Assembly: GCA_003022945.1 (NCBI GenBank)
Contig: PXRZ01000072.1
Location: forward strand, 62,001-126,000
Direction: 5' to 3'
Length of the DNA: 64,000 nt
Source of the DNA: Halobacteriales archaeon QS_8_69_73
GTDB taxonomy: Archaea > Halobacteriota > Halobacteria > Halobacteriales > Haloarculaceae
This document shows, one piece after another, positions 1 to 64,000 of the stretch; position 1 is the stretch's first letter, and each line of letters begins with the position of its first letter. Made by a program: the position numbers and the translations under genes. The notes beneath the pieces were generated by a model. The model made no database searches. It was not told the origin of the DNA and worked only from the letters and a program-made list of their open reading frames with translations.

Positions 1-497
1 AGCACCGCCAGAGCGTTGCCGTACAGCGGGCGGGGCCCCCGGACGGCGGCGCCGGCCAGCAGGTCGCCGGCCGACATCGCGACTATCCCGACGACGGCGA
101 CGCCGATGCCGGCCGCCCGCCGGCGGCCGACCCGCTCATCAAGGACGACGGCGGCACCGACGGCAACGAACAGCGGCTGGGACTGCACAAGGGTGACGCT
201 GGCGGCGACGCTCGTCCAGGCGAGGCTCTCGAAGTAAGCGGCGAAATGGACGGCCAGGGCCGCGCCGGTCGCCGTCGCGACGAGCCAGTCGCGGCGACGG
301 AAGGCGCCGAACTCCCCGCGGTAGCGGGTGAAAAGCAGCGGCGACAGCAGCAACGTCGTCAGTGCCACCCGGTAGAGAGCGAGCACGACGGCCGGTGCCG
401 AACTCCAGCGGACGAGGACCGCACTCGTCGAGACGGCGGCGATGGCGACCGCCAGCGCGGCCGCCGGCGGCGTCCGCTCCTCGAGACGCGCGAGCAC
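1..497 (-). CDS. EamA/DMT-family transporter, C-terminus beyond window
   Basis: The minus strand reads from a GTG at 497 off the left edge of the window. The translation is hydrophobic, with at least four membrane helices. It shows the DMT pattern of a short helix followed by a conserved 'SSAPAVVLALYR' stretch near residue 35, and the second-helix 'LAVHFAAYFESL' and 'SVAASVTLVQSQPLFVA' segments typical of EamA proteins (metabolite or drug exporters in the cytoplasmic membrane). The start is uncertain because other GTG/TTG codons lie near. Only the first ~165 residues, about one EamA repeat, are visible. The substrate cannot be inferred. Confidence 0.75.
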   Translation of the reverse strand, partial: MLARLEERTPPAAALAVAIAAVSTSAVLVRWSSAPAVVLALYRVALTTLLLSPLLFTRYRGEFGAFRRRDWLVATATGAALAVHFAAYFESLAWTSVAASVTLVQSQPLFVAVGAAVVLDERVGRRRAAGIGVAVVGIVAMSAGDLLAGAAVRGPRPLYGNALAV

Positions 498-627
498 GAC
501 CGATCCTGGCGGGCGGGACGACAAGTCGGTTCCGCAACGGGCTCGTCCAGTGCCGCGGCGTCGCCCGTCAGGCACCTCATAGGGGCCGTCTTCCCGTCCC
601 GGCGGGGCGGCTCACCGGTAACAGCGT

Positions 628-962
628 GGAAGCCCACGGCTTTAACCGTCCCCCAGAACGCTTCGCGTTCCGGTGTGCCAGTCAGAAATCAAGGATTTCT
701 GACGACGTCGGAGGAAGCGCGGAATCTTGATCTGATTCCGAATCGAACCGCTGAGTATGTCCCACAGGCCTACAAGCGGTCGGTGGGACGGGCTGTCCGT
801 CAGCCGGCCCCGAAGTCAGGGGACGGCGAACGAGTCCCTCCGACTCCCGGCCTGAAAGCCACCTGAGAGAGCCCCTGATTAGAACGTCGGGGGCGTAGGG
901 CTTTCGAGCCGGGAGCGCGACACTCGGGAGTCCCACTGACAAGCCCACGAGTTTACTCGTGG
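628..962 (+). mobile_element. TnpB-type non-autonomous remnant (element E)
   Basis: This intergenic block contains no convincing gene. Its right end carries a perfect stem (CCCACGAG / CTCGTGGG around 944-963) followed by CAGCTGA. That resembles the right-end hairpin plus terminal tail of IS1341/TnpB elements, such as the one at 18264. Its left end holds another such motif (GGAAGCCCACGGCTTT near 630). Inside are two short perfect hairpins (AGAACGC-ttc-GCGTTCC-type near 655-672 and CAGAAATC-aag-GATTTCTG near 687-703). I infer a MITE-like derivative. Alternatively the terminal stem is simply the transcription terminator of the SRPBCC gene whose stop codon lies in it. Confidence 0.4.
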
Positions 963-1447
963 GCAGCTGACTCCAGCAGCGCCTTCGTCTTCCGGTGTCG
1001 GTCCCGGAACATCGGCTCGAAGCCGACCCAGCCGAGCGGCGACGCCGCCCGTCCGACGGCGCCGCCGGGGAGCTCGTATTCGACGCGGTCGGCGACGACC
1101 GTCGCCTCGCCGTCCGCGAGAAACCGGTGGGTATGTTCCCAGGTCGGGAACGGACCGCCCTCCATGACGTCGCGGAACATCGCCCGGTCGTCGGGTTCGG
1201 TGCGCTCGGTGATGACGGAGGTCCACTCCTGTCGCGGGCCGACGCCGAGGGGTCGCATCGCGAGGTCGATCTCCGCGCCGGCTTCGAGCACCTCGGGGTC
1301 TGTCTCGCCGTCGGGGCCGGTCACCTCGCGGATTTCGAGGTTCATGAAGCCGGGCGTGAGCGCGTCGAGGCCGTCGACGGTCGAGTGAAACAACCACACC
1401 TCATCGAGCGGCGCCAGAACCCGCGTCTCCCGCGTATACGTAGCCAT
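953..1447 (-). CDS. SRPBCC (START/polyketide-cyclase-like) family protein
   Basis: The 164-residue protein begins MATYTRETRV and has the SRPBCC layout: an N-terminal strand 'RVLAPLDEVWLFHSTVDGLDALTPGF', a central 'GAEIDLAMRPLG...EWTSVITE' sheet, and the late 'WEHTHRFLADGEATVVADRVEYELPGG' strand-turn-strand. The C-terminal helix is also typical of haloarchaeal SRPBCC/cyclase proteins. These cytosolic proteins bind hydrophobic ligands, but the ligand is unknown here. The last residues (AAHE) and the TAA stop are encoded inside the hairpin at the end of element E, so the natural C-terminus may have been replaced by that element. It is transcribed away from the Lrp gene upstream. Confidence 0.8.
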   Translation of the reverse strand: MATYTRETRVLAPLDEVWLFHSTVDGLDALTPGFMNLEIREVTGPDGETDPEVLEAGAEIDLAMRPLGVGPRQEWTSVITERTEPDDRAMFRDVMEGGPFPTWEHTHRFLADGEATVVADRVEYELPGGAVGRAASPLGWVGFEPMFRDRHRKTKALLESAAHE

Positions 1448-1500
1448 GTCGGTGGTAGTGGTCTCGCCGACAAAACAAGCACGGACGACGGACCGTCGGA

Positions 1501-1926
1501 TTACTTCAGCCGTTCCTGCAGGAAGGAGGGGTGGGCGGCCTCGACGCCGTCGACGGAGAGGATCTCCTCGCGGATGACGTCGCCGACGGCGTCGCCGTCG
1601 GAGGCCCGGACCTCCGCCATCAGCATGTGGTCGCCGCTGGAGGCGTACAGCGCCTCGACGGCGACCTTCTCCTGGAGCTCGCCCGTCACCTCGATGTAAC
1701 GGTCGCTGGCGACGTCGATGCCGACGAGGGCGATGGAGGTCTCGGAGAGCTTCTTCGGGTCGACGTCGGCCGAGTAGCCGACGATGACCCCCTCCGACTC
1801 CAACTTGTCGATGTATTTTCGGACGGTCGGTTTCGACACGTCGGCCCGTTCGGCGATCTCGGCGTATGAGGCCTGGGCGTCCTCTTCCAGAACCGACAGT
1901 ATCCGGCCTTCCGTCTCCGTGCTCAT
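1501..1926 (-). CDS. Lrp/AsnC family transcriptional regulator
   Basis: At 141 residues this is the standard Lrp/AsnC length. The N-terminal winged helix (residues 5-50) contains the recognition helix 'ADVSKPTVRKYIDKLESEGVI', and the C-terminal RAM ligand-binding domain follows (about 65-135, 'ALVGIDVA...VEALYASSGDHMLMAEV'). Such proteins form oligomeric DNA-binding regulators responding to amino acids. The start MSTETEGRIL is the only sensible one. A TATA-like AT-rich patch (AAAATATCTT rc, about 1945-1960) lies just upstream. The target genes are not evident from the neighbourhood. Confidence 0.93.
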   Translation of the reverse strand: MSTETEGRILSVLEEDAQASYAEIAERADVSKPTVRKYIDKLESEGVIVGYSADVDPKKLSETSIALVGIDVASDRYIEVTGELQEKVAVEALYASSGDHMLMAEVRASDGDAVGDVIREEILSVDGVEAAHPSFLQERLK

Positions 1927-2084
1927 GTGTCTTGATTTTCCGTCCGCGAAAAAATATCTTCCGAAGTTGAAAATACGTCGCCCGAACCCTCGGAAGCAGC
2001 GGTCGACGGCCGCCGGCAGGGGTCAGACGTCGCCGCCGGGCCCCGGGTCGGCCGTCGCTGAAATCGATGTTCAAACGAGCGATG

Positions 2085-2652
2085 ACCGGCAAGCCAGCCT
2101 CTGTCGATCGGTCGACCGGCTCCCGGCGGACTGAACGGGCGAGACGCTGCGTGGCGGCGACGCCGTGATCCGAGAGAGCGACGCTCTCTTGTCATACCGA
2201 AGGAACGGAGTTTCCTCGTCGCTCGCGGGACCGGGGGTCCCGCTCACTCACGAACGGCGCGAAGCGCCGTTTGACCGACCACAGAAGCGGGTGCCGGCGG
2301 TGCCGGCACCCCGCGCGGCACTGCCGCGCGAGGACATTACAGGCCGTACCGCGACCGAGAAGCGTGGTTCGAACGACGCGACGCATCGTTCGTCAGTGCG
2401 GGAAATCGAGGACATCTCGCGTGCAGTCAGAACGCGCCGCGTTCTGCCGACAATGCCGGACGACGTCCGGCAAGCGGCCAGAATCCGCGGGATTCTGGCG
2501 ACACCACGAGAGAGCGTCGTTCTCTCGAACGACAGCGAGCAGTAGCGAGGCGCCGAGCGAAGCGAGGGGCCTCGGGCTGGCGAACGGCGAGCCCCGCGAG
2601 CCGTGAGCCGCGGGCAGCGAGTCGATAGCGCCGGGGGCTTCCTGATCTTCAG
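2085..2652 (+). repeat. Hairpin-array repeat, copy A
   Basis: A ~570 bp gene-free segment made of about a dozen short perfect hairpins separated by linkers. Clear ones are AGAGAGC-gac-GCTCTCT (~2173-2189), AGGAA-acggag-TTCCT (~2201-2216), GCGGGACC-ggg-GGTCCCGC (~2225-2243), AACGGCGC-gaa-GCGCCGTT (~2253-2271), GGGTGCCGGC-ggt-GCCGGCACCC (~2289-2311), GCGCGGC-act-GCCGCGC (~2312-2329), GAACGCG-c-CGCGTTC (~2430-2444) and AGAATCC-gcg-GGATTCT (~2480-2496). Linkers such as TCACTCACGAAC, GCGAGGACA and GACAGCGAGCAGTAGCGAGGC recur in copies B and/or C. No reading frame is supported. Its function is unknown. Confidence 0.75.
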
Positions 2653-2814
2653 ACTCTCTGCGAGTTCTTCTTAGGACACTACCGGACCGGGCTGCCGGTA
2701 CCGTTCGGAGAAGAATCTCAGTTGCCGTCGTCGACCCCGACCGGCACGGAAGCCCCCTTCGGTCCCACCACAGAGCCGTGTGGGAACATCGTCGCTCATT
2801 CGGACGACACCGGG
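2653..2814. other. Intergenic, nothing recognised
   Basis: About 160 bases between array A and the next gene. I see no reading frame or structure beyond a weak inverted repeat around TACCGG/CCGGTA near 2685-2700, which could terminate transcription of the leftward genes. Confidence 0.3.
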
Positions 2815-3201
2815 CTACCGGACCCGGACGGCGGCGGCGGCGAGCGCTAACGCCCGGACCTCGACGGGGCCGACCGACAGCAGCCGCGCGAGCCGGCCCG
2901 GAGCGGCGTCGGCGCCGGCGATGGCGACGACGGCGCTGCCGACCCGGACTTCGGTGGTCAGCCCGGCAGCCGCGAGTGCCGACGGCAGCGCCAGTCCCTC
3001 CTCGGGCGTCGCCGACAGCACCGAGACGCAGGCCAGCACCGACGGTACCTGCACGCGGAGGCGGTCGTCGTCGGTCGTCACCGCGATGTCAACCCCGTCG
3101 ACCGTCACCGAGAGGTTCGCCTCCAGGTCTAGTCCCGGCCGCTCGCGGACGCGTTCGACGACGGCGGCCAGGTCGGCCGGCGTCCCGGTCGACACGCTCA
3201 C
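2815..3201 (-). CDS. Haloarchaeal protein of unknown function (128 aa)
   Basis: Begins with GTG at 3201, overlapping the stop of the upstream gene by the four bases GTGA, so the two are translationally coupled. The 128 residues are Ala/Val-rich. A region 'RPGLDLEANLSVTVDGVDIAV' with alternating hydrophobics suggests a beta sheet, and an Ala-rich helical C-terminus follows. It lacks a signal peptide and obvious catalytic motifs. I do not recognise the family. Coupling to the 74-residue gene suggests joint function. Confidence 0.7.
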   Translation of the reverse strand: MSVSTGTPADLAAVVERVRERPGLDLEANLSVTVDGVDIAVTTDDDRLRVQVPSVLACVSVLSATPEEGLALPSALAAAGLTTEVRVGSAVVAIAGADAAPGRLARLLSVGPVEVRALALAAAAVRVR

Positions 3202-3422
3202 TCTCGCTCTTCGGTCGTGATGGTGAGGGTGCCGTCGACCTCCCAGTGGGCGTGGTCGGCGTCGTCGCCGGCCTTGCTCGGCACCAGTACTTCCATGTCG
3301 TCGAACTCGTAAGTGATGACCGCGCCGCGGCCGGTCAGCCGGTCGTAGAGGCTGATGGCCAGTTCCGGCCAACTGGTCGTCTCCTCGACGCGCTCCTCGG
3401 GAGCGGTATCGGCGTCGCTCAT
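3198..3422 (-). CDS. Small haloarchaeal protein of unknown function (74 aa)
   Basis: Seventy-four residues, strongly acidic, with the start MSDADTAPEE chosen over longer starts because the upstream extension is Arg/Pro-rich and unlike a haloarchaeal protein. The motif 'ELAISLYDRLTGRGAVITYEF' followed by 'DMEVLVPS' looks like a short helix and beta hairpin. It is first in a two-gene unit, its stop overlapping the GTG of the next gene. The function is unknown. Confidence 0.75.
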   Translation of the reverse strand: MSDADTAPEERVEETTSWPELAISLYDRLTGRGAVITYEFDDMEVLVPSKAGDDADHAHWEVDGTLTITTEERE

Positions 3423-3493
3423 ACGTCCCCTCTTCGCGGTTCCGGGACATATGTTTTTTCCACGGGGAAATCCACGCGGCCGTGGCGGCGGCC

Positions 3494-3706
3494 TCACCGC
3501 CGGACCCGCTCGACCGCCGCCCGGAACTGCCGGTCGCCGCGCAACAGGTGGCCGGCGGCCTCGCCGACCAGCGCCAGCCCGGCCGCCAGCGCCACGACCG
3601 CGGCGGGCTCCAGCGTCGACGCCACCCCGACACCCCCGGCGAGCAGGCCGGCGGCGACGCCGACGACGGCCGACTGCCCCGGCGTCTCACAGAACGCCAC
3701 GTCCAT
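3494..3706 (-). CDS. Small membrane protein (70 aa)
   Basis: Reads MDVAFCETPG and then two hydrophobic Ala/Val/Gly-rich segments (about 12-34 and 36-56) joined by a short turn, ending in a basic tail 'RQFRAAVERVRR'. This is a two-helix membrane protein. A longer start (GTG at 3730, eight residues more) is possible, but the ATG is preferred. It lies upstream of the two hypothetical genes on the same strand, separated by about 70 bases. The family is not recognised. Confidence 0.6.
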   Translation of the reverse strand: MDVAFCETPGQSAVVGVAAGLLAGGVGVASTLEPAAVVALAAGLALVGEAAGHLLRGDRQFRAAVERVRR

Positions 3707-3802
3707 GCCGGTCCCTCGGGCCCGAGGCACTTCCTCCCGTCGGCGGGGTCGTCGGTGGCCGCCCGCATCGTCCGTGTCGTCTGTCGCCTACACAGCTGCG
3801 AT

Positions 3803-4198
3803 TCAGGCCGTCGTCTTCAGCTCCAGCAGGTAGCTGAAGGGGTCCTCGACGTAGACGGCCGGCGCCCGCCCGGTCGCACCCAGGGGAGCGTCCAGCTCCA
3901 TCTCGACGTCGACGCCGGCCGCCGACAGCCGCTCGACGACGGCCTCGCGGTCGGCCTCGACCCGCAGCGCGAGATGGTTGAACCCGTCGCCCGACGGCGG
4001 CTCGAAGGCGTCGGTCGGCCACAGGTGAACGACGGCGCCCGACGTCAGCCGGACGTCGAAGAACGACTGCTCGCCGTCGCGGTAGCGGTCCAGCCCCTCG
4101 ACGGCGAACCCGAGCCGGTCGCCGTAGAACTCCGTCGCCTCGTCGATGCCGTCCGCCGGGACGCGCAGGTTGACGTGGTCGATGGCCGCGACGTCCAT
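3803..4198 (-). CDS. VOC family (glyoxalase/bleomycin-resistance fold) protein
   Basis: 131 residues covering two beta-alpha-beta-beta-beta modules. Metal-ligand positions typical of the vicinal-oxygen-chelate fold are visible: 'IDHVNLRV' (His8), 'SGAVVHLWP' (His58), 'FNHLALRVE' (His75) and a C-terminal Glu in 'YLLELKTTA'. The 'VYVEDPFSYLLEL' segment is the usual final strand. The family includes glyoxalase I, dioxygenases and epimerases, and the substrate cannot be told. The start MDVAAIDHV is well placed for the fold. Confidence 0.88.
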   Translation of the reverse strand: MDVAAIDHVNLRVPADGIDEATEFYGDRLGFAVEGLDRYRDGEQSFFDVRLTSGAVVHLWPTDAFEPPSGDGFNHLALRVEADREAVVERLSAAGVDVEMELDAPLGATGRAPAVYVEDPFSYLLELKTTA

Positions 4199-4235
4199 GT
4201 CCGGCCGTGGGCCGGCGGTGACAAAACGACGGCGG

Positions 4236-5526
4236 TCAGTCGCCGGCGCCGGCCGCCGGCTCCTCATCGGGGAAGGCGGCGCGGCCGATGACCCCGGCGG
4301 CGTCCTCGAGGAGCCCCCGCAGCGCCCGCCGCCGGCCGACGAACAACCCGACCGCGAGGACGACGTAGACGGCGCTGTACGACAGCAGCAGCTCGTACGA
4401 GGACAGCGGCAGGACGACGTCCTGGACGACGAGGAACTCGAAGAACACCTGCGAGCAGAACAGCAGGAGGATGACGAGCGCCTCCCGGACGGAGATCTTG
4501 AAGTCCACGAGCACGGCAATGGCGAACAGCGACTGGGCGGCGGTCAGCCATATCTCGGCCGACTGCTTCTGGTCGAACGGTAGCGCGCCGTACCGGCCCA
4601 GCGCCAGCGAGTAGACGACGACGAGCGTCCCGATGAGCAGCGTCCACTGGTTGAGCTTCGAGGAGATGAGCGCGTTGAACCCCGCCGTCGAGCGGGCCTT
4701 GTTCACCAGATAGAGGACGACGATGAGCTCCGGCGCCTCGGAGGCCAGCGGCGCGACCCACTGGATCATGAAGAACGGCGGCACGCCGGCGGCGGTGCCG
4801 AGCTCCTCGAGACCGTGGGCGAACGGCTCGACGGCGATGAATATCAACAGCCCGGAGTAAACGAAGAGGGCGACGACGGTCGCGATCCGCCGGGGTTTCG
4901 GGAGCGTCTGGAGGTAGGCGGGGACGCCGACGTGATGGGAATCGGGGTCGACGTCGCCGCGCAACACGACCAGGATGTAGGCGACGTAGAGCCCGACGAG
5001 CACGAACAGGTCGAGGGCGTCGATGCCGCCGCCGAGGGGGACGAGAAACGCCCACCCGGTCGCCGCCAGCAGGAACACCACCTCGAGGCCGATGTCCCGG
5101 TCGAGGCTGACGGCGTCGGCGAGGAAGCCGGGTCGCTCGACGACCGCCGGGTCGTCGCCGGCGCCCGCCCGGTAGACGGTGAACAGCGCGATGCCGGCCC
5201 AGCCGATGCCGATGAGGATGCGGTTGGCGCCGGTCATGTTGGCGACGGCGAGGTTGCCGGCCTCGGCGCCCCAGCACCGCGATGGCGAACGACCGGGGGA
5301 CGTCCTTCTCGGCCGTCTCGGCGCCCCACGCGAGCAGAAACGACGCCCCGAGGACGGCGACGCCACTGAGCAGCACGATCCCGCCCGTCGGCATCGCCGC
5401 GATGCTCGCCGGCGGCTCGTAACCGGCCAGCAGTGCCGGCAGCGCGGTCTCGAGAAGCCAGACGGCGACCCACGGGAGCGTGAGTGCGATCGCGGCCGCG
5501 AGTGCGTTCAGCGAGCGTCGTCTCAT
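4236..5526 (-). pseudogene. Sodium/calcium exchanger (CaCA) family protein, frameshifted
   Basis: The N-terminal ~85 residues (MRRRSLNALA..., two membrane helices) and the remaining ~345 residues (from 'AEAGNLAVANMTGANR') lie in different frames. They join perfectly if one base is removed from the four-C run at 5269-5272. The C-terminal half repeats the CaCA alpha motif ('QWVAPLASEAPELIVVLYLV' and 'GFNALISSKLNQWTLLIGT'), with about ten helices in total. An intact protein would exchange Na+ or H+ for Ca2+ across the membrane. The break is in a homopolymer, so a sequencing error is as likely as a true mutation. Confidence 0.8.
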
Positions 5527-5584
5527 GACGGGGTACCTCTACCGGGACGTTTCGGCCCCGCGTAGTAGCCCTTTCGGGTTCGGC

Positions 5585-5771
5585 CTACCCGTCGGCGCCG
5601 AAGAGAGCGTCGGTGTCGACCTCGTGTCCGTGGTCGGCCGGGAAGACGGCGTCGCGGTCCCCCCGGTCGCGACGTCCAGCGCCCGCCCGTCCGGGGAAGT
5701 GTCGACGCGCCGCCGCAGGAGGTCGGCGGGGCCGGGATCGGCGGGGTAGCCGCTACGGCGGAACCGCTCGT
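5585..5771 (-). pseudogene. SAM-dependent methyltransferase, degraded N-terminal fragment
   Basis: Downstream of a TGA the minus strand reads 'NERFRRSGYPADPGPADLL', then 'VDTSPDGRALDVATG' and, after a frame change in a six-base G run, 'DAVFPADHGHEVD' and a TAG stop. This matches the start of the small haloarchaeal class I methyltransferases ('YP.DP...', 'RALDVATGTGRDAVFLA...G..V'), including SAM motif I. Only about one third of a methyltransferase remains, lying between two other broken genes. It is inferred to be a decayed remnant. Confidence 0.5.
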
Positions 5772-5821
5772 TTCAGGTGGTCGTACCGGCGGTAGGACGC
5801 GCCGGCAGGAAAGCGCCGCGA

Positions 5822-7238
5822 TCAGTCGTCGACGGGTGTCTCGGCGTCGGCCACCTCGCCGGCGCCGGCGCCGGCCCCGGCCGGCGGGGCCTCCGGCCCG
5901 GTGAGGTCGGCGCCGCGCCACCGGCCCCGGGCGTACCAGAGGTAGCCGATGGCGGCGCCGGCGACGTTCGAGACGGTGAACGCCAGCCACACCCCCTCGT
6001 AGCCGAGCGGGCCGGAGGCGACCCACGCGAACGGCACCCGGATGGCCCCGAGGACGGCGATGGAGACGACCGCGGCCGTCAGGGTGCGGCCAGCGCCCCG
6101 GAAGCCGCCCTTGTAGGCGTGGAAGACGCCGGTGAAGCCGAACGTCGGCGCGACGTACCGGAGGAACAGCCGGCCGACCTCGACCACCTCGGGGTCGTCG
6201 GAGAAGATCGCCACGATGTCGGCCGCCAGCAGCCAGACGACGACCGCCGGCGCCGATGTTCTGGCCGGCCATCGTCTCGACGCCCCGGCCGACCGCGATG
6301 GCCGGCAGGAAGATGACCGAGAACATCCGAACGCCGACGCCGTAGGCCGCGACCACCGCCGTCGGGAACGCCCCGACGATGAGCAACATCAGGTTGACGG
6401 CGACGGCGGTACCGGTGCCCTCGACGGAGGTCGGCACGCCGACCCGCAGCAGCTTCCGTAGGAACCCGGGGTCGGGCCGCATCTGCGCGAGATGGATCTC
6501 GACGCCCCGGACGCCGCCGAACATCACGCCCAGGCCGATGACGGTCGCCAGCGCCCGCGAGAACACCGTCGCGTAGGCGGCGCCGACGACGCCCAACTCG
6601 GGGAACGGCCCCCACCCGAAGATGAGAAACGGGTCCAGCACGAGGTTGACCACCACCGTCACCAACATCACGAGCATCGGCGTGATGGTGTCGCCGTATC
6701 CCCGCATCAGCGACATGAACACGAAGAACGCGAACACGAACACCATCCCGAGCGAGACGATCTCGAGGTAGGCGGTCGCGCCGTCCAGCACCGCCCCGGA
6801 GGCGCCCAGGAACGCGAGGATGTCGCCGACCGCGAGGTAGCCGAACGCGCCCAGGAGCAGCGAGCCGACGACCGCGAACGTGACCGTCTGGGAGGCGGCG
6901 AACTCCGCGCGGGCCTCCTCGCCCGCTCCGACGTGCTGGGCGACGAGGATGCTGCCGGCGATGGCGACGCCCAGCCCCAGGGAGATGATGAAGAAGACGA
7001 CCGGGAACGCGAAGCTGATGGCCGCCAGCGCCTCCGTGCTGTAGCGGCCCAGCCAGATCGTGTCGACCAGGTTGTACGCCGTCTGCAGCAGGTTCGTGAC
7101 GACGATCGGCAGCGAGAGGTAGAACAGCGGCCGGGCGATGTCGCCCTCCGTGAGGTCGAACTCCTCGCGGCTCTTGAACACGGCGCCGGCCCGCTCGCGC
7201 AGCGCCGCCGCGACCCGCCGGAGCGGCGACCGGCTCAT
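5822..7238 (-). pseudogene. MATE family efflux transporter, interrupted
   Basis: From MSRSPLRRVA (7238) the protein runs ~330 residues through the MATE N-half ('LFYLSLPIVVTNLLQTAYNL', 'IWLGRYSTEALAAISFAFP') and into the second half ('GVPTSVEG', 'GRGVETMAGQNIGAG'). The frame then changes at about 6245-6255 and continues as 'VVWLLAADIVAIFSDDPEVV' to a stop at 5822. Family members have roughly 25-30 further residues (a loop plus part of a helix) at the junction, so a segment seems missing. An intact protein would be a 12-helix Na+/H+-driven multidrug exporter. See the deletion pattern under findings. Confidence 0.8.
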
Positions 7239-7500
7239 CGATACACCCGGAGGACCATCGCGTGCGTGGAGGGCGACCCGCCACGCTCGGGGGCCGACGT
7301 GGCGGCGGCTGGAGGACTCATCACACAGTATGTAGCTGACCAGTCGGTCAAAAGGGTTGTGTGGCCGTGATAGCGTTCCGCGCGGTCGTCTGGCGGGACG
7401 GCGCAGCCGTCGGCGGCTCACCTGCTCGGCACCGTCGAGTACCTCGAAGCACACCGCGACGGCGACCGCGGCGTCGAGAGGTTCGAGCTCGCCGGCTGAC
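7239..7500. other. Intergenic; possible short gene remnant
   Basis: On the plus strand, bases 7420-7498 read 'LLGTVEYLEAHRDGDRGV' and then 'ERFELAG' before a stop. This looks like the tail of a real protein but has no start or upstream continuation. A TATA-like motif on the minus strand near 7325-7335 could serve the MATE gene. Nothing else is recognised. Confidence 0.25.
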
Positions 7501-8322
7501 TCACTCGGCCCGCCAGGTTTCGAGCCGCCGTGACAGCGCCGACCGGAGCGCCTCGCGGTTGGCGGCCGTCTCTCGGTGCAGCAGCCGGCCGTGGTGTCGC
7601 CGGAACACCGCCTCGAAGAGCCGCTCGAAGGCCTCGGTGCCGTCGGCGACCCGCTCCAGCAGCTCGTCGGTCGCGAGCCGCTCAGCCAGCGTCGCGGCGT
7701 CGGCCTCGAACGGCTCGGGATCGTAATCGAGCTCCAGCTCCGGATTCGGGAGCCTCGCCCGGTCGCCGGTCTTGTTCCGGACGACGATGCCGGCCGCGGG
7801 ACCGTCGTACCACGCCGACTCCGGAACCGCGTCGGGGTCGGCGTCGAAGTCGACCGCCCGGACCTCGCGGTCGGCGACGGGGACCGTTTCCAGCCCCAGC
7901 CGATCGTAGATCCCGTCGACGGCGTCCGGCGACAGCGGCGTTCCCGCCTCGAGGACGGCCAGCCCGAGCGCCGGCGGCGTCTCCGCGAGGTCGTACGGGA
8001 CGGCCCGCCGGTAGGTGGCTTCGGCGACGAAGGTGACCGTCTCGACGTCGTCGACGGCGGCCCGCAGCGCCCCGCGGTCGAGCGTCTCCCGGACGTGTCG
8101 GACGGCGCTGCGGTACCGCGGTGGGACCGTCTCGAGGGTGCGTCGGTCGTCGCCGAACTCCAGGCGGCCGGACGAGCGGAGCCGGAACCGGAGGCGGCCG
8201 CCGTCGATCAGCTCCTGCACCCAGAGGTGTCCGGACTCGAACGACCCGACGTCGTCGACGTGCGGCAGACGGTACGACTCCACGACCGTTCCTCGGTGGC
8301 CGGCCACTTGACTTCCCGCCAC
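7501..8322 (-). CDS. RNA-ligase-like (nucleotidyltransferase fold) protein
   Basis: 273 residues with the outline of an Rnl2-type RNA ligase: 'GHLWVQELIDGGRLRFRL' where motif I (K-x-D-G) is expected, then 'TFVAEATYRRAVPYDLAETPP' (motif III/IIIa-like) and 'GIVVRNK' (motif IV). The catalytic lysine position of motif I appears to be Leu38 (E-L-I-D-G), so the protein may not self-adenylylate, or the alignment is imperfect. Such proteins in haloarchaea are annotated as RNA ligase family. Its biological role is unknown. It lies alone between broken genes and a gene-poor stretch. Confidence 0.55.
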   Translation of the reverse strand: MAGSQVAGHRGTVVESYRLPHVDDVGSFESGHLWVQELIDGGRLRFRLRSSGRLEFGDDRRTLETVPPRYRSAVRHVRETLDRGALRAAVDDVETVTFVAEATYRRAVPYDLAETPPALGLAVLEAGTPLSPDAVDGIYDRLGLETVPVADREVRAVDFDADPDAVPESAWYDGPAAGIVVRNKTGDRARLPNPELELDYDPEPFEADAATLAERLATDELLERVADGTEAFERLFEAVFRRHHGRLLHRETAANREALRSALSRRLETWRAE

Positions 8323-9018
8323 AATCTAAGCGGGCAGCCGTCGAACTCCGCCACATGAGCGACGGCCGGGCCGCGACCGGCCGGTCGAGGTGTTCGCGAG
8401 GGGGACGCTGGCGCCACGCTCGACGTCTCCGTCGTACGAGGAGCCGAAGGCAGCGGTACTGTCGGTCGTGGACGAGCGGGCTGACGACGTCGTCGCCGGC
8501 AGCGCAGGCGGCGAGCGGGGCGATAAAGTGTAGCGTCGCGGGCGCCCGCGGCCGCGAAGCTGTTCGCTCGCTGCCGGGTCCGTACATCGTCGGACGGAAA
8601 TCGGCGTGTGAACGTCTCACGAGCCAGCACAACGGTTAATACGAGTCCGATTGGAACTGCAATCCGAACGGAGGCCCCTGGCATGACCACCACTCTCACC
8701 CCGACGTGTCCGGCCGCCATCGAGCGGTGCGTCGCGGGGGCGAACAGGTGGTCGACCGCCTCCATCGCGCTCGCGATTCGCGCCACGTAACCGGCTCCCG
8801 GTTCGGTGGCGCGACGGCATCCTCCGACCGTCGGAGGGTCCCCTCGCGGGCGCGTCCCGCCTTCCTGCGCCGCCGACACCCGACAGCCGACAGCTGACAG
8901 CCGTCCGGTCGTCGTTCGCGTCGTCCGGACGGTCGCGCGCGTCGCCGAGTGACGACGCTCCCCCCGACAGCCGCCGGTATCGCCACGCGACGCGGGTTCG
9001 ACTCCCGCCGGGGGGCGT
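8323..9018. other. Gene-poor stretch
   Basis: About 700 bases without a supported gene. All long frames are Arg/Pro-rich and look like antisense or out-of-frame noise. One plus-strand frame (about 8385-8546, 'VEVFARGTLAPRSTSP...') might be a decayed small protein, but no family is recognised. The only structure I can support is the tRNA-like minihelix at its right end. Confidence 0.4.
8960..9015 (+). other. tRNA-like minihelix (acceptor + T arm) 1
   Basis: CCCCCCG at 8960-8966 pairs with CGGGGGG at 9009-9015. Between them sits a perfect T arm, GCGGG-TTCGACT-CCCGC (8992-9008), directly abutting the 3' acceptor strand as in tRNA. The 25 bases between the 5' acceptor strand and the T arm are too few for D and anticodon arms, so this is not a functional tRNA. 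It could be a deleted tRNA gene, an integration scar at a tRNA 3' end, or chance. Confidence 0.35.
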
Positions 9019-9282
9019 ATGCTCGATCCAGTCCACAAGCTGACCGTCTCGGTCCGGGTACCCCGTGGCGCCGCCGGCGACGTGGCCGGTGGCGTCCGCG
9101 GCGTCGTCGGTGACGTCGCCGGCGTCGACGATGTCGAGGTCCACGACCTCGAGAGCGTCCGCCCGGACGCCCTGGACCTGTACGTCGACGCCCGGGTGGC
9201 CGTCGCGTTCGCCGACGACGCCGACGACCCGGTCGCACGGCTCCGGGGCGGCTTCGGCGTCCTCGAGGCGGCGGTCGATTGA
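9019..9282 (+). CDS. Haloarchaeal protein of unknown function (87 aa)
   Basis: Begins MLDPVHKLTV and shows a regular pattern of 'KLTVSVRVPRGA', then 'VGDVAGVDDVEVHDLESVRP', 'LDLYVDARVAVAFADDA' and a C-terminal 'RLRGGFGVL'. The alternating hydrophobics suggest an alpha/beta mini-domain. The acidic composition and codon usage fit a real haloarchaeal gene. The ATG immediately follows minihelix 1 (within 4 bases), which is unusual. The family is not recognised. Confidence 0.65.
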   Translation: MLDPVHKLTVSVRVPRGAAGDVAGGVRGVVGDVAGVDDVEVHDLESVRPDALDLYVDARVAVAFADDADDPVARLRGGFGVLEAAVD

Positions 9283-9607
9283 TACCGACTGCCGTGGTTC
9301 GTCACCGCCGCGTCGACCCGACGCGGTGGCGTGGTGCCCGAGGCAACGCCGTCCGGCGCCCCACGAGGGAACTCACAGCAGCCGGTACGACGATTCCGTG
9401 TCGGTGGGGCCACGCGGGTTCGACTCCCGGCGGAACCCTGGGGCGACACGCCCCGTGACTTACTGGTATCACGAAAGCGACGACGCCGGTGCGGCGGCCC
9501 CTCTTCGTGTGCCGTCCGGACGACGGGCCGGGTCGAGGCTCTGCGGCGCTCGGTCGCAACCGGCGCCGTTCGGCCCCGACTCGGCAAGAACACGGCGGTG
9601 CAAAGCA
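9283..9607. other. Intergenic region upstream of tfb
   Basis: About 325 bases with no supported gene. It contains a second tRNA-like minihelix (9392-9437) and an inverted repeat ACGCGGCGGTG-like around 9307-9330 (CCGCGTCG / CGACGCGG). The last part leads into the tfb promoter. Confidence 0.4.
9392..9437 (+). other. tRNA-like minihelix 2
   Basis: GATTCCG (9392-9398) pairs with CGGAACC (9431-9437) at six of seven positions, enclosing the T arm GCGGG-TTCGACT-CCCGG (9414-9430; four of five pairs). The T-arm core GCGGGTTCGACTCCCG is identical to that of minihelix 1, about 420 bases upstream. The anticodon and D arms are absent here too. This is a sequence observation only, and its meaning is unknown. 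Confidence 0.3.
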
Positions 9608-9615
9608 TTTATATG
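9608..9615 (+). promoter_or_regulatory. TATA box of tfb
   Basis: TTTATATG lies 27-34 bases before the ATG at 9642, the spacing expected for a haloarchaeal promoter giving a leaderless or nearly leaderless transcript. Confidence 0.65.
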
Positions 9616-9641
9616 TGGAGTAGGCAAACCACATAAGTATA

Positions 9642-10595
9642 ATGCCAGGGCCCACCCGTCAGCGAGAGCGCACCAGCGAGGACGAAACCGAGAGCGAGGA
9701 GGAAACGGGCTGTCCGGAGTGCGAGTCGGAATCGCTGGTCAGAAGCGGCGACGGGGGCGAACTCGTCTGCGAGGACTGCGGGCTCGTCATCGAGGAAGAA
9801 CACATCGACCGCGGGCCGGAGTGGCGGGCGTTCAACCACTCCGAACGGCAATCGAAGTCTCGGGTGGGGGCGCCGACGACCCAGACGATGCACGACAAGG
9901 GGTTGACCACCCAAATCGACTGGAAGGACAAAGACGCCTACGGTCGGTCGATTTCCTCCGAGAAGCGCTCGCAGATGCACCGCCTGCGGAAGTGGCAGGA
10001 GCGCATCCGCACCAAGGACGCCGGCGAGCGCAACCTCCAGTTCGCACTCAGCGAAATCGACCGGATGTCATCGGCGCTGGGCGTCCCTCGCTCCGTTCGG
10101 GAGGTGGCGTCGGTCATCTACCGGCGGGCGCTGGACGACGACCTCATCCGGGGCCGCTCCATCGAAGGCGTCGCCACTGCCGCACTCTATGCGGCCTGCC
10201 GACAGGAAGGCATCCCCCGCTCGCTCGACGAGGTGGCCGAGGTGGCCCGCGTCGAGCAGAAGGAGATCGGCCGCACCTACCGCTACATCGCCCAGGAGCT
10301 GTCGCTGGGGCTCGAGCCGGTCGATCCCGTCCAGTACGTGCCGCGGTTCTGCTCGGAGCTCGGCCTCAGCGAGGAGGTCGAACAGAAGACCCGCGAGATA
10401 ATCGAGGTGACCGCCGAGAAGGGGATGCTGTCCGGGAAATCGCCGACCGGCTACGCCGCCGCCGCCATCTACGCGGCGTCGCTGCTGTGCAACGAGAAGA
10501 AAACCCAGCGGGAGGTCGCCGACGTCGCCCAAGTGACGGAGGTCACCATCCGCAATCGGTACCAGGAGCAGATCGAGGCGCTCGGCATCCACTGA
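9642..10595 (+). CDS. tfb: Transcription initiation factor TFB
   Basis: 317 residues with the complete TFB architecture. The N-terminal zinc ribbon has Cys24-x2-Cys27 and Cys43-x2-Cys46 ('CPEC...[10 protein letters not shown]'). The B-finger/linker '[23 protein letters not shown]' follows, then two cyclin repeats (about 125-205 and 220-300), each with the typical 'AAALYAACR' / '[10 protein letters not shown]' helix, and the C-terminal DNA-contact helix '[17 protein letters not shown]'. It recruits RNA polymerase to TBP-bound promoters. Haloarchaea carry several TFB paralogues, so this is one of a family. It stands alone with its own TATA box. Confidence 0.97.
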
Positions 10596-10837
10596 TACTG
10601 CCGGCTGTAACTACGTGAAGCGGTCCTGCCCGGAAAGTGAGGTTCTGGACGGTCAACCCCATACTGCTGAGAAATCTTGGAAGCGATTACAGCCAGCAGT
10701 ATGACGCGGCTCGTACCCTATCGTGACGGTCGCTACCGCCGCGGCGACGGCCGCTATCGTCTGGGGTCGGCCGAAACCGTCGCGCCGTTTTCCGTGATTC
10801 CCGTACCGTTAACACGGTGTGGCGCCAATCTCGGGGT
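10596..10837. other. Intergenic region between tfb and ALDH
   Basis: About 240 bases. A plus-strand frame of 46 codons (10701-10841, beginning MTRLVPYRDGRYRRGDGRYR) overlaps the downstream start by ATGA. It is Arg-rich with an imperfect YR-x-G-RYR repeat and no recognised family, so I do not call it. A TATA-like GTTAAC lies near 10808-10813. Confidence 0.3.
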
Positions 10838-12327
10838 ATGACAGTCTCCGAAACCGTCGCCGAGAGCGAGCTATCGGTCGAGACCGACCTGCTGGCGGGG
10901 CTGGAGTCGTACGTGACGACGGCCGGGGCCCGGGAGGAGCGCTTCGACGTCGAGGCGCCGTTCAGCGGCGCGGTCATCGGTCGGCTGCCGGCCTGCGACC
11001 CCGACGACGTCGAGGAGGCCTTCACCCGTGCCGACCACGCACAGACGGCGTGGGCCGACCGCTCCGTCGAGGAGCGCGCCGCGGTGTTCAAACGCTACCA
11101 CGACCTGGTCATCGAGCACTGCGAGGAGCTGCTGGATCTCATCCAGGTCGAGAGCGGGAAGGCCCGTCGGCACGCGTACGAGGAGGTGCTCGACGTGGCC
11201 ATCACCGCCCGCCACTACGCATATCGGGCGGCCGACTACCTCGAAAGCGAATCTCGCGAGGCCGCCGTCCCGGGGCTGACCGAGACGACCGTCCACCACC
11301 ACCCCGTCGGCGTCGTCGGCATCATCTCGCCGTGGAACTACCCCCTGTCGCTGAGCTGCTCCGGGAAGCCGGCCTGCCGCGGGACGCCTTCCAGGTGGTC
11401 ACCGGCTTCGGTGAACCGCTCGGGGAGCCGCTCGTGGCCGACGCCGACTACGTCTGCTTCACCGGCTCGGGCGCGACAGGCCGTGTCGTCGCCGGCCAGG
11501 CCGGCCAGCACCTCACCGACTGTTCGCTGGAGCTGGGCGGAAAAAATCCCGGGATCATCTGTGCCGACGCCGACGTCGACCGGGCCGTCGAGGGGCTCAT
11601 CCGGGGCTGTTTCACCAACGCCGGCCAGCTGTGCATCTCCCTGGAGCGGCTCTACATCTACGAGGACGTCTACGACCGGTTCCTCGAGCGGTTCGTCGAC
11701 GCCGTCGAGTCGATGCGACTCGGCACCGACTACAGCCACGACGTCGACATGGGGAGTCTCGTCTCCGAACGACAGCTGGAGAAGGTGACCGACCACGTCG
11801 AGGAGGCAAAGGCCGAGGGCGCGACGGTGCTGACCGGCGGCACCGCCCGCCCCGACCTGGGGCCGTACTTCTACGAGCCGACCGTCCTGACGGACGTCGA
11901 CGAGTCGATGGCGCTGTGTACCGAGGAGACGTTCGGCCCCGTCGTCGGCATCTACGAGTGGAGCGACACCGACGACGTCGTCGAGCGGGCCAACGACTCC
12001 GACTACGGGCTGAACGCCTCGATCTGGACGGAAGACGTCGACCGCGGCAAGGAGATGGCGACGCGGGTCGAGACCGGCACGGTCAATATCAACGAGTCCT
12101 ACGCGGCCGCCTGGGTGACGCTGGACGCGCCGATGGGCGGCATGAAGGACTCCGGTATCGGCCGCCGCCACGGCGAGTACGGCTTCATGAAGTACACCGA
12201 GTCCCAGACCGTCGCCGTCCAAAAGCGCCTTGCGATGGACGCTCCGCCGGGAATGCCGTACTGGCTGTACGCGAAGGTCATGAACGGGGCGCTGAAGCTC
12301 CAGCGCAAAATCCCCGGCATGCGGTAG
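10838..12327 (+). pseudogene. Aldehyde dehydrogenase (succinate-semialdehyde type), internal segment missing
   Basis: From MTVSETVAES (10838) the ALDH N-terminus runs to the conserved 'GVVGIISPWNYPLSL'. At about 11349 it jumps to a second frame that continues 'ELLREAGLPRDAFQVVTG' to the stop. Family members have about 30 residues here, including the NAD-binding Lys of 'A(V)LKP'. The rest is intact, with catalytic Glu in 'LELGGKNPGI', catalytic Cys in 'NAGQLCISLERLYI' and the C-terminal 'GGMKDSGIGRRHGEYG'. An intact enzyme would oxidise an aldehyde, probably succinate semialdehyde, with NAD(P)+. As written it is nonfunctional. Confidence 0.85.
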
Positions 12328-12407
12328 GCCTCGGACACGTCGGACACGTCGGACTGGTCCGTGGTTCCCACGATATAATTTCAGCTCGCTCTCCGTTCGT
12401 CCGGTGG

Positions 12408-12806
12408 TCAGTCCTCACTCCAGTCGGAGGCCTTACGCGAAAGCCAGTAGTATCCTGACACGAGGACGACGGAGACGAGACCGACGACCGAAAGCAGTAC
12501 CGGTTCCTCGGAGACCGAGATCCCGTCGGTCATCGAGACGTAGAACGCGTACCCGACGGTCGCATAGAGCATGGCCACGAATCCGACCAGCGCACCCGAC
12601 TGGATGACACGATCGTACCACTCGTCGATCCGAGCCCGACCGCGCTCCGACCGCCGGTTGTACCTGAGATTCAGGCCGATCAGCGCCCCGACGACGGGCA
12701 ACAAGCCGTACATCCGGACGTCGCCGAGCGCGACCTGCAGCGCGACGCCACCTGCCAGAAACGCGGCGAGCAGGACGATGTTGTGTCGGAGTGGGTGAAG
12801 TTTCAT
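12408..12806 (-). CDS. Four-helix membrane protein of unknown function
   Basis: 132 residues starting MKLHPLRHNI, with hydrophobic helices at about 9-27, 30-46, 72-92 and 101-121. A basic cytoplasmic loop 'RYNRRSERGRARIDEWYDR' separates the two helix pairs. The loop and the 'RKASDWSED' tail are typical of small haloarchaeal integral membrane proteins. No catalytic or transport motif is seen. Downstream, just before the ALDH stop side, is a short CGGACACGT direct repeat (12330-12352). Confidence 0.75.
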   Translation of the reverse strand: MKLHPLRHNIVLLAAFLAGGVALQVALGDVRMYGLLPVVGALIGLNLRYNRRSERGRARIDEWYDRVIQSGALVGFVAMLYATVGYAFYVSMTDGISVSEEPVLLSVVGLVSVVLVSGYYWLSRKASDWSED

Positions 12807-12948
12807 GCTTGTTACCGCTCGTCCGTGTATGATGGGCTCCGGAGTGAAAGATCCCCAACCTTACCTTCCATTTCCCCCTGACGGCTTCGACTTCGAGGCC
12901 ATGTCGTCGATCGAAGCGAACGAGGTGACAGCCTCAGAATCGGGGTCA

Positions 12949-14310
12949 TCACATCGGTTCTTCCAGAATGATGGTCTGTTCGCGACCGGGCCCGACCCCG
13001 ACGGCGTAGATGGGGGCGTCGACCTCGTCTGCGATGTACGCCAGGTACGCCCGTGCATTCTCGGGGATGGCGTCGTAGCCGCTGGCGGCGACGGCTCCCC
13101 AATCGACGTCCGGCCAGCCGTCGAACGCGCGGAAGGTGGGTTCGCAGTCGGCCCACCGTTCGGTCGTGGTCGGCATCGTCGGGCGTTCCGTTCTGTCCAG
13201 CGTGTAGGCGTGACCGACCTTCACCCGGTCGAGGCCGGCGAGGACGTCGATGTGGTTGACCGCGAGACCCGTGAAGCCGCTGGCGCGGGCGGCGTGGCGG
13301 AGCATTGGGACGTCGAGCCAGCCGACCCGCCGGGGGCGGCCGGTGACGGTGCCGTACTCGCCGCCAGCCTCGCGGATGTGGTCGGCCAGCTCCTCCTCGG
13401 TAGGGTCGCCGTTACCGTCGTAGCCGGGGGTATCCCCCTCGACGCCGGCCAGCTCCGTCGGCATCGGGCCGCTGCCGACCCGCGAGAGGTAAGCTTTCAC
13501 GACGCCGACGACCTCGCCGTCGCCGACGACGGCCGGCCCGACGCCGGCCCCGACGGCGGCGCCGCCGGCGGTCGGGTTCGAGGAGGTGACGTACGGATAG
13601 TTGCCGTGGTCGATGTCGAGGACCGTCCCCTGGGCGCCCTCGAACATCACGGCCGCGCCGTCGTCGATGCGGTCGGCGAGGAAGGTGCCGGCGTCGACCA
13701 ACATTCCCTCCTCGCGGAGCCGACGGCCGTAGTCGCCGTACTCCTCGTAGAGGGCCTCGAGGTCGAACGCCTCGCCGGCCTCGACGCCGAAGACCTCCTC
13801 GGCGAGGGCGCGCTTCTGCGGGACGACGTATTCCAGCCGGTCCCGGAGGATCTCGGGGTCGGCGAGCTCGCCGGCCCGAATTCCACGGCGGCCGGCCTTG
13901 TCCTCGTAGGTAGGGCCGATGCCGCGGCCGGTGGTGCCGACCTCGCTGTCGGTTTCGCTTTTGACCTCCTCCTCGATGCCGTCCAGTACCCTGTGGTACG
14001 GGAAGATGACGTGGGCTCGGCGGGCGACCAGGACGTTGGGGTCCAGCCCCCGCTCACGCAGTGCGTCGAGTTCCTCGAACAGCGTCCCCGGGTTCACGAC
14101 GCAGCCGTTGCCGAGGACGTTCGTCTTCCCTCGGACCGCTCCCGACGGCACCAGCGAGAGCTTGTACTCCTGGCCGTCGCGGACGACGGTGTGGCCGGCG
14201 TTGTCGCCGCCCTGGTACCGCACGACGACGTCGGCGGCGTCGCCGTAAACGTCGACGATGCCGCCCTTCCCCTCGTCGCCGAGTTGCGAACCGACGATCG
14301 TTACGGTCAT
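12949..14310 (-). CDS. purA: Adenylosuccinate synthase
   Basis: 453 residues, slightly longer than the usual 430 because of haloarchaeal acidic insertions. The N-terminal GTP-binding signature 'VGSQLGDEGKGGIVD' contains the catalytic Asp and the GDEGKG loop. 'RYQGGDNAGHTV' carries the catalytic His and 'TTGRGIGPTYEDKAGRRGI' is the conserved IMP-binding segment. 'TNVLGNGCVVNPGTL' and 'FEGAQGTVLDIDHGNYPYVTSS' follow. It converts IMP, aspartate and GTP to adenylosuccinate in AMP synthesis. The gene is monocistronic, divergent from the winged-helix gene. Confidence 0.98.
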   Translation of the reverse strand: MTVTIVGSQLGDEGKGGIVDVYGDAADVVVRYQGGDNAGHTVVRDGQEYKLSLVPSGAVRGKTNVLGNGCVVNPGTLFEELDALRERGLDPNVLVARRAHVIFPYHRVLDGIEEEVKSETDSEVGTTGRGIGPTYEDKAGRRGIRAGELADPEILRDRLEYVVPQKRALAEEVFGVEAGEAFDLEALYEEYGDYGRRLREEGMLVDAGTFLADRIDDGAAVMFEGAQGTVLDIDHGNYPYVTSSNPTAGGAAVGAGVGPAVVGDGEVVGVVKAYLSRVGSGPMPTELAGVEGDTPGYDGNGDPTEEELADHIREAGGEYGTVTGRPRRVGWLDVPMLRHAARASGFTGLAVNHIDVLAGLDRVKVGHAYTLDRTERPTMPTTTERWADCEPTFRAFDGWPDVDWGAVAASGYDAIPENARAYLAYIADEVDAPIYAVGVGPGREQTIILEEPM

Positions 14311-14523
14311 CGGCGCGACGTACCGACCAGCGGGGTAAACAGATTTCGATACCGGCCGCCCCGGTGCCGCGATGCCGCGTCCAGCCCGGAGCGACCGGCC
14401 AGCGCGCCGTCGACCGCCACGATCTGCGGTTCGTGTGTCGCGGTCACAAGGGCTATATGTCCTCCCCCCGAACTACTCGGGAGCAGCGATGCACCGACGC
14501 TCGACGGGTAAGACAGACAACAA

Positions 14524-14533
14524 CATTTAAATC
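14524..14533 (+). promoter_or_regulatory. TATA box of the winged-helix gene
   Basis: CATTTAAATC lies 26-35 bases before the ATG at 14559, the standard haloarchaeal promoter spacing. Confidence 0.6.
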
Positions 14534-14558
14534 GGGTAAACACAAGTTAACAAGTGCC

Positions 14559-14864
14559 ATGATAGATCGACTTGAGAAGGAAGTAGACATGCTGGAGCGC
14601 CATCTACAGGTGCTGCGGATGGTGATCGAAAACGAGCCGATCGGCATCGTCAAGATGTCGAACGAGACGGGGTACCCACACCACAAAGTCCGCTACTCGC
14701 TTCGCGTCCTCGAGGAGGAAAACCTCATCGAGCCGTCGAGCCAGGGCGCCATCACGACGGAAGACACCGCGGGGTTCGTCAGCGACCTCGACGCGGACCT
14801 CGACGAGATCGTCGAGAAGCTCGAGGGAATGAAAATCGACGAAGTCCCCGAGATCGAAGGCTAA
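14559..14864 (+). CDS. Winged-helix transcriptional regulator (haloarchaeal)
   Basis: 101 residues starting MIDRLEKEVD. An N-terminal coiled helix (3-26) is followed by a winged helix (about 28-65) with the recognition segment 'SNETGYPHHKVRYSLRVLEEENLIEPSSQGAITT'. The acidic C-terminal tail is 'VSDLDADLDEIVEKLEG'. This compact form is common in haloarchaea and annotated as a transcriptional regulator. Its target is unknown. It has a clear TATA box. Confidence 0.85.
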   Translation: MIDRLEKEVDMLERHLQVLRMVIENEPIGIVKMSNETGYPHHKVRYSLRVLEEENLIEPSSQGAITTEDTAGFVSDLDADLDEIVEKLEGMKIDEVPEIEG

Positions 14865-14922
14865 GGATAAGGCTGAAACTGAGGCTCGTTCTGCGCTCGC
14901 GTTCGGTCGATCCCGGGGGGGT

Positions 14923-16784
14923 TCACAGTTCGGGTAGCGTCATGTACAGCGACGACTCCCGGCCCTCGACCAGACAGAGGTGGAAGCCGTTCTTCCGGGC
15001 GAGGCTGACGAAACTCCGGTACCGCCCGCGGCTCAGAAGGCTCCCGGACGTGGCCTCCCGCGCCAGCTCCGTGGCGCCGGCCTCGAAGTAGCTGGCGGTG
15101 ACCACGAAGGCGGCGGCGACGGTGTCATTGACCGCACAGAAATCCGAGACGTCCGTCACCAGCGGCTCGACGGCGGCGGCGCCGGTCGGCTCGCGGCCCT
15201 CTTCGAGCGTCGCCACGACGAGCGGCTCGCCCTCCCGGTCGCGGACGACGACGTCGAAGGTCACCTCGCGGCGCTCGTCGCCGTCGTCGACGGCCACCGT
15301 CTCGTCGAAGAACGCCCGGTCGACGTCCGGAATCGCGTCGTAGAGGTGCCGCATCGCGTCCGCCCCAGGAACGGCTCGTACGGCTCGCCGCCGACCGTCG
15401 CGCCCGCGGCGTCGAAGCGGGTGTGTCGCTCCAGCTCGACGTTGGCGGCCAGCGCGTTCCGGTCGGTCCGTCCCTGGTGGACGTCCTCCAGGGTCGGCCC
15501 GCCGCGGGTCCCCTCGCGGACGAACAGCGTCGTCTTCGACAGCGCCTCCGTCGGCGACAGCGACGGCCCTGCGGTCCCCGACGACGCGCCACCGCCGTCG
15601 TCGTCGCCCTCCAGCGCCGCGACCCGGCGCTCGAGCCGCTCCTGGGTCTCCCGGAGTCGTCGCAGCTCCGCGCGGACCTCCCCGAGGGCGGCGTTGGCCG
15701 CCGCGTCGGTGCCGCCCGACCGCGTGGAGGCCGTCCCGACGCCGCTCGCCTCCCCGGCCTCGGCCCCGCGGGAGCCCGCGTCCCCGGTCGTCGGTTCGGT
15801 CTCGTCCGTCTCGACGGCGCCGTGGTCCGGGTCGCCGGTCCCGACCCGGTCGTTTCTCCCGGTCGTTTCCGAGCCCGCGACGTCGTCCGCCTCGACCGCC
15901 GACGCGGTCGCCCCGGCGTCGGCCGCGCCGCCGGGGCGGTCGGTCCGGTCGGGGTCCAGCGACGGAATGCCCCGGAGTTCGTCGTCCGGCTCGGCCGCCG
16001 GGGAGTCACCAGTTCCGACCCCGTCATCGTTGTCCGCCGCCGGTCCGGTTGCGGGCGTGTCGTCGCCGGTCGCCGCCGGTTCGGTCGCGGGCGTGTCGGC
16101 GGACGTCGCCGGCGTGTCGTCGGATATTGCCGTCTCGCCCGGCCCCGAAATGGTGCCGTCCGTTCCGCCGACGTTCTGGTCTGCCCCACCGATATTATCG
16201 TCCGTCCCGCCGACGTCCCGGTCGGCCCCGGTGGCCGCGGCCGACCCCGTCGGTTCCGGCGAGGACGGGAGTTCGACCGCCGGAAGGTCGGCGGCGACGA
16301 CGCTGTAGATGCCAACCTCGTTTTTCGTCTTGCTCTCGGCCTCCTCGCCGGTGACCGGCTCGCCGGTCGCGCCGAGGTAGGCGGCGTACGACGGCTCGCC
16401 GTCGTCGTAGACGACGTAGTAGTCGCCGGAAAGGACGTTCTCGGCGAGCTCGAGGTAGCCGGTGAACCCGCCCGAGGACAGCGTCTCGTTGACCGTCGCG
16501 ACCGGGGTGTCGTCGCTGAAGTACTCGCCGCGGACCTCCCCGCCGAGGGCGAGCATCGGTGCCAGCCGGGCGGCGGCCGCCGACGCCTCGTGCCGCCGGC
16601 CGCCGGTCGGGTCGAAGCCGTCGAGGTCGGTCGCCGTCGGTGCCGTCTCGAACCCCGCGACGACGGCGACGGCCTCACCGTCGGCGACGAACAGCCAGTC
16701 GCCGTCCGACTCGACGGCGCCGCTGAACCCGCGCCGTCCCAGCCGGGCCAACCCGTCGGCACCGCCGTCGAACGGCGAGTGATT
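14923..16784 (-). pseudogene. Large haloarchaeal protein (DUF7527-like), 5'-truncated and frameshifted
   Basis: The recognisable N-terminal domain ('PFDGGADGLARLGRRGFSGAV') begins without a start codon directly beside the TnpB element, so about a dozen residues and the ATG are lost. A long low-complexity Asp/Thr/Gly/Pro linker (~200 residues) follows, then a coiled coil 'GEVRAELRRLRETQERLERRV' and a C-terminal domain. The last ~143 residues ('MRHLYDAIPDVDRAFFDETV...') are in another frame, restored by adding one C to the four-C run at 15363-15366. Haloarchaeal homologues begin with a short 'RPFSGG' motif. Function unknown. Confidence 0.65.
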
Positions 16785-16897
16785 AAAAAGTGCAAGGCGA
16801 AAGCCTCGCCCTTCAGGGCGGGGATGAAGCCGACAAGTTTGAATCCATCTACATATGCTGCTCCGGCTGGATATTCCACGGGTAGCAGCTATCCGGA

Positions 16898-16910
16898 CTA
16901 TTATATAACT
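16898..16910 (+). promoter_or_regulatory. TATA box of tnpB
   Basis: TATTATATAA lies about 22-32 bases before the ATG at 16930, consistent with a haloarchaeal promoter. Confidence 0.55.
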
Positions 16911-16929
16911 CAGACTACTCTGCTTACAT

Positions 16930-18195
16930 ATGGCGGATCAGGTCGTCACCCGCACACTCAAAGCGAGTGTCAGCAACCACTCGCAAGTCGGTGACGATCT
17001 TGATTCGCATGGCTTCGCCGCATCAAAACTGTGGAATGTCGGCCGGTGGACGATCTCGCGTGTCTGGGACGCTATCGACCACATTCCCGACGCTGAGGAA
17101 CTGTGTTCGTATCTCAAAACGCACGACCGCTACGCGGATTTGCACTCACAATCCAGTCAACGAGTTCTTCAGGAACTCGGAGAAGCATTCGTGTCATGGT
17201 ACGAACAAGGCGACTCAGATGCAAACCCGCCCAGTTACCGCAAACATAGCGACACCCACCCACGCTCAACCGTCACGTGGAAAAATCAAGGCTTCAAACT
17301 CGACACGAAGTACGGCCGCGTTCGCCTCTCCAAAGGACGGAATATGAAGCCGTCTCCGTACGCCGCCGACTACATTCTTTGCGAACACCGACTCCAAACA
17401 GACGACAGTCAGACGCTCGCAGATGTTGGAACAGTCCAGACGGTGCGCGCCGTCTGGACTGGTGATGAGTGGGAACTGCATTTCGTCTGTAAGATGCGGG
17501 TTGACGCGCCCGATACGCCCGGTGAGAAGACCGCCGGTGTTGATCTCGGCATCTGCAATACGGCAGCTGTCTCCATCGGTGACGAGACACTGCTGTATCC
17601 GGGCAATGCGCTGAAAGAAGATGCCCACTACTTTCAACAAGAGGAATATGGCACGGAGGGCGAAGACGGCCCGAGTAACCACGCAGAGTGGGCGCGACGG
17701 AAGAAATCCCGACGACAAGACCACTTCCTGCACGCGCTCGCTGCCGACGTAGTGCAGCAGTGCGCAGAGCGTGATGTTGGACGGATTGCCGTTGGTCACC
17801 CCAAACACATTCGCGAGGATGAGGACTGGGGGCGGCACGGCAACAAGCGGTTGCACGACTGGGCGTTTGAAACGCTTCTCAGCCACATTGAGTACAAAGC
17901 TGAAGACCGTGGTATTAATGTGGAGCGTGTTGATGAAGCCCGGTTGAAGGCATCAAAGACGTGTTGTGAGTGTGGCACGGGAGCTGACTCCAACCGCGTG
18001 GAACGTGGACTATACATATGTGATGAGTGTGGGTTAGTTGCGAATAGTGATCTGAATGCGGCGGAGAATATGCGGGCGACGGTAACTCCGAATCCAGCGA
18101 TGGATAGGAGTAACGGCTGTTTGGCGCAGCCATCGGTACGCCTGTTCGACAAATCCACGGGCAGAGTCCGCCCACAAGAACAGGTGGTACCGTGA
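16930..18195 (+). CDS. tnpB: TnpB, RNA-guided endonuclease of IS1341-type element
   Basis: 421 residues, full length. The RuvC-like active site shows Asp205 ('AGVDLGICNTAAVS') and Asp374 ('NSDLNAAEN'). The second acidic residue is probably Glu296 ('HIREDEDWG'), since the usual E-D-L box reads G-H-P here. The zinc finger has Cys345-x2-Cys348 and Cys364-x2-Cys367 ('CCECGTGADSNRVERGLYICDEC'-like). An N-terminal helical/wedge region precedes it. TnpB proteins cut DNA guided by an omega RNA from the element's right end, promoting transposon retention. No truncation or frameshift is present, so it may be active. Confidence 0.95.
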   Translation: MADQVVTRTLKASVSNHSQVGDDLDSHGFAASKLWNVGRWTISRVWDAIDHIPDAEELCSYLKTHDRYADLHSQSSQRVLQELGEAFVSWYEQGDSDANPPSYRKHSDTHPRSTVTWKNQGFKLDTKYGRVRLSKGRNMKPSPYAADYILCEHRLQTDDSQTLADVGTVQTVRAVWTGDEWELHFVCKMRVDAPDTPGEKTAGVDLGICNTAAVSIGDETLLYPGNALKEDAHYFQQEEYGTEGEDGPSNHAEWARRKKSRRQDHFLHALAADVVQQCAERDVGRIAVGHPKHIREDEDWGRHGNKRLHDWAFETLLSHIEYKAEDRGINVERVDEARLKASKTCCECGTGADSNRVERGLYICDECGLVANSDLNAAENMRATVTPNPAMDRSNGCLAQPSVRLFDKSTGRVRPQEQVVP

Positions 18196-18264
18196 ACCAC
18201 AATATCCCAATCCAGCGGCGCGGCGCCGTGGGAATCCACGCGCTTTAGCGCGGGGAGGATGTCA
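18120..18264 (+). ncRNA. Probable omega RNA (TnpB guide RNA scaffold)
   Basis: In TnpB elements the guide RNA is made from the 3' end of tnpB through the right end. Here the region ends with a GGAATCC box, the stem CACGCGC/GCGCGGG and GAGGATGTCA. The predicted guide would begin immediately after 18264 and read into AGCGTACCGCCGTTCC, i.e. antisense to the end of the sulfite-oxidase-like gene. The 5' boundary is a guess. Confidence 0.5.
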
Positions 18265-18846
18265 AGCGTACCGCCGTTCCTTCCAGGGGTTGGCGTCGAC
18301 GGAGTAGCCGCGCTTCTCCCAGTAGCCCCGCTCCGGGTCGGTCAGGAACTCGACGCCCGAGACCCACTTGGCACCCTTGTAGGCGTACTTGTGGGGAGTG
18401 ACGACCCGGAGTGGGCCGCCGTGGTCGGCCGGCAGCGGCTCGCCGTCCAGCTCCCAGGCGAACAGCACCTCCTCGCGGTCGCACTCCGACAGCGGGAGGT
18501 CCGTCATGTAGCCGTCGAAGGCATGGAACATCACGTGGACGGCGTCGCCGGCGACGCCGGCCCGCTCGGCCAGCCGCGGGAACGGGACGCCGTGGAACTC
18601 GCAGTCGAACCGCGACCAGCCGGTGACGCAGTGAAAATCCTGTCGCTGCCGTTCGGCGCCGAGCGTCTCGAGGTCCGGTAGCGACAGCGTCAGCGGCTCC
18701 TCGACGGCGCCCCACACCTCCAGCGTCGGGTCGTCGACGGACGGGGTGCTGCCCTTCGACAGCACGGGAAACCGACTGGTCTTCCGCTGTCCCGGCGGGA
18801 GCCGCTCGCCGCCGAACTCCGCGTGGAGGTCCGTCACGTCCTTCAT
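18262..18846 (-). CDS. Sulfite-oxidase-like molybdopterin oxidoreductase
   Basis: 194 residues starting MKDVTDLHAE, with the single-domain sulfite-oxidase/YedY-like fold. The Mo-ligating cysteine is Cys73 in 'FHCVTGWSRFDCEFHGVPF', followed by 'VMFHAFDGYMTDLPLSECDREEVLFAWELDG' and 'DHGGPLRVVTPHKYAYKGAKWVSGVEF', all hallmark segments of the family. No signal peptide is present, so it is probably cytoplasmic. Such proteins reduce or oxidise S/N-oxides and their substrate is unknown. Its TGA stop coincides with the last bases of the TnpB right end. Confidence 0.92.
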   Translation of the reverse strand: MKDVTDLHAEFGGERLPPGQRKTSRFPVLSKGSTPSVDDPTLEVWGAVEEPLTLSLPDLETLGAERQRQDFHCVTGWSRFDCEFHGVPFPRLAERAGVAGDAVHVMFHAFDGYMTDLPLSECDREEVLFAWELDGEPLPADHGGPLRVVTPHKYAYKGAKWVSGVEFLTDPERGYWEKRGYSVDANPWKERRYA

Positions 18847-19008
18847 GCCTCGGGCTACGGGTCTCGACCTCCCTATGGCTGTCGTTCGGCCGCCGCCGCG
18901 CTGAACGCTTCTGGAAAGATACTTTTGACGAACCGGATCACATCTTTGTCGGAACGAAAATTTCCCCGTCAAACTTTTGTACCCTATCCCCGAAACCGCA
19001 AACGTCCG

Positions 19009-19221
19009 ATGCCGAAGGTACAACTGACTGTCCCGGAGCACCTCGAGATGCGAATCGCCCAGATGGTGGAAGACGGCGAGTTCGTCAGCCGGGAGGACGC
19101 CATCGAGGAACTGCTGTCGACCGGCCTCAGAGCATACAAGACGAGCGGCCCCATCGAGGACGAAGAACCCGGTATCGAAGACGACGGTATGATGGGGCAC
19201 GACGACGAGTACGTCTTCTAA
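19009..19221 (+). CDS. Ribbon-helix-helix (CopG-like) protein
   Basis: 70 residues. The N-terminal strand 'MPKVQLTVPEHLEMRI' and two helices ending 'EDAIEELLSTGLRAYKTS' form an RHH DNA-binding unit. The acidic tail 'EDEEPGIEDDGMMGHDDEYVF' is typical of haloarchaeal versions. It likely binds DNA as a dimer. It has no toxin partner next to it; the following gene is a UPF0058 protein. AT-rich promoter-like sequence lies upstream (18950-18985). Confidence 0.88.
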   Translation: MPKVQLTVPEHLEMRIAQMVEDGEFVSREDAIEELLSTGLRAYKTSGPIEDEEPGIEDDGMMGHDDEYVF

Positions 19222-19326
19222 CGGTTTTTCATGGCCCGCGATACGACGACGAACAGCGGCTGCGACGGCCGTACGCGGCGGCGTCCCGCGTAAGGCATAA
19301 ACGTCCGCTTCCGGTACCACACGAAC

Positions 19327-19605
19327 ATGCACAAGGACGAACTCCTCGAGCTGCACGCGAAGATGGTATCGATCATGGAGCACTTCCGGGGAATGGACGA
19401 CGTCGACGCCTCGGCATTCGACCCGTACGACGAGCTCGACGTGACGCCGGACGACGTCCACAAGTCCAAAAGCGAACACAAACACGCGGTGTTCGTCCTG
19501 GGCAACGGGCTGGCGAACGTGATGAGCGAGGACGAGTTCTCCGACGCCGGCCGCATCGGCAAGCGGATGGCGGAACTGGCCGACGACGCCGAGTCGAAGC
19601 TGTAG
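19327..19605 (+). CDS. UPF0058 family protein
   Basis: 92 residues starting MHKDELLELHAKMVSIMEHF. The central 'VHKSKSEHKHAVFVLGNGLA' and the C-terminal 'GRIGKRMAELADDAESKL' are diagnostic of the archaeal UPF0058 family, a small all-helical protein of unknown function conserved across haloarchaea. The length is normal. It precedes element D, whose right end lies 16 bases after the stop codon. Confidence 0.92.
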   Translation: MHKDELLELHAKMVSIMEHFRGMDDVDASAFDPYDELDVTPDDVHKSKSEHKHAVFVLGNGLANVMSEDEFSDAGRIGKRMAELADDAESKL

Positions 19606-19621
19606 CGCTCGCACCGAACGG

Positions 19622-20085
19622 TTGACGTCCTCCCGGCCCTGAAGGGCGAGGACTCCTCCATGGAGTCATCCGAGACGGCTTCGCCGTCTCGTGAGTGAGC
19701 GGGACCTTCGGCCCCGCGAGCTACGAGGGAACTCCGTTCCCTCGGCGTGACGGGAGACCGGCGGTCTCCTGAACCATCGTGGGTCACAGGCCGTGCCGTC
19801 GGCCGTCCTCGACCGTCGAAGCCACACAGTCGGACCAACCGGGCGAGGACTGCTTTTTGCCTGCCGCCGCGACAGCATCGCCGCGACCCCGGGGACGCCC
19901 TCCTGGGAACGGTATGGTGGCTTTCGTCGCCCGGGCGGAACCCGATCCAACCGCCAGTTTTTGCCCTTGTTGGGTGGCTTACCGTCCGACGCCAGGAGTG
20001 ATGACCATCGGGAGAGTGGAGCGAAAGCCTACGGCGCGTATCCCTGTCCTGAACGGCGAGGCCTTGCGCCCATCTTTCACGTAAG
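19622..20085 (-). mobile_element. tnpB-less TnpB-type element with hairpin modules (element D)
   Basis: Read on the minus strand, the right end at 19622-19660 has the TnpB right-end form: GAGTCCT box, stem CTCGCCC-ttca-GGGC(c)GGGAGG, then ACGTCAAC. The left end at about 20045-20085 repeats the GCAAGGC...CCTCGCC-ttca motif of the full element's left end. No tnpB lies between. Just inside the right end are four triloop hairpins (19670-19775) whose linkers match arrays A and C: TCACTCAC, GTCAC and GCTCGCGGG. The remaining interior has no gene. I infer a non-autonomous element that could be mobilised or guided by TnpB in trans. Confidence 0.6.
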
Positions 20086-20115
20086 CTAAGACGGTGGGGG
20101 TCCAACGTACGGAAA

Positions 20116-21444
20116 ATGGGACCGCCGCGGAGCGAGGAGTCGGTCGTCGAGCGAGCCCTGGTCAGCCGCGCGGTGCGGGTGCCGGACCCGCCGCGTCCCC
20201 GCGTCGTCCTGGCGGCCGCCGACGCTCCACGGACGTTCTGGGCGGCCCCCGACGAGGCGACCGTCGTCGGCGGCGGTGCCGCCGCGACGATCACCGCCGA
20301 GGGTACCGACCGGTTCGGGGCCGTCCGGACGGCCGCCGAGGAGCTGTTCTCCGCCGGCGACGTCCACGCCGGGGCGCTGTCGGCCCGGCCCCGGCTGTTC
20401 GGCGGCTTCTCGTTCCACGACGAGCACAGCGCCGTCGACACTTGGGCGGGCTACCCCGCCGCCGGGTTCGTCCTGCCGCGCGTGCAGCTCACCTACGACG
20501 ACGACGCCGCCTGGCTGTCGGTCAACGCCGTCGACGCCGACGCCGCGGCCGTCGAGAAGCGGTTGGCGACCGCCCGCGAGCAGTTGCCCGCAGCCGCGCC
20601 GCCGGACGAGGAGCCGCCCGGCATCGACTCGCGGCACCGGACCACCTCGAAGGCCGCCTGGCGCCGCAGCGTCACCGCCGCCACCGACCGCATCGCTGCC
20701 GGCGAGCTCCGGAAGGTCGTCCTCGCGCAGGCGCTGGAGGCGCGGCTCCGACGCCCGCTGTCGGCGCCCGACGCCCTCGCCCGGCTCGGGGAGACCTACC
20801 CCGACTGCTTCCGGTTTCTCTTCGAGCCCGACGACGGCGAGGCGGGCTTCTTCGGCGCGACGCCCGAGCGGCTGCTCGGCCTCCGGGGTCGGACCGTCGA
20901 GACGGGCGCGCTGGCGGGGACGACCGGCCGCGGCGACACGCCCGAGGAGGACGAGTGGCTCGCCGCGGAGCTGCTCGACGACGAGAAGAACGTCCACGAA
21001 CACGAGCTGGTGGCCGACGCCATCCGGGAGCAGCTGGCGCCGTACGCGGCGTCGGTCCGGACAGGCCGGCGCGGGATCCGCCGACTGGCGACCGTCCAGC
21101 ACATCGAGACGCCGATGACCGCCGAGCTGGCCGACGACGAGCACGTGCTCACGCTGGTGGAGGCGCTACACCCGACGCCGGCCGTCGGCGGGCTGCCGCC
21201 GGGGGCGGCGCTTGAGGCCATCCGCGAGGCCGAGCCCTTCGAGCGCGGCTGGTACGCCGCCCCAGTCGGCTGGTTCGACGCCGCCGGCTACGGCTCCTTT
21301 GCGGTGGCGCTCCGGTCGGCGGTCGCCCGTGACGACGCCGCGACGCTGTTCGCCGGCGTCGGCGTCGTCGGCGACTCCGACCCCGACCGCGAGTGGGACG
21401 AAGTCCAGCTGAAGTACCGGCCGATCCTCGACGAGCTGGAGTGA
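20116..21444 (+). CDS. menF: Isochorismate synthase (MenF)
   Basis: 442 residues, the normal size of a chorismate-utilising enzyme. The C-terminal catalytic domain begins near 'KAAWRRSVTAATDRIAAGELRKVVLAQ'. It contains 'GFFGATPERLLGLRGRTVETGALAGTTGRG', the metal-binding 'LLDDEKNVHEHELV', 'LATVQHIETPMTAEL', 'ALHPTPAVGGLPPGAAL' and 'FAGVGVVGDSDPDREWDEVQLKYRPIL'. It isomerises chorismate to isochorismate, the first step of menaquinone synthesis. Its stop overlaps the menD start by one base (TGATG). First gene of the men cluster. Confidence 0.97.
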   Translation: MGPPRSEESVVERALVSRAVRVPDPPRPRVVLAAADAPRTFWAAPDEATVVGGGAAATITAEGTDRFGAVRTAAEELFSAGDVHAGALSARPRLFGGFSFHDEHSAVDTWAGYPAAGFVLPRVQLTYDDDAAWLSVNAVDADAAAVEKRLATAREQLPAAAPPDEEPPGIDSRHRTTSKAAWRRSVTAATDRIAAGELRKVVLAQALEARLRRPLSAPDALARLGETYPDCFRFLFEPDDGEAGFFGATPERLLGLRGRTVETGALAGTTGRGDTPEEDEWLAAELLDDEKNVHEHELVADAIREQLAPYAASVRTGRRGIRRLATVQHIETPMTAELADDEHVLTLVEALHPTPAVGGLPPGAALEAIREAEPFERGWYAAPVGWFDAAGYGSFAVALRSAVARDDAATLFAGVGVVGDSDPDREWDEVQLKYRPILDELE

Positions 21445-23192
21445 TGCACGTCAACAACCTCTGGGGGGAACTCGTCGCCGACGAGCTCGCGAAGGCCGGC
21501 GTCAAGGCGGCCGTTCTCGCCCCCGGGAGCCGGTCGACGCCGCTGACGGTCGCCCTGGCCGAACGCGACGACGTCGAGACGTTCTCGCATCTCGACGAGC
21601 GGTCGGCGGCGTTCTTCGCGCTCGGGCGGGCGAAGCGGACGGGCCGGCCGACGCCGCTGGTCTGCACCTCGGGGACGGCGGCGGCGAACTTCCACCCCGC
21701 CGTCGTCGAGGCCGACGCCGCCCGGGTGCCGATGGTACTGCTGACGGCCGACCGACCGCCGGAGCTGCGGGACAGCGGCGCCAACCAGACCGTCGACCAG
21801 GAGAAGCTGTACGGCGACGCGGTCCGGAGCTACCGGACGCTGCCGGAACCGGAGCCGGCCGCCCGGAAGCTGCGGTCGCTGCGGACGGCCGTCTCGCGGG
21901 CGGTCGGGACGGCGACCGGCGCCCACCCCGGGCCGGTCCACCTGAACGTGCCGCTGCGGAAGCCGCTGGAGCCGAACGCCGACGCCGAGGCGGCGCCGGC
22001 CGGCGTCCCGGCGGTAACCGTCTCCGAGACGTTCCTCGAAGCCAACCCGCTTGCAGCGACGGGCCGCGAGGGGCCGTTTGTCGAGGTGACGCGCGGTCGG
22101 AGCCGACTCGCCCAAGAGGACCGCGAGCGGCTGGTCGAGGCCGTCGAGGCGGCCGACGGCGGGCTCGTCGTCTGCGGACCGACCGACCGGCCGGCACCGG
22201 CCGGCGACGCGCTGGCCGACCTGGCGTCGGCGACGGGCTTTCCGGTGCTGGCGGACCCGCTGTCGGGCCATCGGTTCGGCCCGCTCGCCGAGGCGGGGCC
22301 GGTCTGCGGCGGCTACGACGCCTACCTGCCCGCCGTCGAGACGACGCCGGACGTCGTCGTCCGATTCGGCGCCTCGCCGACCTCGAAGCCGCTGCGGCAG
22401 TACCTCCGGGACACCGGCGCCCGGCAGTTCCTCGTCGACCCGGCGGGCGGCTGGCGGGAGGCGACGTTCGCCGCCACGGACCTCGTCGTCGCCGACGAGA
22501 CGCGGCTGGCGGCGGCGCTGGCCGACGCCGTCGACCGCGAGCGCGGCGCCTTCGGCCGCCGGCTACTGGAGGCCGAAGCCGCCTACTGGAGGTTCGTCGA
22601 CGGCGAGGAGCCCGAGGAGGGGGCGGTGCTGGCCGACGTCGCCGCGCTGGCGCCGGACCCCGCGACCGTGATGGTGTCGAACTCGATGCCGGTCCGGGAC
22701 CTCGACCGGTTCGGCCGGCCCCGGGCGGCGAACCTGGCGGTACTCGGCAACCGCGGCGCCTCGGGCATCGACGGCGTCACCTCGACGGCGCTCGGCGCCG
22801 GGTCGGCCGTCGCGGAGCCGCTGGTGGCCGTCGTCGGCGACCTGGCGCAGTACCACGACACGAACGGCCTGCTGGCCGTCGAGCGGTTCGACCTCGACGC
22901 GACCGTCGTCTGTGTCAACAACGACGGCGGCGGCATCTTCCACCTGCTGCCCATCGAGGACCACGGGACGTTCGAGGAGTGGTTCCGGACGCCGCACGGG
23001 CTGGACTTCGAGCCGGCCGCCGAGCTACACGGCCTGGCGTTCGCTCGAACCGACGACCGCGAGCGGTTCCGGGAGCTGTTCGCCGAGTCGGTCGGAAGCG
23101 AGGGCGCGCAGGTGATCGAGTTCGTCGCCGACGGCCGGCGGAACCACGACGACCGGCGGGCGCTGGCCGAGCGGGTCGTCGACTCGGTCTGA
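21444..23192 (+). CDS. menD: SEPHCHC synthase (MenD)
   Basis: 582 residues. MHVNNLWGEL is chosen over a longer reading because it immediately follows the menF stop. Thiamine-diphosphate domain order is clear: the N-terminal Pyr domain 'VKAAVLAPGSRSTPLTVAL...SHLDERSAAFFALG', 'VCTSGTAAANFHPAVVEAD', 'LTADRPPELRDSGANQTVDQ', and the C-terminal PP domain 'GNRGASGIDGVTSTALGAG' and 'VCVNNDGGGIFHLLPIED'. It adds 2-oxoglutarate to isochorismate with loss of CO2. It is cotranscribed with menF and menB. Confidence 0.97.
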   Translation: MHVNNLWGELVADELAKAGVKAAVLAPGSRSTPLTVALAERDDVETFSHLDERSAAFFALGRAKRTGRPTPLVCTSGTAAANFHPAVVEADAARVPMVLLTADRPPELRDSGANQTVDQEKLYGDAVRSYRTLPEPEPAARKLRSLRTAVSRAVGTATGAHPGPVHLNVPLRKPLEPNADAEAAPAGVPAVTVSETFLEANPLAATGREGPFVEVTRGRSRLAQEDRERLVEAVEAADGGLVVCGPTDRPAPAGDALADLASATGFPVLADPLSGHRFGPLAEAGPVCGGYDAYLPAVETTPDVVVRFGASPTSKPLRQYLRDTGARQFLVDPAGGWREATFAATDLVVADETRLAAALADAVDRERGAFGRRLLEAEAAYWRFVDGEEPEEGAVLADVAALAPDPATVMVSNSMPVRDLDRFGRPRAANLAVLGNRGASGIDGVTSTALGAGSAVAEPLVAVVGDLAQYHDTNGLLAVERFDLDATVVCVNNDGGGIFHLLPIEDHGTFEEWFRTPHGLDFEPAAELHGLAFARTDDRERFRELFAESVGSEGAQVIEFVADGRRNHDDRRALAERVVDSV

Positions 23193-23235
23193 GGGGTGAG
23201 GAGGGGTTTTTCCGCCGGCCGGCCCGAACGCCGGT

Positions 23236-24132
23236 ATGGTCTCGGACCTGTTCGACGCCGACCGGTGGGAGCCGGTCACCGACGACTTCGACGACATCAC
23301 CTACCACCGCGGTACCGACGTCGGCGCGGTCCGTATCGCCTTCGACCGCCCCGAGGTCCGCAACGCCTTCCGGCCGGAGACGATCGACGAGCTCCACGCG
23401 GCGCTGGACCACGCGAAGCGACAGACCGACGTCGGCTGCATCCTCCTGACCGGCAACGGCCCGTCGCCGAAGGACGGCGGCTGGGCGTTCTGCTCCGGCG
23501 GCGACCAGCGTATCCGCGGGGACGCCGGTTACGAGTACGAAGGCGATGACGAAGACGAAGATGCCGAATCGCAGGACGCCCCGCGGCTCCACGTTCTCGA
23601 GGTCCAGCGGCTCATCCGGCACGTCCCGAAGCCGGTCGTTGCCGTCGTCCCGGGGTGGGCCGTCGGCGGCGGCCACTCGCTGCATGTCGTCTGCGACATG
23701 ACGCTGGCGAGCGCCGAGCACGCGAAGTTCCTCCAGACGGACCCCGACGTCGCCTCCTTCGACGCCGGCTTCGGGTCGGCGTACCTCGCCCGCCAGGTCG
23801 GCCAGAAGGTGGCCCGGGAGGTGTTCTTCCTCGGGAAGACGTACTCGGCGGAGGAGGCCGTCGAGATGGGGATGGTCAACGAGGCGGCCCCCCACGAGGA
23901 ACTGGAGGCGACCGCCCTGGAGTGGGCCGAGGCCATCCTTTCGAAGTCGCCGATGGCGATCCGGATGCTGAAGTACGCCTTCAACATGGATTCCGACGGC
24001 CTGGTCGGCCAGCAGGTGTTCGCCGGTGAGGCGACCCGACTCGGCTACATGACCGACGAGGCCGCCGAGGGCCGACGGGCGTTCGTCGAGGACCGCGACC
24101 CCGACTTCGACGAGTTCGACTGGTATTACTGA
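23236..24132 (+). CDS. menB: 1,4-dihydroxy-2-naphthoyl-CoA synthase (MenB)
   Basis: 298 residues of the crotonase fold. 'GDQRIRG' and 'FCSGGD' form the oxyanion region, 'VAVVPGWAVGGGHSLHVVCDMTLAS' is the second oxyanion helix, and 'TDPDVASFDAGFGSAYLARQVGQKVAREVFFLGKTYSA' carries the MenB-specific active-site Asp and Ser. The C-terminal 'AEGRRAFVEDRDPDFDEFDWYY' is typical of MenB. It closes the second ring of the naphthoate from o-succinylbenzoyl-CoA. An acidic insert 'GDDEDEDAESQD' is a haloarchaeal adaptation. Gap to menD only 43 bases. Confidence 0.97.
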   Translation: MVSDLFDADRWEPVTDDFDDITYHRGTDVGAVRIAFDRPEVRNAFRPETIDELHAALDHAKRQTDVGCILLTGNGPSPKDGGWAFCSGGDQRIRGDAGYEYEGDDEDEDAESQDAPRLHVLEVQRLIRHVPKPVVAVVPGWAVGGGHSLHVVCDMTLASAEHAKFLQTDPDVASFDAGFGSAYLARQVGQKVAREVFFLGKTYSAEEAVEMGMVNEAAPHEELEATALEWAEAILSKSPMAIRMLKYAFNMDSDGLVGQQVFAGEATRLGYMTDEAAEGRRAFVEDRDPDFDEFDWYY

Positions 24133-24230
24133 CGCGCCCGCACGAGTTCTGGCACTGAGTGTAGTTGAGTGGTAGCAGATGGTATCAGAGGGAAAGTCTT
24201 ATACCCGTCGGGGGTGTAGTCGGAGGTACG

Positions 24231-24899
24231 ATGAGCGATAACGACAGCGACTCGCCGGTGACGGCGGCGTTCGACCTGCAGCGCAGCGCGATCGAACAGA
24301 CCCACGACGTCTTCGAGCGGACGGTGGAGTTCCAGCGCGACATCAACGAGCGGACCGTCGACGCCGTCGGTCCGGTCCGGGACGTTCAGGAACGGAGCAG
24401 CGACCTGGTGCGGACCGGCGTCGAGACATCGTTCGACGCCGTCGAGGCGGCGGTACCGGGCGACCAGGCCGTCGTCGCGGACCTCCGGGAGACGCTGATC
24501 GAGCAGCTCGACACGCTGGAAGAGACCCAAACCGACGCCCTCGAGGAGTTCGAGACGAACCTGGAGGACGGCGCGGAGTCGGTCGATGAGCTGTTCGAGG
24601 AGTTCCTCGAGACCGTCGACGAGCAGCTGGAGGCGCTGACCGACACCACCGACGACCTCGAGACGCAGGTCGCCGACGTCTACGACCAACTCGAGGAGGC
24701 CGTCGAGGACCTCCAGGACGAACTGGACGAGCAGAGCGAGGAGCTACAGGAGCGGTTCGAGGAGCAGCTCGAAGAGCTACAGGAGCGGATCGAAGAGCAG
24801 ACGGAGACGCTGCAGGAGCAGGTCGACGACGTCACCGACCAGGTCGACGATCTCGAGGTCGACGTCGGCAGCGACGCCGACGACGAGACCGCGGCTTAG
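24231..24899 (+). CDS. Acidic coiled-coil protein (phasin-like?)
   Basis: 222 residues starting MSDNDSDSPV, almost entirely helical. The first ~90 residues ('AFDLQRSAIEQTHDVFERTVEFQRDINERTVD') resemble short phasin-like haloarchaeal proteins. From residue ~95 a long Glu/Gln/Leu heptad coiled coil runs to 'EDLQDELDEQSEELQERF' and beyond, with repeats of LQEx. There is no signal or membrane segment. It has its own promoter-like AT-rich sequence (CTTATACC near 24198). It interrupts the men genes, so a role in menaquinone synthesis is not implied. Confidence 0.8.
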   Translation: MSDNDSDSPVTAAFDLQRSAIEQTHDVFERTVEFQRDINERTVDAVGPVRDVQERSSDLVRTGVETSFDAVEAAVPGDQAVVADLRETLIEQLDTLEETQTDALEEFETNLEDGAESVDELFEEFLETVDEQLEALTDTTDDLETQVADVYDQLEEAVEDLQDELDEQSEELQERFEEQLEELQERIEEQTETLQEQVDDVTDQVDDLEVDVGSDADDETAA

Positions 24900-24984
24900 C
24901 CCTTCTACGCTCCCGCTTTCGGCGCCGAGCCGAGCCGGGATCGGCTTCCACGTACTTATATCGTCGCCGCCCCGAGAGTCGACG

Positions 24985-25914
24985 ATGACGGAGTCGGTTT
25001 CCCGGACCCGTGCGTGGCTGATGGCGGCCCGGCCGCAGACGCTGCCGGCCGGGGCCGCGCCGGTCGTCGTCGGCACCGGGCTGGCGGTCGGCAACGGCGT
25101 CTTCGCCCCGCTGCCCGCCGTGTTCGCGCTCGTCGGGGCGCTGCTGCTGCAGGTCGGGACCAACTTCGCCAACGACTACCACGACGCCGTCCGCGGCGCC
25201 GACACCGACGACCGCGAGGGGTTCACCCGCGTGACCGCCGGTGGGCTCATCGAGCCGGCAGCGGTCAAGCGCGCGATGTACGCGACCTTCGGGCTGGCGG
25301 TCGTCAGCGGCGTCTACTTGGTCTACGTCGGCGGGGTTCCGATCCTCGTCGTCGGGCTGGCCTCGGTCGTCGCGGGGGTCACCTACACCGGCGGTCCGCT
25401 GCCGTACGGCTACCGTGGGCTCGGCGACCTCTTCGTGTTCGTCTTCTTCGGCCTCGTGGCCGTCGCCGGCACCTACTACGTCCAGGCGGCCGCCGGCGCC
25501 GGCGTCGTCCTGCCGGCCGGCCTCCCGCCGGGGACGCTGCCGACCCGGGCGGTCGTCGCCGGGCTCCCGGCGGCCGGTCTCTCGACGGCCATCCTCGTCG
25601 TCAACAACGTCCGCGACCGGGAGACGGACGCCGCCGCCGGCAAGCGAACGCTGGCGGTCATCCTCGGCTACCGGGCCAGCCGCCTCGAGTGGACGGCCCT
25701 GGTCGGGATGGCCTACGCCGTCCCGGTCATCTTCTGGCTCGACGGCTACCCGCCAGCCGTCCTGCTGCCGCTCGCGACCGCGCCGCTCGCGGCGGCCGTC
25801 GGTCGGACGATCTGGACCCGTTCCGACGGGGCGGCGCTGAACCCCGCCCTCGAACGCACCGGCAGGCTGCTGTTCGCCCACTCGGCCCTGTTCGCGGTCG
25901 GGCTCGCGGTATGA
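24985..25914 (+). CDS. menA: 1,4-dihydroxy-2-naphthoate polyprenyltransferase (MenA)
   Basis: 309 residues of the UbiA superfamily with about nine membrane helices. The first Asp-rich motif is '[20 protein letters not shown]' (N-D-x-x-D) and the second is '[20 protein letters not shown]'. Start context '[20 protein letters not shown]' is the MenA signature. It attaches the polyprenyl chain to dihydroxynaphthoate at the membrane, giving demethylmenaquinone. Its stop overlaps the menC start by four bases (ATGA), so the two are coupled. Confidence 0.96.
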
Positions 25915-26915
25915 ACGTCGAGCGCTTCTCGGTGCCGCTGTCGCGGCCGCTTTCGACCGCCGCCGGCACGGTCGACGAGCGGACGGGCTTTCTCGTCTGG
26001 GTCACCGTCGACGGCGCCGCCGGCGTCGGCGAGGCGACGCCACTGCCCGGCTGGACCGAACCGCTCGACGCCTGCGAGACGGCCCTGCGAGGAGTCTCCA
26101 ACCCCGTCGCCACCCTCGACGACGGCACGCTCGCCGGCGCGCCGGCCGCCCGCCACGGCGTCTCGCTGGCCGTCCTCGATGCCCGGGCCCGGGCAGCCGA
26201 CCGGCCGCTCTACCGCCACCTTGGCGGCGACGCCGACCGCGAGGCGGTGCCCGTCAACGCGACGATCGGCGACGCCGACCCCGGGGCGACCGCCGAGGCC
26301 GCCGTCCGCGCCGTCGACGCCGGCTTCCCGGCGGTGAAGCTGAAGGTCGGCGCGCGGCCGCTGTCGGCCGATCTCGACCGTCTCGAAGCGGTCCGGAAGC
26401 GGTGCCCGGACGTCGCGCTCCGGGCCGATGCCAACGGCGCCTGGACGCCGGCGACCGCCGAGCGTGCCCTCGAGGCGCTGGTCGAACTCGACGTGGCCTT
26501 CGTCGAGCAGCCGCTGGCCGCGGCGAATCTCGGGGGCCACGCCGCCCTGGCCGGCGGGCCGGTCGGCGTCGGCCTCGACGAGGGAGTCGTCGAACACGGC
26601 GCCGAGGCAGTTCTCAAGGCGGGTGCGGCCGACATCGTCGTCTGCAAGCCGATGGCCCTCGGCGGCGTCGACCGCGCCCGGACGGCGGCGGTCCGGGCGC
26701 GAGCCGCCGGCTGCGAGGCCGTCGTCACGACGACGATCGACGCCGCCGTCGCCCGCGCCGGCGCCGTCCACCTCGCGGCGTCGCTGCCGGACGTTCCGGC
26801 CTGCGGGCTGGCGACCGGCGGCCGCCTCGCCGACGACCTCTGGGACGACGTCGCGACGGTCGCCGACGGCGTGGTCCCGGTCCCGCAGGGCGACGGCAGC
26901 CTCCCGCCGGAGTGA
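25911..26915 (+). CDS. menC: o-Succinylbenzoate synthase (MenC)
   Basis: 334 residues of the enolase/muconate-lactonising superfamily. The N-terminal capping domain starts [20 protein letters not shown]. The barrel carries 'FPAVKLKVG' (catalytic KxK), 'LRADANGAW' (Asp), 'AFVEQPL' (Glu), 'VGLDEGV' (metal acid) and 'DIVVCKPMALGG' (Lys). It dehydrates SHCHC to o-succinylbenzoate. It follows menA with an ATGA overlap, and array B separates it from menE, the next pathway gene. Confidence 0.95.
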   Translation: MNVERFSVPLSRPLSTAAGTVDERTGFLVWVTVDGAAGVGEATPLPGWTEPLDACETALRGVSNPVATLDDGTLAGAPAARHGVSLAVLDARARAADRPLYRHLGGDADREAVPVNATIGDADPGATAEAAVRAVDAGFPAVKLKVGARPLSADLDRLEAVRKRCPDVALRADANGAWTPATAERALEALVELDVAFVEQPLAAANLGGHAALAGGPVGVGLDEGVVEHGAEAVLKAGAADIVVCKPMALGGVDRARTAAVRARAAGCEAVVTTTIDAAVARAGAVHLAASLPDVPACGLATGGRLADDLWDDVATVADGVVPVPQGDGSLPPE

Positions 26916-26944
26916 CCGCTCGTCGCCGGGGCGGTGTTCGGACA

Positions 26945-27412
26945 AGCACCGGCGAGCTGGTCTGTTCCTGCCGGGGGAACTAACTGAGTCCTGGCGGACT
27001 GAAAGGGCGAGGCGCTCTCGGCGAACCCGGACGTTCGCGGCGCCGTGCGCCGCGAGCTCGGGAGAGCGACGCTCTCCCGGTGACGCAAGCAGCGAGGGAG
27101 CCGTTGGCTCCCTCAGGCAGTCGGCGCACGGCGCCGACGACAGCGAGGGACCGAAGATCCCTCGGGCCGCTCGCGCGGCATCGCCGCGCGAGGACACTGC
27201 AGGCCGCCCCGCGGCCGAAGCGCGTCGTTCAGAAGATCTTCGATCTTCCGTGATCACGAAAATCTTCGATTTTCGGACGACAGCGAGTCGCGGGCAGCGA
27301 GGCGACGGAGTCGCCTCGGGCTGTGCGAGGCGGTGGAACCGCCTCGAATTCGCGGCGCGGAGCGCCGCGCATGGCCCGCGAGCAGAAGTCGAGAGCGCCG
27401 AGGGCTTTCTGG
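26945..27412 (+). repeat. Hairpin-array repeat, copy B
   Basis: ~470 bp between menC and menE, same organisation as copies A and C. Hairpins include GGGAGAGC-gac-GCTCTCCC (~27060-27078), GAGGGAGCC-gtt-GGCTCCCTC (~27094-27114), CGGCGC-acg-GCGCCG (~27122-27136), GCGCGGC-atc-GCCGCGC (~27174-27190), GGCCGC-ccc-GCGGCC (27202-27216), GAAGATC-ttc-GATCTTC, GAAAATC-ttc-GATTTTC, GAGGCGAC-gga-GTCGCCTC, GAGGCGGT-gga-ACCGCCTC and GCGGCGC-gga-GCGCCGC. Shared linkers are GCGAGGACACTGCAGG, GAAGCGCGTCG, CGTGATCACGAAA, GGACGACAGCGAG and the 3' flank GAGCGCCGAGGGCTT. No gene is present. Confidence 0.8.
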
Positions 27413-27474
27413 ACCCCGGAATCGTTATCTGAACACCGCCGTCGCCGGATGGGAAAGCCAAATATACCTTCGGA

Positions 27475-28962
27475 ATGAACGGGCCGGCGTTCATGCGGGA
27501 CTGGCTCGCCGTCCGCGCCGACGCCACCCCGGAAGCGACGGCGCTGGCGGCCGCCGGCGACGTCGACGACGCGGCGACGTACGCGGACCTCGACCGCCGC
27601 GTCGAGACACTTGCCGGGCGGCTGGCGGCCCGCGGCATCGGCGTCGACGACCCGCTGGCCGTCTGCTCGGGCACTCGAGCGGCGTTCGTCGAGGTCATCC
27701 ACGCCGCCCAGCGGCTCGGCGCCACGCTGGTCCCCGTCGACGCCCGGGCGACGGCCGCGGAGCTCGGCGTCCGGTTCGACCGCGTGTCGCCGGCGGCCGT
27801 CGTCTGCGAGGCGGCGACGGAGACGGCCGCCATCGAGGCCGCCGACGCGCCGGTGCTGTCGCTCGACGACCCGACGGCCGACGCCGAGCCGCTGTCGGCC
27901 GTCGATCCCGAGCCGTTCGACCTCCCGGAATGGGCCGTCGACGACCCCGTCGCGGTGCTGTTCACCTCCGGGACGACCGGCGACCCGAAGGGGGTCGTCC
28001 TCACGACGGCCAACGTCCTCGCCAGCGCGACGGCCTCGGCGTTCCGGCTCGGCCTGCTACCCGACGACTGCTGGCACGTCGCGCTGCCGATGTACCACAC
28101 CGGCGGATTGGCACCGGTCTACCGGTCGGTGCTCTACGGGACGGCGCTGTCCGTCCAGCGGGATTTCGAGCCGGCGGCGACGCTGTCGGCGATGCGGGCC
28201 GCCGACGCCACCGGCGTCTCCCTCGTGCCGACGATGCTCGAGCGGCTCCTCGAGGCCGGGTCGCTGCCGGACCTCCGGGTCGTTCTGGTCGGCGGCGCCC
28301 CCTGCCCGCCGGACCTACTGGAGCGGGCCGACGACCGCGGCGTCCCCGTCGCGCCGACCTACGGGATGACGGAGGCGGCCTCGCAGATCGCGACCGCCCG
28401 GCCGTCGGTCGCCGCGGACCACCCCAACTCGGTCGGACACCCGTTGCTGTTCGCCGAACTGTCGGTGGTCGACGAAGCCGACGCGCGCTGTGCCCCCGGC
28501 GAGTCGGGCGAACTCGTCGTCGGCGGCGCCGTGGTGACGCCGGGCTACCTCGACGCGGACCGCACCGCCGAGGCGTTCTGCAGCGCCGGTCTCCGGACCG
28601 GCGACCGCGGTCACCGCGACGAGGCCGGCCGGGTGTACGTCGAGGGCCGGCTCGATGACACCATCGTCACCGGCGGCGAGAACGTCGACCCCGCGGAGGT
28701 GGCGACGGCGCTGCGGCGTCACGATGCCGTCGCCGACTGCGCCGTGGTCGGGCTCCCAGACGAAACGTGGGGCCAGCGGGTCGCGGCGCTGGTCATCGCC
28801 AACGAGGGGGCATCGGCGGCCGACCTCCGGGAGCACTGCCGGGGCCGGCTGGCCGACTTCAAGCGCCCCCGGACGGTCGACTTCGCCGCCGAACTGCCGC
28901 GGACCGCCTCCGGCACCGTCGACCGGGCAGCTGTCCGCCGGCAACTCGGTGCCGACGACTGA
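27475..28962 (+). CDS. menE: o-Succinylbenzoate-CoA ligase (MenE)
   Basis: 495 residues, ANL adenylating superfamily. Motifs are in order: P-loop 'AVLFTSGTTGDPKGVVLT', 'VALPMYHTGGLAPVYRSVLYG' (typical of MenE), 'LVGGAPCPPDLLERA', 'APTYGMTEAASQIAT', 'RTGDRGHRDEAGRVYVEGRLDDTIVTGGENVDPAEVATAL' and the catalytic Lys region 'FKRPRTVDFAAELPRTASGTVDRAAV'. It activates o-succinylbenzoate with CoA for MenB. Its own promoter (AAATATACC, 27460-27468) shows it is transcribed separately from menC across array B. Confidence 0.96.
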   Translation: MNGPAFMRDWLAVRADATPEATALAAAGDVDDAATYADLDRRVETLAGRLAARGIGVDDPLAVCSGTRAAFVEVIHAAQRLGATLVPVDARATAAELGVRFDRVSPAAVVCEAATETAAIEAADAPVLSLDDPTADAEPLSAVDPEPFDLPEWAVDDPVAVLFTSGTTGDPKGVVLTTANVLASATASAFRLGLLPDDCWHVALPMYHTGGLAPVYRSVLYGTALSVQRDFEPAATLSAMRAADATGVSLVPTMLERLLEAGSLPDLRVVLVGGAPCPPDLLERADDRGVPVAPTYGMTEAASQIATARPSVAADHPNSVGHPLLFAELSVVDEADARCAPGESGELVVGGAVVTPGYLDADRTAEAFCSAGLRTGDRGHRDEAGRVYVEGRLDDTIVTGGENVDPAEVATALRRHDAVADCAVVGLPDETWGQRVAALVIANEGASAADLREHCRGRLADFKRPRTVDFAAELPRTASGTVDRAAVRRQLGADD

Positions 28963-28996
28963 CAGTTTTAATCCTCGGGACGCCGTAGCGGCGGCC

Positions 28997-29746
28997 GTGT
29001 GCACGCTGGTCGTCGCCTGGCGCGTCTTCGAGACGGCGCCGGTCTGTGTCGCCGCCAACCGCGACGAGTCCTTCGACCGGCCGGCGGCGCCGCCGTCGGT
29101 CCGCGAGGGCGACCCGGCCGTTCTCGCGCCCCGCGACGAGCGGGCCGGCGGCACCTGGCTCGGTTACAACGAGGCAGGCGTCCTCGCGGCGATCACCAAC
29201 CGCTGGGCGGCCGGCGACGGCGACCGCTCCCGCGGGCACCTGGTCGACGAGGCACTGTCGGCGCGGACGGCCGTCGATGCCGCCGCCCGCGTCGACGACG
29301 AACTCGAGGCCCGCGACTACGCGCCGTTTCACCTGCTGGTGGCCGACGGCGACGCCTGCCGGCTCGTCGAGAACGGCGGGACCGACGACCCCCTCGACGG
29401 CCGCCGAACGCGGGTGCTGGCGGCGGGCGTCCACGTCGTCGTCAACGTCGGCGCCGACGGCGAGTGGTTCCGCCCGCCGGCCCGTCCGGACGCCGGCCGC
29501 CGGCAGGCCGACGCCGCCGACCGGCTCCGGGAGACGCTGCGGCCCCGCGACGGCGAGACGGCCGCCGACTGGACCGCCCGGGCCGGCGACGTCCTCGCCG
29601 ATCACGAGTTCGGCGTCTGCGTCCACGGCGACGGCTTCGGCACCCGCTCGTCGTCGCTGGTCCGGCTCGGCGACGACCGCGTCTTCGCCTTCGCCGACGG
29701 CCCGCCCTGCCGGACGCCGTACGAGCGGGTCGACAATAGCATTTAA
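28997..29746 (+). CDS. NRDE (TANGO2-like) family protein
   Basis: 249 residues starting at a GTG so that Cys2 follows the initiator (V/M-CTLVVAW), as in this family where the N-terminal Cys is probably the nucleophile after processing. 'CVAANRDESFDRPAAPP' is the defining NRDE motif and 'GGTWLGYNEAGVLAAITNR' follows. The family is related to Ntn hydrolases, but its substrate is not established. The promoter TTTTAATCC (28966-28974) overlaps the end of menE. Confidence 0.92.
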   Translation: MCTLVVAWRVFETAPVCVAANRDESFDRPAAPPSVREGDPAVLAPRDERAGGTWLGYNEAGVLAAITNRWAAGDGDRSRGHLVDEALSARTAVDAAARVDDELEARDYAPFHLLVADGDACRLVENGGTDDPLDGRRTRVLAAGVHVVVNVGADGEWFRPPARPDAGRRQADAADRLRETLRPRDGETAADWTARAGDVLADHEFGVCVHGDGFGTRSSSLVRLGDDRVFAFADGPPCRTPYERVDNSI

Positions 29747-29772
29747 CAGGCGCGACGGCCCAGGTTCCAGTA

Positions 29773-30126
29773 ATGAGCACCGCCGCCGAGGACGAACTAT
29801 CCGAAGTCGAACGCGAGGGACTGGAACTGATCCGGGAGACCGGCGGCATCCACCAGAGCGAGTTCTGGAAGGAGCTGGACGTCGACTCCCGGAAGGGAAG
29901 CCGCATCATCGACGGCCTCGAGGAGCGGGAGTTCGTCGAGCGCGAGGAGACCGTCTACGACGGCCACAACACCTACCTCGTCACGCCGATCCGCGACCCC
30001 CGTGACCTGGAGTTCTCGATGCTGATGGCCGGCGACATGCTCTCGCCGTTCGTCGGCGACGAGGAGGTCGACCCCCAGAGCGACGCCTTCTCGCAGTGGG
30101 TCATGAGCCTCGCCTACGAGGACTGA
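29773..30126 (+). CDS. Winged-helix (Lrp/MarR-like) transcriptional regulator
   Basis: 117 residues, beginning MSTAAEDELSEVEREGLELI. A winged helix spans about 15-75, with the recognition helix 'HQSEFWKELDVDSRKGSRIIDGLEEREFVEREE' and a wing 'TVYDGHNTYLVTP'. A short C-terminal helical domain 'DMLSPFVGDEEVDPQSDAFSQWVMSLAYED' follows. This single-domain regulator is widespread in haloarchaea. It is 27 bases after the NRDE gene, possibly in the same transcript. Confidence 0.88.
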   Translation: MSTAAEDELSEVEREGLELIRETGGIHQSEFWKELDVDSRKGSRIIDGLEEREFVEREETVYDGHNTYLVTPIRDPRDLEFSMLMAGDMLSPFVGDEEVDPQSDAFSQWVMSLAYED

Positions 30127-30341
30127 GCCGCCTCAACCCGGCGACGCGCCGCCAGCACCGCGGGCGAAAGTGCCGTCGCCACCGCGACCGCGCCGAAACC
30201 GGGGTCGCCGGCGCCGGTCTCGCCGCCTCCCGACCCGCCGTCGTCCCCGTCGGTCGTCGTCTCTCCATCATCCGTGGCCGTCTCGGACCCGTCGTCACCG
30301 CCGTCGGACGGCCCCGACCGACCGCCCGGCCCGACGAGACG
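30114..30341 (-). pseudogene. C-terminal fragment of a PGF-CTERM surface protein
   Basis: The minus strand reads an Asp/Gly/Thr-rich linker ('GPSDGGDDGSETATDDGET...'), then 'GDPGFGAVAVATALSPAVLA' and a basic tail 'ARRRVEAAQSS'. This is a PGF-CTERM sorting signal: PGF motif, hydrophobic helix, Arg cluster. An in-frame TAG precedes it at about 30341, with no room for a secreted domain before the MaoC gene. It is a stranded tail of an archaeosortase substrate. It overlaps the end of the regulator gene on the other strand. Confidence 0.5.
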
Positions 30342-30347
30342 ACCCTG

Positions 30348-30812
30348 CTACCGCAACAGCGACGTCATCTCACACGAGACGACCGTCTGATCGCGCTGGG
30401 TGACGACCTCGACGGCCGTCCGGACGGTGCCGTTGCCGGGGCCGTCGTCCCGCGGGCGGGTCTCGATGACCTCGCTTTCGACGTGGATCGTGTCGCCGAG
30501 GTAAACCGGCTGCCGGAACCGCAGGTCGTCGATTCCGTAGAAGGCCACCAGCGCCTCCCGCTCCTCGGGGGACCGGGACTGCCACAGCAGGCCGGTCGCC
30601 GCAGAGACGACCAGCATGCCGTGGGCGATGCGCTCGCCGAACATCGACTCGTCCATCCGCTCGGCGTCGGTGTGGAGGTGGTTGAAGTCCCCGGAGACGC
30701 CGGCGAAGTTGGTCACGTCGGCCTCGGTGATGGTCCGGCCCTGCGTGACGGTCGTCTCGCCCTCCTCGACGTCGGCGAAGACGGACGGCGGGTCGGCGTC
30801 GTCGTCGCTCAT
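30348..30812 (-). CDS. MaoC family (R)-hydratase
   Basis: 154 residues starting MSDDDADPPS. The hot-dog fold hydratase motif 'ITEADVTNFAGVSGDFNHLHTDAERM' contains the catalytic Asp and His, followed by 'GERIAHGMLVVSAATGLLW'. It hydrates 2-enoyl-CoA to (R)-3-hydroxyacyl-CoA, feeding beta-oxidation or polyhydroxyalkanoate synthesis. Its start overlaps the stop of the upstream 3-hydroxyacyl-CoA dehydrogenase by four bases, forming an operon for acyl-CoA metabolism. Confidence 0.95.
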   Translation of the reverse strand: MSDDDADPPSVFADVEEGETTVTQGRTITEADVTNFAGVSGDFNHLHTDAERMDESMFGERIAHGMLVVSAATGLLWQSRSPEEREALVAFYGIDDLRFRQPVYLGDTIHVESEVIETRPRDDGPGNGTVRTAVEVVTQRDQTVVSCEMTSLLR

Positions 30813-32812
30813 CGGCCCTCGAACTCCGGTTCGCGGTCGGCGGTGAACGCCTCGGCGCCCTCGGAGGTGTCCTCCGTCGATAGCAGCAGGCCGAAGGCCT
30901 GCGACTCCATGCGAAGTCCGGCGTCGATGTCGGCGTCGCGGCCCTCGTCCATCACCTGCTTGGCCTTCCGCAGGGCGACCGGCGGCCCGGAGACGAGGTC
31001 GTCGACGAACTCCTCGACGGTCGTCCCGAATTCCGCCTCGGGGACGGCGCGGTTGATGAGCCCCCAGTCCTCGGCGGTGTCGGCGTCGATGCGGTTGCCC
31101 CGGAAGACGAGCTCCTTGGCGCGAGCCTCCGTCAGCATCCGGACGACCCGCTGGGTGCCGCCGCCGCCGGGGATTAGCCCGAGGTCGATCTCCGGGAAGC
31201 CGAACTCCGAGTCCGTCGTGGCGATCCGCAGGTCGCAGGCCAGCGCCAGCTCGTGGCCCCCACCGAGACAGTAGCCGTCGATCTTCGCGAGCGTCGGCCG
31301 GGGGAACTCCGCGACCGTCCGGAAGACCGGCGTCACCTCGACCTCGTGGGGGTCGACGCCCGCGAAGCCGGTGACGTCCGCCCCCGCCGAGAAGGCCCGG
31401 TCGCCGGCGCCCTCGAAGGTGACCGCCCGGACCGTCTCGAGGTCCGCCGTCTCCAGGACGTGGACGATCTCGTCCATCATGTCCCGGTTGAGGGCGTTCA
31501 GCCGCTCGGTCCGGTCGAGCGTCACCGTCAGCAGTCCGTCGCGCAGCTCGACGTCGATCGTCGTGTAATCGCGGCCGGCGTCGGCGCCGTACTCGTAGAA
31601 GCCGGCGCCGGCGTCCTCGCCGGTCCGACCGGCCTCGACCAGCTCCCGGAGGTGATTCGACGGCTCGTACCGCTCGGCGCCGGTCGCCTCCTGCAGCGTC
31701 TCTAGCTTCTCCAGCACCGTGTCGAGCCCGAGCTTGTCGGCCCGCCGGCACGGCCCCTCCGGGAAGCCGGCGCCGAGCCGGAGCCCGGTGTCGATGTCCT
31801 CCGGCGTCGCGACGCCCTGCCCGACCAGCCCGGCGGCCTCGTCGATGATGCGGGCCTCGATCCGAAGCCAGTCGAACGCCTCGGAGACGTCGTCGGCGGT
31901 GTAGTCGACGCCGTCGCCATTGCCGGCGTCGCCGGCGTCGCCGTCCGCCTGTAACGTCTCCGATGCTGCTCCGTCGCCGTAATCGTAGTAGCCGACGCCG
32001 GTCTTCCGGCCCAGCTCCTCGCGTTCGACCTTCTCCTCGACGATCGGCGGGATCGGCTCGCCGGCTTCCGTCCGCACCCGGTAGCCGATGTCGATGCCGG
32101 TCATGTCCGACAGCTCGAACGGCCCCATCGGGTAGCCCCGCTCGTGGACCATCGTCGCGTCGGCCTCCCGAACCTCCGTTTCGCCCTCCGAGACCATCCA
32201 GGCGGCCTCGTCGCCGAACGGCCCGAGGACGGTGTTGACGACGAACCCCCGGACGTCCTCGCGGACGTCGATCGGCGTCCGATCGATCGACTCGACGAAC
32301 TCGGCGGCGGTCTCGGCGGTCTCGTCGGCCGTCTCGTCGCCGTAGATGACCTCGACGAGGTCCATCTTCACCGGCGGATTGAAGAAGTGTGTGCCGACGA
32401 CCCGCTCCGAACGGTCGGTGGCCGCCGCGACGTCCGTGATGGGCAGCGAGGAGGTGTTCGACGCCAGGATCGCCCCTGCGGGCGCCAGCTCGTCGAGGTC
32501 GGCGAAGATCTCCCGCTTTAGATCCAGCTCCTCGGGAGCGGCCTCGACGACGAGGTCGGCGTCATCGACGGCCATCTCCAGGTCCGTCGTCGTCTCGATC
32601 CGCGACAGCACCGCCGCCGGCGACTCATCGAGGCGGTCCTTCTCGGCGAGCTTCTCCAGGGACCACTCGATCTCCCCGTATCCCTCCTCGACGAACGCCG
32701 GCTCGACGTCCCGCATCGTTACCTCGTAGCCGGCCATCGCGACGACCTCGGTGATGCCGTGTCCCATGTTGCCCGCGCCCAGCACCGCGACGCGGTCGAT
32801 GTCGGCGTGCAT
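30809..32812 (-). CDS. 3-Hydroxyacyl-CoA dehydrogenase / enoyl-CoA hydratase fusion
   Basis: 667 residues. The N-terminal NAD domain starts 'IDRVAVLGAGNMGHGITEVVAMAGYEV' (Rossmann GxGxMG). 'VGTHFFNPPVKMDLVEVI' and 'RDVRGFVVNT'-type segments belong to 3HCDH. Two C-terminal 3HCDH helical repeats follow (about 190-290 and 305-400). Residues ~415-667 are a crotonase with 'RAVTFEGAGDRAFSAGADVTGFAG' and 'KIDGYCLGGGHELALACDLRIA'. The domain order (dehydrogenase first) is the archaeal type. It performs two steps of fatty-acid beta-oxidation and is coupled to the MaoC gene. Confidence 0.96.
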   Translation of the reverse strand: MHADIDRVAVLGAGNMGHGITEVVAMAGYEVTMRDVEPAFVEEGYGEIEWSLEKLAEKDRLDESPAAVLSRIETTTDLEMAVDDADLVVEAAPEELDLKREIFADLDELAPAGAILASNTSSLPITDVAAATDRSERVVGTHFFNPPVKMDLVEVIYGDETADETAETAAEFVESIDRTPIDVREDVRGFVVNTVLGPFGDEAAWMVSEGETEVREADATMVHERGYPMGPFELSDMTGIDIGYRVRTEAGEPIPPIVEEKVEREELGRKTGVGYYDYGDGAASETLQADGDAGDAGNGDGVDYTADDVSEAFDWLRIEARIIDEAAGLVGQGVATPEDIDTGLRLGAGFPEGPCRRADKLGLDTVLEKLETLQEATGAERYEPSNHLRELVEAGRTGEDAGAGFYEYGADAGRDYTTIDVELRDGLLTVTLDRTERLNALNRDMMDEIVHVLETADLETVRAVTFEGAGDRAFSAGADVTGFAGVDPHEVEVTPVFRTVAEFPRPTLAKIDGYCLGGGHELALACDLRIATTDSEFGFPEIDLGLIPGGGGTQRVVRMLTEARAKELVFRGNRIDADTAEDWGLINRAVPEAEFGTTVEEFVDDLVSGPPVALRKAKQVMDEGRDADIDAGLRMESQAFGLLLSTEDTSEGAEAFTADREPEFEGR

Positions 32813-32819
32813 ACCGTCA

Positions 32820-33482
32820 CCTGCTGAAGCCCTCGGCGCTTTCGACTACTGCTCGCGGGCCATGCGCGGCGCTACGCGCCGCGAATTCGAGGCGGTTTCA
32901 CCGCCTCGCCGCCCGCTCGCACGGCTCGGGGCGACGCCGTCGTCTCGCTGCCCGCGGCTCACGGCTCGCGGTGCTCGCCGGCAGAGCGACGCTCTGCCGA
33001 GCCCTCGCTCATTTCACTCGCGAGGACGCCGTTCGCCGTCGAGGCACTCGCTGCCTCGCGGTTCCCATCGCTCGACCAACCGAGGCCTCCCTCCGGTCAG
33101 CCTCGCAGGTCGTGCCTCGCTACTGCTCGCTGTCGTCCGAAAATCGGAGAGTTTCGTGATCACGGACGACCGGAGGTCTCCGAGCGACGCGCTTCGGGCG
33201 CGTCGCGCCCTGCTGTGTCCTCGCGCGGCAGCGCCGCGCGGGGTGCCGGCAGCGTCGGCACCCGGTTCCGTGGTCGTTCGAACGGCGCGAAGCGCCGTTC
33301 GTGAGTGAGCGGGACTCATCGAGTCCCGCGGACCGTGCGAACGGGCGGCTCCGCCGCCCGTGAGCAAATGACGAGAGAGCGTCGCTCTCTCGGACCACGG
33401 CGTCGCCGCCACGCAGCGTCTCGCCCGTTCAGTTCGCCGGGAGCCGGTCGGCTGACCGGCAGAAACTGGCTCGCCAGTTGTC
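32820..33482 (-). repeat. Hairpin-array repeat, copy C
   Basis: ~660 bp between the dehydrogenase and SDR genes, the inverse orientation of A and B. Read on the minus strand it starts with ACTGGCGAGCCAGT and the CTGAACGGGCGAGACGCTGCG segment shared with copy A. It then has AGAGAGC-gac-GCTCTCT, CGGGCGG-cggag-CCGCCCG (33342-33360), GCGGGACTC-gat-GAGTCCCGC, GAACGGCGC-ttc-GCGCCGTTC, a GGGTGCCG stem, GCGCGGC-gct-GCCGCGC, GGGCGC-gac-GCGCCC (33196-33210), GAGGCGGT-gaa-ACCGCCTC and GCGGCGC-gta-GCGCCGC. It ends GAGCAGTAGTCG and GCGCCGAGGGCTT. No gene is present. Confidence 0.8.
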
Positions 33483-33548
33483 GGTCACCCGAACGCCACC
33501 GATGGTCCCGACGGAACATCCTTCCGGGGTCGGACCGTACCTCGGGCC

Positions 33549-34430
33549 GTGCGTGTACTCATCGTCGGCGCGACCGGGTTCGTCGGGAGTCGACTGGTGG
33601 AGGCGCTGCTGGAGGCGGACCACGAGGTGGTGGCGTTCTCCCGGAGCGCCAACAGCGCGGAGTTCCCGGACGGCGTCGAGCCGTTCGAGGGCGACCTCGG
33701 CGATCCGCAGACGCTGGAGGGGCTCTGCGAGGGCGTCGACGCTGCCTACTACCTGATCCACTCGCTGACCGCCGAGAACTTCGCGGAGCTGGACCGGACC
33801 TACGCCCGCCGGTTCCGCGAGCGGGCGTCGGCGGCCGGCGTCGACCGGGTGGTCTACCTCAGCGGCATCAGCGGCGACGAGCGGGACCTCTCGCCGCATC
33901 TGGCCTCCCGCCGGGAGGTCGAGTCGGTGCTCAGCGCCGGCGAGTTCGACCTGACGGTGCTGCGGGCGGCCATCATCATCGGCACCGACAGCACCAGCTT
34001 CCGTATCGTCGACGACCTCACCGACCGCCTGCCCGTGATGACGGTCCCGAAGTGGGTCCGGACGCCCTGCCAGCCGGTCGCCGCCGACGACGCCATCACC
34101 TACCTGGTCGACGTGCTCGACGCCGAGGCGACCCGCGGCGGCACCTACGACATCGGCGCGCCGTCGGTGTGGTCCTACCAGTCGCTGCTGCGGCAGACGG
34201 CCGACGCCAAGGGCAAGCGCGTGCTCATCGTCCCGGTGCCGGTGATGTCGCCGGAACTGTCGTCCTACTGGCTCCGACTGACGACCGACGTCCAGTACGC
34301 CATTGCCCGGCCGCTGGTCGAGAGCATGCGGCACCCGGTGACGGTCGACCCCGAGCGGGACCTCCAGAACGTCATCCCCATCGACCGGACGCCGGTCGAG
34401 AGGGCCATCGACCGCGCGCTCACCGGTTAG
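33549..34430 (+). CDS. Atypical SDR / NAD(P)H-binding protein
   Basis: 293 residues starting at GTG (V/M-RVLIVGATGFVGSRLVEALL). The Rossmann glycine motif GATGFVG is at the N-terminus and 'YLIHSL', 'VDRVVYLSGISGDERDLSPHLASRREVE' and 'LTVLRAAIIIG' match the NmrA/complex-I-39-kDa-like extended SDRs. The catalytic Tyr-x3-Lys is not present, so it is more likely an NAD(P)-sensing or epimerase-like protein than a classical reductase. The last four bases overlap the convergent gene 34427-34840. Confidence 0.88.
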   Translation: MRVLIVGATGFVGSRLVEALLEADHEVVAFSRSANSAEFPDGVEPFEGDLGDPQTLEGLCEGVDAAYYLIHSLTAENFAELDRTYARRFRERASAAGVDRVVYLSGISGDERDLSPHLASRREVESVLSAGEFDLTVLRAAIIIGTDSTSFRIVDDLTDRLPVMTVPKWVRTPCQPVAADDAITYLVDVLDAEATRGGTYDIGAPSVWSYQSLLRQTADAKGKRVLIVPVPVMSPELSSYWLRLTTDVQYAIARPLVESMRHPVTVDPERDLQNVIPIDRTPVERAIDRALTG

Positions 34431-34840
34431 GGCTCCCGGACGGGCACCTCGTGGACCCGCCGGAGCCCCTCGAGGTGCGCCGCCGCTTCCGGTACCAGAT
34501 CGAACGTCCCGTGGAGGTCCGCCGCCCGGCGGCCGTGGACGGCCTCGGTGAACGGGCCGGCGACCGCCGAGTAGGCCCGCCGGCCCCCGTCGACGACCGG
34601 CTCGGCGGCACCGCCCCGCCGCAGGACCCGGGCGACGGTCTCCTCGCCGACGTGGACGACGTCGGCCTCGACGAGCATGAACGCGAAGGGGCGGCCGCCG
34701 AACTGCGCCTCGAGGAACGCCTGCACCGACTCTGCGCCCCACGGGACGGCCTCGATGTCCTCAAAGCGGCCGGTGACCGCCGCGGCGGCGGCCCGGAACA
34801 GGGCGTTGCTGCCGTCATAGACGAGAAGCGAGCGCTGCAC
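34427..34840 (-). CDS. Haloarchaeal protein of unknown function (137 aa)
   Basis: 137 residues starting MQRSLLVYDGSNALFRAAAAAV. The opening 'LLVYDGSNALFR' resembles DUF393-like and HAD-like starts ('vYDGdC..C'), but the Cys pair of DUF393 is absent. 'GAESVQAFLEAQFGGRPFAFMLVEADVVHVGEETVARVLRR' follows, and Ala-rich helices end the protein. Codon use and acidity fit a real gene. Function unknown. It is convergent with the SDR gene. Confidence 0.7.
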   Translation of the reverse strand: MQRSLLVYDGSNALFRAAAAAVTGRFEDIEAVPWGAESVQAFLEAQFGGRPFAFMLVEADVVHVGEETVARVLRRGGAAEPVVDGGRRAYSAVAGPFTEAVHGRRAADLHGTFDLVPEAAAHLEGLRRVHEVPVREP

Positions 34841-34883
34841 ACCGACGGTTCGTGGGCCACGGGCTTGAGGCTTTGTGACCGCG

Positions 34884-35495
34884 TCAGCGGCGGGCGACGA
34901 CCGCCCGGAAGGGGTCGTCGTCCGGCCGCTCGTCGACGGTCCGGACCGTCTCGAGGCGGTCCGTCGCCGCGACGTACGACCGGACCAGCTCCTCGCGGCC
35001 GTCCATCGAGGCCGTCCGCCAGGCCCGTACCGCCTTCGTCGGGAACATCCGGTTCGTGAAGCTCACGACGACGACACCGCCGTCGTCCAGCACGCGGGCG
35101 AACTCCGAGAAAACCGTCGCCGGGTGCTGGAGGTACTGCACCGACAGCGCACACAGCACGGCGTCGACCGACCGGTCGTCGAGCGGCAGCGTCGGTTCCT
35201 CGTTGAGGTTCCGGACGAACCACTCGTCGAGGCGGTCGTTCGCTTCCAGTTCGTCGGCGTTGAGCCCGTGGCCGACGACCCGCTCGTAGTTGTCGTCCGG
35301 GAGGTGCGACACCCAGCTGCTCATGGCGTCGAACACCCGGCCGCCGGCGGGGACGGTCGCGGCGTACAGTTCGGTCAGGCGGTCGAGGAAGCCGTCGTCG
35401 GCGTGGGTGACGAACCGCGGCGAGTCGTAGAAGGCCCCGTCGGAGCCGTCGTCGAGCTTCCGGCGGTCGACCGCCGAGAGGACGCGTTTGGCCAT
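34884..35495 (-). CDS. Class I SAM-dependent methyltransferase
   Basis: 203 residues starting MAKRVLSAVDRRKLDDGSDG. Motif I is degenerate ('GGRVFDAMSSWVSHLP'), but the post-motif 'VVGHGLNADELEAN', 'LPLDDRSVDAVLCALSVQYLQHPATVFSEFARVLDDGGVVVVSFTNRMFPTKAVRAWR' is characteristic of the UbiE/Methyltransf_11 type. The same 'FxExARVLxxGG' and 'SNRMFPTKA' pattern occurs in a conserved haloarchaeal and bacterial methyltransferase of unknown substrate. Start chosen at the ATG that begins the conserved 'RKLD' region. Confidence 0.88.
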   Translation of the reverse strand: MAKRVLSAVDRRKLDDGSDGAFYDSPRFVTHADDGFLDRLTELYAATVPAGGRVFDAMSSWVSHLPDDNYERVVGHGLNADELEANDRLDEWFVRNLNEEPTLPLDDRSVDAVLCALSVQYLQHPATVFSEFARVLDDGGVVVVSFTNRMFPTKAVRAWRTASMDGREELVRSYVAATDRLETVRTVDERPDDDPFRAVVARR

Positions 35496-35589
35496 ACCGG
35501 ACCGAGGGCCCGCAGCCGGTTGAATCGTCGGGTCCCGCAGGGCCGGCCGGGATGACAATCCTATTATCGGTGGCCGTCGAATCCGGCGC

Positions 35590-35763
35590 ATGGGCTCGTT
35601 CCGCAAGCACACGGTCAACGGTATCGTCTCGGTCGCAATCAGCGTCGCCGCCACGGTCGCCGCCGCCGACGACGGCGACGAGTACGACCTCGCGGAGGTC
35701 GCCCTCGCGGTCGCGGTGTCGGCGTTCCTCTCGGGGTTCTTCACCAGCTACTTCGCCGAGTAG
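35590..35763 (+). CDS. Small membrane protein (57 aa)
   Basis: ATG at 35590 to TAG at 35763 encodes MGSFRKHTVNGIVSVAISVA, a helix, an acidic loop 'ADDGDEYDLAEV' and a second helix 'ALAVAVSAFLSGFFTSYFAE'. The pattern of two hydrophobic helices around an acidic loop and the good third-position GC make it a probable real gene, though short. AT-rich TCCTATTATCGG lies about 20-30 bases upstream as a possible promoter. Confidence 0.6.
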   Translation: MGSFRKHTVNGIVSVAISVAATVAAADDGDEYDLAEVALAVAVSAFLSGFFTSYFAE

Positions 35764-35855
35764 TCGTCGCGGGATTTTATTGGCCGCGTCGCCGGAGAGC
35801 CACCGGTGTCGCCAGCCATCATCAGCATCGCCGGTCGTCGTCGAGCCGTCGGGCG

Positions 35856-36653
35856 TCAGTAGTCTCCGAGGACGCCGAGCCGGCGGGCGCGGCGGGTCGC
35901 CGCTCGGAAGACGGCGTAGCCGAAGCCGAGGTAACCGACGGCGACGCCGACCAGCAGCGCCAGGTCGGCCGCCGGGAACTGCCACAGCCGGACGCCGTCG
36001 ACCATCGCCCGCTGCAGCAGCGCGCTGCCGTGGGCCAGCGGCAGCATCTTCAGCCACGGCAGCTCAAGTACGGGCGCCGACACGAGGACGACGAAGCCGA
36101 ACTGGATGAGGTTGAGCCAGTTGCCGATCCGCTTGTAGAGAACGGTGACGCCGCCGGCGGCGAAGCCGAGCCCCAGCACCGAGAGGACGCTCAGCGTCGC
36201 GACGACGGCGACGGTGACGGCGTGCAGTTCGAGCGTGGTGCCGGTGATGAGCAGCATCGCCGCCAGGATGACCGTCGACAGCAGGAACGTCCGGACGACC
36301 TTGGCGGCGCCCTTCAGCAGCGCGACGGGCGCGAACCCGAACGGCGTCATCACGTGCCGTTCGAGGGTGCCCCACTGGAGTTCGCTGCCGATGTCGTTGG
36401 AGATCGACGAGTAGGCGCCGACCGACAGCGTCCACAGGAAGTAGCCGACGACGATGCCCTCGATGGAGTCCGAAAGCGCCTGCCCGGCGAGCATCCGGCC
36501 GCCGTAGAACAGTACGCCGAAGAAGAACAGCGAGATGACGATCCCGCCGAGGGCGTCGGCGGGATACCGGACGAACAGCAGGAATTCCCGCCGGAGGACG
36601 GCCCGCGCGAGATGGTAGTAGCCGGCCCGGCGGCCGTCGGTGCCGGCGCTCAC
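35856..36653 (-). CDS. ABC-2 type transporter permease
   Basis: 265 residues with six membrane helices and the ABC2 signature region ('GTLERHVMTPFGFAPVALLKG', 'VLYKRIGNWLNLIQFGFVVLVSAPV'). The N-terminal 'LRREFLLFVRYPADALGGIVISLFFFGVLFYGG' is typical. It would form the membrane channel of an exporter for lipids, polysaccharide or drugs. Its start overlaps the stop of the ATPase gene by four bases, so the two form one unit. Confidence 0.93.
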   Translation of the reverse strand: MSAGTDGRRAGYYHLARAVLRREFLLFVRYPADALGGIVISLFFFGVLFYGGRMLAGQALSDSIEGIVVGYFLWTLSVGAYSSISNDIGSELQWGTLERHVMTPFGFAPVALLKGAAKVVRTFLLSTVILAAMLLITGTTLELHAVTVAVVATLSVLSVLGLGFAAGGVTVLYKRIGNWLNLIQFGFVVLVSAPVLELPWLKMLPLAHGSALLQRAMVDGVRLWQFPAADLALLVGVAVGYLGFGYAVFRAATRRARRLGVLGDY

Positions 36654-37774
36654 GGCTCGTCCTCCAGGTCGGTGAGGCCGACGAAGACCTCCTCGAGATC
36701 CGGCTCGACGGTCCGGAGCCGCTCGGGGGTGACGCCCGCCGCCTCGAGGTGATCCAGCAGCCCGTAGACGGCGTCGCCGGCGGCCGCGACCTCGACCCGT
36801 GCGCCGGGGGCGTGGTCGCGGGGCTCGACGGCGGCGACGTCGAACCGCTCGCGGAGCGACGCCACCGTCGCGTCGTCGAGGTCGGGGCTGGCGACGGCGA
36901 CCCGGCCGGCCGAGGCCCGCCGCAGCAGCGCGTCGACGTCGTCGTCGGCGACGACCCGGCCGTCCGACATCACGAGCACGCGGTCGCAGACCGTCTCGAT
37001 GGCGTCCATGTCGTGACTGCTGATGAGCACCGTCAGCCCTTCGGCCTCGGCGAGTCGCCGGAGCTCCCGCTGGAGGGTCCGGGAGCTCTCGACGTCGAGC
37101 CCGAGGGTCGGCTCGTCGAGGAAGACCACCTCGGCGCCGCCGGCCAGCACGCTCGCGAGCGACACCTTCTGTTTCATGCCGCGAGAGAGCTCCCGGACGG
37201 GGGTGTCGGCCCGGTCGGCCAGCCCGAGCTGGTCGAGCAGGCGGTCATGGCGGTCGGCGACGGCGTCGGGGTCGACGCCGCCGACCGCCGCGAAGTACCG
37301 CAGGTTCTCCCGGACGGTGAGCCGCCAGTAGTCGTTGCGGGCGCCCTCCAGCATCGCGTCGACGCTGGCGTAGGCCGCCCGCGGCCGGTCGTCGACGTCG
37401 ACACCGCGAACCCTGACCGTCCCGGCGTCGGGCAGCACCATCCCCAGCACCGACTTGATGAGCGTCGTCTTGCCGGCGCCGTTGGGGCCGAGCAGGCCGA
37501 CGACGGAGCCGGTCTCGACGGCGAAGGAGACCCCGTCGACGGCGACGACGGCGTCGTCGCCCTCGCCGAACCGTTTCCGGAGTCCCTCGACCTCGACCGC
37601 CGGCTCGCCGTGCGTCGCTGCCCGACCCGGGGTCGAAGTTCGGGCCGACCCCGTCGCGCCCGCCCCGAGTTCGGCGTCGTCGACCGCGACGTCGGCCGGT
37701 GGTTCGCCGTGGCCGTTCCGTCGCGGCGTCCGCTCGTCGTCGCCCCGGGGCCCGTCTCGGACAGTCATTGCCAT
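36650..37774 (-). CDS. ABC transporter ATP-binding protein
   Basis: 374 residues. After a ~65-residue disordered polar N-terminus come Walker A 'GLLGPNGAGKTTLIKSVLG', signature 'RELSRGMKQKVSLASVLA', Walker B 'EVVFLDEPTLGLD' and the switch His 'LISSHDMD'. A C-terminal regulatory region (about 280-374) follows. It powers the ABC-2 permease encoded next. Met1 or Met3 could start the protein; the long N-terminal tail is unusual for this family. Confidence 0.94.
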   Translation of the reverse strand: MAMTVRDGPRGDDERTPRRNGHGEPPADVAVDDAELGAGATGSARTSTPGRAATHGEPAVEVEGLRKRFGEGDDAVVAVDGVSFAVETGSVVGLLGPNGAGKTTLIKSVLGMVLPDAGTVRVRGVDVDDRPRAAYASVDAMLEGARNDYWRLTVRENLRYFAAVGGVDPDAVADRHDRLLDQLGLADRADTPVRELSRGMKQKVSLASVLAGGAEVVFLDEPTLGLDVESSRTLQRELRRLAEAEGLTVLISSHDMDAIETVCDRVLVMSDGRVVADDDVDALLRRASAGRVAVASPDLDDATVASLRERFDVAAVEPRDHAPGARVEVAAAGDAVYGLLDHLEAAGVTPERLRTVEPDLEEVFVGLTDLEDEP

Positions 37775-37942
37775 GGATAGGGTCGCCAGCCGGAAAACGG
37801 GACCGACGACGCCGGCCGCGCCCTTGGACAGCGGCCACCGGTAGAGGGGGTGCGGTCGACCCGTTCGCCGCGTCGGACGGCCCGACGCGACCCCGTTCGT
37901 CGCGGGGTCGGCATAAATAGTGATAGATTGCCAGCATCACAT
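37775..37942. other. Divergent promoter region
   Basis: Between the ABC ATPase gene (leftward) and a surface protein (rightward). It contains AT-rich GCATAAATAGTGATAG near 37911-37926, a likely promoter element, and nothing else recognisable. Confidence 0.35.
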
Positions 37943-37950
37943 CTTTTAAT
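37943..37950 (+). promoter_or_regulatory. TATA box of surface protein gene
   Basis: CTTTTAAT lies 24-31 bases before the ATG at 37974. Confidence 0.5.
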
Positions 37951-37973
37951 CGGGATACCGATCTTTCGCAAAT

Positions 37974-39186
37974 ATGTCGCGAAGCACACGGCAGCGAACG
38001 ACGGCCCTTCTGGTCGTCGCGACGCTGGTGGTCGTCGGCGGTCTCGCGGTGGTCGTGGCGCACCAGCGACGGCGAGGTCAAGTTCAAAATCACCTTCCCC
38101 GATCAGACCGACCACTACCCCGGCAGTCACCCCGTCCACAGCGAACAGGACGGCCACAACGCCAGCATCACTTACTTCGCGCGGGCCGGCGAACCGATTC
38201 GACAGCAGGGCGGCGAGGAGGGCATCTATTTCGACTACATCGAACTCGACACGGCGGGGTTCATCGACTACAGCGAGTGTACGACCTCCGGGAACACCGC
38301 CGAGTTCGGCGTCGACCGGGGAAGCGACAACACCGGCTTCCAGTCCGACGAGAGCCTCCTCGAACACCGCGAGAGGTCGCCACTCGAGAAGGACGGGCTT
38401 CGGGTGTACTTCTTCGACTGGGACGCCTTCGGCAGCGGAAATGTCCCGCCGTACTTCGCCCCGCGGGACACCGTCGTCGCCCGGCAGGGCAAGGGCTCCC
38501 GGGACGGCCCATGTCTGAAGATGTCCGAGGAGCCCGGCTGGTACCGCGTCAGGGGGTACGCCAACGGTACCATCTCGAACAAGTGCAACGACCGCCCGAA
38601 AGGCGAGACGGATAAAAACTCGCACCCTCGGGAGTCCTCGGAGTGCGAACCCGACCCCAAGGAGCGGATCGGGCTCAACCTGAACTCCAATTACCAGTAC
38701 ATCTGCGAGTGCGACAGCGAACAGGAGGCCCGACAGAAGCTCGGACCGCCGCCGAACGAGGACGGCGGGACCAGCAGCGACGACGGCGGCGAGGAGCAGG
38801 CCGCGACGCCGACGCCGACCCCGATAGCAACGTCGACGCCGACGCCGACGCCCGTCCCGACCGAGGCTGACCCTGGCGGCGGCGGTGACGACGCCGGCGG
38901 CAATGGCGGCGGCAACGACGCCGGCGGTGACGGCGGCAACGACGCTGGCGGTGGCGGCAACGACGAAGTCGACGAGGAGTCCGGACAGGGCGCCAGCGGC
39001 AACGGCGGCAACGGCGGTGGCGGCGGCCAGGCGACGCGGACACAGCAGCAACAGAACGGCGGTGGCGGCGGAAACGTCCCCGCGGACGAGGGGACGCCGA
39101 CCATCAGCGACGGCCCCGGCTTCACGCCGCTGGCCGCGCTGGCCGGGCTGCTCGCGGCCGCGCTGCTCGTCTATCGGCGTCGGTAG
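37974..39186 (+). pseudogene. PGF-CTERM surface protein, frameshifted after signal peptide
   Basis: MSRSTRQRTTALLVVATLVV begins a signal peptide ending near 'GLAVVVA'. At 38060-38061 the frame changes by one base and continues 'TSDGEVKFKITFPDQTDHYP...' through a ~230-residue extracellular domain ('YIELDTAGFIDYSECTTSG', 'VYFFDWDAFGSGN', several Cys). A Thr-Pro repeat stalk and a Gly/Asn/Asp-rich linker follow. The C-terminus is a PGF-CTERM signal ('SDGPGFTPLAALAGLLAAAL', then YRRR) for archaeosortase anchoring. If the shift is a sequencing error, this is an ordinary ~400-residue S-layer-associated protein. Confidence 0.7.
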
Positions 39187-39654
39187 TCCGCGTGCCGGAC
39201 CCGGCGTGTGTCGTCGCGACGCCGGGGCGCCGAAGATCGAATTCCTGCTCCGCTCGCCGGAATGTTGGCGGTCGGACGCGAGTTTCGCGGGCGAGATACA
39301 GCTCCGACCGCACCCAAGCGTCCTTCATGCCGCGGCCGTAGACGAGCCGGTCGTCGCTTCCGGTCTCGACGTCGTCGAAGCGGTCGAGCGGCGTCGCGCC
39401 GGCGCCGAAGGTCGGGCAATCGCCGGCCGCGCGGGGTGGTTCAGTCGACGTCCACTATCGCCTCGTGTCGCCGTCATATCTGACGGAGATCGAGCGTCCC
39501 CGGACCGGGCGGTAGCCCGATGGGCGGCGCCGCGAGCCGGAGCGGGCTGTCGTCTGCGCGCTCCTGGGGCCGTCGGTCGCCGAGGAGCGGCATCGCGGCT
39601 TCGGTCGAACTCTTCGTTCACACGCCCACGAAAACGATTTGTTCGCGGATACCG
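39187..39654. other. Intergenic; possible decayed small gene
   Basis: About 470 bases without an intact gene. On the minus strand between about 39460 and 39290 a frame reads 'TFGAGATPLDRFDDVETGSD' and 'RLVYGRGMKDAWVRSE', which resembles short haloarchaeal proteins of the 'YDxxNPxAWIxSD' type, but has no start and ends irregularly. I treat it as a possible remnant only. Confidence 0.3.
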
Positions 39655-40135
39655 CACCACGGCCCGGATAGAGCGACGAACGCTGCTGCGGCTGTTCGGC
39701 CGGCGACGAGGGGGAGGTGACCTCCACCACGCCAGACGGACACCGAGCGGCGGGACCGGGCGGATCTGGTCACCGTCAATGAGGAGGAGTTCGAGGCGAC
39801 CGTCGACCGCATCGAGAGCGATATCGAGGCAGCGGGGCTGATCCTGCTGGCCACGGTCGACCACGCGGCCAACGCCGCCTCGGTCGACCGGGAGCTGCCG
39901 CCGACGCCGTTCATCTTTGGCACCCCCCGACGTCGGGACGCCGCTGATGCAGGCGGCCCGCAGCGTCGCCATCGATCTGCCGCAGAAGCTGCTGGTCCGG
40001 GCGGACGGCTCGGCGGTGCGTGTCAGCTACAACGATCCGACGTACCTCGCCGACAGACACGGCATCGACGGCCAGGACGACCGCCTGGAGGCCGTCGACG
40101 ACCTGCTGCGGCAGCTGGCGACCGGCGAGAAGTGA
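39655..40135 (+). pseudogene. DUF302 domain protein, multiply frameshifted
   Basis: Three frames together spell a haloarchaeal DUF302 lipoprotein-like gene: 'IERRTLLRLFG' (signal, no ATG: the codon is ATA), then 'DLVTVNEEEFEATVDRIESD' and 'EAAGLILLATVDHAANAASV', then after a six-C run at 39923-39928 'DVGTPLMQAARSVAIDLPQK' and 'RVSYNDPTYLADRHGIDG'. The DUF302 core ('FExTVxRIExxLxxxG', 'GTPLMQAxxxxAIDLPxKLLV') is unmistakable. A shift in the C run could be an error, but the loss of start codon and a second shift suggest decay. Confidence 0.6.
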
Positions 40136-40161
40136 GGGTCGCGGCCGTCGGCCGTGCCAGA

Positions 40162-40815
40162 TTACTCCCGGTTGTCGGCCGCGTTTCGGTCGGGCCGGCC
40201 GTCGGTTCCGTCGTCGGCCTGCTCCCCGAGTCGGTCGGCCCCATCGTTGGCTGCGTTTCGGCCGTCGAGTCGATCGGTCCCATCGTCGGCTACGTTTCGG
40301 TCGTCGAGCCGGTCGGCTCCGTCGTCGGCGTCTCTCTGGCCAGGCCGGCCGCTGGCCCCGTCGTCGGCCCGCTTCTCGAGCCGGTCGTCGAGCCACTCGA
40401 GGAGGTAGACGACGGCCGCTTGGATCTTCTCGACCTGTGGGATGTTGGCGATGGTGACGACGAGCTGGCCGGCGCCGAGCAGTCCCAGGACGGCGAGCCC
40501 GGCGGCGAAGAGCAGCTCGCCGCTGAAGAACGCGTTGGCCGCGAAGATGAAGAACGCGAGGCTGAACCCCGCCTCGATCTTCGCCTCCAGCAGGCTGATC
40601 GTGCGGTCGACCTTGTCGAGTCGGCGATCGACGGCGAGCATCGTCTCGTTGGCCTCTCGCACCGCCGCGGCGGCCTCGTCCTCGATCTCCTCGACCCGGT
40701 CGAGGGTGTCGTTCGCGTCCTCGACGAGCTCCTCGGCCTCCGTCAGCGCCTCGGTGAACCCCTCGTCGCCGAGCAGCAGCATCAGCCGCCGGGCGTTGTC
40801 GATGTCCGAGAGCAT
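40162..40815 (-). CDS. Membrane protein with coiled coil and C-terminal acidic repeats
   Basis: 217 residues starting MLSDIDNARRLMLLLGDEGF. Residues ~20-80 form an acidic coiled coil ('ALTEAEELVEDANDTLDRVEEIEDEAAAAVREAN'). Two hydrophobic helices follow (about 88-106 and 108-130), then 'EWLDDRLEKRADDGA'. The tail (about 155-217) consists of degenerate ~13-residue repeats, A-D-D-G-A/T-D-R-L-D-D/G-R-N-V/A, encoded by tandem DNA repeats at 40165-40360. Function unknown. Repeat number may vary between strains. Confidence 0.72.
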   Translation of the reverse strand: MLSDIDNARRLMLLLGDEGFTEALTEAEELVEDANDTLDRVEEIEDEAAAAVREANETMLAVDRRLDKVDRTISLLEAKIEAGFSLAFFIFAANAFFSGELLFAAGLAVLGLLGAGQLVVTIANIPQVEKIQAAVVYLLEWLDDRLEKRADDGASGRPGQRDADDGADRLDDRNVADDGTDRLDGRNAANDGADRLGEQADDGTDGRPDRNAADNRE

Positions 40816-40963
40816 ACGTTTACCCACCGGGGCGGGCCGTATCCCTCTTTTGACCGGTCGGCACCTGCGGCGCCGCGCCGCCGGTCGACGCCGAGGTCGT
40901 CGCGGGCACGTCTCGCGGCCGACGCCGGGAGCCCCGAGAGTCCCGACGGGCCGACGAGCGGCC

Positions 40964-42202
40964 TCAGCAGGCGCAGTAGTACTCCCGGTCGGCAAACGCC
41001 GTCGCCAGCAGCTTCGCGGCCGGACCGGGGTCCGATGGCCGGTAGACACCCGTCGTCAGCTCGTCGCGGTCCTCGAAGGCGCCGGAGAGGAGCCGCCGCC
41101 ACGTCCCGCGGTCGAACCGGTCGCGGACCCCCTCGGTCGTCGCTAGCAGCTCGAGGTAGTCCCGGAGGTAGATCCATCGTGTGTCAGTGGCCGGGTCGGG
41201 CTCGTACCGCAGGTCGGTCACCGAGGCGTATGCCGCCAGTGGGAGGTTCAGCCCCGCCGCAACCGGCAGGCCGATCCACTTCCAGGGCCGCGTGTTGATA
41301 TCCAGGAGGAGGAACTCCCCGCGGTCGGCGTCGTAAACGAATTCCGCCTCGCTGATGCCGTGGTAGCCGCACGCCTCGAGCACACCGAGGGCGCGGTCCC
41401 GGAGCGCCGGTCGCTCGGCGGTCTCGACCAGCGCCGACGTGCCGAACGACGGCGGGTACCGGACCGCGGGGTTGGCGACCAGCGCCAGCGCGTCGTCGGC
41501 GCCACCCGGCGGGACGTAGGAGCCGACGCTGTGGTCTTCGCCCCGCTCGACGTCGACCCGCTTCTGAGCCATCACCCGGACGCCGGCCTCCCGAGCGGCC
41601 GACAGGACCGTCTCGAACTCCGCCTCGTCGTCGACCTCGACGACGTTCGTCCCGATGGCCTCCTCGAACTCGCGCTTGCGAGCGGGCTTGACGACCAGCG
41701 GGAAGCCGAGTTCCTCGGCGGCCCGCCCGGGGTCGGTCTCGGCCAGCCGGTAGGTCTCCGGGTACGGCACGTCCAGCTCCTCGGCGGTGGCGTACAGCGA
41801 TCCCTTGTCGAGGACGCGGTCCATCGGCCCCGACCCGGAGAACGGTCGCCGGAGGCCGTCGACGTCGGCGGCGGCGAAGGCCCGTGCCCACTCGTCCATG
41901 CAGCCGAACGCGACGACGTCGCGGCCGACGGCGTCGACGACCGCCGCGAGATCCGCCTCGAAGCCGTCGGGGTCGTCCAACGGGTATGCGACCCGGCCGG
42001 CGAAATCGACGGCCGCCGAGGGCGGGGCGACGCCGTCGGGGCTCCGGTCGACGGCGACCACCGGCACGTCGGCCGCCGCCAGCGCGCGGGCGACGCCGAG
42101 GCCGGTGACGTGCGCGTTGGCTACCAGCGCCGGCGGCCGCTCGAAACTCCGGTCCGCCAGCGCGTCGAGCAGCCCCTCCGTGTGTCGGAACGTGCTCGCC
42201 AT
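40964..42202 (-). CDS. ATP-grasp carboxylate-amine ligase family protein
   Basis: 412 residues. An N-terminal pre-ATP-grasp domain ('PPALVANAHVTGLGVARALAAADVPVVAVDR') leads into the ATP-grasp fold with 'LDKGSLYATAEELDVPYPETYRL', 'LGFPLVVKPARKREFEEAIG' (ATP-binding Lys), 'MAQKRVDVERGEDHSVG' and 'AEFVYDADRGEFLLLDINTRPWKWIGLPVAAGLN' (metal-binding Glu/Asn). It probably ligates a carboxylate to an amine. The substrate is unknown. Similar genes in haloarchaea often lie near cell-surface functions. Confidence 0.9.
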   Translation of the reverse strand: MASTFRHTEGLLDALADRSFERPPALVANAHVTGLGVARALAAADVPVVAVDRSPDGVAPPSAAVDFAGRVAYPLDDPDGFEADLAAVVDAVGRDVVAFGCMDEWARAFAAADVDGLRRPFSGSGPMDRVLDKGSLYATAEELDVPYPETYRLAETDPGRAAEELGFPLVVKPARKREFEEAIGTNVVEVDDEAEFETVLSAAREAGVRVMAQKRVDVERGEDHSVGSYVPPGGADDALALVANPAVRYPPSFGTSALVETAERPALRDRALGVLEACGYHGISEAEFVYDADRGEFLLLDINTRPWKWIGLPVAAGLNLPLAAYASVTDLRYEPDPATDTRWIYLRDYLELLATTEGVRDRFDRGTWRRLLSGAFEDRDELTTGVYRPSDPGPAAKLLATAFADREYYCAC

Positions 42203-42265
42203 GGGCCCACGTCGGTCGTCGCGAGGCTAACGGCTCCCGGTATCGGCCAGCGGTGCCGGCACCGC

Positions 42266-42470
42266 TCATCGAGCGACGCCGAGCCCGCCGAGCACGAGCC
42301 GGACGCCGATGACCGTCAGCAGCGCGAGGACGGCAGTCCGGCATTGTCGTTCGGTGACGCGGTCGCGGAGCCACTTGCCGGCCGCGACCCCGGCGGTCGC
42401 CGGAACGGCCGCCGCCGAGGCCGCGACCCCCGTCGCGTTCGGGTACAGCCTCGGGACGGCTACCCCGCGC
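42266..42470 (-). pseudogene. C-terminal fragment of a TauE/SafE (TSUP) permease
   Basis: The minus strand reads 'YPNATGVAASAAAVPATAGV' and 'AAGKWLRDRVTERQCRTAVL' followed by 'ALLTVIGVRLVLGGLGVAR', which matches the last helix pair of sulfite-exporter TauE/SafE family proteins ('GxxxGxxlRDrvxExxLRxxvLxLLxviGlrLll'). No upstream helices of the usual eight are present, because the lipoprotein gene occupies that space. A stranded tail. Confidence 0.4.
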
Positions 42471-42509
42471 GGTCCGCCCGACGGGTTGGCAGGGCGCTCT
42501 CGGACCGGG

Positions 42510-43058
42510 CTACCTGTCGTCGACCGCGAGCGTCGCCGACCCATATACGGGGTCGAGCCGGTAGGTGCCGGGGCGGATGCAGCCGTCCTGGATCGGGGCC
42601 GCCCACACGCCGTAATCGAGCGTCGCAGTATCGCCGGGCGCGATCTCGTATCTGTAGGCCACGGCGGGTCGCACGAACCGGTCCCGTACCGGCTTCCAGC
42701 ACCCGCTCGAGGTCCGTTCCGGGTCGTAGGCGTCCGACAGGAGCACGAGTCCCGGGCTGTCGTCGACGGATGACACCGGGTCGGGGGCGTCCGGATCGAT
42801 GTTTAGGATGCGGGGCTCCCCGCCGGTGTTCGCGTACTCGAACGACACACGTGCGGTCGAGCGCTCCGTGATCTCGTCGTCGTCGGCCGTCACGTCCAGT
42901 TCGATGCCGTCGGGGGTCCCCGCCGACCCGACGTCGGACACGGAAACCGTCTTCGGCGCTCGCGGCGAAGGAGAGCCGTCCGCATCGCTCGTGCCGCCGA
43001 GACATCCCGCGGTCACGGCGAGGGTCGCCAGCGACGCGACGCAGGTTCGGCGTCTCAT
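42510..43058 (-). CDS. Lipoprotein of unknown function
   Basis: 182 residues with a signal peptide ending in a lipobox (MRRRTCVASLATLAVTAGCL, Cys19), so lipid-anchored outside the membrane. The mature part is beta-rich ('IELDVTADDDEITERSTARVSFEYANTGGEPRIL', 'RYEIAPGDTATLDYGVWAAP') with a Cys pair. The 'xVSFEYxNTGxxPxxL' pattern resembles the haloarchaeal lipoproteins at 56672 and 57519. No function recognised. It borders the TSUP fragment. Confidence 0.82.
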   Translation of the reverse strand: MRRRTCVASLATLAVTAGCLGGTSDADGSPSPRAPKTVSVSDVGSAGTPDGIELDVTADDDEITERSTARVSFEYANTGGEPRILNIDPDAPDPVSSVDDSPGLVLLSDAYDPERTSSGCWKPVRDRFVRPAVAYRYEIAPGDTATLDYGVWAAPIQDGCIRPGTYRLDPVYGSATLAVDDR

Positions 43059-43302
43059 ATCCGGACGGGGCGTTGGGGAGGAGACGTTTTACGACCGCGG
43101 AATAAAACGCCCGTTTCGTTCCACCCGGGGGCTCCACGGCAGTCGTCGGGTCGGGGGAGACGCCGGACGGGGACGACGGAGCGTGTGCGGGCGGCCTCGA
43201 GACGGGACGACAGCGGGCGGGAGCAGCGTCGGTCGGTACGCACATCTCCCGGTCCTCGACTCGGGGGTCGCCCACGGATCGACGCTCGCTCCGAACGACC
43301 GT

Positions 43303-44406
43303 TCAACAGAGGTTGAGTCTGTGGTCGTCCCTGAGGTGGTAAAACGCCGTTCCGTAGATGGGACTTCCCTTCTCTCCGGATCCCCAGTGACAGCTGACCG
43401 ATCCGTCGGAATTGAAGGTGCTGCAGTGTGCGATGATGCTGACGTACTCGTTTCCGTCGTAGTTCTTCAGCGCGAATATGGGGCCGCCGGAGTCGCCGTC
43501 ACCGGCCACGATGTCCGCCTTGACGCCGTTGTTCCCGTAGTCGACGCACCGGTAGCCAGGCGAGCTGAGTCCGGTTCCCTCGATCGTGCCCTCGGTCGTA
43601 CAGGTCGTCGCCCCGGTGTCGTAGCAGGTCTCGTTCGAGGAGACCAGGTCGTCGACGCCGGACTCCGGCACGTAACCGCCCACCTGTTTCGAGCCGCCTT
43701 TGAAGTACACTCGGCGGTCGTCGATCTCCTCCGAACTGGTGGGCCTGACGAGCGCGTAGTCGGCGTCCGTGTCGCACTCGTCGACCTCGCCGAACGCGTC
43801 GGTGTGCTGTTTGAGGGTCCGTCCACCGTTGTTCTGGCAGGTCGCCCACAGGTGGTTCACCGTCAGCAGTCGCTTGTCGCCGCCGGAGTCGGTGACGCAG
43901 AAGCCCGCGCTCCCGGCGTCGTTCGAGGCCTGGACCGCGACGCCGCCGGGGACGGGGTCGTAGTCATCGTGGTGACAGCAGTCGCCGAACTGGAGGTCGG
44001 GCGCCGCCGTAGTTCGGACCGGGATGCCGTCCTTCGAGTCCGGGAGGCTGTCCTCGTAGGTGTCGGGGTCGATCTCGGCTTTGATCAGGAGGCCGTTCTT
44101 CCCGTCGAACCGCTCGCTCCAGCGAGCGGAGTAGATGCTCTCGACCCCGGGGTCGTCGAGGTGTTCCTCGACCAGTTTCTCCCGGGCGTCCTTCGAGTCT
44201 CTCGTGTGGTTGTACCACGACTCCGGGACCTCCTTCGATTTGACGACAGTATCGCCGCGCTTGAGCGTCGGGATACGGACGGCGTCGTCGCCGCTGGCGC
44301 CGACGACCTCGACGGCCGCGACGGTCGAGACGCCGAGAGAGCCACCCCCGATACCCCGCAGCAGGTTCCGCCGCAGGACGTTTCTCCGTTCTCCCTCACC
44401 TGACAT
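43303..44406 (-). CDS. Secreted trypsin-like serine protease
   Basis: 367 residues. The Tat-type N-terminus 'RRNVLRRNLLRGIGGGSLG' indicates export. The chymotrypsin-fold catalytic triad is His185 ('LLTVNHLWATC'), Asp216 ('DTDADYALVRP') and Ser306 ('AGDGDSGGPIF'). Multiple Cys residues (Cys143/144, 170, 190, 211, 261, 269, 287) suggest disulphides. A pro-region of about 130 residues ('PESWYNHTRDSKDAREKLVEEHLDDPG') precedes the domain. It is a candidate halolysin-like extracellular peptidase, but of the S1 family rather than subtilisin family. A palindrome precedes its promoter. Confidence 0.92.
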   Translation of the reverse strand: MSGEGERRNVLRRNLLRGIGGGSLGVSTVAAVEVVGASGDDAVRIPTLKRGDTVVKSKEVPESWYNHTRDSKDAREKLVEEHLDDPGVESIYSARWSERFDGKNGLLIKAEIDPDTYEDSLPDSKDGIPVRTTAAPDLQFGDCCHHDDYDPVPGGVAVQASNDAGSAGFCVTDSGGDKRLLTVNHLWATCQNNGGRTLKQHTDAFGEVDECDTDADYALVRPTSSEEIDDRRVYFKGGSKQVGGYVPESGVDDLVSSNETCYDTGATTCTTEGTIEGTGLSSPGYRCVDYGNNGVKADIVAGDGDSGGPIFALKNYDGNEYVSIIAHCSTFNSDGSVSCHWGSGEKGSPIYGTAFYHLRDDHRLNLC

Positions 44407-44446
44407 GATGCGAACAGCCTGCCGACCAATTTTAACCGGTATAGTA

Positions 44447-44457
44447 AGTAATTTACT
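44447..44457. promoter_or_regulatory. Palindrome upstream of protease TATA box
   Basis: AGTAATTTACT is a perfect 5-1-5 inverted repeat lying about 10-15 bases upstream of the TATA-like TTAAAATTGG (rc, 44426-44436) of the protease gene. Its position at the BRE would suit an activator or operator. Inference only. Confidence 0.35.
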
Positions 44458-44903
44458 GACGGACCGGTCGCGGTGGCAACCACCCCGACTGCCCGACCGC
44501 CCCAACTGCCCGGTCCGGGGCAATGGAACGCTCGTCGAACCCGGCCGAGTCCGTCTCAGCACCAGGTACGGCCACCACGGCAAGTGGACGACCGCGTCGG
44601 TCCGCCGTCGGACCGCTCCGTCGTCCGGCACCGTGTCACCGGCCACGAGGAGGCCGGGCGCGTCGTACTCGGCGAACGTCATCGCGTCCGCACACCGTAC
44701 ACAAGAGGCTCGCGGCCAGTACTGGAGGCTCCGGTCGGTAATTCATACCTGGGTGTGCGCATCACCCGATCGCAGAACCCGACCGCTGTAGTGTTTCATC
44801 GGGGATTCGAACCCGAGGTCAGACCTCTCTGCGGTCGGTCTGTCGTGGTTCAGAATCCTCTCCCTGCGCTTCCACCTTGACTCGCTGCGCTCGTTCAGAA
44901 GAG
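44458..44903. other. Intergenic; T-arm-like duplicate and short frames
   Basis: About 445 bases. On the minus strand a 57-codon frame begins MTFAEYDAPGLLVAGDTVPD at 44682 but has no recognised family. At 44795-44818 (minus) a T-arm-like GGGTTCGAATCCC repeats that of the adjacent tRNA-Glu, but no tRNA is folded around it. Nothing else is supported. Confidence 0.35.
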
Positions 44904-44978
44904 TGCTCCGTCAGGGATTCGAACCCTGGTCCTTGCCGTGAGAGGGCAAGATGATTGGCCGGACTACACCAACGGAGC
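44904..44978 (-). tRNA. tRNA-Glu (CTC)
   Basis: The minus strand folds as a complete 75-nt tRNA. Acceptor GCTCCGT pairs with ACGGAGC; the D arm contains GGTGTAGTCC; anticodon stem TTGCC-CTCTCAC-GGCAA gives anticodon CTC; variable loop and T arm CCAGG-GTTCGAATC-CCTG follow; the discriminator is A. The CCA tail is not encoded. A TATA-like TTATACG lies upstream at about 45005-45011. It decodes GAG. Confidence 0.95.
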
Positions 44979-45019
44979 GCACCAGAACGTACCGGGAAGA
45001 AACGTATAATGATTGCGCT

Positions 45020-45650
45020 TCATCTTTCCGTGTGCCGGTTTGCCACCCCGAGCGGGGACGACCACCGCCGTCCGACGACCGCGAACGCCGTGACCAGCAG
45101 CCCCGCCAGCGCCGCGGGGAAACCGAACCCACTGCCCCGGCCCTGGTGGGCCGAACTGCAGACAGCCTTGCCCTCGCAGTCGCAGGTGCAGAAGTAGTGG
45201 AAGATACTCCGGAAGGTGGCCTCCTCGCCGTCGGCGGTGACGCCGCCCGTCGTGGCGGTGACTTGGTACCAGCCCGGCTCGTCGGAATCGTCGATACGGC
45301 CGGTCACCGACACCACCTCGTCGCCGTCGTCCAGGTACGTCGAGGCGCCGATGTCGCCGTCGCCGTCGAAGTCGAACTCGACGACGAGGCCGTTCTCGCC
45401 GCTTGGGATGGAGTTGATGTTGTTCTGCAGCGTCTCGTCGGTCTCGTAGCCGCCGCGCGTCGCTCCGCGGTCGACGCCGAAGATCTCGCCGTCGGCGTCA
45501 CATCGAGCCCGGCTTCCGGCCTCGTAGGTCGCGCTGGCGGTTCGCTGCCGGCGGCGAACGCGGCGTAGACGAGCAGTACCACCACGAGCCGCTCGAGATA
45601 CCCCCCGCCGCGTCTCCGTTTGGGCTGGCGTGGGCGTCCCGCAGTCGTAT
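45020..45650 (-). pseudogene. PGF-CTERM-type surface protein, frameshifted after signal anchor
   Basis: A hydrophobic start ('YLERLVVVLLVYAAFAAGS', likely GTG start near 45585) changes frame at about 45535-45545 and continues 'TASATYEAGSRARCDADGEI', 'ENGLVVEFDFDGDGDIGA', 'VVSVTGRIDDSDEPGWYQVTATTGG' and 'FHYFCTCDCEGKAVC'. It ends with a PGF-CTERM-like 'GSGFGFPAALAGLLVTAFAV' and 'VGRRW'. The mature domain is ~150 residues. As with the gene at 37974, the frame break falls just after the signal segment. The start codon is uncertain. Confidence 0.6.
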
Positions 45651-45761
45651 CTTTGCTGCCGTCCGTCCGCGGCGGTTGATGACGGTACGCGGACGGGCCG
45701 AGGCGCAGGCGGGTCGCCCGGGACGGCCGATACAGGCGTCGCGCCGCCCACACGACGGCGG

Positions 45762-46380
45762 CTACGTCGCCTCGTCGAAGTCCGTGTGGCCGCGGATGTC
45801 GACGCCCTCTTCGGTGACGGTCGCGAGGTAGACGCCGTTGCCGGAGCCGGGTCTCGAGGACGCCGGTGGCGATCTGCGTGCCGCTGCCGGTGACGGTGTA
45901 GTCGTCGGCCATCACGCCGCCGGCGGGGTCCAGCGAGAAGACGTGGGAGCCGTCGTCGTCGACGCCGCCGAGGATGGGCCGGATGGCCCGAAACGGCCCG
46001 CCGCGGGCGAAGTTGCCCGCCAGCGTCGCCAGCGCCTCGATGTCCATCGGCTCCCCGCGGCGGGTCTCGTACAGCGACGCCTCCGCTCGCAGCGTCCGGA
46101 TGAACGACTGGGCGCCGCCGACGGAACCGACGAGCGTCAGCGCCGCCGTCGGGTGGATCTGCTCGACCTTCTGGACGCCCTTGTTGGCGACGAACCGCCC
46201 GCCCAGCGACGCCCGCATGTCCGTCGCGATGGCGACGCCGCCCTCCGTCGCGATGCCGACGGTCGTCGTCCCGGTCTTCAGTACCGAGTCGTCGGGCGAC
46301 TCGACGTCCCGGAAGCCGCCGACCTCGGGCTCGTACGGCGATTCCCGCGGCGTCAGGCCGGGGTCGGCGGGGTCACGCAT
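45762..46380 (-). pseudogene. psmB: Proteasome beta subunit, internal segment missing
   Basis: From MRDPADPGLT the propeptide ends at Gly37 and the catalytic threonine is Thr38 ('LKTG-TTTVGIATEGGVAIATD', self-cleaving site). Asp and Lys of the active site ('ATDMRASLGGRFVANKGVQKV') are intact. The frame runs to 'GSGTQIATGVLE' and then changes at about 45850 to 'SGNGVYLATVTEEGVDIRGH', stopping at 45762. About 28-30 residues (two helices of the Ntn fold) are absent compared with archaeal homologues. As written it is inactive. The gene overlaps psmA by eight bases. Confidence 0.85.
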
Positions 46381-47107
46381 CCTCGTCGCCTTCGAGATCC
46401 GCGAGGTGGGAGGCGATAACGTCCTCCTCGACCCGTTCGAACCGCTCGGACTCGACGTCGATCGTCGCCAGCTCGACGCCCTCCGCCGAGAGGTCGTCGT
46501 TCGTCACCCCGAGTCCCTCCAGGGCGAGGTCGATGCCGGCGTCGAGGTCCATCTCCTCGCGGTAGCCCTCCTCGAGGACGTCCTGGATGGCCTCGCGGTC
46601 GCCGCCGACGGCCGTCGCCTGCCACTCGTACGGCGTCCCCGACGGGTCGGTCTCGAAGAGCCGCGGCTCGCCGCCGTCGACGCCGCCGACCAGCAGCGCG
46701 ACGCCGAACGGCCGGGCGCCGCCGGTCTGTGTGTACTGCTGGATGTTGTCGGTGACGGCCTTCGTCAGCGTCTCGACGTCGACCGGCTGGCCGTATCGTA
46801 CCTCCTCGGTCTGTGCCCGCCGGCGGGCGAAGTCGATGAGCTTCCGCGCGTCGGCGACGTGGCCCGCGCTGGCGATACCGACGTGGTCGTCGGCCTTGTG
46901 CAGCTTCTCGACGCTGTCCCGCTCCATCAGCGGCGACCGGACCCGCCGGACGGCACCTAGTACGACGCCGTCGGGCGTCCGAACGCCGACGCTCGCGGTG
47001 CCGCGCGCGACGGCCTCGCGAGCGTATTCGACCTGGTAGAGACGTCCGTCCGGCGAGAAGATCGTGATCCCGCGGTCGTACGCCTGCTGTTGCGATTGTC
47101 CTTGCAT
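46373..47107 (-). CDS. psmA: Proteasome alpha subunit
   Basis: 244 residues, normal length. The N-terminal gate signature 'AYDRGITIFSPDGRLYQVEYAREAVARGTASVG' is diagnostic of alpha subunits; no catalytic Thr is present. 'KLIDFARRRAQTEEVRYGQPVDVETLTKAVTDNIQQYTQTGGARPFGVALLVGGVD' follows. It forms the outer rings and gate of the 20S proteasome with the beta subunit encoded next. It is the first gene of the operon, with a TATA box at 47152. Confidence 0.97.
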   Translation of the reverse strand: MQGQSQQQAYDRGITIFSPDGRLYQVEYAREAVARGTASVGVRTPDGVVLGAVRRVRSPLMERDSVEKLHKADDHVGIASAGHVADARKLIDFARRRAQTEEVRYGQPVDVETLTKAVTDNIQQYTQTGGARPFGVALLVGGVDGGEPRLFETDPSGTPYEWQATAVGGDREAIQDVLEEGYREEMDLDAGIDLALEGLGVTNDDLSAEGVELATIDVESERFERVEEDVIASHLADLEGDEDA

Positions 47108-47151
47108 GGTATGGTGGCCCCGGTGGCCTTCACGCGACGTTAGGAGCCCCG

Positions 47152-47160
47152 CGTATATAC
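47152..47160 (-). promoter_or_regulatory. TATA box of the proteasome operon
   Basis: CGTATATAC on the minus strand lies about 45-53 bases before the psmA ATG, implying a short 5' leader. A second AT-rich CTTATAAC at about 47164-47171 is also possible. Confidence 0.5.
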
Positions 47161-47289
47161 GTTGCTTATAACTGGCCAGCGTTGCCTCCTGTTGACGTCG
47201 TCGACGTACGTCCCCTCCGAGCGGGCAACCGGCGCGTCGCCGTCAGCCGCGGCGTCGGAAGGACACACCGTCCGGGTAGCGTCGAAGTC

Positions 47290-47477
47290 GGCCGCCGACT
47301 CCGTCGAGACGGCTCGCCGACGACCCCGTCGACGGGTAGTCGGTGCCGACGCTCGTCCGCTTCGCCGACGGCGAGGCGATCGCGACGACGGCCGATGGCT
47401 TCAGGGGACCGAGGCCGTCGTCGCATTTCTCGAGCGGAACGCTCCCGGCCGCGTCGAGACCGTCGCCGAACGGTAGT
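47290..47477 (+). pseudogene. Thioredoxin/glutaredoxin-like remnant
   Basis: Plus-strand frames spell 'RRLADDPVDG', an in-frame TAG, 'SVPTLVRFADGEAIATTADG' and, after a frame change near 47405, 'TEAVVAFLERNAPGRVETVA'. The 'SVPTLVRFxDGE' strand is the conserved cis-Pro segment of thioredoxin-fold proteins, and the rest matches their final helix. The N-terminal active site is not identifiable. It looks like a decayed small thiol protein with a nonsense and a frameshift mutation. Confidence 0.4.
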
Positions 47478-47503
47478 CCGCGAGAACGAAAACGACGGCC
47501 GCG

Positions 47504-49371
47504 TCAGTCGTCGGTGGGCTGCTCCCGTGTTTCTGCGTCGCTCGCCTCACCGCCGTCGGACGGTAGTTCCGACGAGGCTCGGCTCGCTTCGCTTGCCTCA
47601 CCACCGTCGGACCGCAGCTCCGACGAAGCTCGGCTCGCTTCGCTCGCCTCGCCGCCGTCAGTGGCGAGCTGCTCCTCGTCGGCGTCACCACCGTCGGTGG
47701 TCGCGAGCTTGCCGTCGGCGGCCAGCTGCTCCTCGAACCACGCGAACTCGCGGCCGTGGAGGCCGTCCCGCTTCGTGTTCCACGGGTCGGGATCGGTGAT
47801 CTCCGGGCCTTCGGCCCACGACTGGACGATGTTCCACAGCCAGATGAGCGTCCCCAGCCCGATGAGGAACGCCCCGAAGGTGGTCACCTGGTGGAGCAGC
47901 TTGACGGAGGCCAGCGGCGCCAGCGCCGGGTTGAAGTCGTAGGTGGCGTACCGCCGCGGCATCCCGAGATAGCCCATCAGCAGCATCGAGAAGAACGTGA
48001 TGTTGACGCCGATCATCGACAGCCAGAAGTGCCACTTCGCGAGCGTCTTCTGGTACATCTTGCCGGTGACGATGGGGAACCAGTAGTAGATGGCGCCGAA
48101 GCCGGCGAAGGCGATCATCCCCATGACGATGTAATGGAAGTGCCCGACCACGTAGTACGTCTCGTGGAGGACGAGGTTGACCGGGATGGCCGCGAGGAAG
48201 ACGCCAGTGATGCCGCCGAGCACGAAGTTCGAAACGAAGCCGATGCAGAACAGCATCGGCGCGGTCAGTCGGATGCGGCCGTTCCACAGCGTCGTGATCC
48301 AGTTGAACGTCTTGACGGCCGAGGGGATGGCGATGGCCAGCGACGTCGCCATGAACGACGCCCGGATGCGGGGGTCCATCCCGCTGCCGAACATGTGGTG
48401 GGCCCAGACGCCGAACGACAGCACCCCGATGGCCAGCGTCGAGTAGACGACGAACTTGAAGCCGAACAGCTTCCGGCCGGCGAACTTCGGAAGGATCCAC
48501 GACACCAGCCCCATCATCGGCAGCACGAGGATGTACACCTCCGGATGGCCGAAGAACCAAAAGAGGTGTTGCCACAGGATGGGACCGCCGCCCTCGACGG
48601 CGAAGAACGTCGTCCCGAAGTTCCGGTCCAACAGTAGCATGATGAGCGCACTGCCGAGCAGCGGGAACGAAAACAGGATCAGCCCCGACTGGGTGAGGAC
48701 GGTCCAGGAGAAGATGTCGAGGTTGGCCCAGGTGACGTTCTCGCCGCGCTCGGTGAAGATGGTCGCGATGAAGTTGATGGCACCCATCGTCGCCGAGACG
48801 CCGGTGAGGTGCAGTCCCAGCATCATCAGGTCGACGCCGGGGTTGGGCTGCTGGGCCGACAGCGGGGCGTACATCGTCCAGGACGTCTGCGAGGGGGCGA
48901 TGTCGACCGGCAGCGGGATGGTGAAGAAGCCGGCCCAGATGAGCAGCGCCCCCGGCGGCAGCAGCCAGAAGGCGATGGCGTTGATCCGGGGGAAGGCCAT
49001 GTCGTCGGCGCCGATCACCCGTGGCTGGTCAGCAGCGCGTTGTACAGCGACGGTTCGATGAGCGTCGAGGTCGGGGTCGTCAGCTCCAGCCGCATCAGCA
49101 GCACAGCGACGCCGCCCCACAGGAACGCGATGACGCCGTAGGTCCCGTAGAGGATGCCGATGTCCTTGTGGTCGACGGTCGTCAACCACCGGATGACTCC
49201 CGACGGCTTGTGGCCGTGGCCCTGTTCGTGTTCGTTACTCCCGCCCGTGGCCGCAGGATCGCCCGCGAGCGGAGCGTACGTGCGCCAGTTCTCCGTGCGG
49301 GCCAGGAACGCGGCGATGCCGACCAGTAGAGCCCCCATGAGAACGGTCAGCGCGAGCTGTTCTGCAGCCAT
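47504..49371 (-). pseudogene. coxA: Cytochrome c oxidase subunit I, internal segment missing
   Basis: The N-terminus (MAAEQLALTVLMG..., first helices, 'WLTTVDHKDIGILYGTYG', 'NALLTSHG') ends at a TGA at 49015. The frame changes at about 49018-49022 and resumes at 'IGADDMAFPRINAIAFWLL' to run to the end. Family members have ~23 residues here ('ITMLFLF...VPLL'), the rest of helix II. The other haem and CuB ligands are intact: 'FGHPEVYIL' (His-Tyr), 'WAHHMF', 'YYVVGHFHYI'. A C-terminal ~100-residue acidic tail has 17-residue repeats. An intact protein pumps protons while reducing O2. Confidence 0.88.
47533..47668. repeat. 51-bp tandem repeats in the coxA tail
   Basis: Two near-identical 51-base units plus a partial third encode repeats of S-D-G-G-E-A-S-E-A-S-R-A-S-S-E-L-R/P at the C-terminus of subunit I. 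The unit differs at few bases, so recent expansion is likely. The tail is extracellular or cytoplasmic filler outside the catalytic helices. Confidence 0.7.
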
Positions 49372-49456
49372 CGTGTATGATCGAAACCACGAACTGTGGG
49401 TAAAGAAAGGTTATGCTATGTCGGTGCCATCGCCGGGAACGGCCCGAGCCGACCGG

Positions 49457-49780
49457 TCACTCCGCGCCGTCGGAGGTGTCGGATTCGGGTTCGCTGGGGA
49501 CGCCCGCCACCTCGGCGTCGGCCTCGGAGTAGCCGGCCGGGATGTAGTCGTCCATCTCGTTTTCCGCGCCGGAGATGGCCTTCCCGGAGAAGTACGTCAG
49601 CACCGACAGCGCGACGCCGGTCAGGACGATGATCGACATCTGGATGAGGATTATCACCGGGTCGTCCGGGAACGAGCCGATGAACGCGTACGCCCCGATA
49701 AAGAAGACCAGTATCCCGATCGGGATGACGTTCACCGTCAGATCGAGGAGCGTCTCGCGGTCGAAGATGCGATCGCTCAT
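49457..49780 (-). CDS. DUF6684-like small membrane protein of the oxidase locus
   Basis: 107 residues starting MSDRIFDRETLLDLTVNVIP. Two membrane helices (about 17-38 and 47-71, 'IIVLTGVALSVLTYFSGKAISG') are followed by an acidic tail 'EVAGVPSEPESDTSDGAE'. The sequence pattern 'FDRETLLDLTVNxIPxGIL' is the DUF6684 family found beside haloarchaeal cox genes. It is 85 bases upstream of coxA and probably an accessory or assembly protein. Function not established. Confidence 0.82.
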   Translation of the reverse strand: MSDRIFDRETLLDLTVNVIPIGILVFFIGAYAFIGSFPDDPVIILIQMSIIVLTGVALSVLTYFSGKAISGAENEMDDYIPAGYSEADAEVAGVPSEPESDTSDGAE

Positions 49781-49817
49781 CGTCCGATAGTTCGAGTAGC
49801 CACACAAAGACGTTGCG

Positions 49818-50231
49818 CTAGCGGTCCGCCGACGGCCCGACGACGACCTGCGAACTGCCGACCAGCGCGGCGATGGCACCCGCGGCGGCGACCGTGTAGC
49901 CCCGCTGGACGATGCCGTCGTCGCGGGCGGCGGCGTCGAGATACGATGCGAGGCCGCCGTCGACCTGCGAGCCGACGATCAGCAGCCCGACGACGACGAA
50001 GGCGGCGCCGAGCCCCACGAGCAGCCGCCACGGCCGGGCCGCGTAGCCGGCCTCCGCGACGATGCCGGCGACGCTGCCGGTGAACAGCAGCAGCCCCGTC
50101 ACCGACACCGGGTAGAGGTTGAACAGGATCCCCACCTCGCTGAGGACGATGCCGAGCACGACGACCACGGGCCACGGGCTCGTCTTGTCGCGGCGGTCGG
50201 GCGCCGTCGCCTCGGGTCGGTCCGCTCCCAT
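49818..50231 (-). CDS. Four-helix membrane protein of the oxidase locus
   Basis: 137 residues from MGADRPEATA; the longer start is rejected because the extra residues are not hydrophobic and the ATG fits the gene spacing. Helices at about 23-40, 44-62, 71-90 and 109-130. Small membrane proteins of this kind (DUF7541-like) accompany haloarchaeal cytochrome oxidase genes, which matches its place upstream of the DUF6684-like gene and coxA. No catalytic residues. Confidence 0.72.
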   Translation of the reverse strand: MGADRPEATAPDRRDKTSPWPVVVVLGIVLSEVGILFNLYPVSVTGLLLFTGSVAGIVAEAGYAARPWRLLVGLGAAFVVVGLLIVGSQVDGGLASYLDAAARDDGIVQRGYTVAAAGAIAALVGSSQVVVGPSADR

Positions 50232-50277
50232 GCACGACGGTCGGACCGCCCGGCTCAAATGGCCGTCGGTTCGGCGG

Positions 50278-51516
50278 TCACTCCTCGTCGTCGAACGGCG
50301 AGCCGGCGGCGTCGGGCTCGTTGCCGGCCAGCGAGACGATGTTCTCCCGGCCGACCCGGAGTCGGGAGATCTGTTCGTCCTCTTCCATGTCCGACAGCAG
50401 CATCGACACCTTCGACTTCGACCAGTCGGTCACCTCGACGATGTCGACCTGCTTCATCCGGCCGCCACGGTCCTCCAGCAGGTCGATGACCCGCTCCTCG
50501 TCGGAGAGCAGTTCCGCCTCGCTGACGCCGACCGCCGGGCTCGTCTCGGCGGCGTCGGCGGCGGCACCGGCACCCGCACCTGCGCCTGCGCCCGTCCCGC
50601 CGTCGCCGGCGTCGGTCTCCGCCCCGGCGGCCGCCCCCCCGCCGGGCGGCAGCGCCCCGCTCCGGTAGGCCACCGCCGCGCCGCCGCCGAGCGCGACGAC
50701 CACCAGCAGCACCCCCATAGGCAGGAGCAGTCCCCGTCCGTCGTCGTCGTCGTCGTCCGCCGATGTCGCTCCCGCGTCGTCGACCGACTCGGCGTCGGCC
50801 AGCACGACCCGGGGGCGCTGGTCGGTGAACGACCGCTCGCCGGTCCAGGTGACGGTGTCGCTTTCCGCCAGCGAGTCGCCCGACAGCACGCGGCCCTCGG
50901 TGGGCTGGGCGCGGACGAACGCCAGGTTCGGGCCCGCGGCGAAGGCCAGCTCCTGGTCGGGGCCGACGTAGAGCCCGCCCTCGAAGACGTCACCGGCCTC
51001 GACGTCGCCGTCGTCGGTCGGGCGGGCGAACCCCTCCCAGCGGAACGATAGCTCGACGACGCCGAGCGCCTGCGTCTGCGGGGCCAGCCCCTCCACGCGG
51101 GCGTCGCGGGCGAACCCCGTCGCGCGCATCTCCCGGCCGGTGGCCTGCGAGCCGTTGTCGGTCAGCCACCGCGCCCGCGTCCGGAAGTTGGTGAACAGTT
51201 CCGTCTCATTGTCGTTGAACTCCTCGGCGAACGTCTCGAAGTCGTCGCGTTCGGAGCCGTTGAGCGCCCGCTCGTACCGGAACCGCCACTCCGCGGAGCC
51301 GTTCCCGTAGACGGTGATGACGAAGGCCGTCCGGTCGGCCTCGAACCCCTGCAACAGCGCCGGCGACTCCGCCGTCCGTGCGGGAGCCGCCGCGCCGTCG
51401 CTCGCCGCTCCGTCGGCGGTCGACCCGCCGACGACGAGGCCGGCCGTCGCGGCCGACAGCAGCAAAACGCCCGCGAGGAGAACCGACAGCGTCCGACCCG
51501 CACGCGACCAGCCCAT
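50278..51516 (-). CDS. Membrane-anchored winged-helix regulator
   Basis: 412 residues. A signal anchor (about 8-30, 'LSVLLAGVLLLSAATAGLVV') precedes an external beta-rich domain (about 55-215). A second membrane helix (about 265-287, 'LLLPMGVLLVVVALGGGAAVAY') leads to a Gly/Ala linker and a cytoplasmic winged helix (about 345-410, 'LLSDEERVIDLLEDRGGRMKQVDIVEVTDWSKSKVSMLLSDMEEDEQI'). This is the haloarchaeal DUF7345/DUF7343 arrangement: an outside sensor coupled to a DNA-binding domain. Target genes unknown; it lies next to the oxidase genes. Confidence 0.88.
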   Translation of the reverse strand: MGWSRAGRTLSVLLAGVLLLSAATAGLVVGGSTADGAASDGAAAPARTAESPALLQGFEADRTAFVITVYGNGSAEWRFRYERALNGSERDDFETFAEEFNDNETELFTNFRTRARWLTDNGSQATGREMRATGFARDARVEGLAPQTQALGVVELSFRWEGFARPTDDGDVEAGDVFEGGLYVGPDQELAFAAGPNLAFVRAQPTEGRVLSGDSLAESDTVTWTGERSFTDQRPRVVLADAESVDDAGATSADDDDDDGRGLLLPMGVLLVVVALGGGAAVAYRSGALPPGGGAAAGAETDAGDGGTGAGAGAGAGAAADAAETSPAVGVSEAELLSDEERVIDLLEDRGGRMKQVDIVEVTDWSKSKVSMLLSDMEEDEQISRLRVGRENIVSLAGNEPDAAGSPFDDEE

Positions 51517-51597
51517 TGATACGGGACCGTCGACTCCCGGATCATAAAATCCCTGCGTTCGGCCCGCGGCGACGGCGGCCGAATCGCCGGCCGGCGC

Positions 51598-54535
51598 CTA
51601 CCGGAGCGCGGCCGCGAGCCGCTGGACCGGGTGGTCCGGCTCGGGGGCGTCCTCGCGGTCGCCGAGTTGGGTCCGACAGGAGGCCCCGGGCGCGACCGGA
51701 GCGCCGTCGGCGGCGTCGACCTGCTCGAACAGCAGCCGGCCGATGGCGCGGCTCATCGAGTAGTGTTCGGCCTCGTAGCCGAAGGCGCCGGCCATCCCGC
51801 AGCAGGTCGAATCCAGCGGCTCGACGTCGTAGCCGGCCCGCCGGAGGACGCCGACGGCGTGGTGGTCCCGCTTCGTCGCCTTCTGGTGGCAGTGGCCGTG
51901 GTAGACCAGCGGCTCCGTCGGCGCGTCGAAGGCCACCCGCTCGTCGAGCCGCCGGACGTCGAGGTACTCGCAGACGCCGAAGGTACGCTCCGCCAGCAGC
52001 TCCGCCGAGGCGTCGCCCAGCAGGTCGGCGTAGTCGGACTGCAGCATCACGGCGTCGGACGGCTCGCAGACGACGACGTCCCACCCCTCCTCGACTCGCG
52101 GGGTGAGTTCGGCGACGACGTCGCGGGCCCGTTTCTCGGCGAGGTCGAGAAAACCCTTCGAGAAGGCCGCCCGTCCCGCGGGGCCGACGTCGGCCACCCG
52201 GACGTGGACGTCGGCGGCCTCCAGCACCCGGACGGCCGCCTTCGCGACCGCCGGCTCGGTGTAGTTGGTGAACGTGTCCGGCAACAGTAGCACCCGCTCG
52301 ACGGCCTCCGCCTCGGGAACGGCCGGGCCGCGGGCGTCGAACCAGTCGACGAACGACTCGCGGCGGAACGTCGGCAGCTGCCGCTCGCGGGCGATGCCGA
52401 TCGTCCGCTCCAGCAGCGCCCGCGCGCCGGGCAGCGACGCCAGCCGGTTCGACAGCGGCGCCAGCGCGCTGCCGAGACGGGCGGTCCACTCGACGTTGGC
52501 GAACAGCCGGTCCCGGAGGGTCGCCCCCTCGCGGTCGTGCCGTTGGTGCTGGAGCTCGACCTTCAGCTTCGCGAGGTCGACCTCGCTGGGGCAGTTCCGC
52601 ACGCACCCCTTGCAGCCGACGCAGAGGTCCAGCACCTCGGTCACGAACTCGTCGTCGGTCGCGGCGGCATCGAGCTCGCCGGACATCGCCGCCCGGAGGG
52701 CGTTGGCCCGGCCGCGCGTGCTCAGCGCCTCCTCCTCGGCGGCCCGGTAGGTCGGACACATCACCCCGCCGGTCGTCTCCTGGGGTCCCCGGCAGCCGCC
52801 GCAGCCGTGACACAGCTCGACCATCCCCTGGAAACCGTCGTCGTCCCACGACAGCGCCGGCTCGAAATCGGCGTCGAACTCGTAGTCGGGGCCGGTCCGG
52901 AGGTCGTCGGTCGGCTCGACGTCGCCGCAGACCTGCCCCGGGTTGAGCAGCCACTCGGGGTCGAACGCCGACTTCACACTGCGGAACAGCTCGAACACCG
53001 CCTCGCCGTACAGCTTCCGGTTCCACGCCGTTCGGGCGCGGCCGTCGCCGTGCTCGCCGGAGACGCTGCCGTCGTACTCCAGGACGAGGTCGGTTGCGCC
53101 CTCGGCGATGGCTTCCATCGTCTCGACGCCGTCGACCGACTTCGTGTCGATGAGCGGCCGGATGTGGAGACAACCCGGCCCGGCGTGGGCGTAGAAGCTC
53201 GCGAACGTGTCGTTGTCCGCCAGCAGCTCCTGGAACTCCGCGACGTACTCCGGGAGGTGCTCCGGCGGGACGGCGGTGTCCTCGATGAAGCTGAGGTGCT
53301 TCTCGTCGGTGGTCCGGCTCAGCAGGATCGGCAGCCCCGACTTCCGGAGCTTCCAGAACCGCTCGCGGTCGGCCTTGTCGTGGGCCTCGGCGGCGTGGAC
53401 GGCCCGCACCGGCGCGTCCGTCTCCCGGCCGTCGCTAGAATCGGCGACGGTCGCCGTCTCCGGGTGGCGGTCGGCCAGCAGCTCCGCGACCCGCCGCCGG
53501 CCCTCGGCGTCGTCGTCGGCGTAGAACTCCACCAGCAGGACGCCGCCCGCGGCCTCGGGAAGCGTCTCCGCGATCAGTTCGCCGAACTCGGCGGTGTCCC
53601 GGGCCAACTCCAGCAGGACGTCGTCCAGCACCTCGACGGCCGCGGGGTCGAACTCCAGGACGGTCGCGACGTCAGACAGCGCCGACAGGAGGTCCTCGTA
53701 GGACAGCAGCGCCACCGCCTTCGTCTCCGGGACGGGCTCGAGGGCGACCGTCGCCTCCGTGACGACGCCGAGCGTCCCCTCGCTGCCGGCGAGAACCCGT
53801 GCGAGGTTGACCGTCTCGCGGTCGCCGGCCCGGACGGCCTCGTACTCCTCGACGAGCCGGTCGAGGTTGTAACCGGAGACGTTCCGCTTCAGCTCCGGGT
53901 ACGCCTCCCGGACCGTCTCGCTCGACGCCTCGACGACCTCGAGCAGGGCCGCGTAGATCCGCCCGACCCGGTCGTCGCGGTCGGCCCGGCGGCGCCACTC
54001 CTCGGGGGTGACCGCGCCGAACCGGTGGACGGTGCCGTCGGCCAGCACCACCTCCACGTCCTCGAGGTAGGCGTCGGTCTTGCCGTACACCAGCGAGTGG
54101 CTGCCGGTCGAGTTGTTGCCGATGGCGCCGCCCAGGGCGCTTCTGTCGCCCCACGCCGGGTCGGGGGCGAACTTCAGCCCGTGGTCGGCGAGGGCGGCGT
54201 TCAAATCGCCCAGCCGGACGCCCGGTTCGGCGGTCGCCGTCCGGCCGTCGGGGTCGATCTCGCGGACCCCGTCCATGTGGCGGGTGAAGTCGAGGACGAC
54301 CGCCTCGTTGACCGTCTGCCCGGCGAGCGACGTGCCGCCGCCGCGGGGCAGCACCGGCACCGACCGCTCGCGGCAGCGCTCGACGACCGCCGACCAGCGG
54401 CTCCAGTTCCGCCACCAGCTCCGGCCGCTCCACCTCGCCGGCCGTGTAATCGTACTCCGCCCGGGGGTCGGCCGCCGGGTCCGTGGTCGGGTCCGGATTC
54501 GGGGTCGGGGCCGAGTCGCCGCCCTCCGTTGCCAT
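51598..54535 (-). pseudogene. FAD-binding and Fe-S oxidoreductase (GlcD/GlpC-type fusion), N-terminal segment missing
   Basis: The start MATEGGDSAP reads to 'YDYTAGEVERPELVAELEPL', then the frame changes at ~54390 to 'SAVVERCRERSVPVLPRGGG'. Homologues have about 40 residues between ('...DDYTRALYATDAS...'), so a segment seems lost. The rest (~930 residues) is intact: FAD_binding_4 'RGGGTSLAGQTVNEAVVLDF' and 'AIGNNSTGSHSLVYGKT', FAD-oxidase C, then 4Fe-4S motifs 'CHGCGGCRGPQE...MCPTY' and 'CVGCKGCVRNCP', and a CCG domain ('STCCGMAGAFGYE'). Such proteins oxidise 2-hydroxyacids such as D-lactate or glycolate, passing electrons to quinone. Confidence 0.88.
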
Positions 54536-54653
54536 ACCCCGACCACGGGGCGACGCGGCTAAAATCCCCGCCCTGGCGGGTGCCAAGCCTCCGGGACCGG
54601 AGCGACCCGTCGCGCGGCGCAGCCTTTTTGCCAGTTCGGGCGTGTTCAAAGGT

Positions 54654-55031
54654 ATGGAAACGGTCACCACGGATGCCGACGAGACGACGAGCGTAGGGAC
54701 GAACGCCCTCGTCGGCGCCGCGGTGACGGTGCTGTCGGCGACGGTGATCCCGCTGGCGCCGCTCCTCGGCGGCGGCGTCGCCGGCTACCTCCGGGCGGGC
54801 GAGGCGGGCGACGGCCTGCGAGTCGGTGCGCTCGCGGGTGGCGTCGCCGTGCCGGTGTTACTCGCCCTCGTCGCGCTGTCCGTCCTCCCGATCTACCGGG
54901 CAGTCGGCGGCATGACCGGACTCGGGGGGTTGGCGGTCCTCGTGGCGGCCGGCACGGGGTACGTCGTCGGTCTGAGCACCGTCGGCGGCCACGTCGGCCG
55001 CCGCGTCGCCGACGACCGTCGTCACTCCTGA
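54654..55031 (+). CDS. DUF5518-like membrane protein
   Basis: 125 residues starting METVTTDADETTSVGTNALV. Four hydrophobic segments with Gly-rich turns ('LAPLLGGGVAGYLRAGEAGDGLRVGALAGGVAV') and the pattern 'PLxGGxVAGYLxxGxxxxGxxVGALAG' identify the DUF5518 family, whose members are widespread haloarchaeal membrane proteins of unknown function. Transcribed alone, convergent with folA; a small stop-stop overlap at 55022-55031. Confidence 0.82.
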   Translation: METVTTDADETTSVGTNALVGAAVTVLSATVIPLAPLLGGGVAGYLRAGEAGDGLRVGALAGGVAVPVLLALVALSVLPIYRAVGGMTGLGGLAVLVAAGTGYVVGLSTVGGHVGRRVADDRRHS

Positions 55032-55416
55032 CGGTAGGTGACGAATGCCAGCTCGCCGTCGGCCTCGCGGTCGATTTCGGTCCACTCGGGGCCGAACTCC
55101 GGGAAGTAGGTGTCGCCGTCCGGTCGCTCGGGGATCTCCGTGATTCGGAGCTCGTCCGCGCGGTCGAGGAACTGTTCATAGACGGAGGCACCGCCGGCGA
55201 CGTAGACGGTCTCGCGGTCGTCGTCGAGCGCCTCGCCGGCCGCCTCTAGGGCCGCCTCGACGCCGCGAGCGTGGACGGCCCCCTCCGGGAGGTCGAGGCC
55301 GTCGCGGCGGGACAGCACCACGTTCGTCCGGCCGGGCAGGGGGCCGCCGAGCCGCGCCGCGATGGAGGCGAGACGCACATTCGGTCGTTCGCGCTCGCGC
55401 TCACGGTCGCTCTCAC
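55022..55416 (-). pseudogene. folA: Dihydrofolate reductase, internal segment missing
   Basis: The gene begins with a GTG at 55416, overlapping the thyA stop (GTGA), and reads 'VRATVSASANDR' (the DHFR first strand). It then changes frame at about 55375-55385 to 'SIAARLGGPLPGRTNVVLSR' and continues normally through 'VYVAGGASVYEQFLDRADELRITEIPE' and 'FPEFGPEWTEI'. About 40 residues (the 'VIGxxGxxPWHLPxD' catalytic segment) are missing. An intact enzyme reduces dihydrofolate made by ThyA, which explains the overlap with thyA. Confidence 0.8.
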
Positions 55417-56438
55417 TCCGCCACCGCGAACTCGATGCCCGGCGCGGGGTCGTACCCTTGCAGCCGGACGTCCTCGTAAGCGAGCTCGTCGAGTGGGCGG
55501 TCGGCCACCTCGATCGCCGGCCGCTCGCGCGGCTCGCGGCTCAGCTGGGTCAACAGGCCGGGGACGTGGTCGTACCCCTCGCCGTCGGGCTCGGGCGGGG
55601 CCGTCTCCTCGAGCCACGCCCGGACGTCGGCGTAGCCGGCGCGGTTCTCGACGGCCGCCAGCCGCTCCTGCAGCGCCGGCAGGTTGTCGGCGTACCAGGC
55701 GCCGCGGTCGCCCTCGCCGCAGTAGACGTGGGCGTCGACGATGGTGTGGCCGAAGGAGCCGACCGCGAACTCCGTGCGGTTGGCGACGGCGTGGGTCAGA
55801 AGCGCGTACGCCGCGAGGTTGAAGGGGACGCCCAAGGCGACGTCGCCGGACCGCTGTGTGAGGTGGACGTTCAGCCGGTCGCCCTGGACGCTGAAGGCGA
55901 AGGTGTAGTGACACGGCGGCAGCGTCGAAACGGCGGCGTTGGCGGGGTGCCAGGCGCTGACCACCATTCGACGGGAGGGGGGACTTTCCGCCAGCGTGTC
56001 GAGAACGTACTGCAGCTGGTCGAACACCCGGCGTTCGGTGCCGTCGGGCGCCGTCTCGGTCGTCGTCCAGCGGTGGGCGTCGTCGGGCCAGCTCTCGCCC
56101 GGCAGTCGGGCGGGGTCGTCCGGCACCGGGAACCGTCGCCAGAAACGGCCGTAGGCCGTATCGAGCCGCCCGTCGTCGTCGGCCCAGGCGTCCCAGATCT
56201 TCGTCTCCTCGCGCAGGCTCCGGATGTGCGCCTCCCCGGAGAGGTACCACAGCAGCTCGTGGATGAGCGAGTTCCACCGGTAGCCGTCCATCCGCTTGGT
56301 CGTCAGGAGCGGAAAGCCCTCGCGGAGGTCGACCTCGTAGTGCTGGGAGAAGGCGGCGACCGTGTCGACGCCGGTCCGGTTCGGCTTGTACGTCCCGCCC
56401 GAGAGGACGTCCGAGACGAGGTCGTGGTACTGTCGCAT
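55413..56438 (-). CDS. thyA: Thymidylate synthase (ThyA)
   Basis: 341 residues. 'GTYKPNRTGVDTVAAFSQHYEVDLREGFPLLTTKRM' is the N-terminal signature, 'LWYLSGEAHIRSL' and 'IWDAWADDDGRLDTAYGRFWR' follow, and the catalytic Cys176 is in 'LPPCHYTFAFSVQGDRLNVHLTQRSGDVALGVPFNLAAYALLTHAVAN'. 'GSFGHTIVDAHVYCG' is the late conserved block. It methylates dUMP with methylene-tetrahydrofolate. The C-terminal Val-Ala-Glu is slightly extended. Operon: thyA-folA. Confidence 0.97.
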   Translation of the reverse strand: MRQYHDLVSDVLSGGTYKPNRTGVDTVAAFSQHYEVDLREGFPLLTTKRMDGYRWNSLIHELLWYLSGEAHIRSLREETKIWDAWADDDGRLDTAYGRFWRRFPVPDDPARLPGESWPDDAHRWTTTETAPDGTERRVFDQLQYVLDTLAESPPSRRMVVSAWHPANAAVSTLPPCHYTFAFSVQGDRLNVHLTQRSGDVALGVPFNLAAYALLTHAVANRTEFAVGSFGHTIVDAHVYCGEGDRGAWYADNLPALQERLAAVENRAGYADVRAWLEETAPPEPDGEGYDHVPGLLTQLSREPRERPAIEVADRPLDELAYEDVRLQGYDPAPGIEFAVAE

Positions 56439-56671
56439 TCGTCTACCGGTGGCTGTGGGACCGACCGGTATAGAACTACTGGATGGCGCGACTCGTAGTC
56501 AACTACCTCCGCGGCTGGAGACGATGAATCACGGGCCTGCTCCCCGGTAGAACCGGTAGCAATCCCATCCCAGTCGGTCCCTCCCGAACGGACTCCTATG
56601 GATCCGAGTCCAGTTCACTCGGCGACGATGACGTCGAATCCCCAATTGAATGCAAGTCCCGAATCGTCGTC
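56439..56671. other. Intergenic; read-through tail of lipoprotein copy 1
   Basis: About 230 bases. Bases 56616-56671 (minus) would encode the last 18 residues of lipoprotein copy 1 ('DDDSGLAFNWGFDVIVAE') if its TAG were read through or reverted. The flank 56585-56615 matches 57490-57520 beside copy 2. No gene otherwise. Confidence 0.45.
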
Positions 56672-57280
56672 CTACTCTGATTTTCGGATGCCGTACTTGT
56701 TGTCGAAGGGGTGTTCGCCCGCCGCGAAACAGGTCTTGGCAATGTCGGACGTGACGAGGACCCGCTCATCGGCGACCGCCTCGCCCGGTTCGAGCGTCTC
56801 TGAGCCGATCACTCTCGGCACAGCACTTCCACCGATCGGACAGCCGTTGGAGATGTCGGCTGACCCGTAATCGACCGCTAAATGGTGCCCCGAACAAAAA
56901 GACGCGTGAAACGGGAGATCCGGAGCATCTGACGTGAGGTACCAGGAACGACTGTCCGTATTTCGGAGCGAGATAAAAAGCGTTGCGCCCCGGCTGCTGG
57001 TCGGTTGCTCGAGGAGTTCGACGCGTCCCTCCAGGGGGACGGATTCGGGGAGTGGGTGCGCTCGGACCGTCTCGATTCGGCCGACGCCGCCGGTCGGGGT
57101 CGGCTTCTCGGATGAAAAGTCGAATGACTCGTCTTTGGTGTCAGTCGGCGTCTCCGTCGCAGTCGGCGTCTCGGTATCGGTTCGGGACGGTGCTTCAGCC
57201 GCCTCGTCACTGGAGCCAGTGAGCGCACAGCCGGCTAGGCTCGCCAAGGTGGCCGACGTCAGCAGCCTTCTCCGTTTCAT
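56672..57280 (-). CDS. Lipoprotein of unknown function, copy 1, truncated by TAG
   Basis: 202 residues with lipobox 'LTSATLASLAGCALTG' (Cys18), a Thr/Glu/Pro-rich stalk ('TDTETPTATETPTDTK') and a beta-rich domain ('FISLRNTDSRSWYLTSDAPDLPFHASFCSG', three Cys). Compared with copy 2 the last ~18 residues are cut off by a TAG where copy 2 has GGG. It is anchored outside the membrane. Function unknown; the 'ESVPLEGRVELLEQPTSSRGATL' block is shared with copy 2. Whether the shortened product is functional cannot be told. Confidence 0.8.
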   Translation of the reverse strand: MKRRRLLTSATLASLAGCALTGSSDEAAEAPSRTDTETPTATETPTDTKDESFDFSSEKPTPTGGVGRIETVRAHPLPESVPLEGRVELLEQPTSSRGATLFISLRNTDSRSWYLTSDAPDLPFHASFCSGHHLAVDYGSADISNGCPIGGSAVPRVIGSETLEPGEAVADERVLVTSDIAKTCFAAGEHPFDNKYGIRKSE

Positions 57281-57518
57281 GATTCTGGCTAACGATTATA
57301 TCATCTGGTATATTACTATTTCCTATACTAAGTTAATGTGAACAGCCGGCTGACTCGGGAGCGTCTTGCGATTGCTCCAAATTGCAAGTATCTTAGGCTG
57401 ACCATTCCGAGGCCTGATGAATTAATTCACTCCACGGACCGAGAGAATTTTTATAGAGGGCGATTCACTCCGACATATGTCCTCCTCTCGAACGGACTCC
57501 TGTGGACCCGAGTCCAGT

Positions 57519-58184
57519 TCACTCGGCGACGACGACGTCGAATCCCCAATTGAATGCAATTCTTGAATCGTCGTCCCCCTCCGATTTTTCGATGGTATAT
57601 CTGTTACTAAAGGGGTGTTCGCCCGCCGCGAAACACGTATCGGCAACGTCGTATGTGGCAAGAACCCGCTCGCCAGCGACCGCCTCGCCTGGTTCGAGCG
57701 TCTCTGAGTCCAACGTTCTCACCACGGCACTTCCGCCGACCGGACACCCGTCGAAGATGTCGGCGGACCCGGGATCGACCGCTAAATGGAACCCCGAACA
57801 AGAAGACGCGTGAAACGGGAGCTCCGGAGCACCTAATGTGAGGTACCAGGAACGGCTGTCCGTGTTTCGGAGCGAGATGGAAAGCGTCCCGCCCCGACTG
57901 CTGGTCGGTTGCTCGAGGAGTTCGACGCGTCTCTCCAGGGGGACGGACTCGGGGAGTGGATGTGCCCGGACCGCCTCGATTCGGCCGACATCACCGGCCG
58001 GGGTCGACCTCTCGGGCGAAAAATCGGATGACTCGTCTTCGGTGGCAGTCGGTGTCTCCGTCGCAGTCGGCGTCTCAGTATCGGTTCGGGACGGTGTTTC
58101 GGCCGCCTCGTCGCTAGGGCCAGCGAACGAACAGCCGGCGAGGCCCGACAAGACAGCCGACGTCAGCAGCTTTCTCCGTTTCAT
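57519..58184 (-). CDS. Lipoprotein of unknown function, copy 2, full length
   Basis: 221 residues starting MKRRKLLTSAVLSGLAGCSF (lipobox Cys18). Same layout as copy 1, about 80% identical by eye, with the extra C-terminal 'GDDDSRIAFNWGFDVVVAE'. The start at 58184 is preferred over one 17 residues upstream because it begins the lipoprotein signal. The shared 'NTDSRSWYLTLGAPELPFHA' pattern resembles the lipoprotein at 42510. Exported and membrane-anchored. Function unknown. Confidence 0.85.
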   Translation of the reverse strand: MKRRKLLTSAVLSGLAGCSFAGPSDEAAETPSRTDTETPTATETPTATEDESSDFSPERSTPAGDVGRIEAVRAHPLPESVPLERRVELLEQPTSSRGGTLSISLRNTDSRSWYLTLGAPELPFHASSCSGFHLAVDPGSADIFDGCPVGGSAVVRTLDSETLEPGEAVAGERVLATYDVADTCFAAGEHPFSNRYTIEKSEGDDDSRIAFNWGFDVVVAE

Positions 58185-58605
58185 GACTCTGCCTGTTGCG
58201 TCATCTCCGTCGCCTCGGACCCGGGCCGCTTGCACCCGACGAGACGGGCCGCACCGAGCGTCGAGAGGAGGGCAGGTTCTGCACAGATGTACGCAACAAC
58301 CATGCCCGAATCACAAATATCTTCTGCTGACATTTCGAGTTCAATGAATAAGTTCCCTCTACGGGTCGAGAAAACTTTCTACGAGGGTAACTCACTCCGG
58401 CCTGTGCCCTCCGGAGACGAGATCGGCGAGTGCCCGCGTTGATCGGTATCGTTTTCGTATTCTCGGTCGCCTAGAGCGTGTTGATAATCGGGCGACTACT
58501 GCCTGGACTCGGTCTGGTGATCCCGCTCGTCGTCCTCTACCTGCCGTGGCGACTGGTCCGAGCGGCGACGATACATTTAATCCTCGTCGCCGCCGGAGCA
58601 ATCGT
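58185..58605. other. Intergenic region upstream of lipoprotein copy 2
   Basis: About 420 bases. It contains the promoter-like GAAAACTTTCTACGAGGG homologous to copy 1's flank (58368-58386), and on the plus strand CGATACATTTAATCC (58568-58582), a TATA box for the gene at 58606. A hydrophobic plus-strand frame (GTG at 58478, 'LGLVIPLVVLYLPWRL') runs into the next gene's other frame and is not called. Confidence 0.4.
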
Positions 58606-58896
58606 ATGTCACCCCGTATCGGCGTCGACCGACGGCTCCTGGCGGGCGTCGCCGCCGTCGCCGCCGTCGCCGTGCTCCTGTACAGCGTGCTTATCGTCCA
58701 GCGGCTTCTCTTCGGCGTCACTCTCATCATGTCCGTGTTCGTCGTGTCGCTCCTGTTGCGGCTCGTCCGCGCCCTGGAGCGCATTGCGACGGCCCTGGAA
58801 GCCGACGCGGACGCCGAGGAGGGTGACGTCCGCGGCGCCGTCGCCGACGGCGGTGACACGACGGCGGGGCGGGCCGACGACGACGGAGCGACGTGA
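58606..58896 (+). CDS. Small membrane protein (96 aa)
   Basis: Starts MSPRIGVDRRLLAGVAAVAA. Two hydrophobic helices (about 10-30 and 34-54, 'LIVQRLLFGVTLIMSVFVVSLLLRLVRALERIATALE') precede an acidic tail 'DADAEEGDVRGAVADGG'. A TATA box (CATTTAATC) lies 25-33 bases before the ATG. A haloarchaeal membrane protein of unknown function. Confidence 0.72.
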   Translation: MSPRIGVDRRLLAGVAAVAAVAVLLYSVLIVQRLLFGVTLIMSVFVVSLLLRLVRALERIATALEADADAEEGDVRGAVADGGDTTAGRADDDGAT

Positions 58897-58939
58897 CCGA
58901 GTACCCCACCTTCTTTGCCGTCCGTTCCGACGTCCGGGT

Positions 58940-59710
58940 ATGTACCTGGGTGACGCCACCTGGCCGGAGGCCGGAGAGGCTCTCGGCGACGGGTCGCTGG
59001 CGCTCGTACCGCTCGGCTCGACCGAGCAACACGGTCCGCACCTGCCGCTCGCGACGGACCACCTCATCGCGGAGTCATTCGCACGCGAGGCCGCCGACCG
59101 GGCCGACGTGGCCTGCACGCCGACGGTGAACGTCGGCGTCAGCCCCCACCATCGGCAGTTCCACGGGACGATGTGGGTCGACGCGCCCGTCTTCCGAGAC
59201 TACATCGAGTCGCTCACCCGCAACCTCGCGTACCACGGTATCGACCGGGTGATCTACGTCAACGCCCACGGCGGCAACGTCGAACACCTCCGGGAGGTCG
59301 GCCGCCGGCTCCGCGACGAGGAACTGCTGTATGCCGTCGAGTGGATGTGGAACGAGAGCATCCCGGAGCTGGTCGACGACCTGTTCGCACGGAACGGCCC
59401 CCACGGCGGGCCGAAGGAGACGGCGCTAATCCAGCACCTCGCGCCGGAACTAACCCGCGACGACCGCCTCGAGGACGCCCGCGACGGCGGCGTGGTCAAC
59501 CTCGAGGCCGCCGACATGATCCGCTACGGCGCCCGGACATTCTACGACGCCGCCGACAACACCGACAACGGCGTCCTCGGCGATCAGACCGACGCCACCG
59601 CCGAGAAGGGCGCCGAGATGTTCGAGCGGGCGACCGGACAGCTGGTCCGGCTCTGCGGATGGCTGGAGGCACAGCCGTTCGAGGCGCTCATGCCGGAGGA
59701 ACACGTCTAA
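58940..59710 (+). CDS. Creatininase family protein (possibly ArfB-like deformylase)
   Basis: 256 residues starting MYLGDATWPE. Metal ligands of the creatininase/formamide-hydrolase fold are visible: 'LVPLGSTEQHGPHLPLATDHLIAE' (Glu, His, Asp), 'IYVNAHGGNVEHLREV' (His) and 'PHGGPKETALIQHL' (Glu). Archaeal members include ArfB, which removes the formyl group from the FAPy intermediate of riboflavin and F420 synthesis, a likely but unproven role here. Length and motifs are complete. Confidence 0.88.
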   Translation: MYLGDATWPEAGEALGDGSLALVPLGSTEQHGPHLPLATDHLIAESFAREAADRADVACTPTVNVGVSPHHRQFHGTMWVDAPVFRDYIESLTRNLAYHGIDRVIYVNAHGGNVEHLREVGRRLRDEELLYAVEWMWNESIPELVDDLFARNGPHGGPKETALIQHLAPELTRDDRLEDARDGGVVNLEAADMIRYGARTFYDAADNTDNGVLGDQTDATAEKGAEMFERATGQLVRLCGWLEAQPFEALMPEEHV

Positions 59711-59909
59711 TAATAATCATTGCGGGTCATTACCGCCGAGTATCAAAGGAATCGGGGTTTGAACGCCGAAGCACCCCCTTTTGACTGCCATGCCGAGTAT
59801 TATGGCGATAATTACTATGAGGGCCGCGTCCGTCGACGCTCCGGCACCCCGCGACGGTCCCGCGGGCGAAAGCGACAGCCCGAAGTACCGGTGCCGTCGA
59901 CTCGGAGAT

Positions 59910-60059
59910 ATGACCGATGATTACGATCACGACGATGAGGCGAACGGGCGGACGACCGCGCCACAGAGCGACTACACGGCCGGTCGGGTCGCCCTCGGCA
60001 CCGTCGTCGCGGCCGCCGGGCTGGCGGTGACGTTCGGCGTGCCGCTGTTACTGCTGTAA
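59910..60059 (+). CDS. DUF7550-like small membrane protein
   Basis: 49 residues: MTDDYDHDDEANGRTTAPQS, then 'DYTAGRVALGTVVAAAGLAV' and 'TFGVPLLLL', i.e. an acidic His/Asp N-terminus, a 'TAPxxxYTxGxVxxG' motif and one membrane helix. This matches the haloarchaeal DUF7550 small membrane family. A longer frame starting at 59781 is rejected because its extension lacks this pattern. Function unknown. Confidence 0.7.
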   Translation: MTDDYDHDDEANGRTTAPQSDYTAGRVALGTVVAAAGLAVTFGVPLLLL

Positions 60060-60061
60060 GC

Positions 60062-60562
60062 TCACGACAGCAGGAGGACGGCCCACATCGGCACCGCGGC
60101 GGCGACCGGGATGGTGAGGTTGTCGTCGACGACGTAGCCGCTGACGGTGGGCTTGACGCCGTCGGCCAGCGTCGCGCCGGCGGCGCCGGCGACGGCCGCC
60201 GCCGCGCCGACGAAGGGGTACGCCAGTGCCAGGCTGACCAGGAACATGCCGCCGAGCACGCGCGGTCGCTTCACCGTCCGGAGTTCGCCGGTCGACAGCA
60301 TCCCGCTCACCGGGTCGCCGAGCGTGAGCATGAACAGCGCCGGCACCGCGCGGGTGAGCCGGTCGTAGATGGGGTGTTCGAGCGCGCCGGAGAGGCGGGC
60401 GGCCTCGAGGACCGCGGTCGCGGCGAGCCCGACGACGGCGACGGCCTGCACGACGCGCCAGGTGACGACGCCCACCCCGAGAACGTACTCGTCGAGGAGG
60501 TAGGCGCCGGGGACGACGGCGCCGGAGGCGTGGACCAGACGTCGCCCCAGTTCGAGAGCCAT
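60062..60562 (-). CDS. Dolichol/polyprenol kinase-like protein
   Basis: 166 residues with about five membrane helices. 'GRRLVHASGAVVPGAYLLDEY' and 'PALFMLTLGDPVSGMLS', 'RTVKRPRVLGGMFLVSLALAYPFVGAAAAVAGAAGATLADGVKP' match the CTP-dependent dolichol/phytol kinase family. Members are usually ~190-200 residues; about 20 are absent after 'HPIYDRLTR', which would be an in-frame version of the deletions seen elsewhere. It would phosphorylate a polyprenol in lipid metabolism. The minus-strand promoter TATTAAG (rc CTTAATA) is just upstream. Confidence 0.78.
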   Translation of the reverse strand: MALELGRRLVHASGAVVPGAYLLDEYVLGVGVVTWRVVQAVAVVGLAATAVLEAARLSGALEHPIYDRLTRAVPALFMLTLGDPVSGMLSTGELRTVKRPRVLGGMFLVSLALAYPFVGAAAAVAGAAGATLADGVKPTVSGYVVDDNLTIPVAAAVPMWAVLLLS

Positions 60563-60730
60563 ACCGGCACGTCGTTCGGGGGTATTAAGTTCCCGTCGCT
60601 CCGCGCTCGCGGCGGGTCGACCGGCGAGGTCGCCGACGGCGCCGGGCGGCCGTCGTCGCAGGCCTGCGAGGGCGTGCGGTCGTGCCGGACGAGGAGGTTT
60701 TTATCTCTGCGCCTGTCAAGGAAACGCAGA

Positions 60731-62485
60731 ATGTCCCCCGGACCGGCCCTCCGCCGCCGGGCACTGCTCGCGGGTGCGGCGGGGTCCGTCGCCGCGACCG
60801 GCGGCTGCGTCGGCGAGCTCCGGAACCTGGCGGGGCGCGACCGCTACCGACAGCTGTCGCTGTCGATCGCTTCCGTGCCCGCCAGCCACGACGCCCACGC
60901 CATCCGCGTTGCCAACGCCCTCCGCGAGAACCTCGGACGCGCCGGCGTCGACGCCGACGTCACGCCGAAGTCGCCGGACGTGCTCCGCCGCGACGTGCTC
61001 GTCAACCACGATTTCGACCTCTACGTCGGCCGGTACCCCAGCGAGGGACGCCCCGACGAGCTCCGAACGCTGCTGCACTCGACGTACGGCGGGGAGGCCG
61101 GCTGGCAGAACCCCTTCGGCTTCAGCAGCGTCGCCGTCGACGACCTCCTGGCCGAGCAGCGGGCGGTCGCCGGCGAAAAGCGGGCGGCCGTCGTCGACGA
61201 GATCCAGAGACGCGCCGTCGAGCTACAGCCGTTCACGGTCGTCGCCTTCGCCGACCGGATCGCGGCCGCTCGGACCGACCGGTTCGACGGCTGGCCGGCC
61301 GGCGGCCCGGCGCGGCTGTCGGACTACCTCCGGGCCGAGCGGACCGGCGACGACCGGACCCTGCGGCCGACGGTCGGCGACGTCCGGCCCACGCGCAACC
61401 GCAACCCCATCGCCGTCGAACACCGGAGCCGGAGCCGGGTGACGGACCTCCTGTACGAGCCGCTCCTGCGCCGGCCGGCCGGCGCGCCGGTTCCGTGGCT
61501 GGCCCGAACGGTGGAGTGGGAGACCGACCCGCTGACGGCGACGGTGACCCTCCGGGAGACCCCGTGGCACGACGGCCGGCCGGTCGTCCCCTCGGACGTC
61601 GCCTTCACCTACGCGTTTCTGGCGGACACCTCCCTCGGCGGGATGGACACGCCGGTGCCGACGCCGTGGCGACGGGGTGCCGTCTCGCTCGTCGACGACG
61701 CCGCGGTCGTCGACGGCGACGTCCGTCTCGCGTTCGCGGCCGACCACCGCGAGGTCGCCCGGCGTGCCCTCTCGGTGCCGATCCTCCCGGAGCACGTCTG
61801 GAGCGAGTACGCCGGCGCGGCCGACGTCGCCGGCGTCAACGTCGCCGAGGGGACGACGGAGGCGCTCGTCCGATCCAACGAAGACCCCGTCGGCAGCGGT
61901 CCGCTCCGATTCGTCGCCGCCGACCCCGACCGGTCGCTGACGCTCGAGCGGTTCGAGCCGCATTTCCTGTACGGCGACGACACCGAGGGGATACCCGGGC
62001 CGCTGGCGGAGCCGCCGGCGTTCGACCGGGTGGCGTTCACCGTCGCGCCGTCCGACGACGCCGCCGCGGAGCTGCTGGAGGCCGGCGAGGCCGACGTCAC
62101 CGCCGACGGCATCGGGGCCAGGAGGCTCCCGCGGGTGAGCCGGACCGAGGGGCTGGAGCTCCTGCTCGCCCGGGCGGAGCCGTTTTACATGGTGGGGTAC
62201 AATTGCCGACGGCCGCCGCTGTCCAACGAGCGGTTCCGCCGGGTCGTCGCCCGGCTTCTCGACCGCGAGTCGCTGGTGTCGGCGTCCTTCCGGGGGTACG
62301 CCGACGCCGCCGAGGCGCCGCTGCGGCCGCCGTGGATGCCCGAAACCCTCGCCTGGGACGGCACCGCCGAACTTCCCTTTCTCGGCGAGGCGGGTGCCCT
62401 CGACGTCGAGGCCGCGCGCGCGGCGTTCCGGGAGGCGGGCTACCAGTACGACGGCGACCGCCTCGTCGCCAGGGGGGCCGGCTGA
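60731..62485 (+). CDS. ABC transporter solute-binding lipoprotein (family 5)
   Basis: 584 residues. A Tat-like 'RRRALLAGAAGSVAATGGCV' ends in a lipobox Cys. The mature part has the dipeptide/oligopeptide-binding (SBP_bac_5) pattern in two lobes: 'PNPFGFSSVAVDDLLAEQRAV', 'WETDPLTATVTLRETPWHDGRPVVPSDVAFTYAFLAD' and 'YMVGYNCRRPPLSNERFRRVVARLLDRESLV'. No permease or ATPase gene lies nearby; the next gene is a PAP2 phosphatase. It would bind a peptide or other solute outside the cell. Promoter TTTTTATCTC at 60694-60704. Confidence 0.9.
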   Translation: MSPGPALRRRALLAGAAGSVAATGGCVGELRNLAGRDRYRQLSLSIASVPASHDAHAIRVANALRENLGRAGVDADVTPKSPDVLRRDVLVNHDFDLYVGRYPSEGRPDELRTLLHSTYGGEAGWQNPFGFSSVAVDDLLAEQRAVAGEKRAAVVDEIQRRAVELQPFTVVAFADRIAAARTDRFDGWPAGGPARLSDYLRAERTGDDRTLRPTVGDVRPTRNRNPIAVEHRSRSRVTDLLYEPLLRRPAGAPVPWLARTVEWETDPLTATVTLRETPWHDGRPVVPSDVAFTYAFLADTSLGGMDTPVPTPWRRGAVSLVDDAAVVDGDVRLAFAADHREVARRALSVPILPEHVWSEYAGAADVAGVNVAEGTTEALVRSNEDPVGSGPLRFVAADPDRSLTLERFEPHFLYGDDTEGIPGPLAEPPAFDRVAFTVAPSDDAAAELLEAGEADVTADGIGARRLPRVSRTEGLELLLARAEPFYMVGYNCRRPPLSNERFRRVVARLLDRESLVSASFRGYADAAEAPLRPPWMPETLAWDGTAELPFLGEAGALDVEAARAAFREAGYQYDGDRLVARGAG

Positions 62486-63369
62486 TGCTGGGGGTCATTG
62501 CCGGACAGGTGCTCGCCGTCGTCGCCGTGATGCTGCTCGTCGCGAGCGGCATCATCGTCGGCCGCGACCGTCTGGCCCGGACGCGACGGGAATACCGCCG
62601 TCGGCTGGCGTCGGTCGTCCCGTACCTCGGGCTGCTCGCGGTCGTTCTCCTCGCCAACAAGGTCGCACGCGACGTCGGACCGGGGGTCTCCTGGCTCATC
62701 GGGCTGAACGTCACCCCGCTCGTCCACCGACTCGACGGGCTGCTACTGTGGCCGGTCTACCCGGAGTCGACGCCGCAGTTCGTCGTCTGGCTGCAGTCCC
62801 ACGGCTCGCCTCGGCTGACGACGTACTTCTCGTTCGTCTACGTGTTCGGCTACGTCTTCCTCCTGACGTTCCCGCTGGTGGCGTACGTCGCGCTTCCGGA
62901 CGCGCGGCCGCTCCGCCGGACCGTCGTCGCCTACGCCGCCAACTACCTCGTCGGCGTGGGCTGTTACGTGGCCTTCATCGCTTACGGTCCCCGGAACCTC
63001 ATCGCGGGCGACGTCGAGGGGCTACTGTTCACCCAGTACACGCAGTTCCAGTTCCTCACGGCGTCGATCAACCACCAGACGAACGTCTTCCCGTCACTGC
63101 ACACCTCGCTGTCGGTGACCGCGACGCTGCTGGCGTGGACGACCCGCGAGGAGTACCCGCTGTGGCCGCCGATCGCGGCCGTGCTGACCGTCAGCGTCGC
63201 GGTCTCGACGATGTACCTCGGCATCCACTGGGCGACGGACGTCGTCTTCGGCGCCGCTCTCGGGTGGGCGAGCCTCCGGATCGGGCGACGCTTCGAGGAG
63301 ACGCCGCCGAGCCTCGACGCCGTCAGACGCGGCGCCAGGGGCGCACTCGGTCGGCTCCCGTCGCGGTAA
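62485..63369 (+). CDS. PAP2-family phosphatase/transferase (Aur1-like)
   Basis: 294 residues, start ATG at 62485 overlapping the stop of the previous gene by one base (TGATG). Six membrane helices. The PAP2 signature reads 'YGPRN' (first motif), 'VFPSLHTSLSVTATLL' (PSxH) and 'YLGIHWATDVVFGAALG' (third motif with His and Asp). The order and spacing resemble the Aur1/inositol-phosphorylceramide synthase-like and lipid phosphatase branch. It probably removes or transfers a phosphate on a lipid. Coupled to the solute-binding gene by translation, but no functional link is evident. Confidence 0.9.
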   Translation: MLGVIAGQVLAVVAVMLLVASGIIVGRDRLARTRREYRRRLASVVPYLGLLAVVLLANKVARDVGPGVSWLIGLNVTPLVHRLDGLLLWPVYPESTPQFVVWLQSHGSPRLTTYFSFVYVFGYVFLLTFPLVAYVALPDARPLRRTVVAYAANYLVGVGCYVAFIAYGPRNLIAGDVEGLLFTQYTQFQFLTASINHQTNVFPSLHTSLSVTATLLAWTTREEYPLWPPIAAVLTVSVAVSTMYLGIHWATDVVFGAALGWASLRIGRRFEETPPSLDAVRRGARGALGRLPSR

Positions 63370-63406
63370 GGGCCCCGCGACGGGAGTCGGAGACGGTGGA
63401 TCGCCG

Positions 63407-64000
63407 CTACAGCGCCGCTCCGATGGTGTTCCGGAGAGCGGCGATCTCCGCGGCGGTGTAGTCGAGCGTCGTCCCGCCGACGGTCAACTCGAGCCGGCCG
63501 TCGTCGGTCGCCTCGCCGAGCCGCTCGACGGGCGCGACGCCGTCGACCCGCTCGCGGACGGCCGCTGGGTCGGTCGTCTCGACGACGACCCGGCCGACGG
63601 CCTCCGAGAAGGCCGCCGCCAGCGGCGACGCTTCCCCGAGGTCGACCGCGGCGCCGGCCGGCCCGACCATCTCCGCGAGCGTGACCGCCAGTCCGCCGTG
63701 GCTGACGTCGTGGGTCGCGAGCGTCGATCCGCGATCGGCGACATCGGCGACGGCGTCGACGACGGCGCCGGCGTCGTCGGGGACGGCCGGGAAGCGGTCG
63801 GTGCCGCCGAACTCCGCGAGCAGCTGCGACCCGCCGAGCCGGCGGTCGCCGGCGCCGCCGACGACGAGCAGCGTCCCCGCCCCGTCGAGGGCGGCCGGCG
63901 GGGCCTCGTAGCCCGGCTTCGTCCCCGTCATCGCCAGCGTCGGCGTCGGCGGAACCGGCCCCGCCGGGGAATCGTTGTACAGCGAGACGTTGCCGCCGAC
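63407..64000 (-). CDS. purL: Phosphoribosylformylglycinamidine synthase subunit PurL, C-terminal part
   Basis: Only the last ~197 residues lie in the window; the gene continues beyond the right edge. 'VGGNVSLYNDSPAGPVPPTPTLAMTG' is the conserved second AIRS-domain glycine-rich segment, 'STLATHDVSHGGLAVTLAEM' is the next PurL block, and the end 'TLDYTAAEIAALRNTIGAAL' is typical. PurL performs the FGAR amidotransfer step of purine synthesis. Convergent with the PAP2 gene. Confidence 0.92.
   Translation of the reverse strand, partial: VGGNVSLYNDSPAGPVPPTPTLAMTGTKPGYEAPPAALDGAGTLLVVGGAGDRRLGGSQLLAEFGGTDRFPAVPDDAGAVVDAVADVADRGSTLATHDVSHGGLAVTLAEMVGPAGAAVDLGEASPLAAAFSEAVGRVVVETTDPAAVRERVDGVAPVERLGEATDDGRLELTVGGTTLDYTAAEIAALRNTIGAAL

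Follow-up and report, generated by a model that had tools for sequence, protein, structure and literature searches.

The window, by which we mean the whole stretch of 64,000 nucleotides analysed here, contains four clusters of short palindromes (arrays A, D, B and C) that belong to one family of dispersed, intergenic DNA hairpin repeats extending across the haloarchaeal order. Linkers in this family stay while stems turn over, and this pattern is probably explained by template switching between the two arms of a hairpin, together with recombination between arrays.

The window is part of a haloarchaeal draft genome (G000; 2.63 Mb in 79 contigs, 76% complete) and has a GC content of 70%. Counting a hairpin as perfect when its stem measures at least 8 and its loop 3, we found 33 in the window, 23 of them inside the 1270 nt of arrays A, D, B and C, compared with a mean of 4.3 and a maximum of 10 in shuffled windows. 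All four sites are apparently intergenic (Table 1); array C is flanked by a 3HCDH/ECH gene (30809-32812, minus strand) and an NAD(P)-binding gene (33549-34430, plus strand), and shares 80% identity with array A across 287 bp. BLAST with array C retrieved 51 pieces from G000 itself, and 43 of 60 relatives gave matches, the comparisons with relatives covering the sequence stretches around these matches. The plasmid and viral collections searched gave no match, no Rfam family matched the arrays (the window gave only sot0042 and a tRNA), and no description of these hairpin arrays was found in the open-access literature.

Table 1. Hairpin arrays, modules and loop-inverted hairpins of the window
Feature	Position	Strand	Remarks
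Array A, whole span	2163-2533		
Array A, first cluster	2163-2330	+	Homologous to array C with one module replaced
Array A, second hairpin cluster	2428-2533	+	
Element D, three hairpins	19671-19769	-	
Array B, 12 hairpins	27035-27369		Upstream of AMP-binding gene (27475-28962)
Array C, row of perfect hairpins	33184-33479	-	Divergent intergenic region
Module A	2198-2218	+	Imperfect D-module copy, with 7 of 9 pairs formed in register
Module D hairpin CGAGGGAAC-GGA-GTTCCCTCG	19724-19744	-	Perfect 9-bp stem; GGA triloop closed by C-G
Module C hairpin ACGGGCGGC-GGA-GCCGCCCGT	33341-33361	-	Perfect 9-bp stem; GGA triloop closed by C-G
3' linker TCGCACGGTC of C-type module, conserved	33331-33340	-	Order-wide pattern
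5' linker of C-type module, conserved	33362-33367	-	TTGCTC here, CTGCTC in most copies
Hairpin GTCGGCGC-ACG-GCGCCGAC	27120-27138	+	Loop inverted in homologs L009 and L094
Hairpin GAAGATC-TTC-GATCTTC	27232-27248	+	Inverted loop GAA in G011 homolog L085 (surroundings 90% identical)
Hairpin CGAAAATC-TTC-GATTTTCG	27257-27275	+	Loop inverted in homolog L030
Hairpin CGAGGCGAC-GGA-GTCGCCTCG	27298-27318	+	Loop inverted in homolog L024
Hairpin CGCGCGGC-GCT-GCCGCGCG	33222-33240	-	Exactly inverted loop AGC in the homolog of array C70 (L002)

Linkers and stems were surveyed with an anchor consisting of the C-type linkers only (CTGCTC-N(13-27)-TCGCAYGGTC), without selection for pairing. This pattern is present in 65 of 146 genomes of the family and, at the level of the order, in 136 of 392 genomes and 49 of 95 sampled genera, some chance coding matches being included in both counts; the linker patterns of neighbouring hairpins are almost confined to G000 and its relative G011. 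One genome, G263 (family f5, genus g59), carries 51 copies of the C-type linker/hairpin pattern, whereas the other listed genomes have 0-7. Another anchor, which partly overlaps the first and holds the outermost bases of both arms fixed, gave 89 places. Both anchors pooled comprise 209 distinct genome/sequence combinations and 143 distinct sequences, with 19 distinct perfect stems of 5-9 bp set in near-constant linkers. The pair cells of near-palindromes, innermost pair excluded, are Watson-Crick in 1172 cases, G.T in 12, A.C in 13 and other in 8, the G.T and A.C counts being taken without fixing the orientation of the arrays relative to transcription.

Covariation was scored on 54 distinct 19-nt linker-anchored sequences, a set that contains imperfect copies and one evident chance match; 96.1% of its stem cells pair (G.U counted as pairing). 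The score of 0.377 compares with 0.136 after shuffling, which ignores relatedness (sd 0.015; 0 of 500 shuffles), and with at most 0.084 in a slide control, which does not; two-sided changed cells number 51 versus 13.1 in the shuffles. Outside the haloarchaea, 0 of 76 occurrences of the same linker pattern are palindromic and mean pairing is 0.24, among the matches listed, which are mainly chance bacterial ones. The stems therefore covary beyond expectation, and the original prediction of different, nearly always paired stems within the same linkers holds in this general form.

The prediction had been drawn from arrays A, C and D, taken to share one module with a CGGAG loop and three unrelated stems that always pair. 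Two of these stems are indeed perfect, and those read at 33342-33360 in C and at 19725-19743 in D each extend to 9 bp (Table 1). The supposed third stem, AGGAA/TTCCT in A (2201-2216), belongs to an imperfect copy of D seen in a slipped register: A and D are the same module (CCGAaGGAACGGAGTTtCCTCGTcGCTCGCGGGaCC versus CCGAgGGAACGGAGTTcCCTCGTaGCTCGCGGGgCC), and in register A has two one-sided substitutions, giving, as read from the sequence, one A.C and one G.T mismatch. AGGAA and TTCCT pair only if the register slips by a single base; they then form a 5-bp stem around a 6-nt loop, CGGAGT, for which the computed DNA folding energy is -2.0 as against -8.7 for D. Module A is a decayed version of the D module. 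Module C, in contrast, is a different module that occupies the same slot between GTCAT.. and GCGGGAC. Because the G011 locus orthologous to array A's right flank carries a C-type module in this slot, A-to-C represents a whole-module replacement and not a stem substitution. What looked like one module with three stems thus comprises one decayed copy and one module replacement. Nor does the CGGAG loop set the module apart, since all these hairpins usually have a C(GNA)G loop or its complement.

Homologous hairpins of G000, G011 and other relatives were matched by 10-nt flanks on both sides, in a search restricted to arrays, the unrestricted version being swamped by coding matches. Counted without polarisation on a tree, and from copies that are not independent within or between arrays, 199 distinct pairs of close homologs yield 60 compensated pair positions (independence would give 2.7) and 119 one-sided changes. 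Thirteen hairpin pairs show two or three compensated pairs each with none broken, and 21 further homolog pairs differ in length with both copies perfect. Intermediates with one arm changed, which the original prediction had sought, are found in module A and at three G011 loci, where half-changed copies read GAACGG/CCTTTC; array C of G000 has GAACGG/CCGTTC. In one of the three copies the loop is inverted and the inner stem perfect, the other two being broken at the inner stem.

Exact inversion is common among the loops. Of 32 cases with an unchanged stem and a loop that differs at each of its three bases, 18 have the exact reverse complement as their loop (p 8e-6 against a null of 0.203 from independent draws of the observed loops). 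Inversion is seen for 17 of 24 stems, more than the 12 that show a one-base loop change, and with one vote per stem 15.2 of 18 are inverted (p 2e-8). As the flanks are not self-complementary, the orientation of each hairpin is unambiguous; examples from arrays B and C are given in Table 1.

The loops are also biased in type. C(GNA)G on one strand closes 162 of 294 clustered but only 21 of 269 isolated odd-centred hairpins, and GNA or TNC loops account for 104 of the 138 perfect hairpins of the linker-anchored set. GNA triloops are described as forming DNA minihairpins of extraordinary stability (Yoshizawa et al. 1997, cited in PMC6479982), and this points to DNA, more than to RNA, as the molecule that folds, albeit short of proof. 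Folding-energy models give every triloop the same value and hence provide no ranking of triloops. That GNA loops are simply those of hairpins that fold and get corrected was unsupported (Fisher p 0.64): imperfect stems carry the same loops as perfect ones, and the loop bias is therefore not simply a by-product of folding or correction.

In the mechanism that we favour, a hairpin would fold while the DNA is single-stranded during replication or repair, and the polymerase would switch template within it, copy one arm as template for the other and switch back. Mismatches would thereby be repaired, and one-arm substitutions and indels spread to both arms; a switch spanning the loop would leave it inverted. 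Homologous recombination between dispersed arrays would move whole modules and shuffle array ends. Footprints of template switching are present, namely two-arm covariation, exact loop inversion in fixed flanks, one-arm intermediates and symmetric length changes. The loop inversions provide independent support, since compensatory point mutation does not predict them, and the near-equal frequency of G.T and A.C mismatches may also count in favour. In yeast, template switching homogenises arms and inverts spacers, including a 3-nt GAA to TTC (PMC8604942), and in rRNA it produces multi-pair compensation with loop inversion, which is rarely seen (PMC8794818). Against template switching stands the excess of one-sided over compensated differences, which slow stepwise compensation would also give, and so does the loop bias shared by imperfect and perfect stems. 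We infer that a polymerase switch makes these changes, rather than selection or cruciform resolution, which would invert loops too; that what folds is DNA in single-stranded form rather than RNA; and that the hairpins are kept without any need for a specific function. The reading offered at the outset, selection on structure or palindrome-correcting template switching, is partly supported, its specific trio having been misread.

Both the strong C(GNA)G preference and the conservation of linkers throughout the order suggest selection on these elements, and make some selected role plausible. Selection on the structure is the main rival and may act together with template switching. It would describe a functional hairpin, of DNA or RNA, whose stems change by point mutation followed by a compensating mutation and whose loops could carry GNA on either strand, since either orientation works. 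We regard this as a possible but tentative alternative. Strong covariation, one-arm intermediates, linkers conserved in 49 of 95 genera and the enrichment of very stable C(GNA)G loops in clustered hairpins all agree with it, but exact loop inversions are more frequent than independent draws from the same loop pool would give, G.T is not preferred over A.C (the transcription orientation of the arrays not being fixed), stem length ranges from 5 to 9 bp and the arrays match no Rfam family. A more speculative proposal, to which we give limited credence, would make the arrays an order-wide DNA element of haloarchaea, kept under selection, with conserved linkers and C(GNA)G hairpin shape and free stem sequence, whose folded-DNA form would be read by a hypothetical protein and whose perfect pairing would be renewed by template switching.

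Several other repeats and rearrangements were recorded. The left and right flanks of array A fall on separate G011 contigs, in both cases next to an array (G011:C12:77584 and G011:C23:80504), and the far sides of the two junctions map to a single intergenic G000 site that has no array (C30:7818-7878). Array A looks like a rearrangement breakpoint between G000 and G011, with misassembly possible given repetitive arrays and draft assemblies. A stretch of ~300 bp at L109, L111 and L136 (about 1309-1670), which carries the shortest hairpin, ACGGC-TTC-GCCGT, is 94% identical between genomes of two genera (g4 and g2), an identity that suggests recent spread. At 16930-18256 on the plus strand lies an IS605-type TnpB gene (OrfB_IS605, Cas12f1-like TNB) with the sense overlapping transcript RNA sot0042 (RF02656) at its 3' end; together they form an IS1341-type element. 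Two 300-nt direct copies (56580-56879 and 57484-57783) are 83% identical and 904 nt apart, and a 39-bp tandem repeat of 2.6 copies (40227-40329) lies within a predicted open reading frame. Window-wide direct-repeat families were rejected as codon-composition noise.

That the hairpins are REP- or PATE-like ends of IS200/IS605-family elements, spread by a hairpin-recognising Y1 (HUH) transposase, appears improbable. Haloarchaeal PATEs do have IS605-like near-terminal palindromes and mobilise without a transposase of their own (PMC3119063), a TnpB gene and its sot RNA lie in the window, and the arrays are dispersed, with the ~300-bp piece common to two genera. However, a search for Y1_Tnp (PF01797) found three in G000 and none in the array-bearing draft genomes G011, G013, G014 and G007 (72-88% complete), so that this transposase is not required; none of five locus comparisons showed a clean single-array insertion versus an empty site, and the arrays string together many different hairpins, unlike the paired ends of an element. 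Module exchange alone, in which old perfect hairpins are swapped by recombination in shared linkers and stems never change in place, would fit the A-to-C replacement and the two flanks of array A adjoining arrays on different G011 contigs, but is highly improbable, for it cannot create single compensated pairs, one-arm changes or loop flips on the same stems. Chance palindromes in DNA of such high GC content are ruled out for practical purposes by the shuffled windows, the concentration of hairpins in the arrays and the non-haloarchaeal control.

In RNA genes it is hard to tell whether selection or arm-copying mutation maintains perfect stems. The arrays offer many replicate hairpins with fixed linkers, in non-coding DNA of hundreds of genomes and with abundant loop inversions. 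If the template-switching mechanism holds, covariation alone would not, in such genomes, prove that an RNA or DNA structure is functional.

Features of the arrays recur in several known systems. Like the repetitive or double-hairpin elements of mitochondria (sponges, Allomyces; PMC2800124), which are proposed to favour recombination, they are repeated intergenic hairpins; in sponge mitochondria, however, stems are conserved and loops vary, whereas in the haloarchaeal arrays it is the stems that turn over. PATEs, the palindrome-associated transposable elements of Haloquadratum (PMC3119063), are likewise haloarchaeal, non-coding, palindromic and repeated, but their near-terminal palindromes bound an element and their insertions are strain-specific, whereas the arrays are rows of hairpins for which the five locus comparisons gave no clean insertion. 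REP and BIME sequences with RAYT transposases also form intergenic, high-copy clusters of short palindromes. The arrays differ from these in conserving the linker and not the stem, in forming rows of several different hairpins, in having linkers that differ between modules, and in occurring in several draft genomes in which no Y1 transposase was found. Quasipalindrome correction by short-range template switching (E. coli, yeast, rRNA; PMC8604942, PMC8794818) resembles the arrays in arm homogenisation, multi-pair compensation and exact inversion of the loop, seen also for 3-nt spacers (GAA to TTC). Unlike those cases, the arrays are rows of dispersed intergenic hairpins with order-wide linkers, and loop inversion, extremely rare in rRNA in combination with compensatory change (PMC8794818), is common in them.
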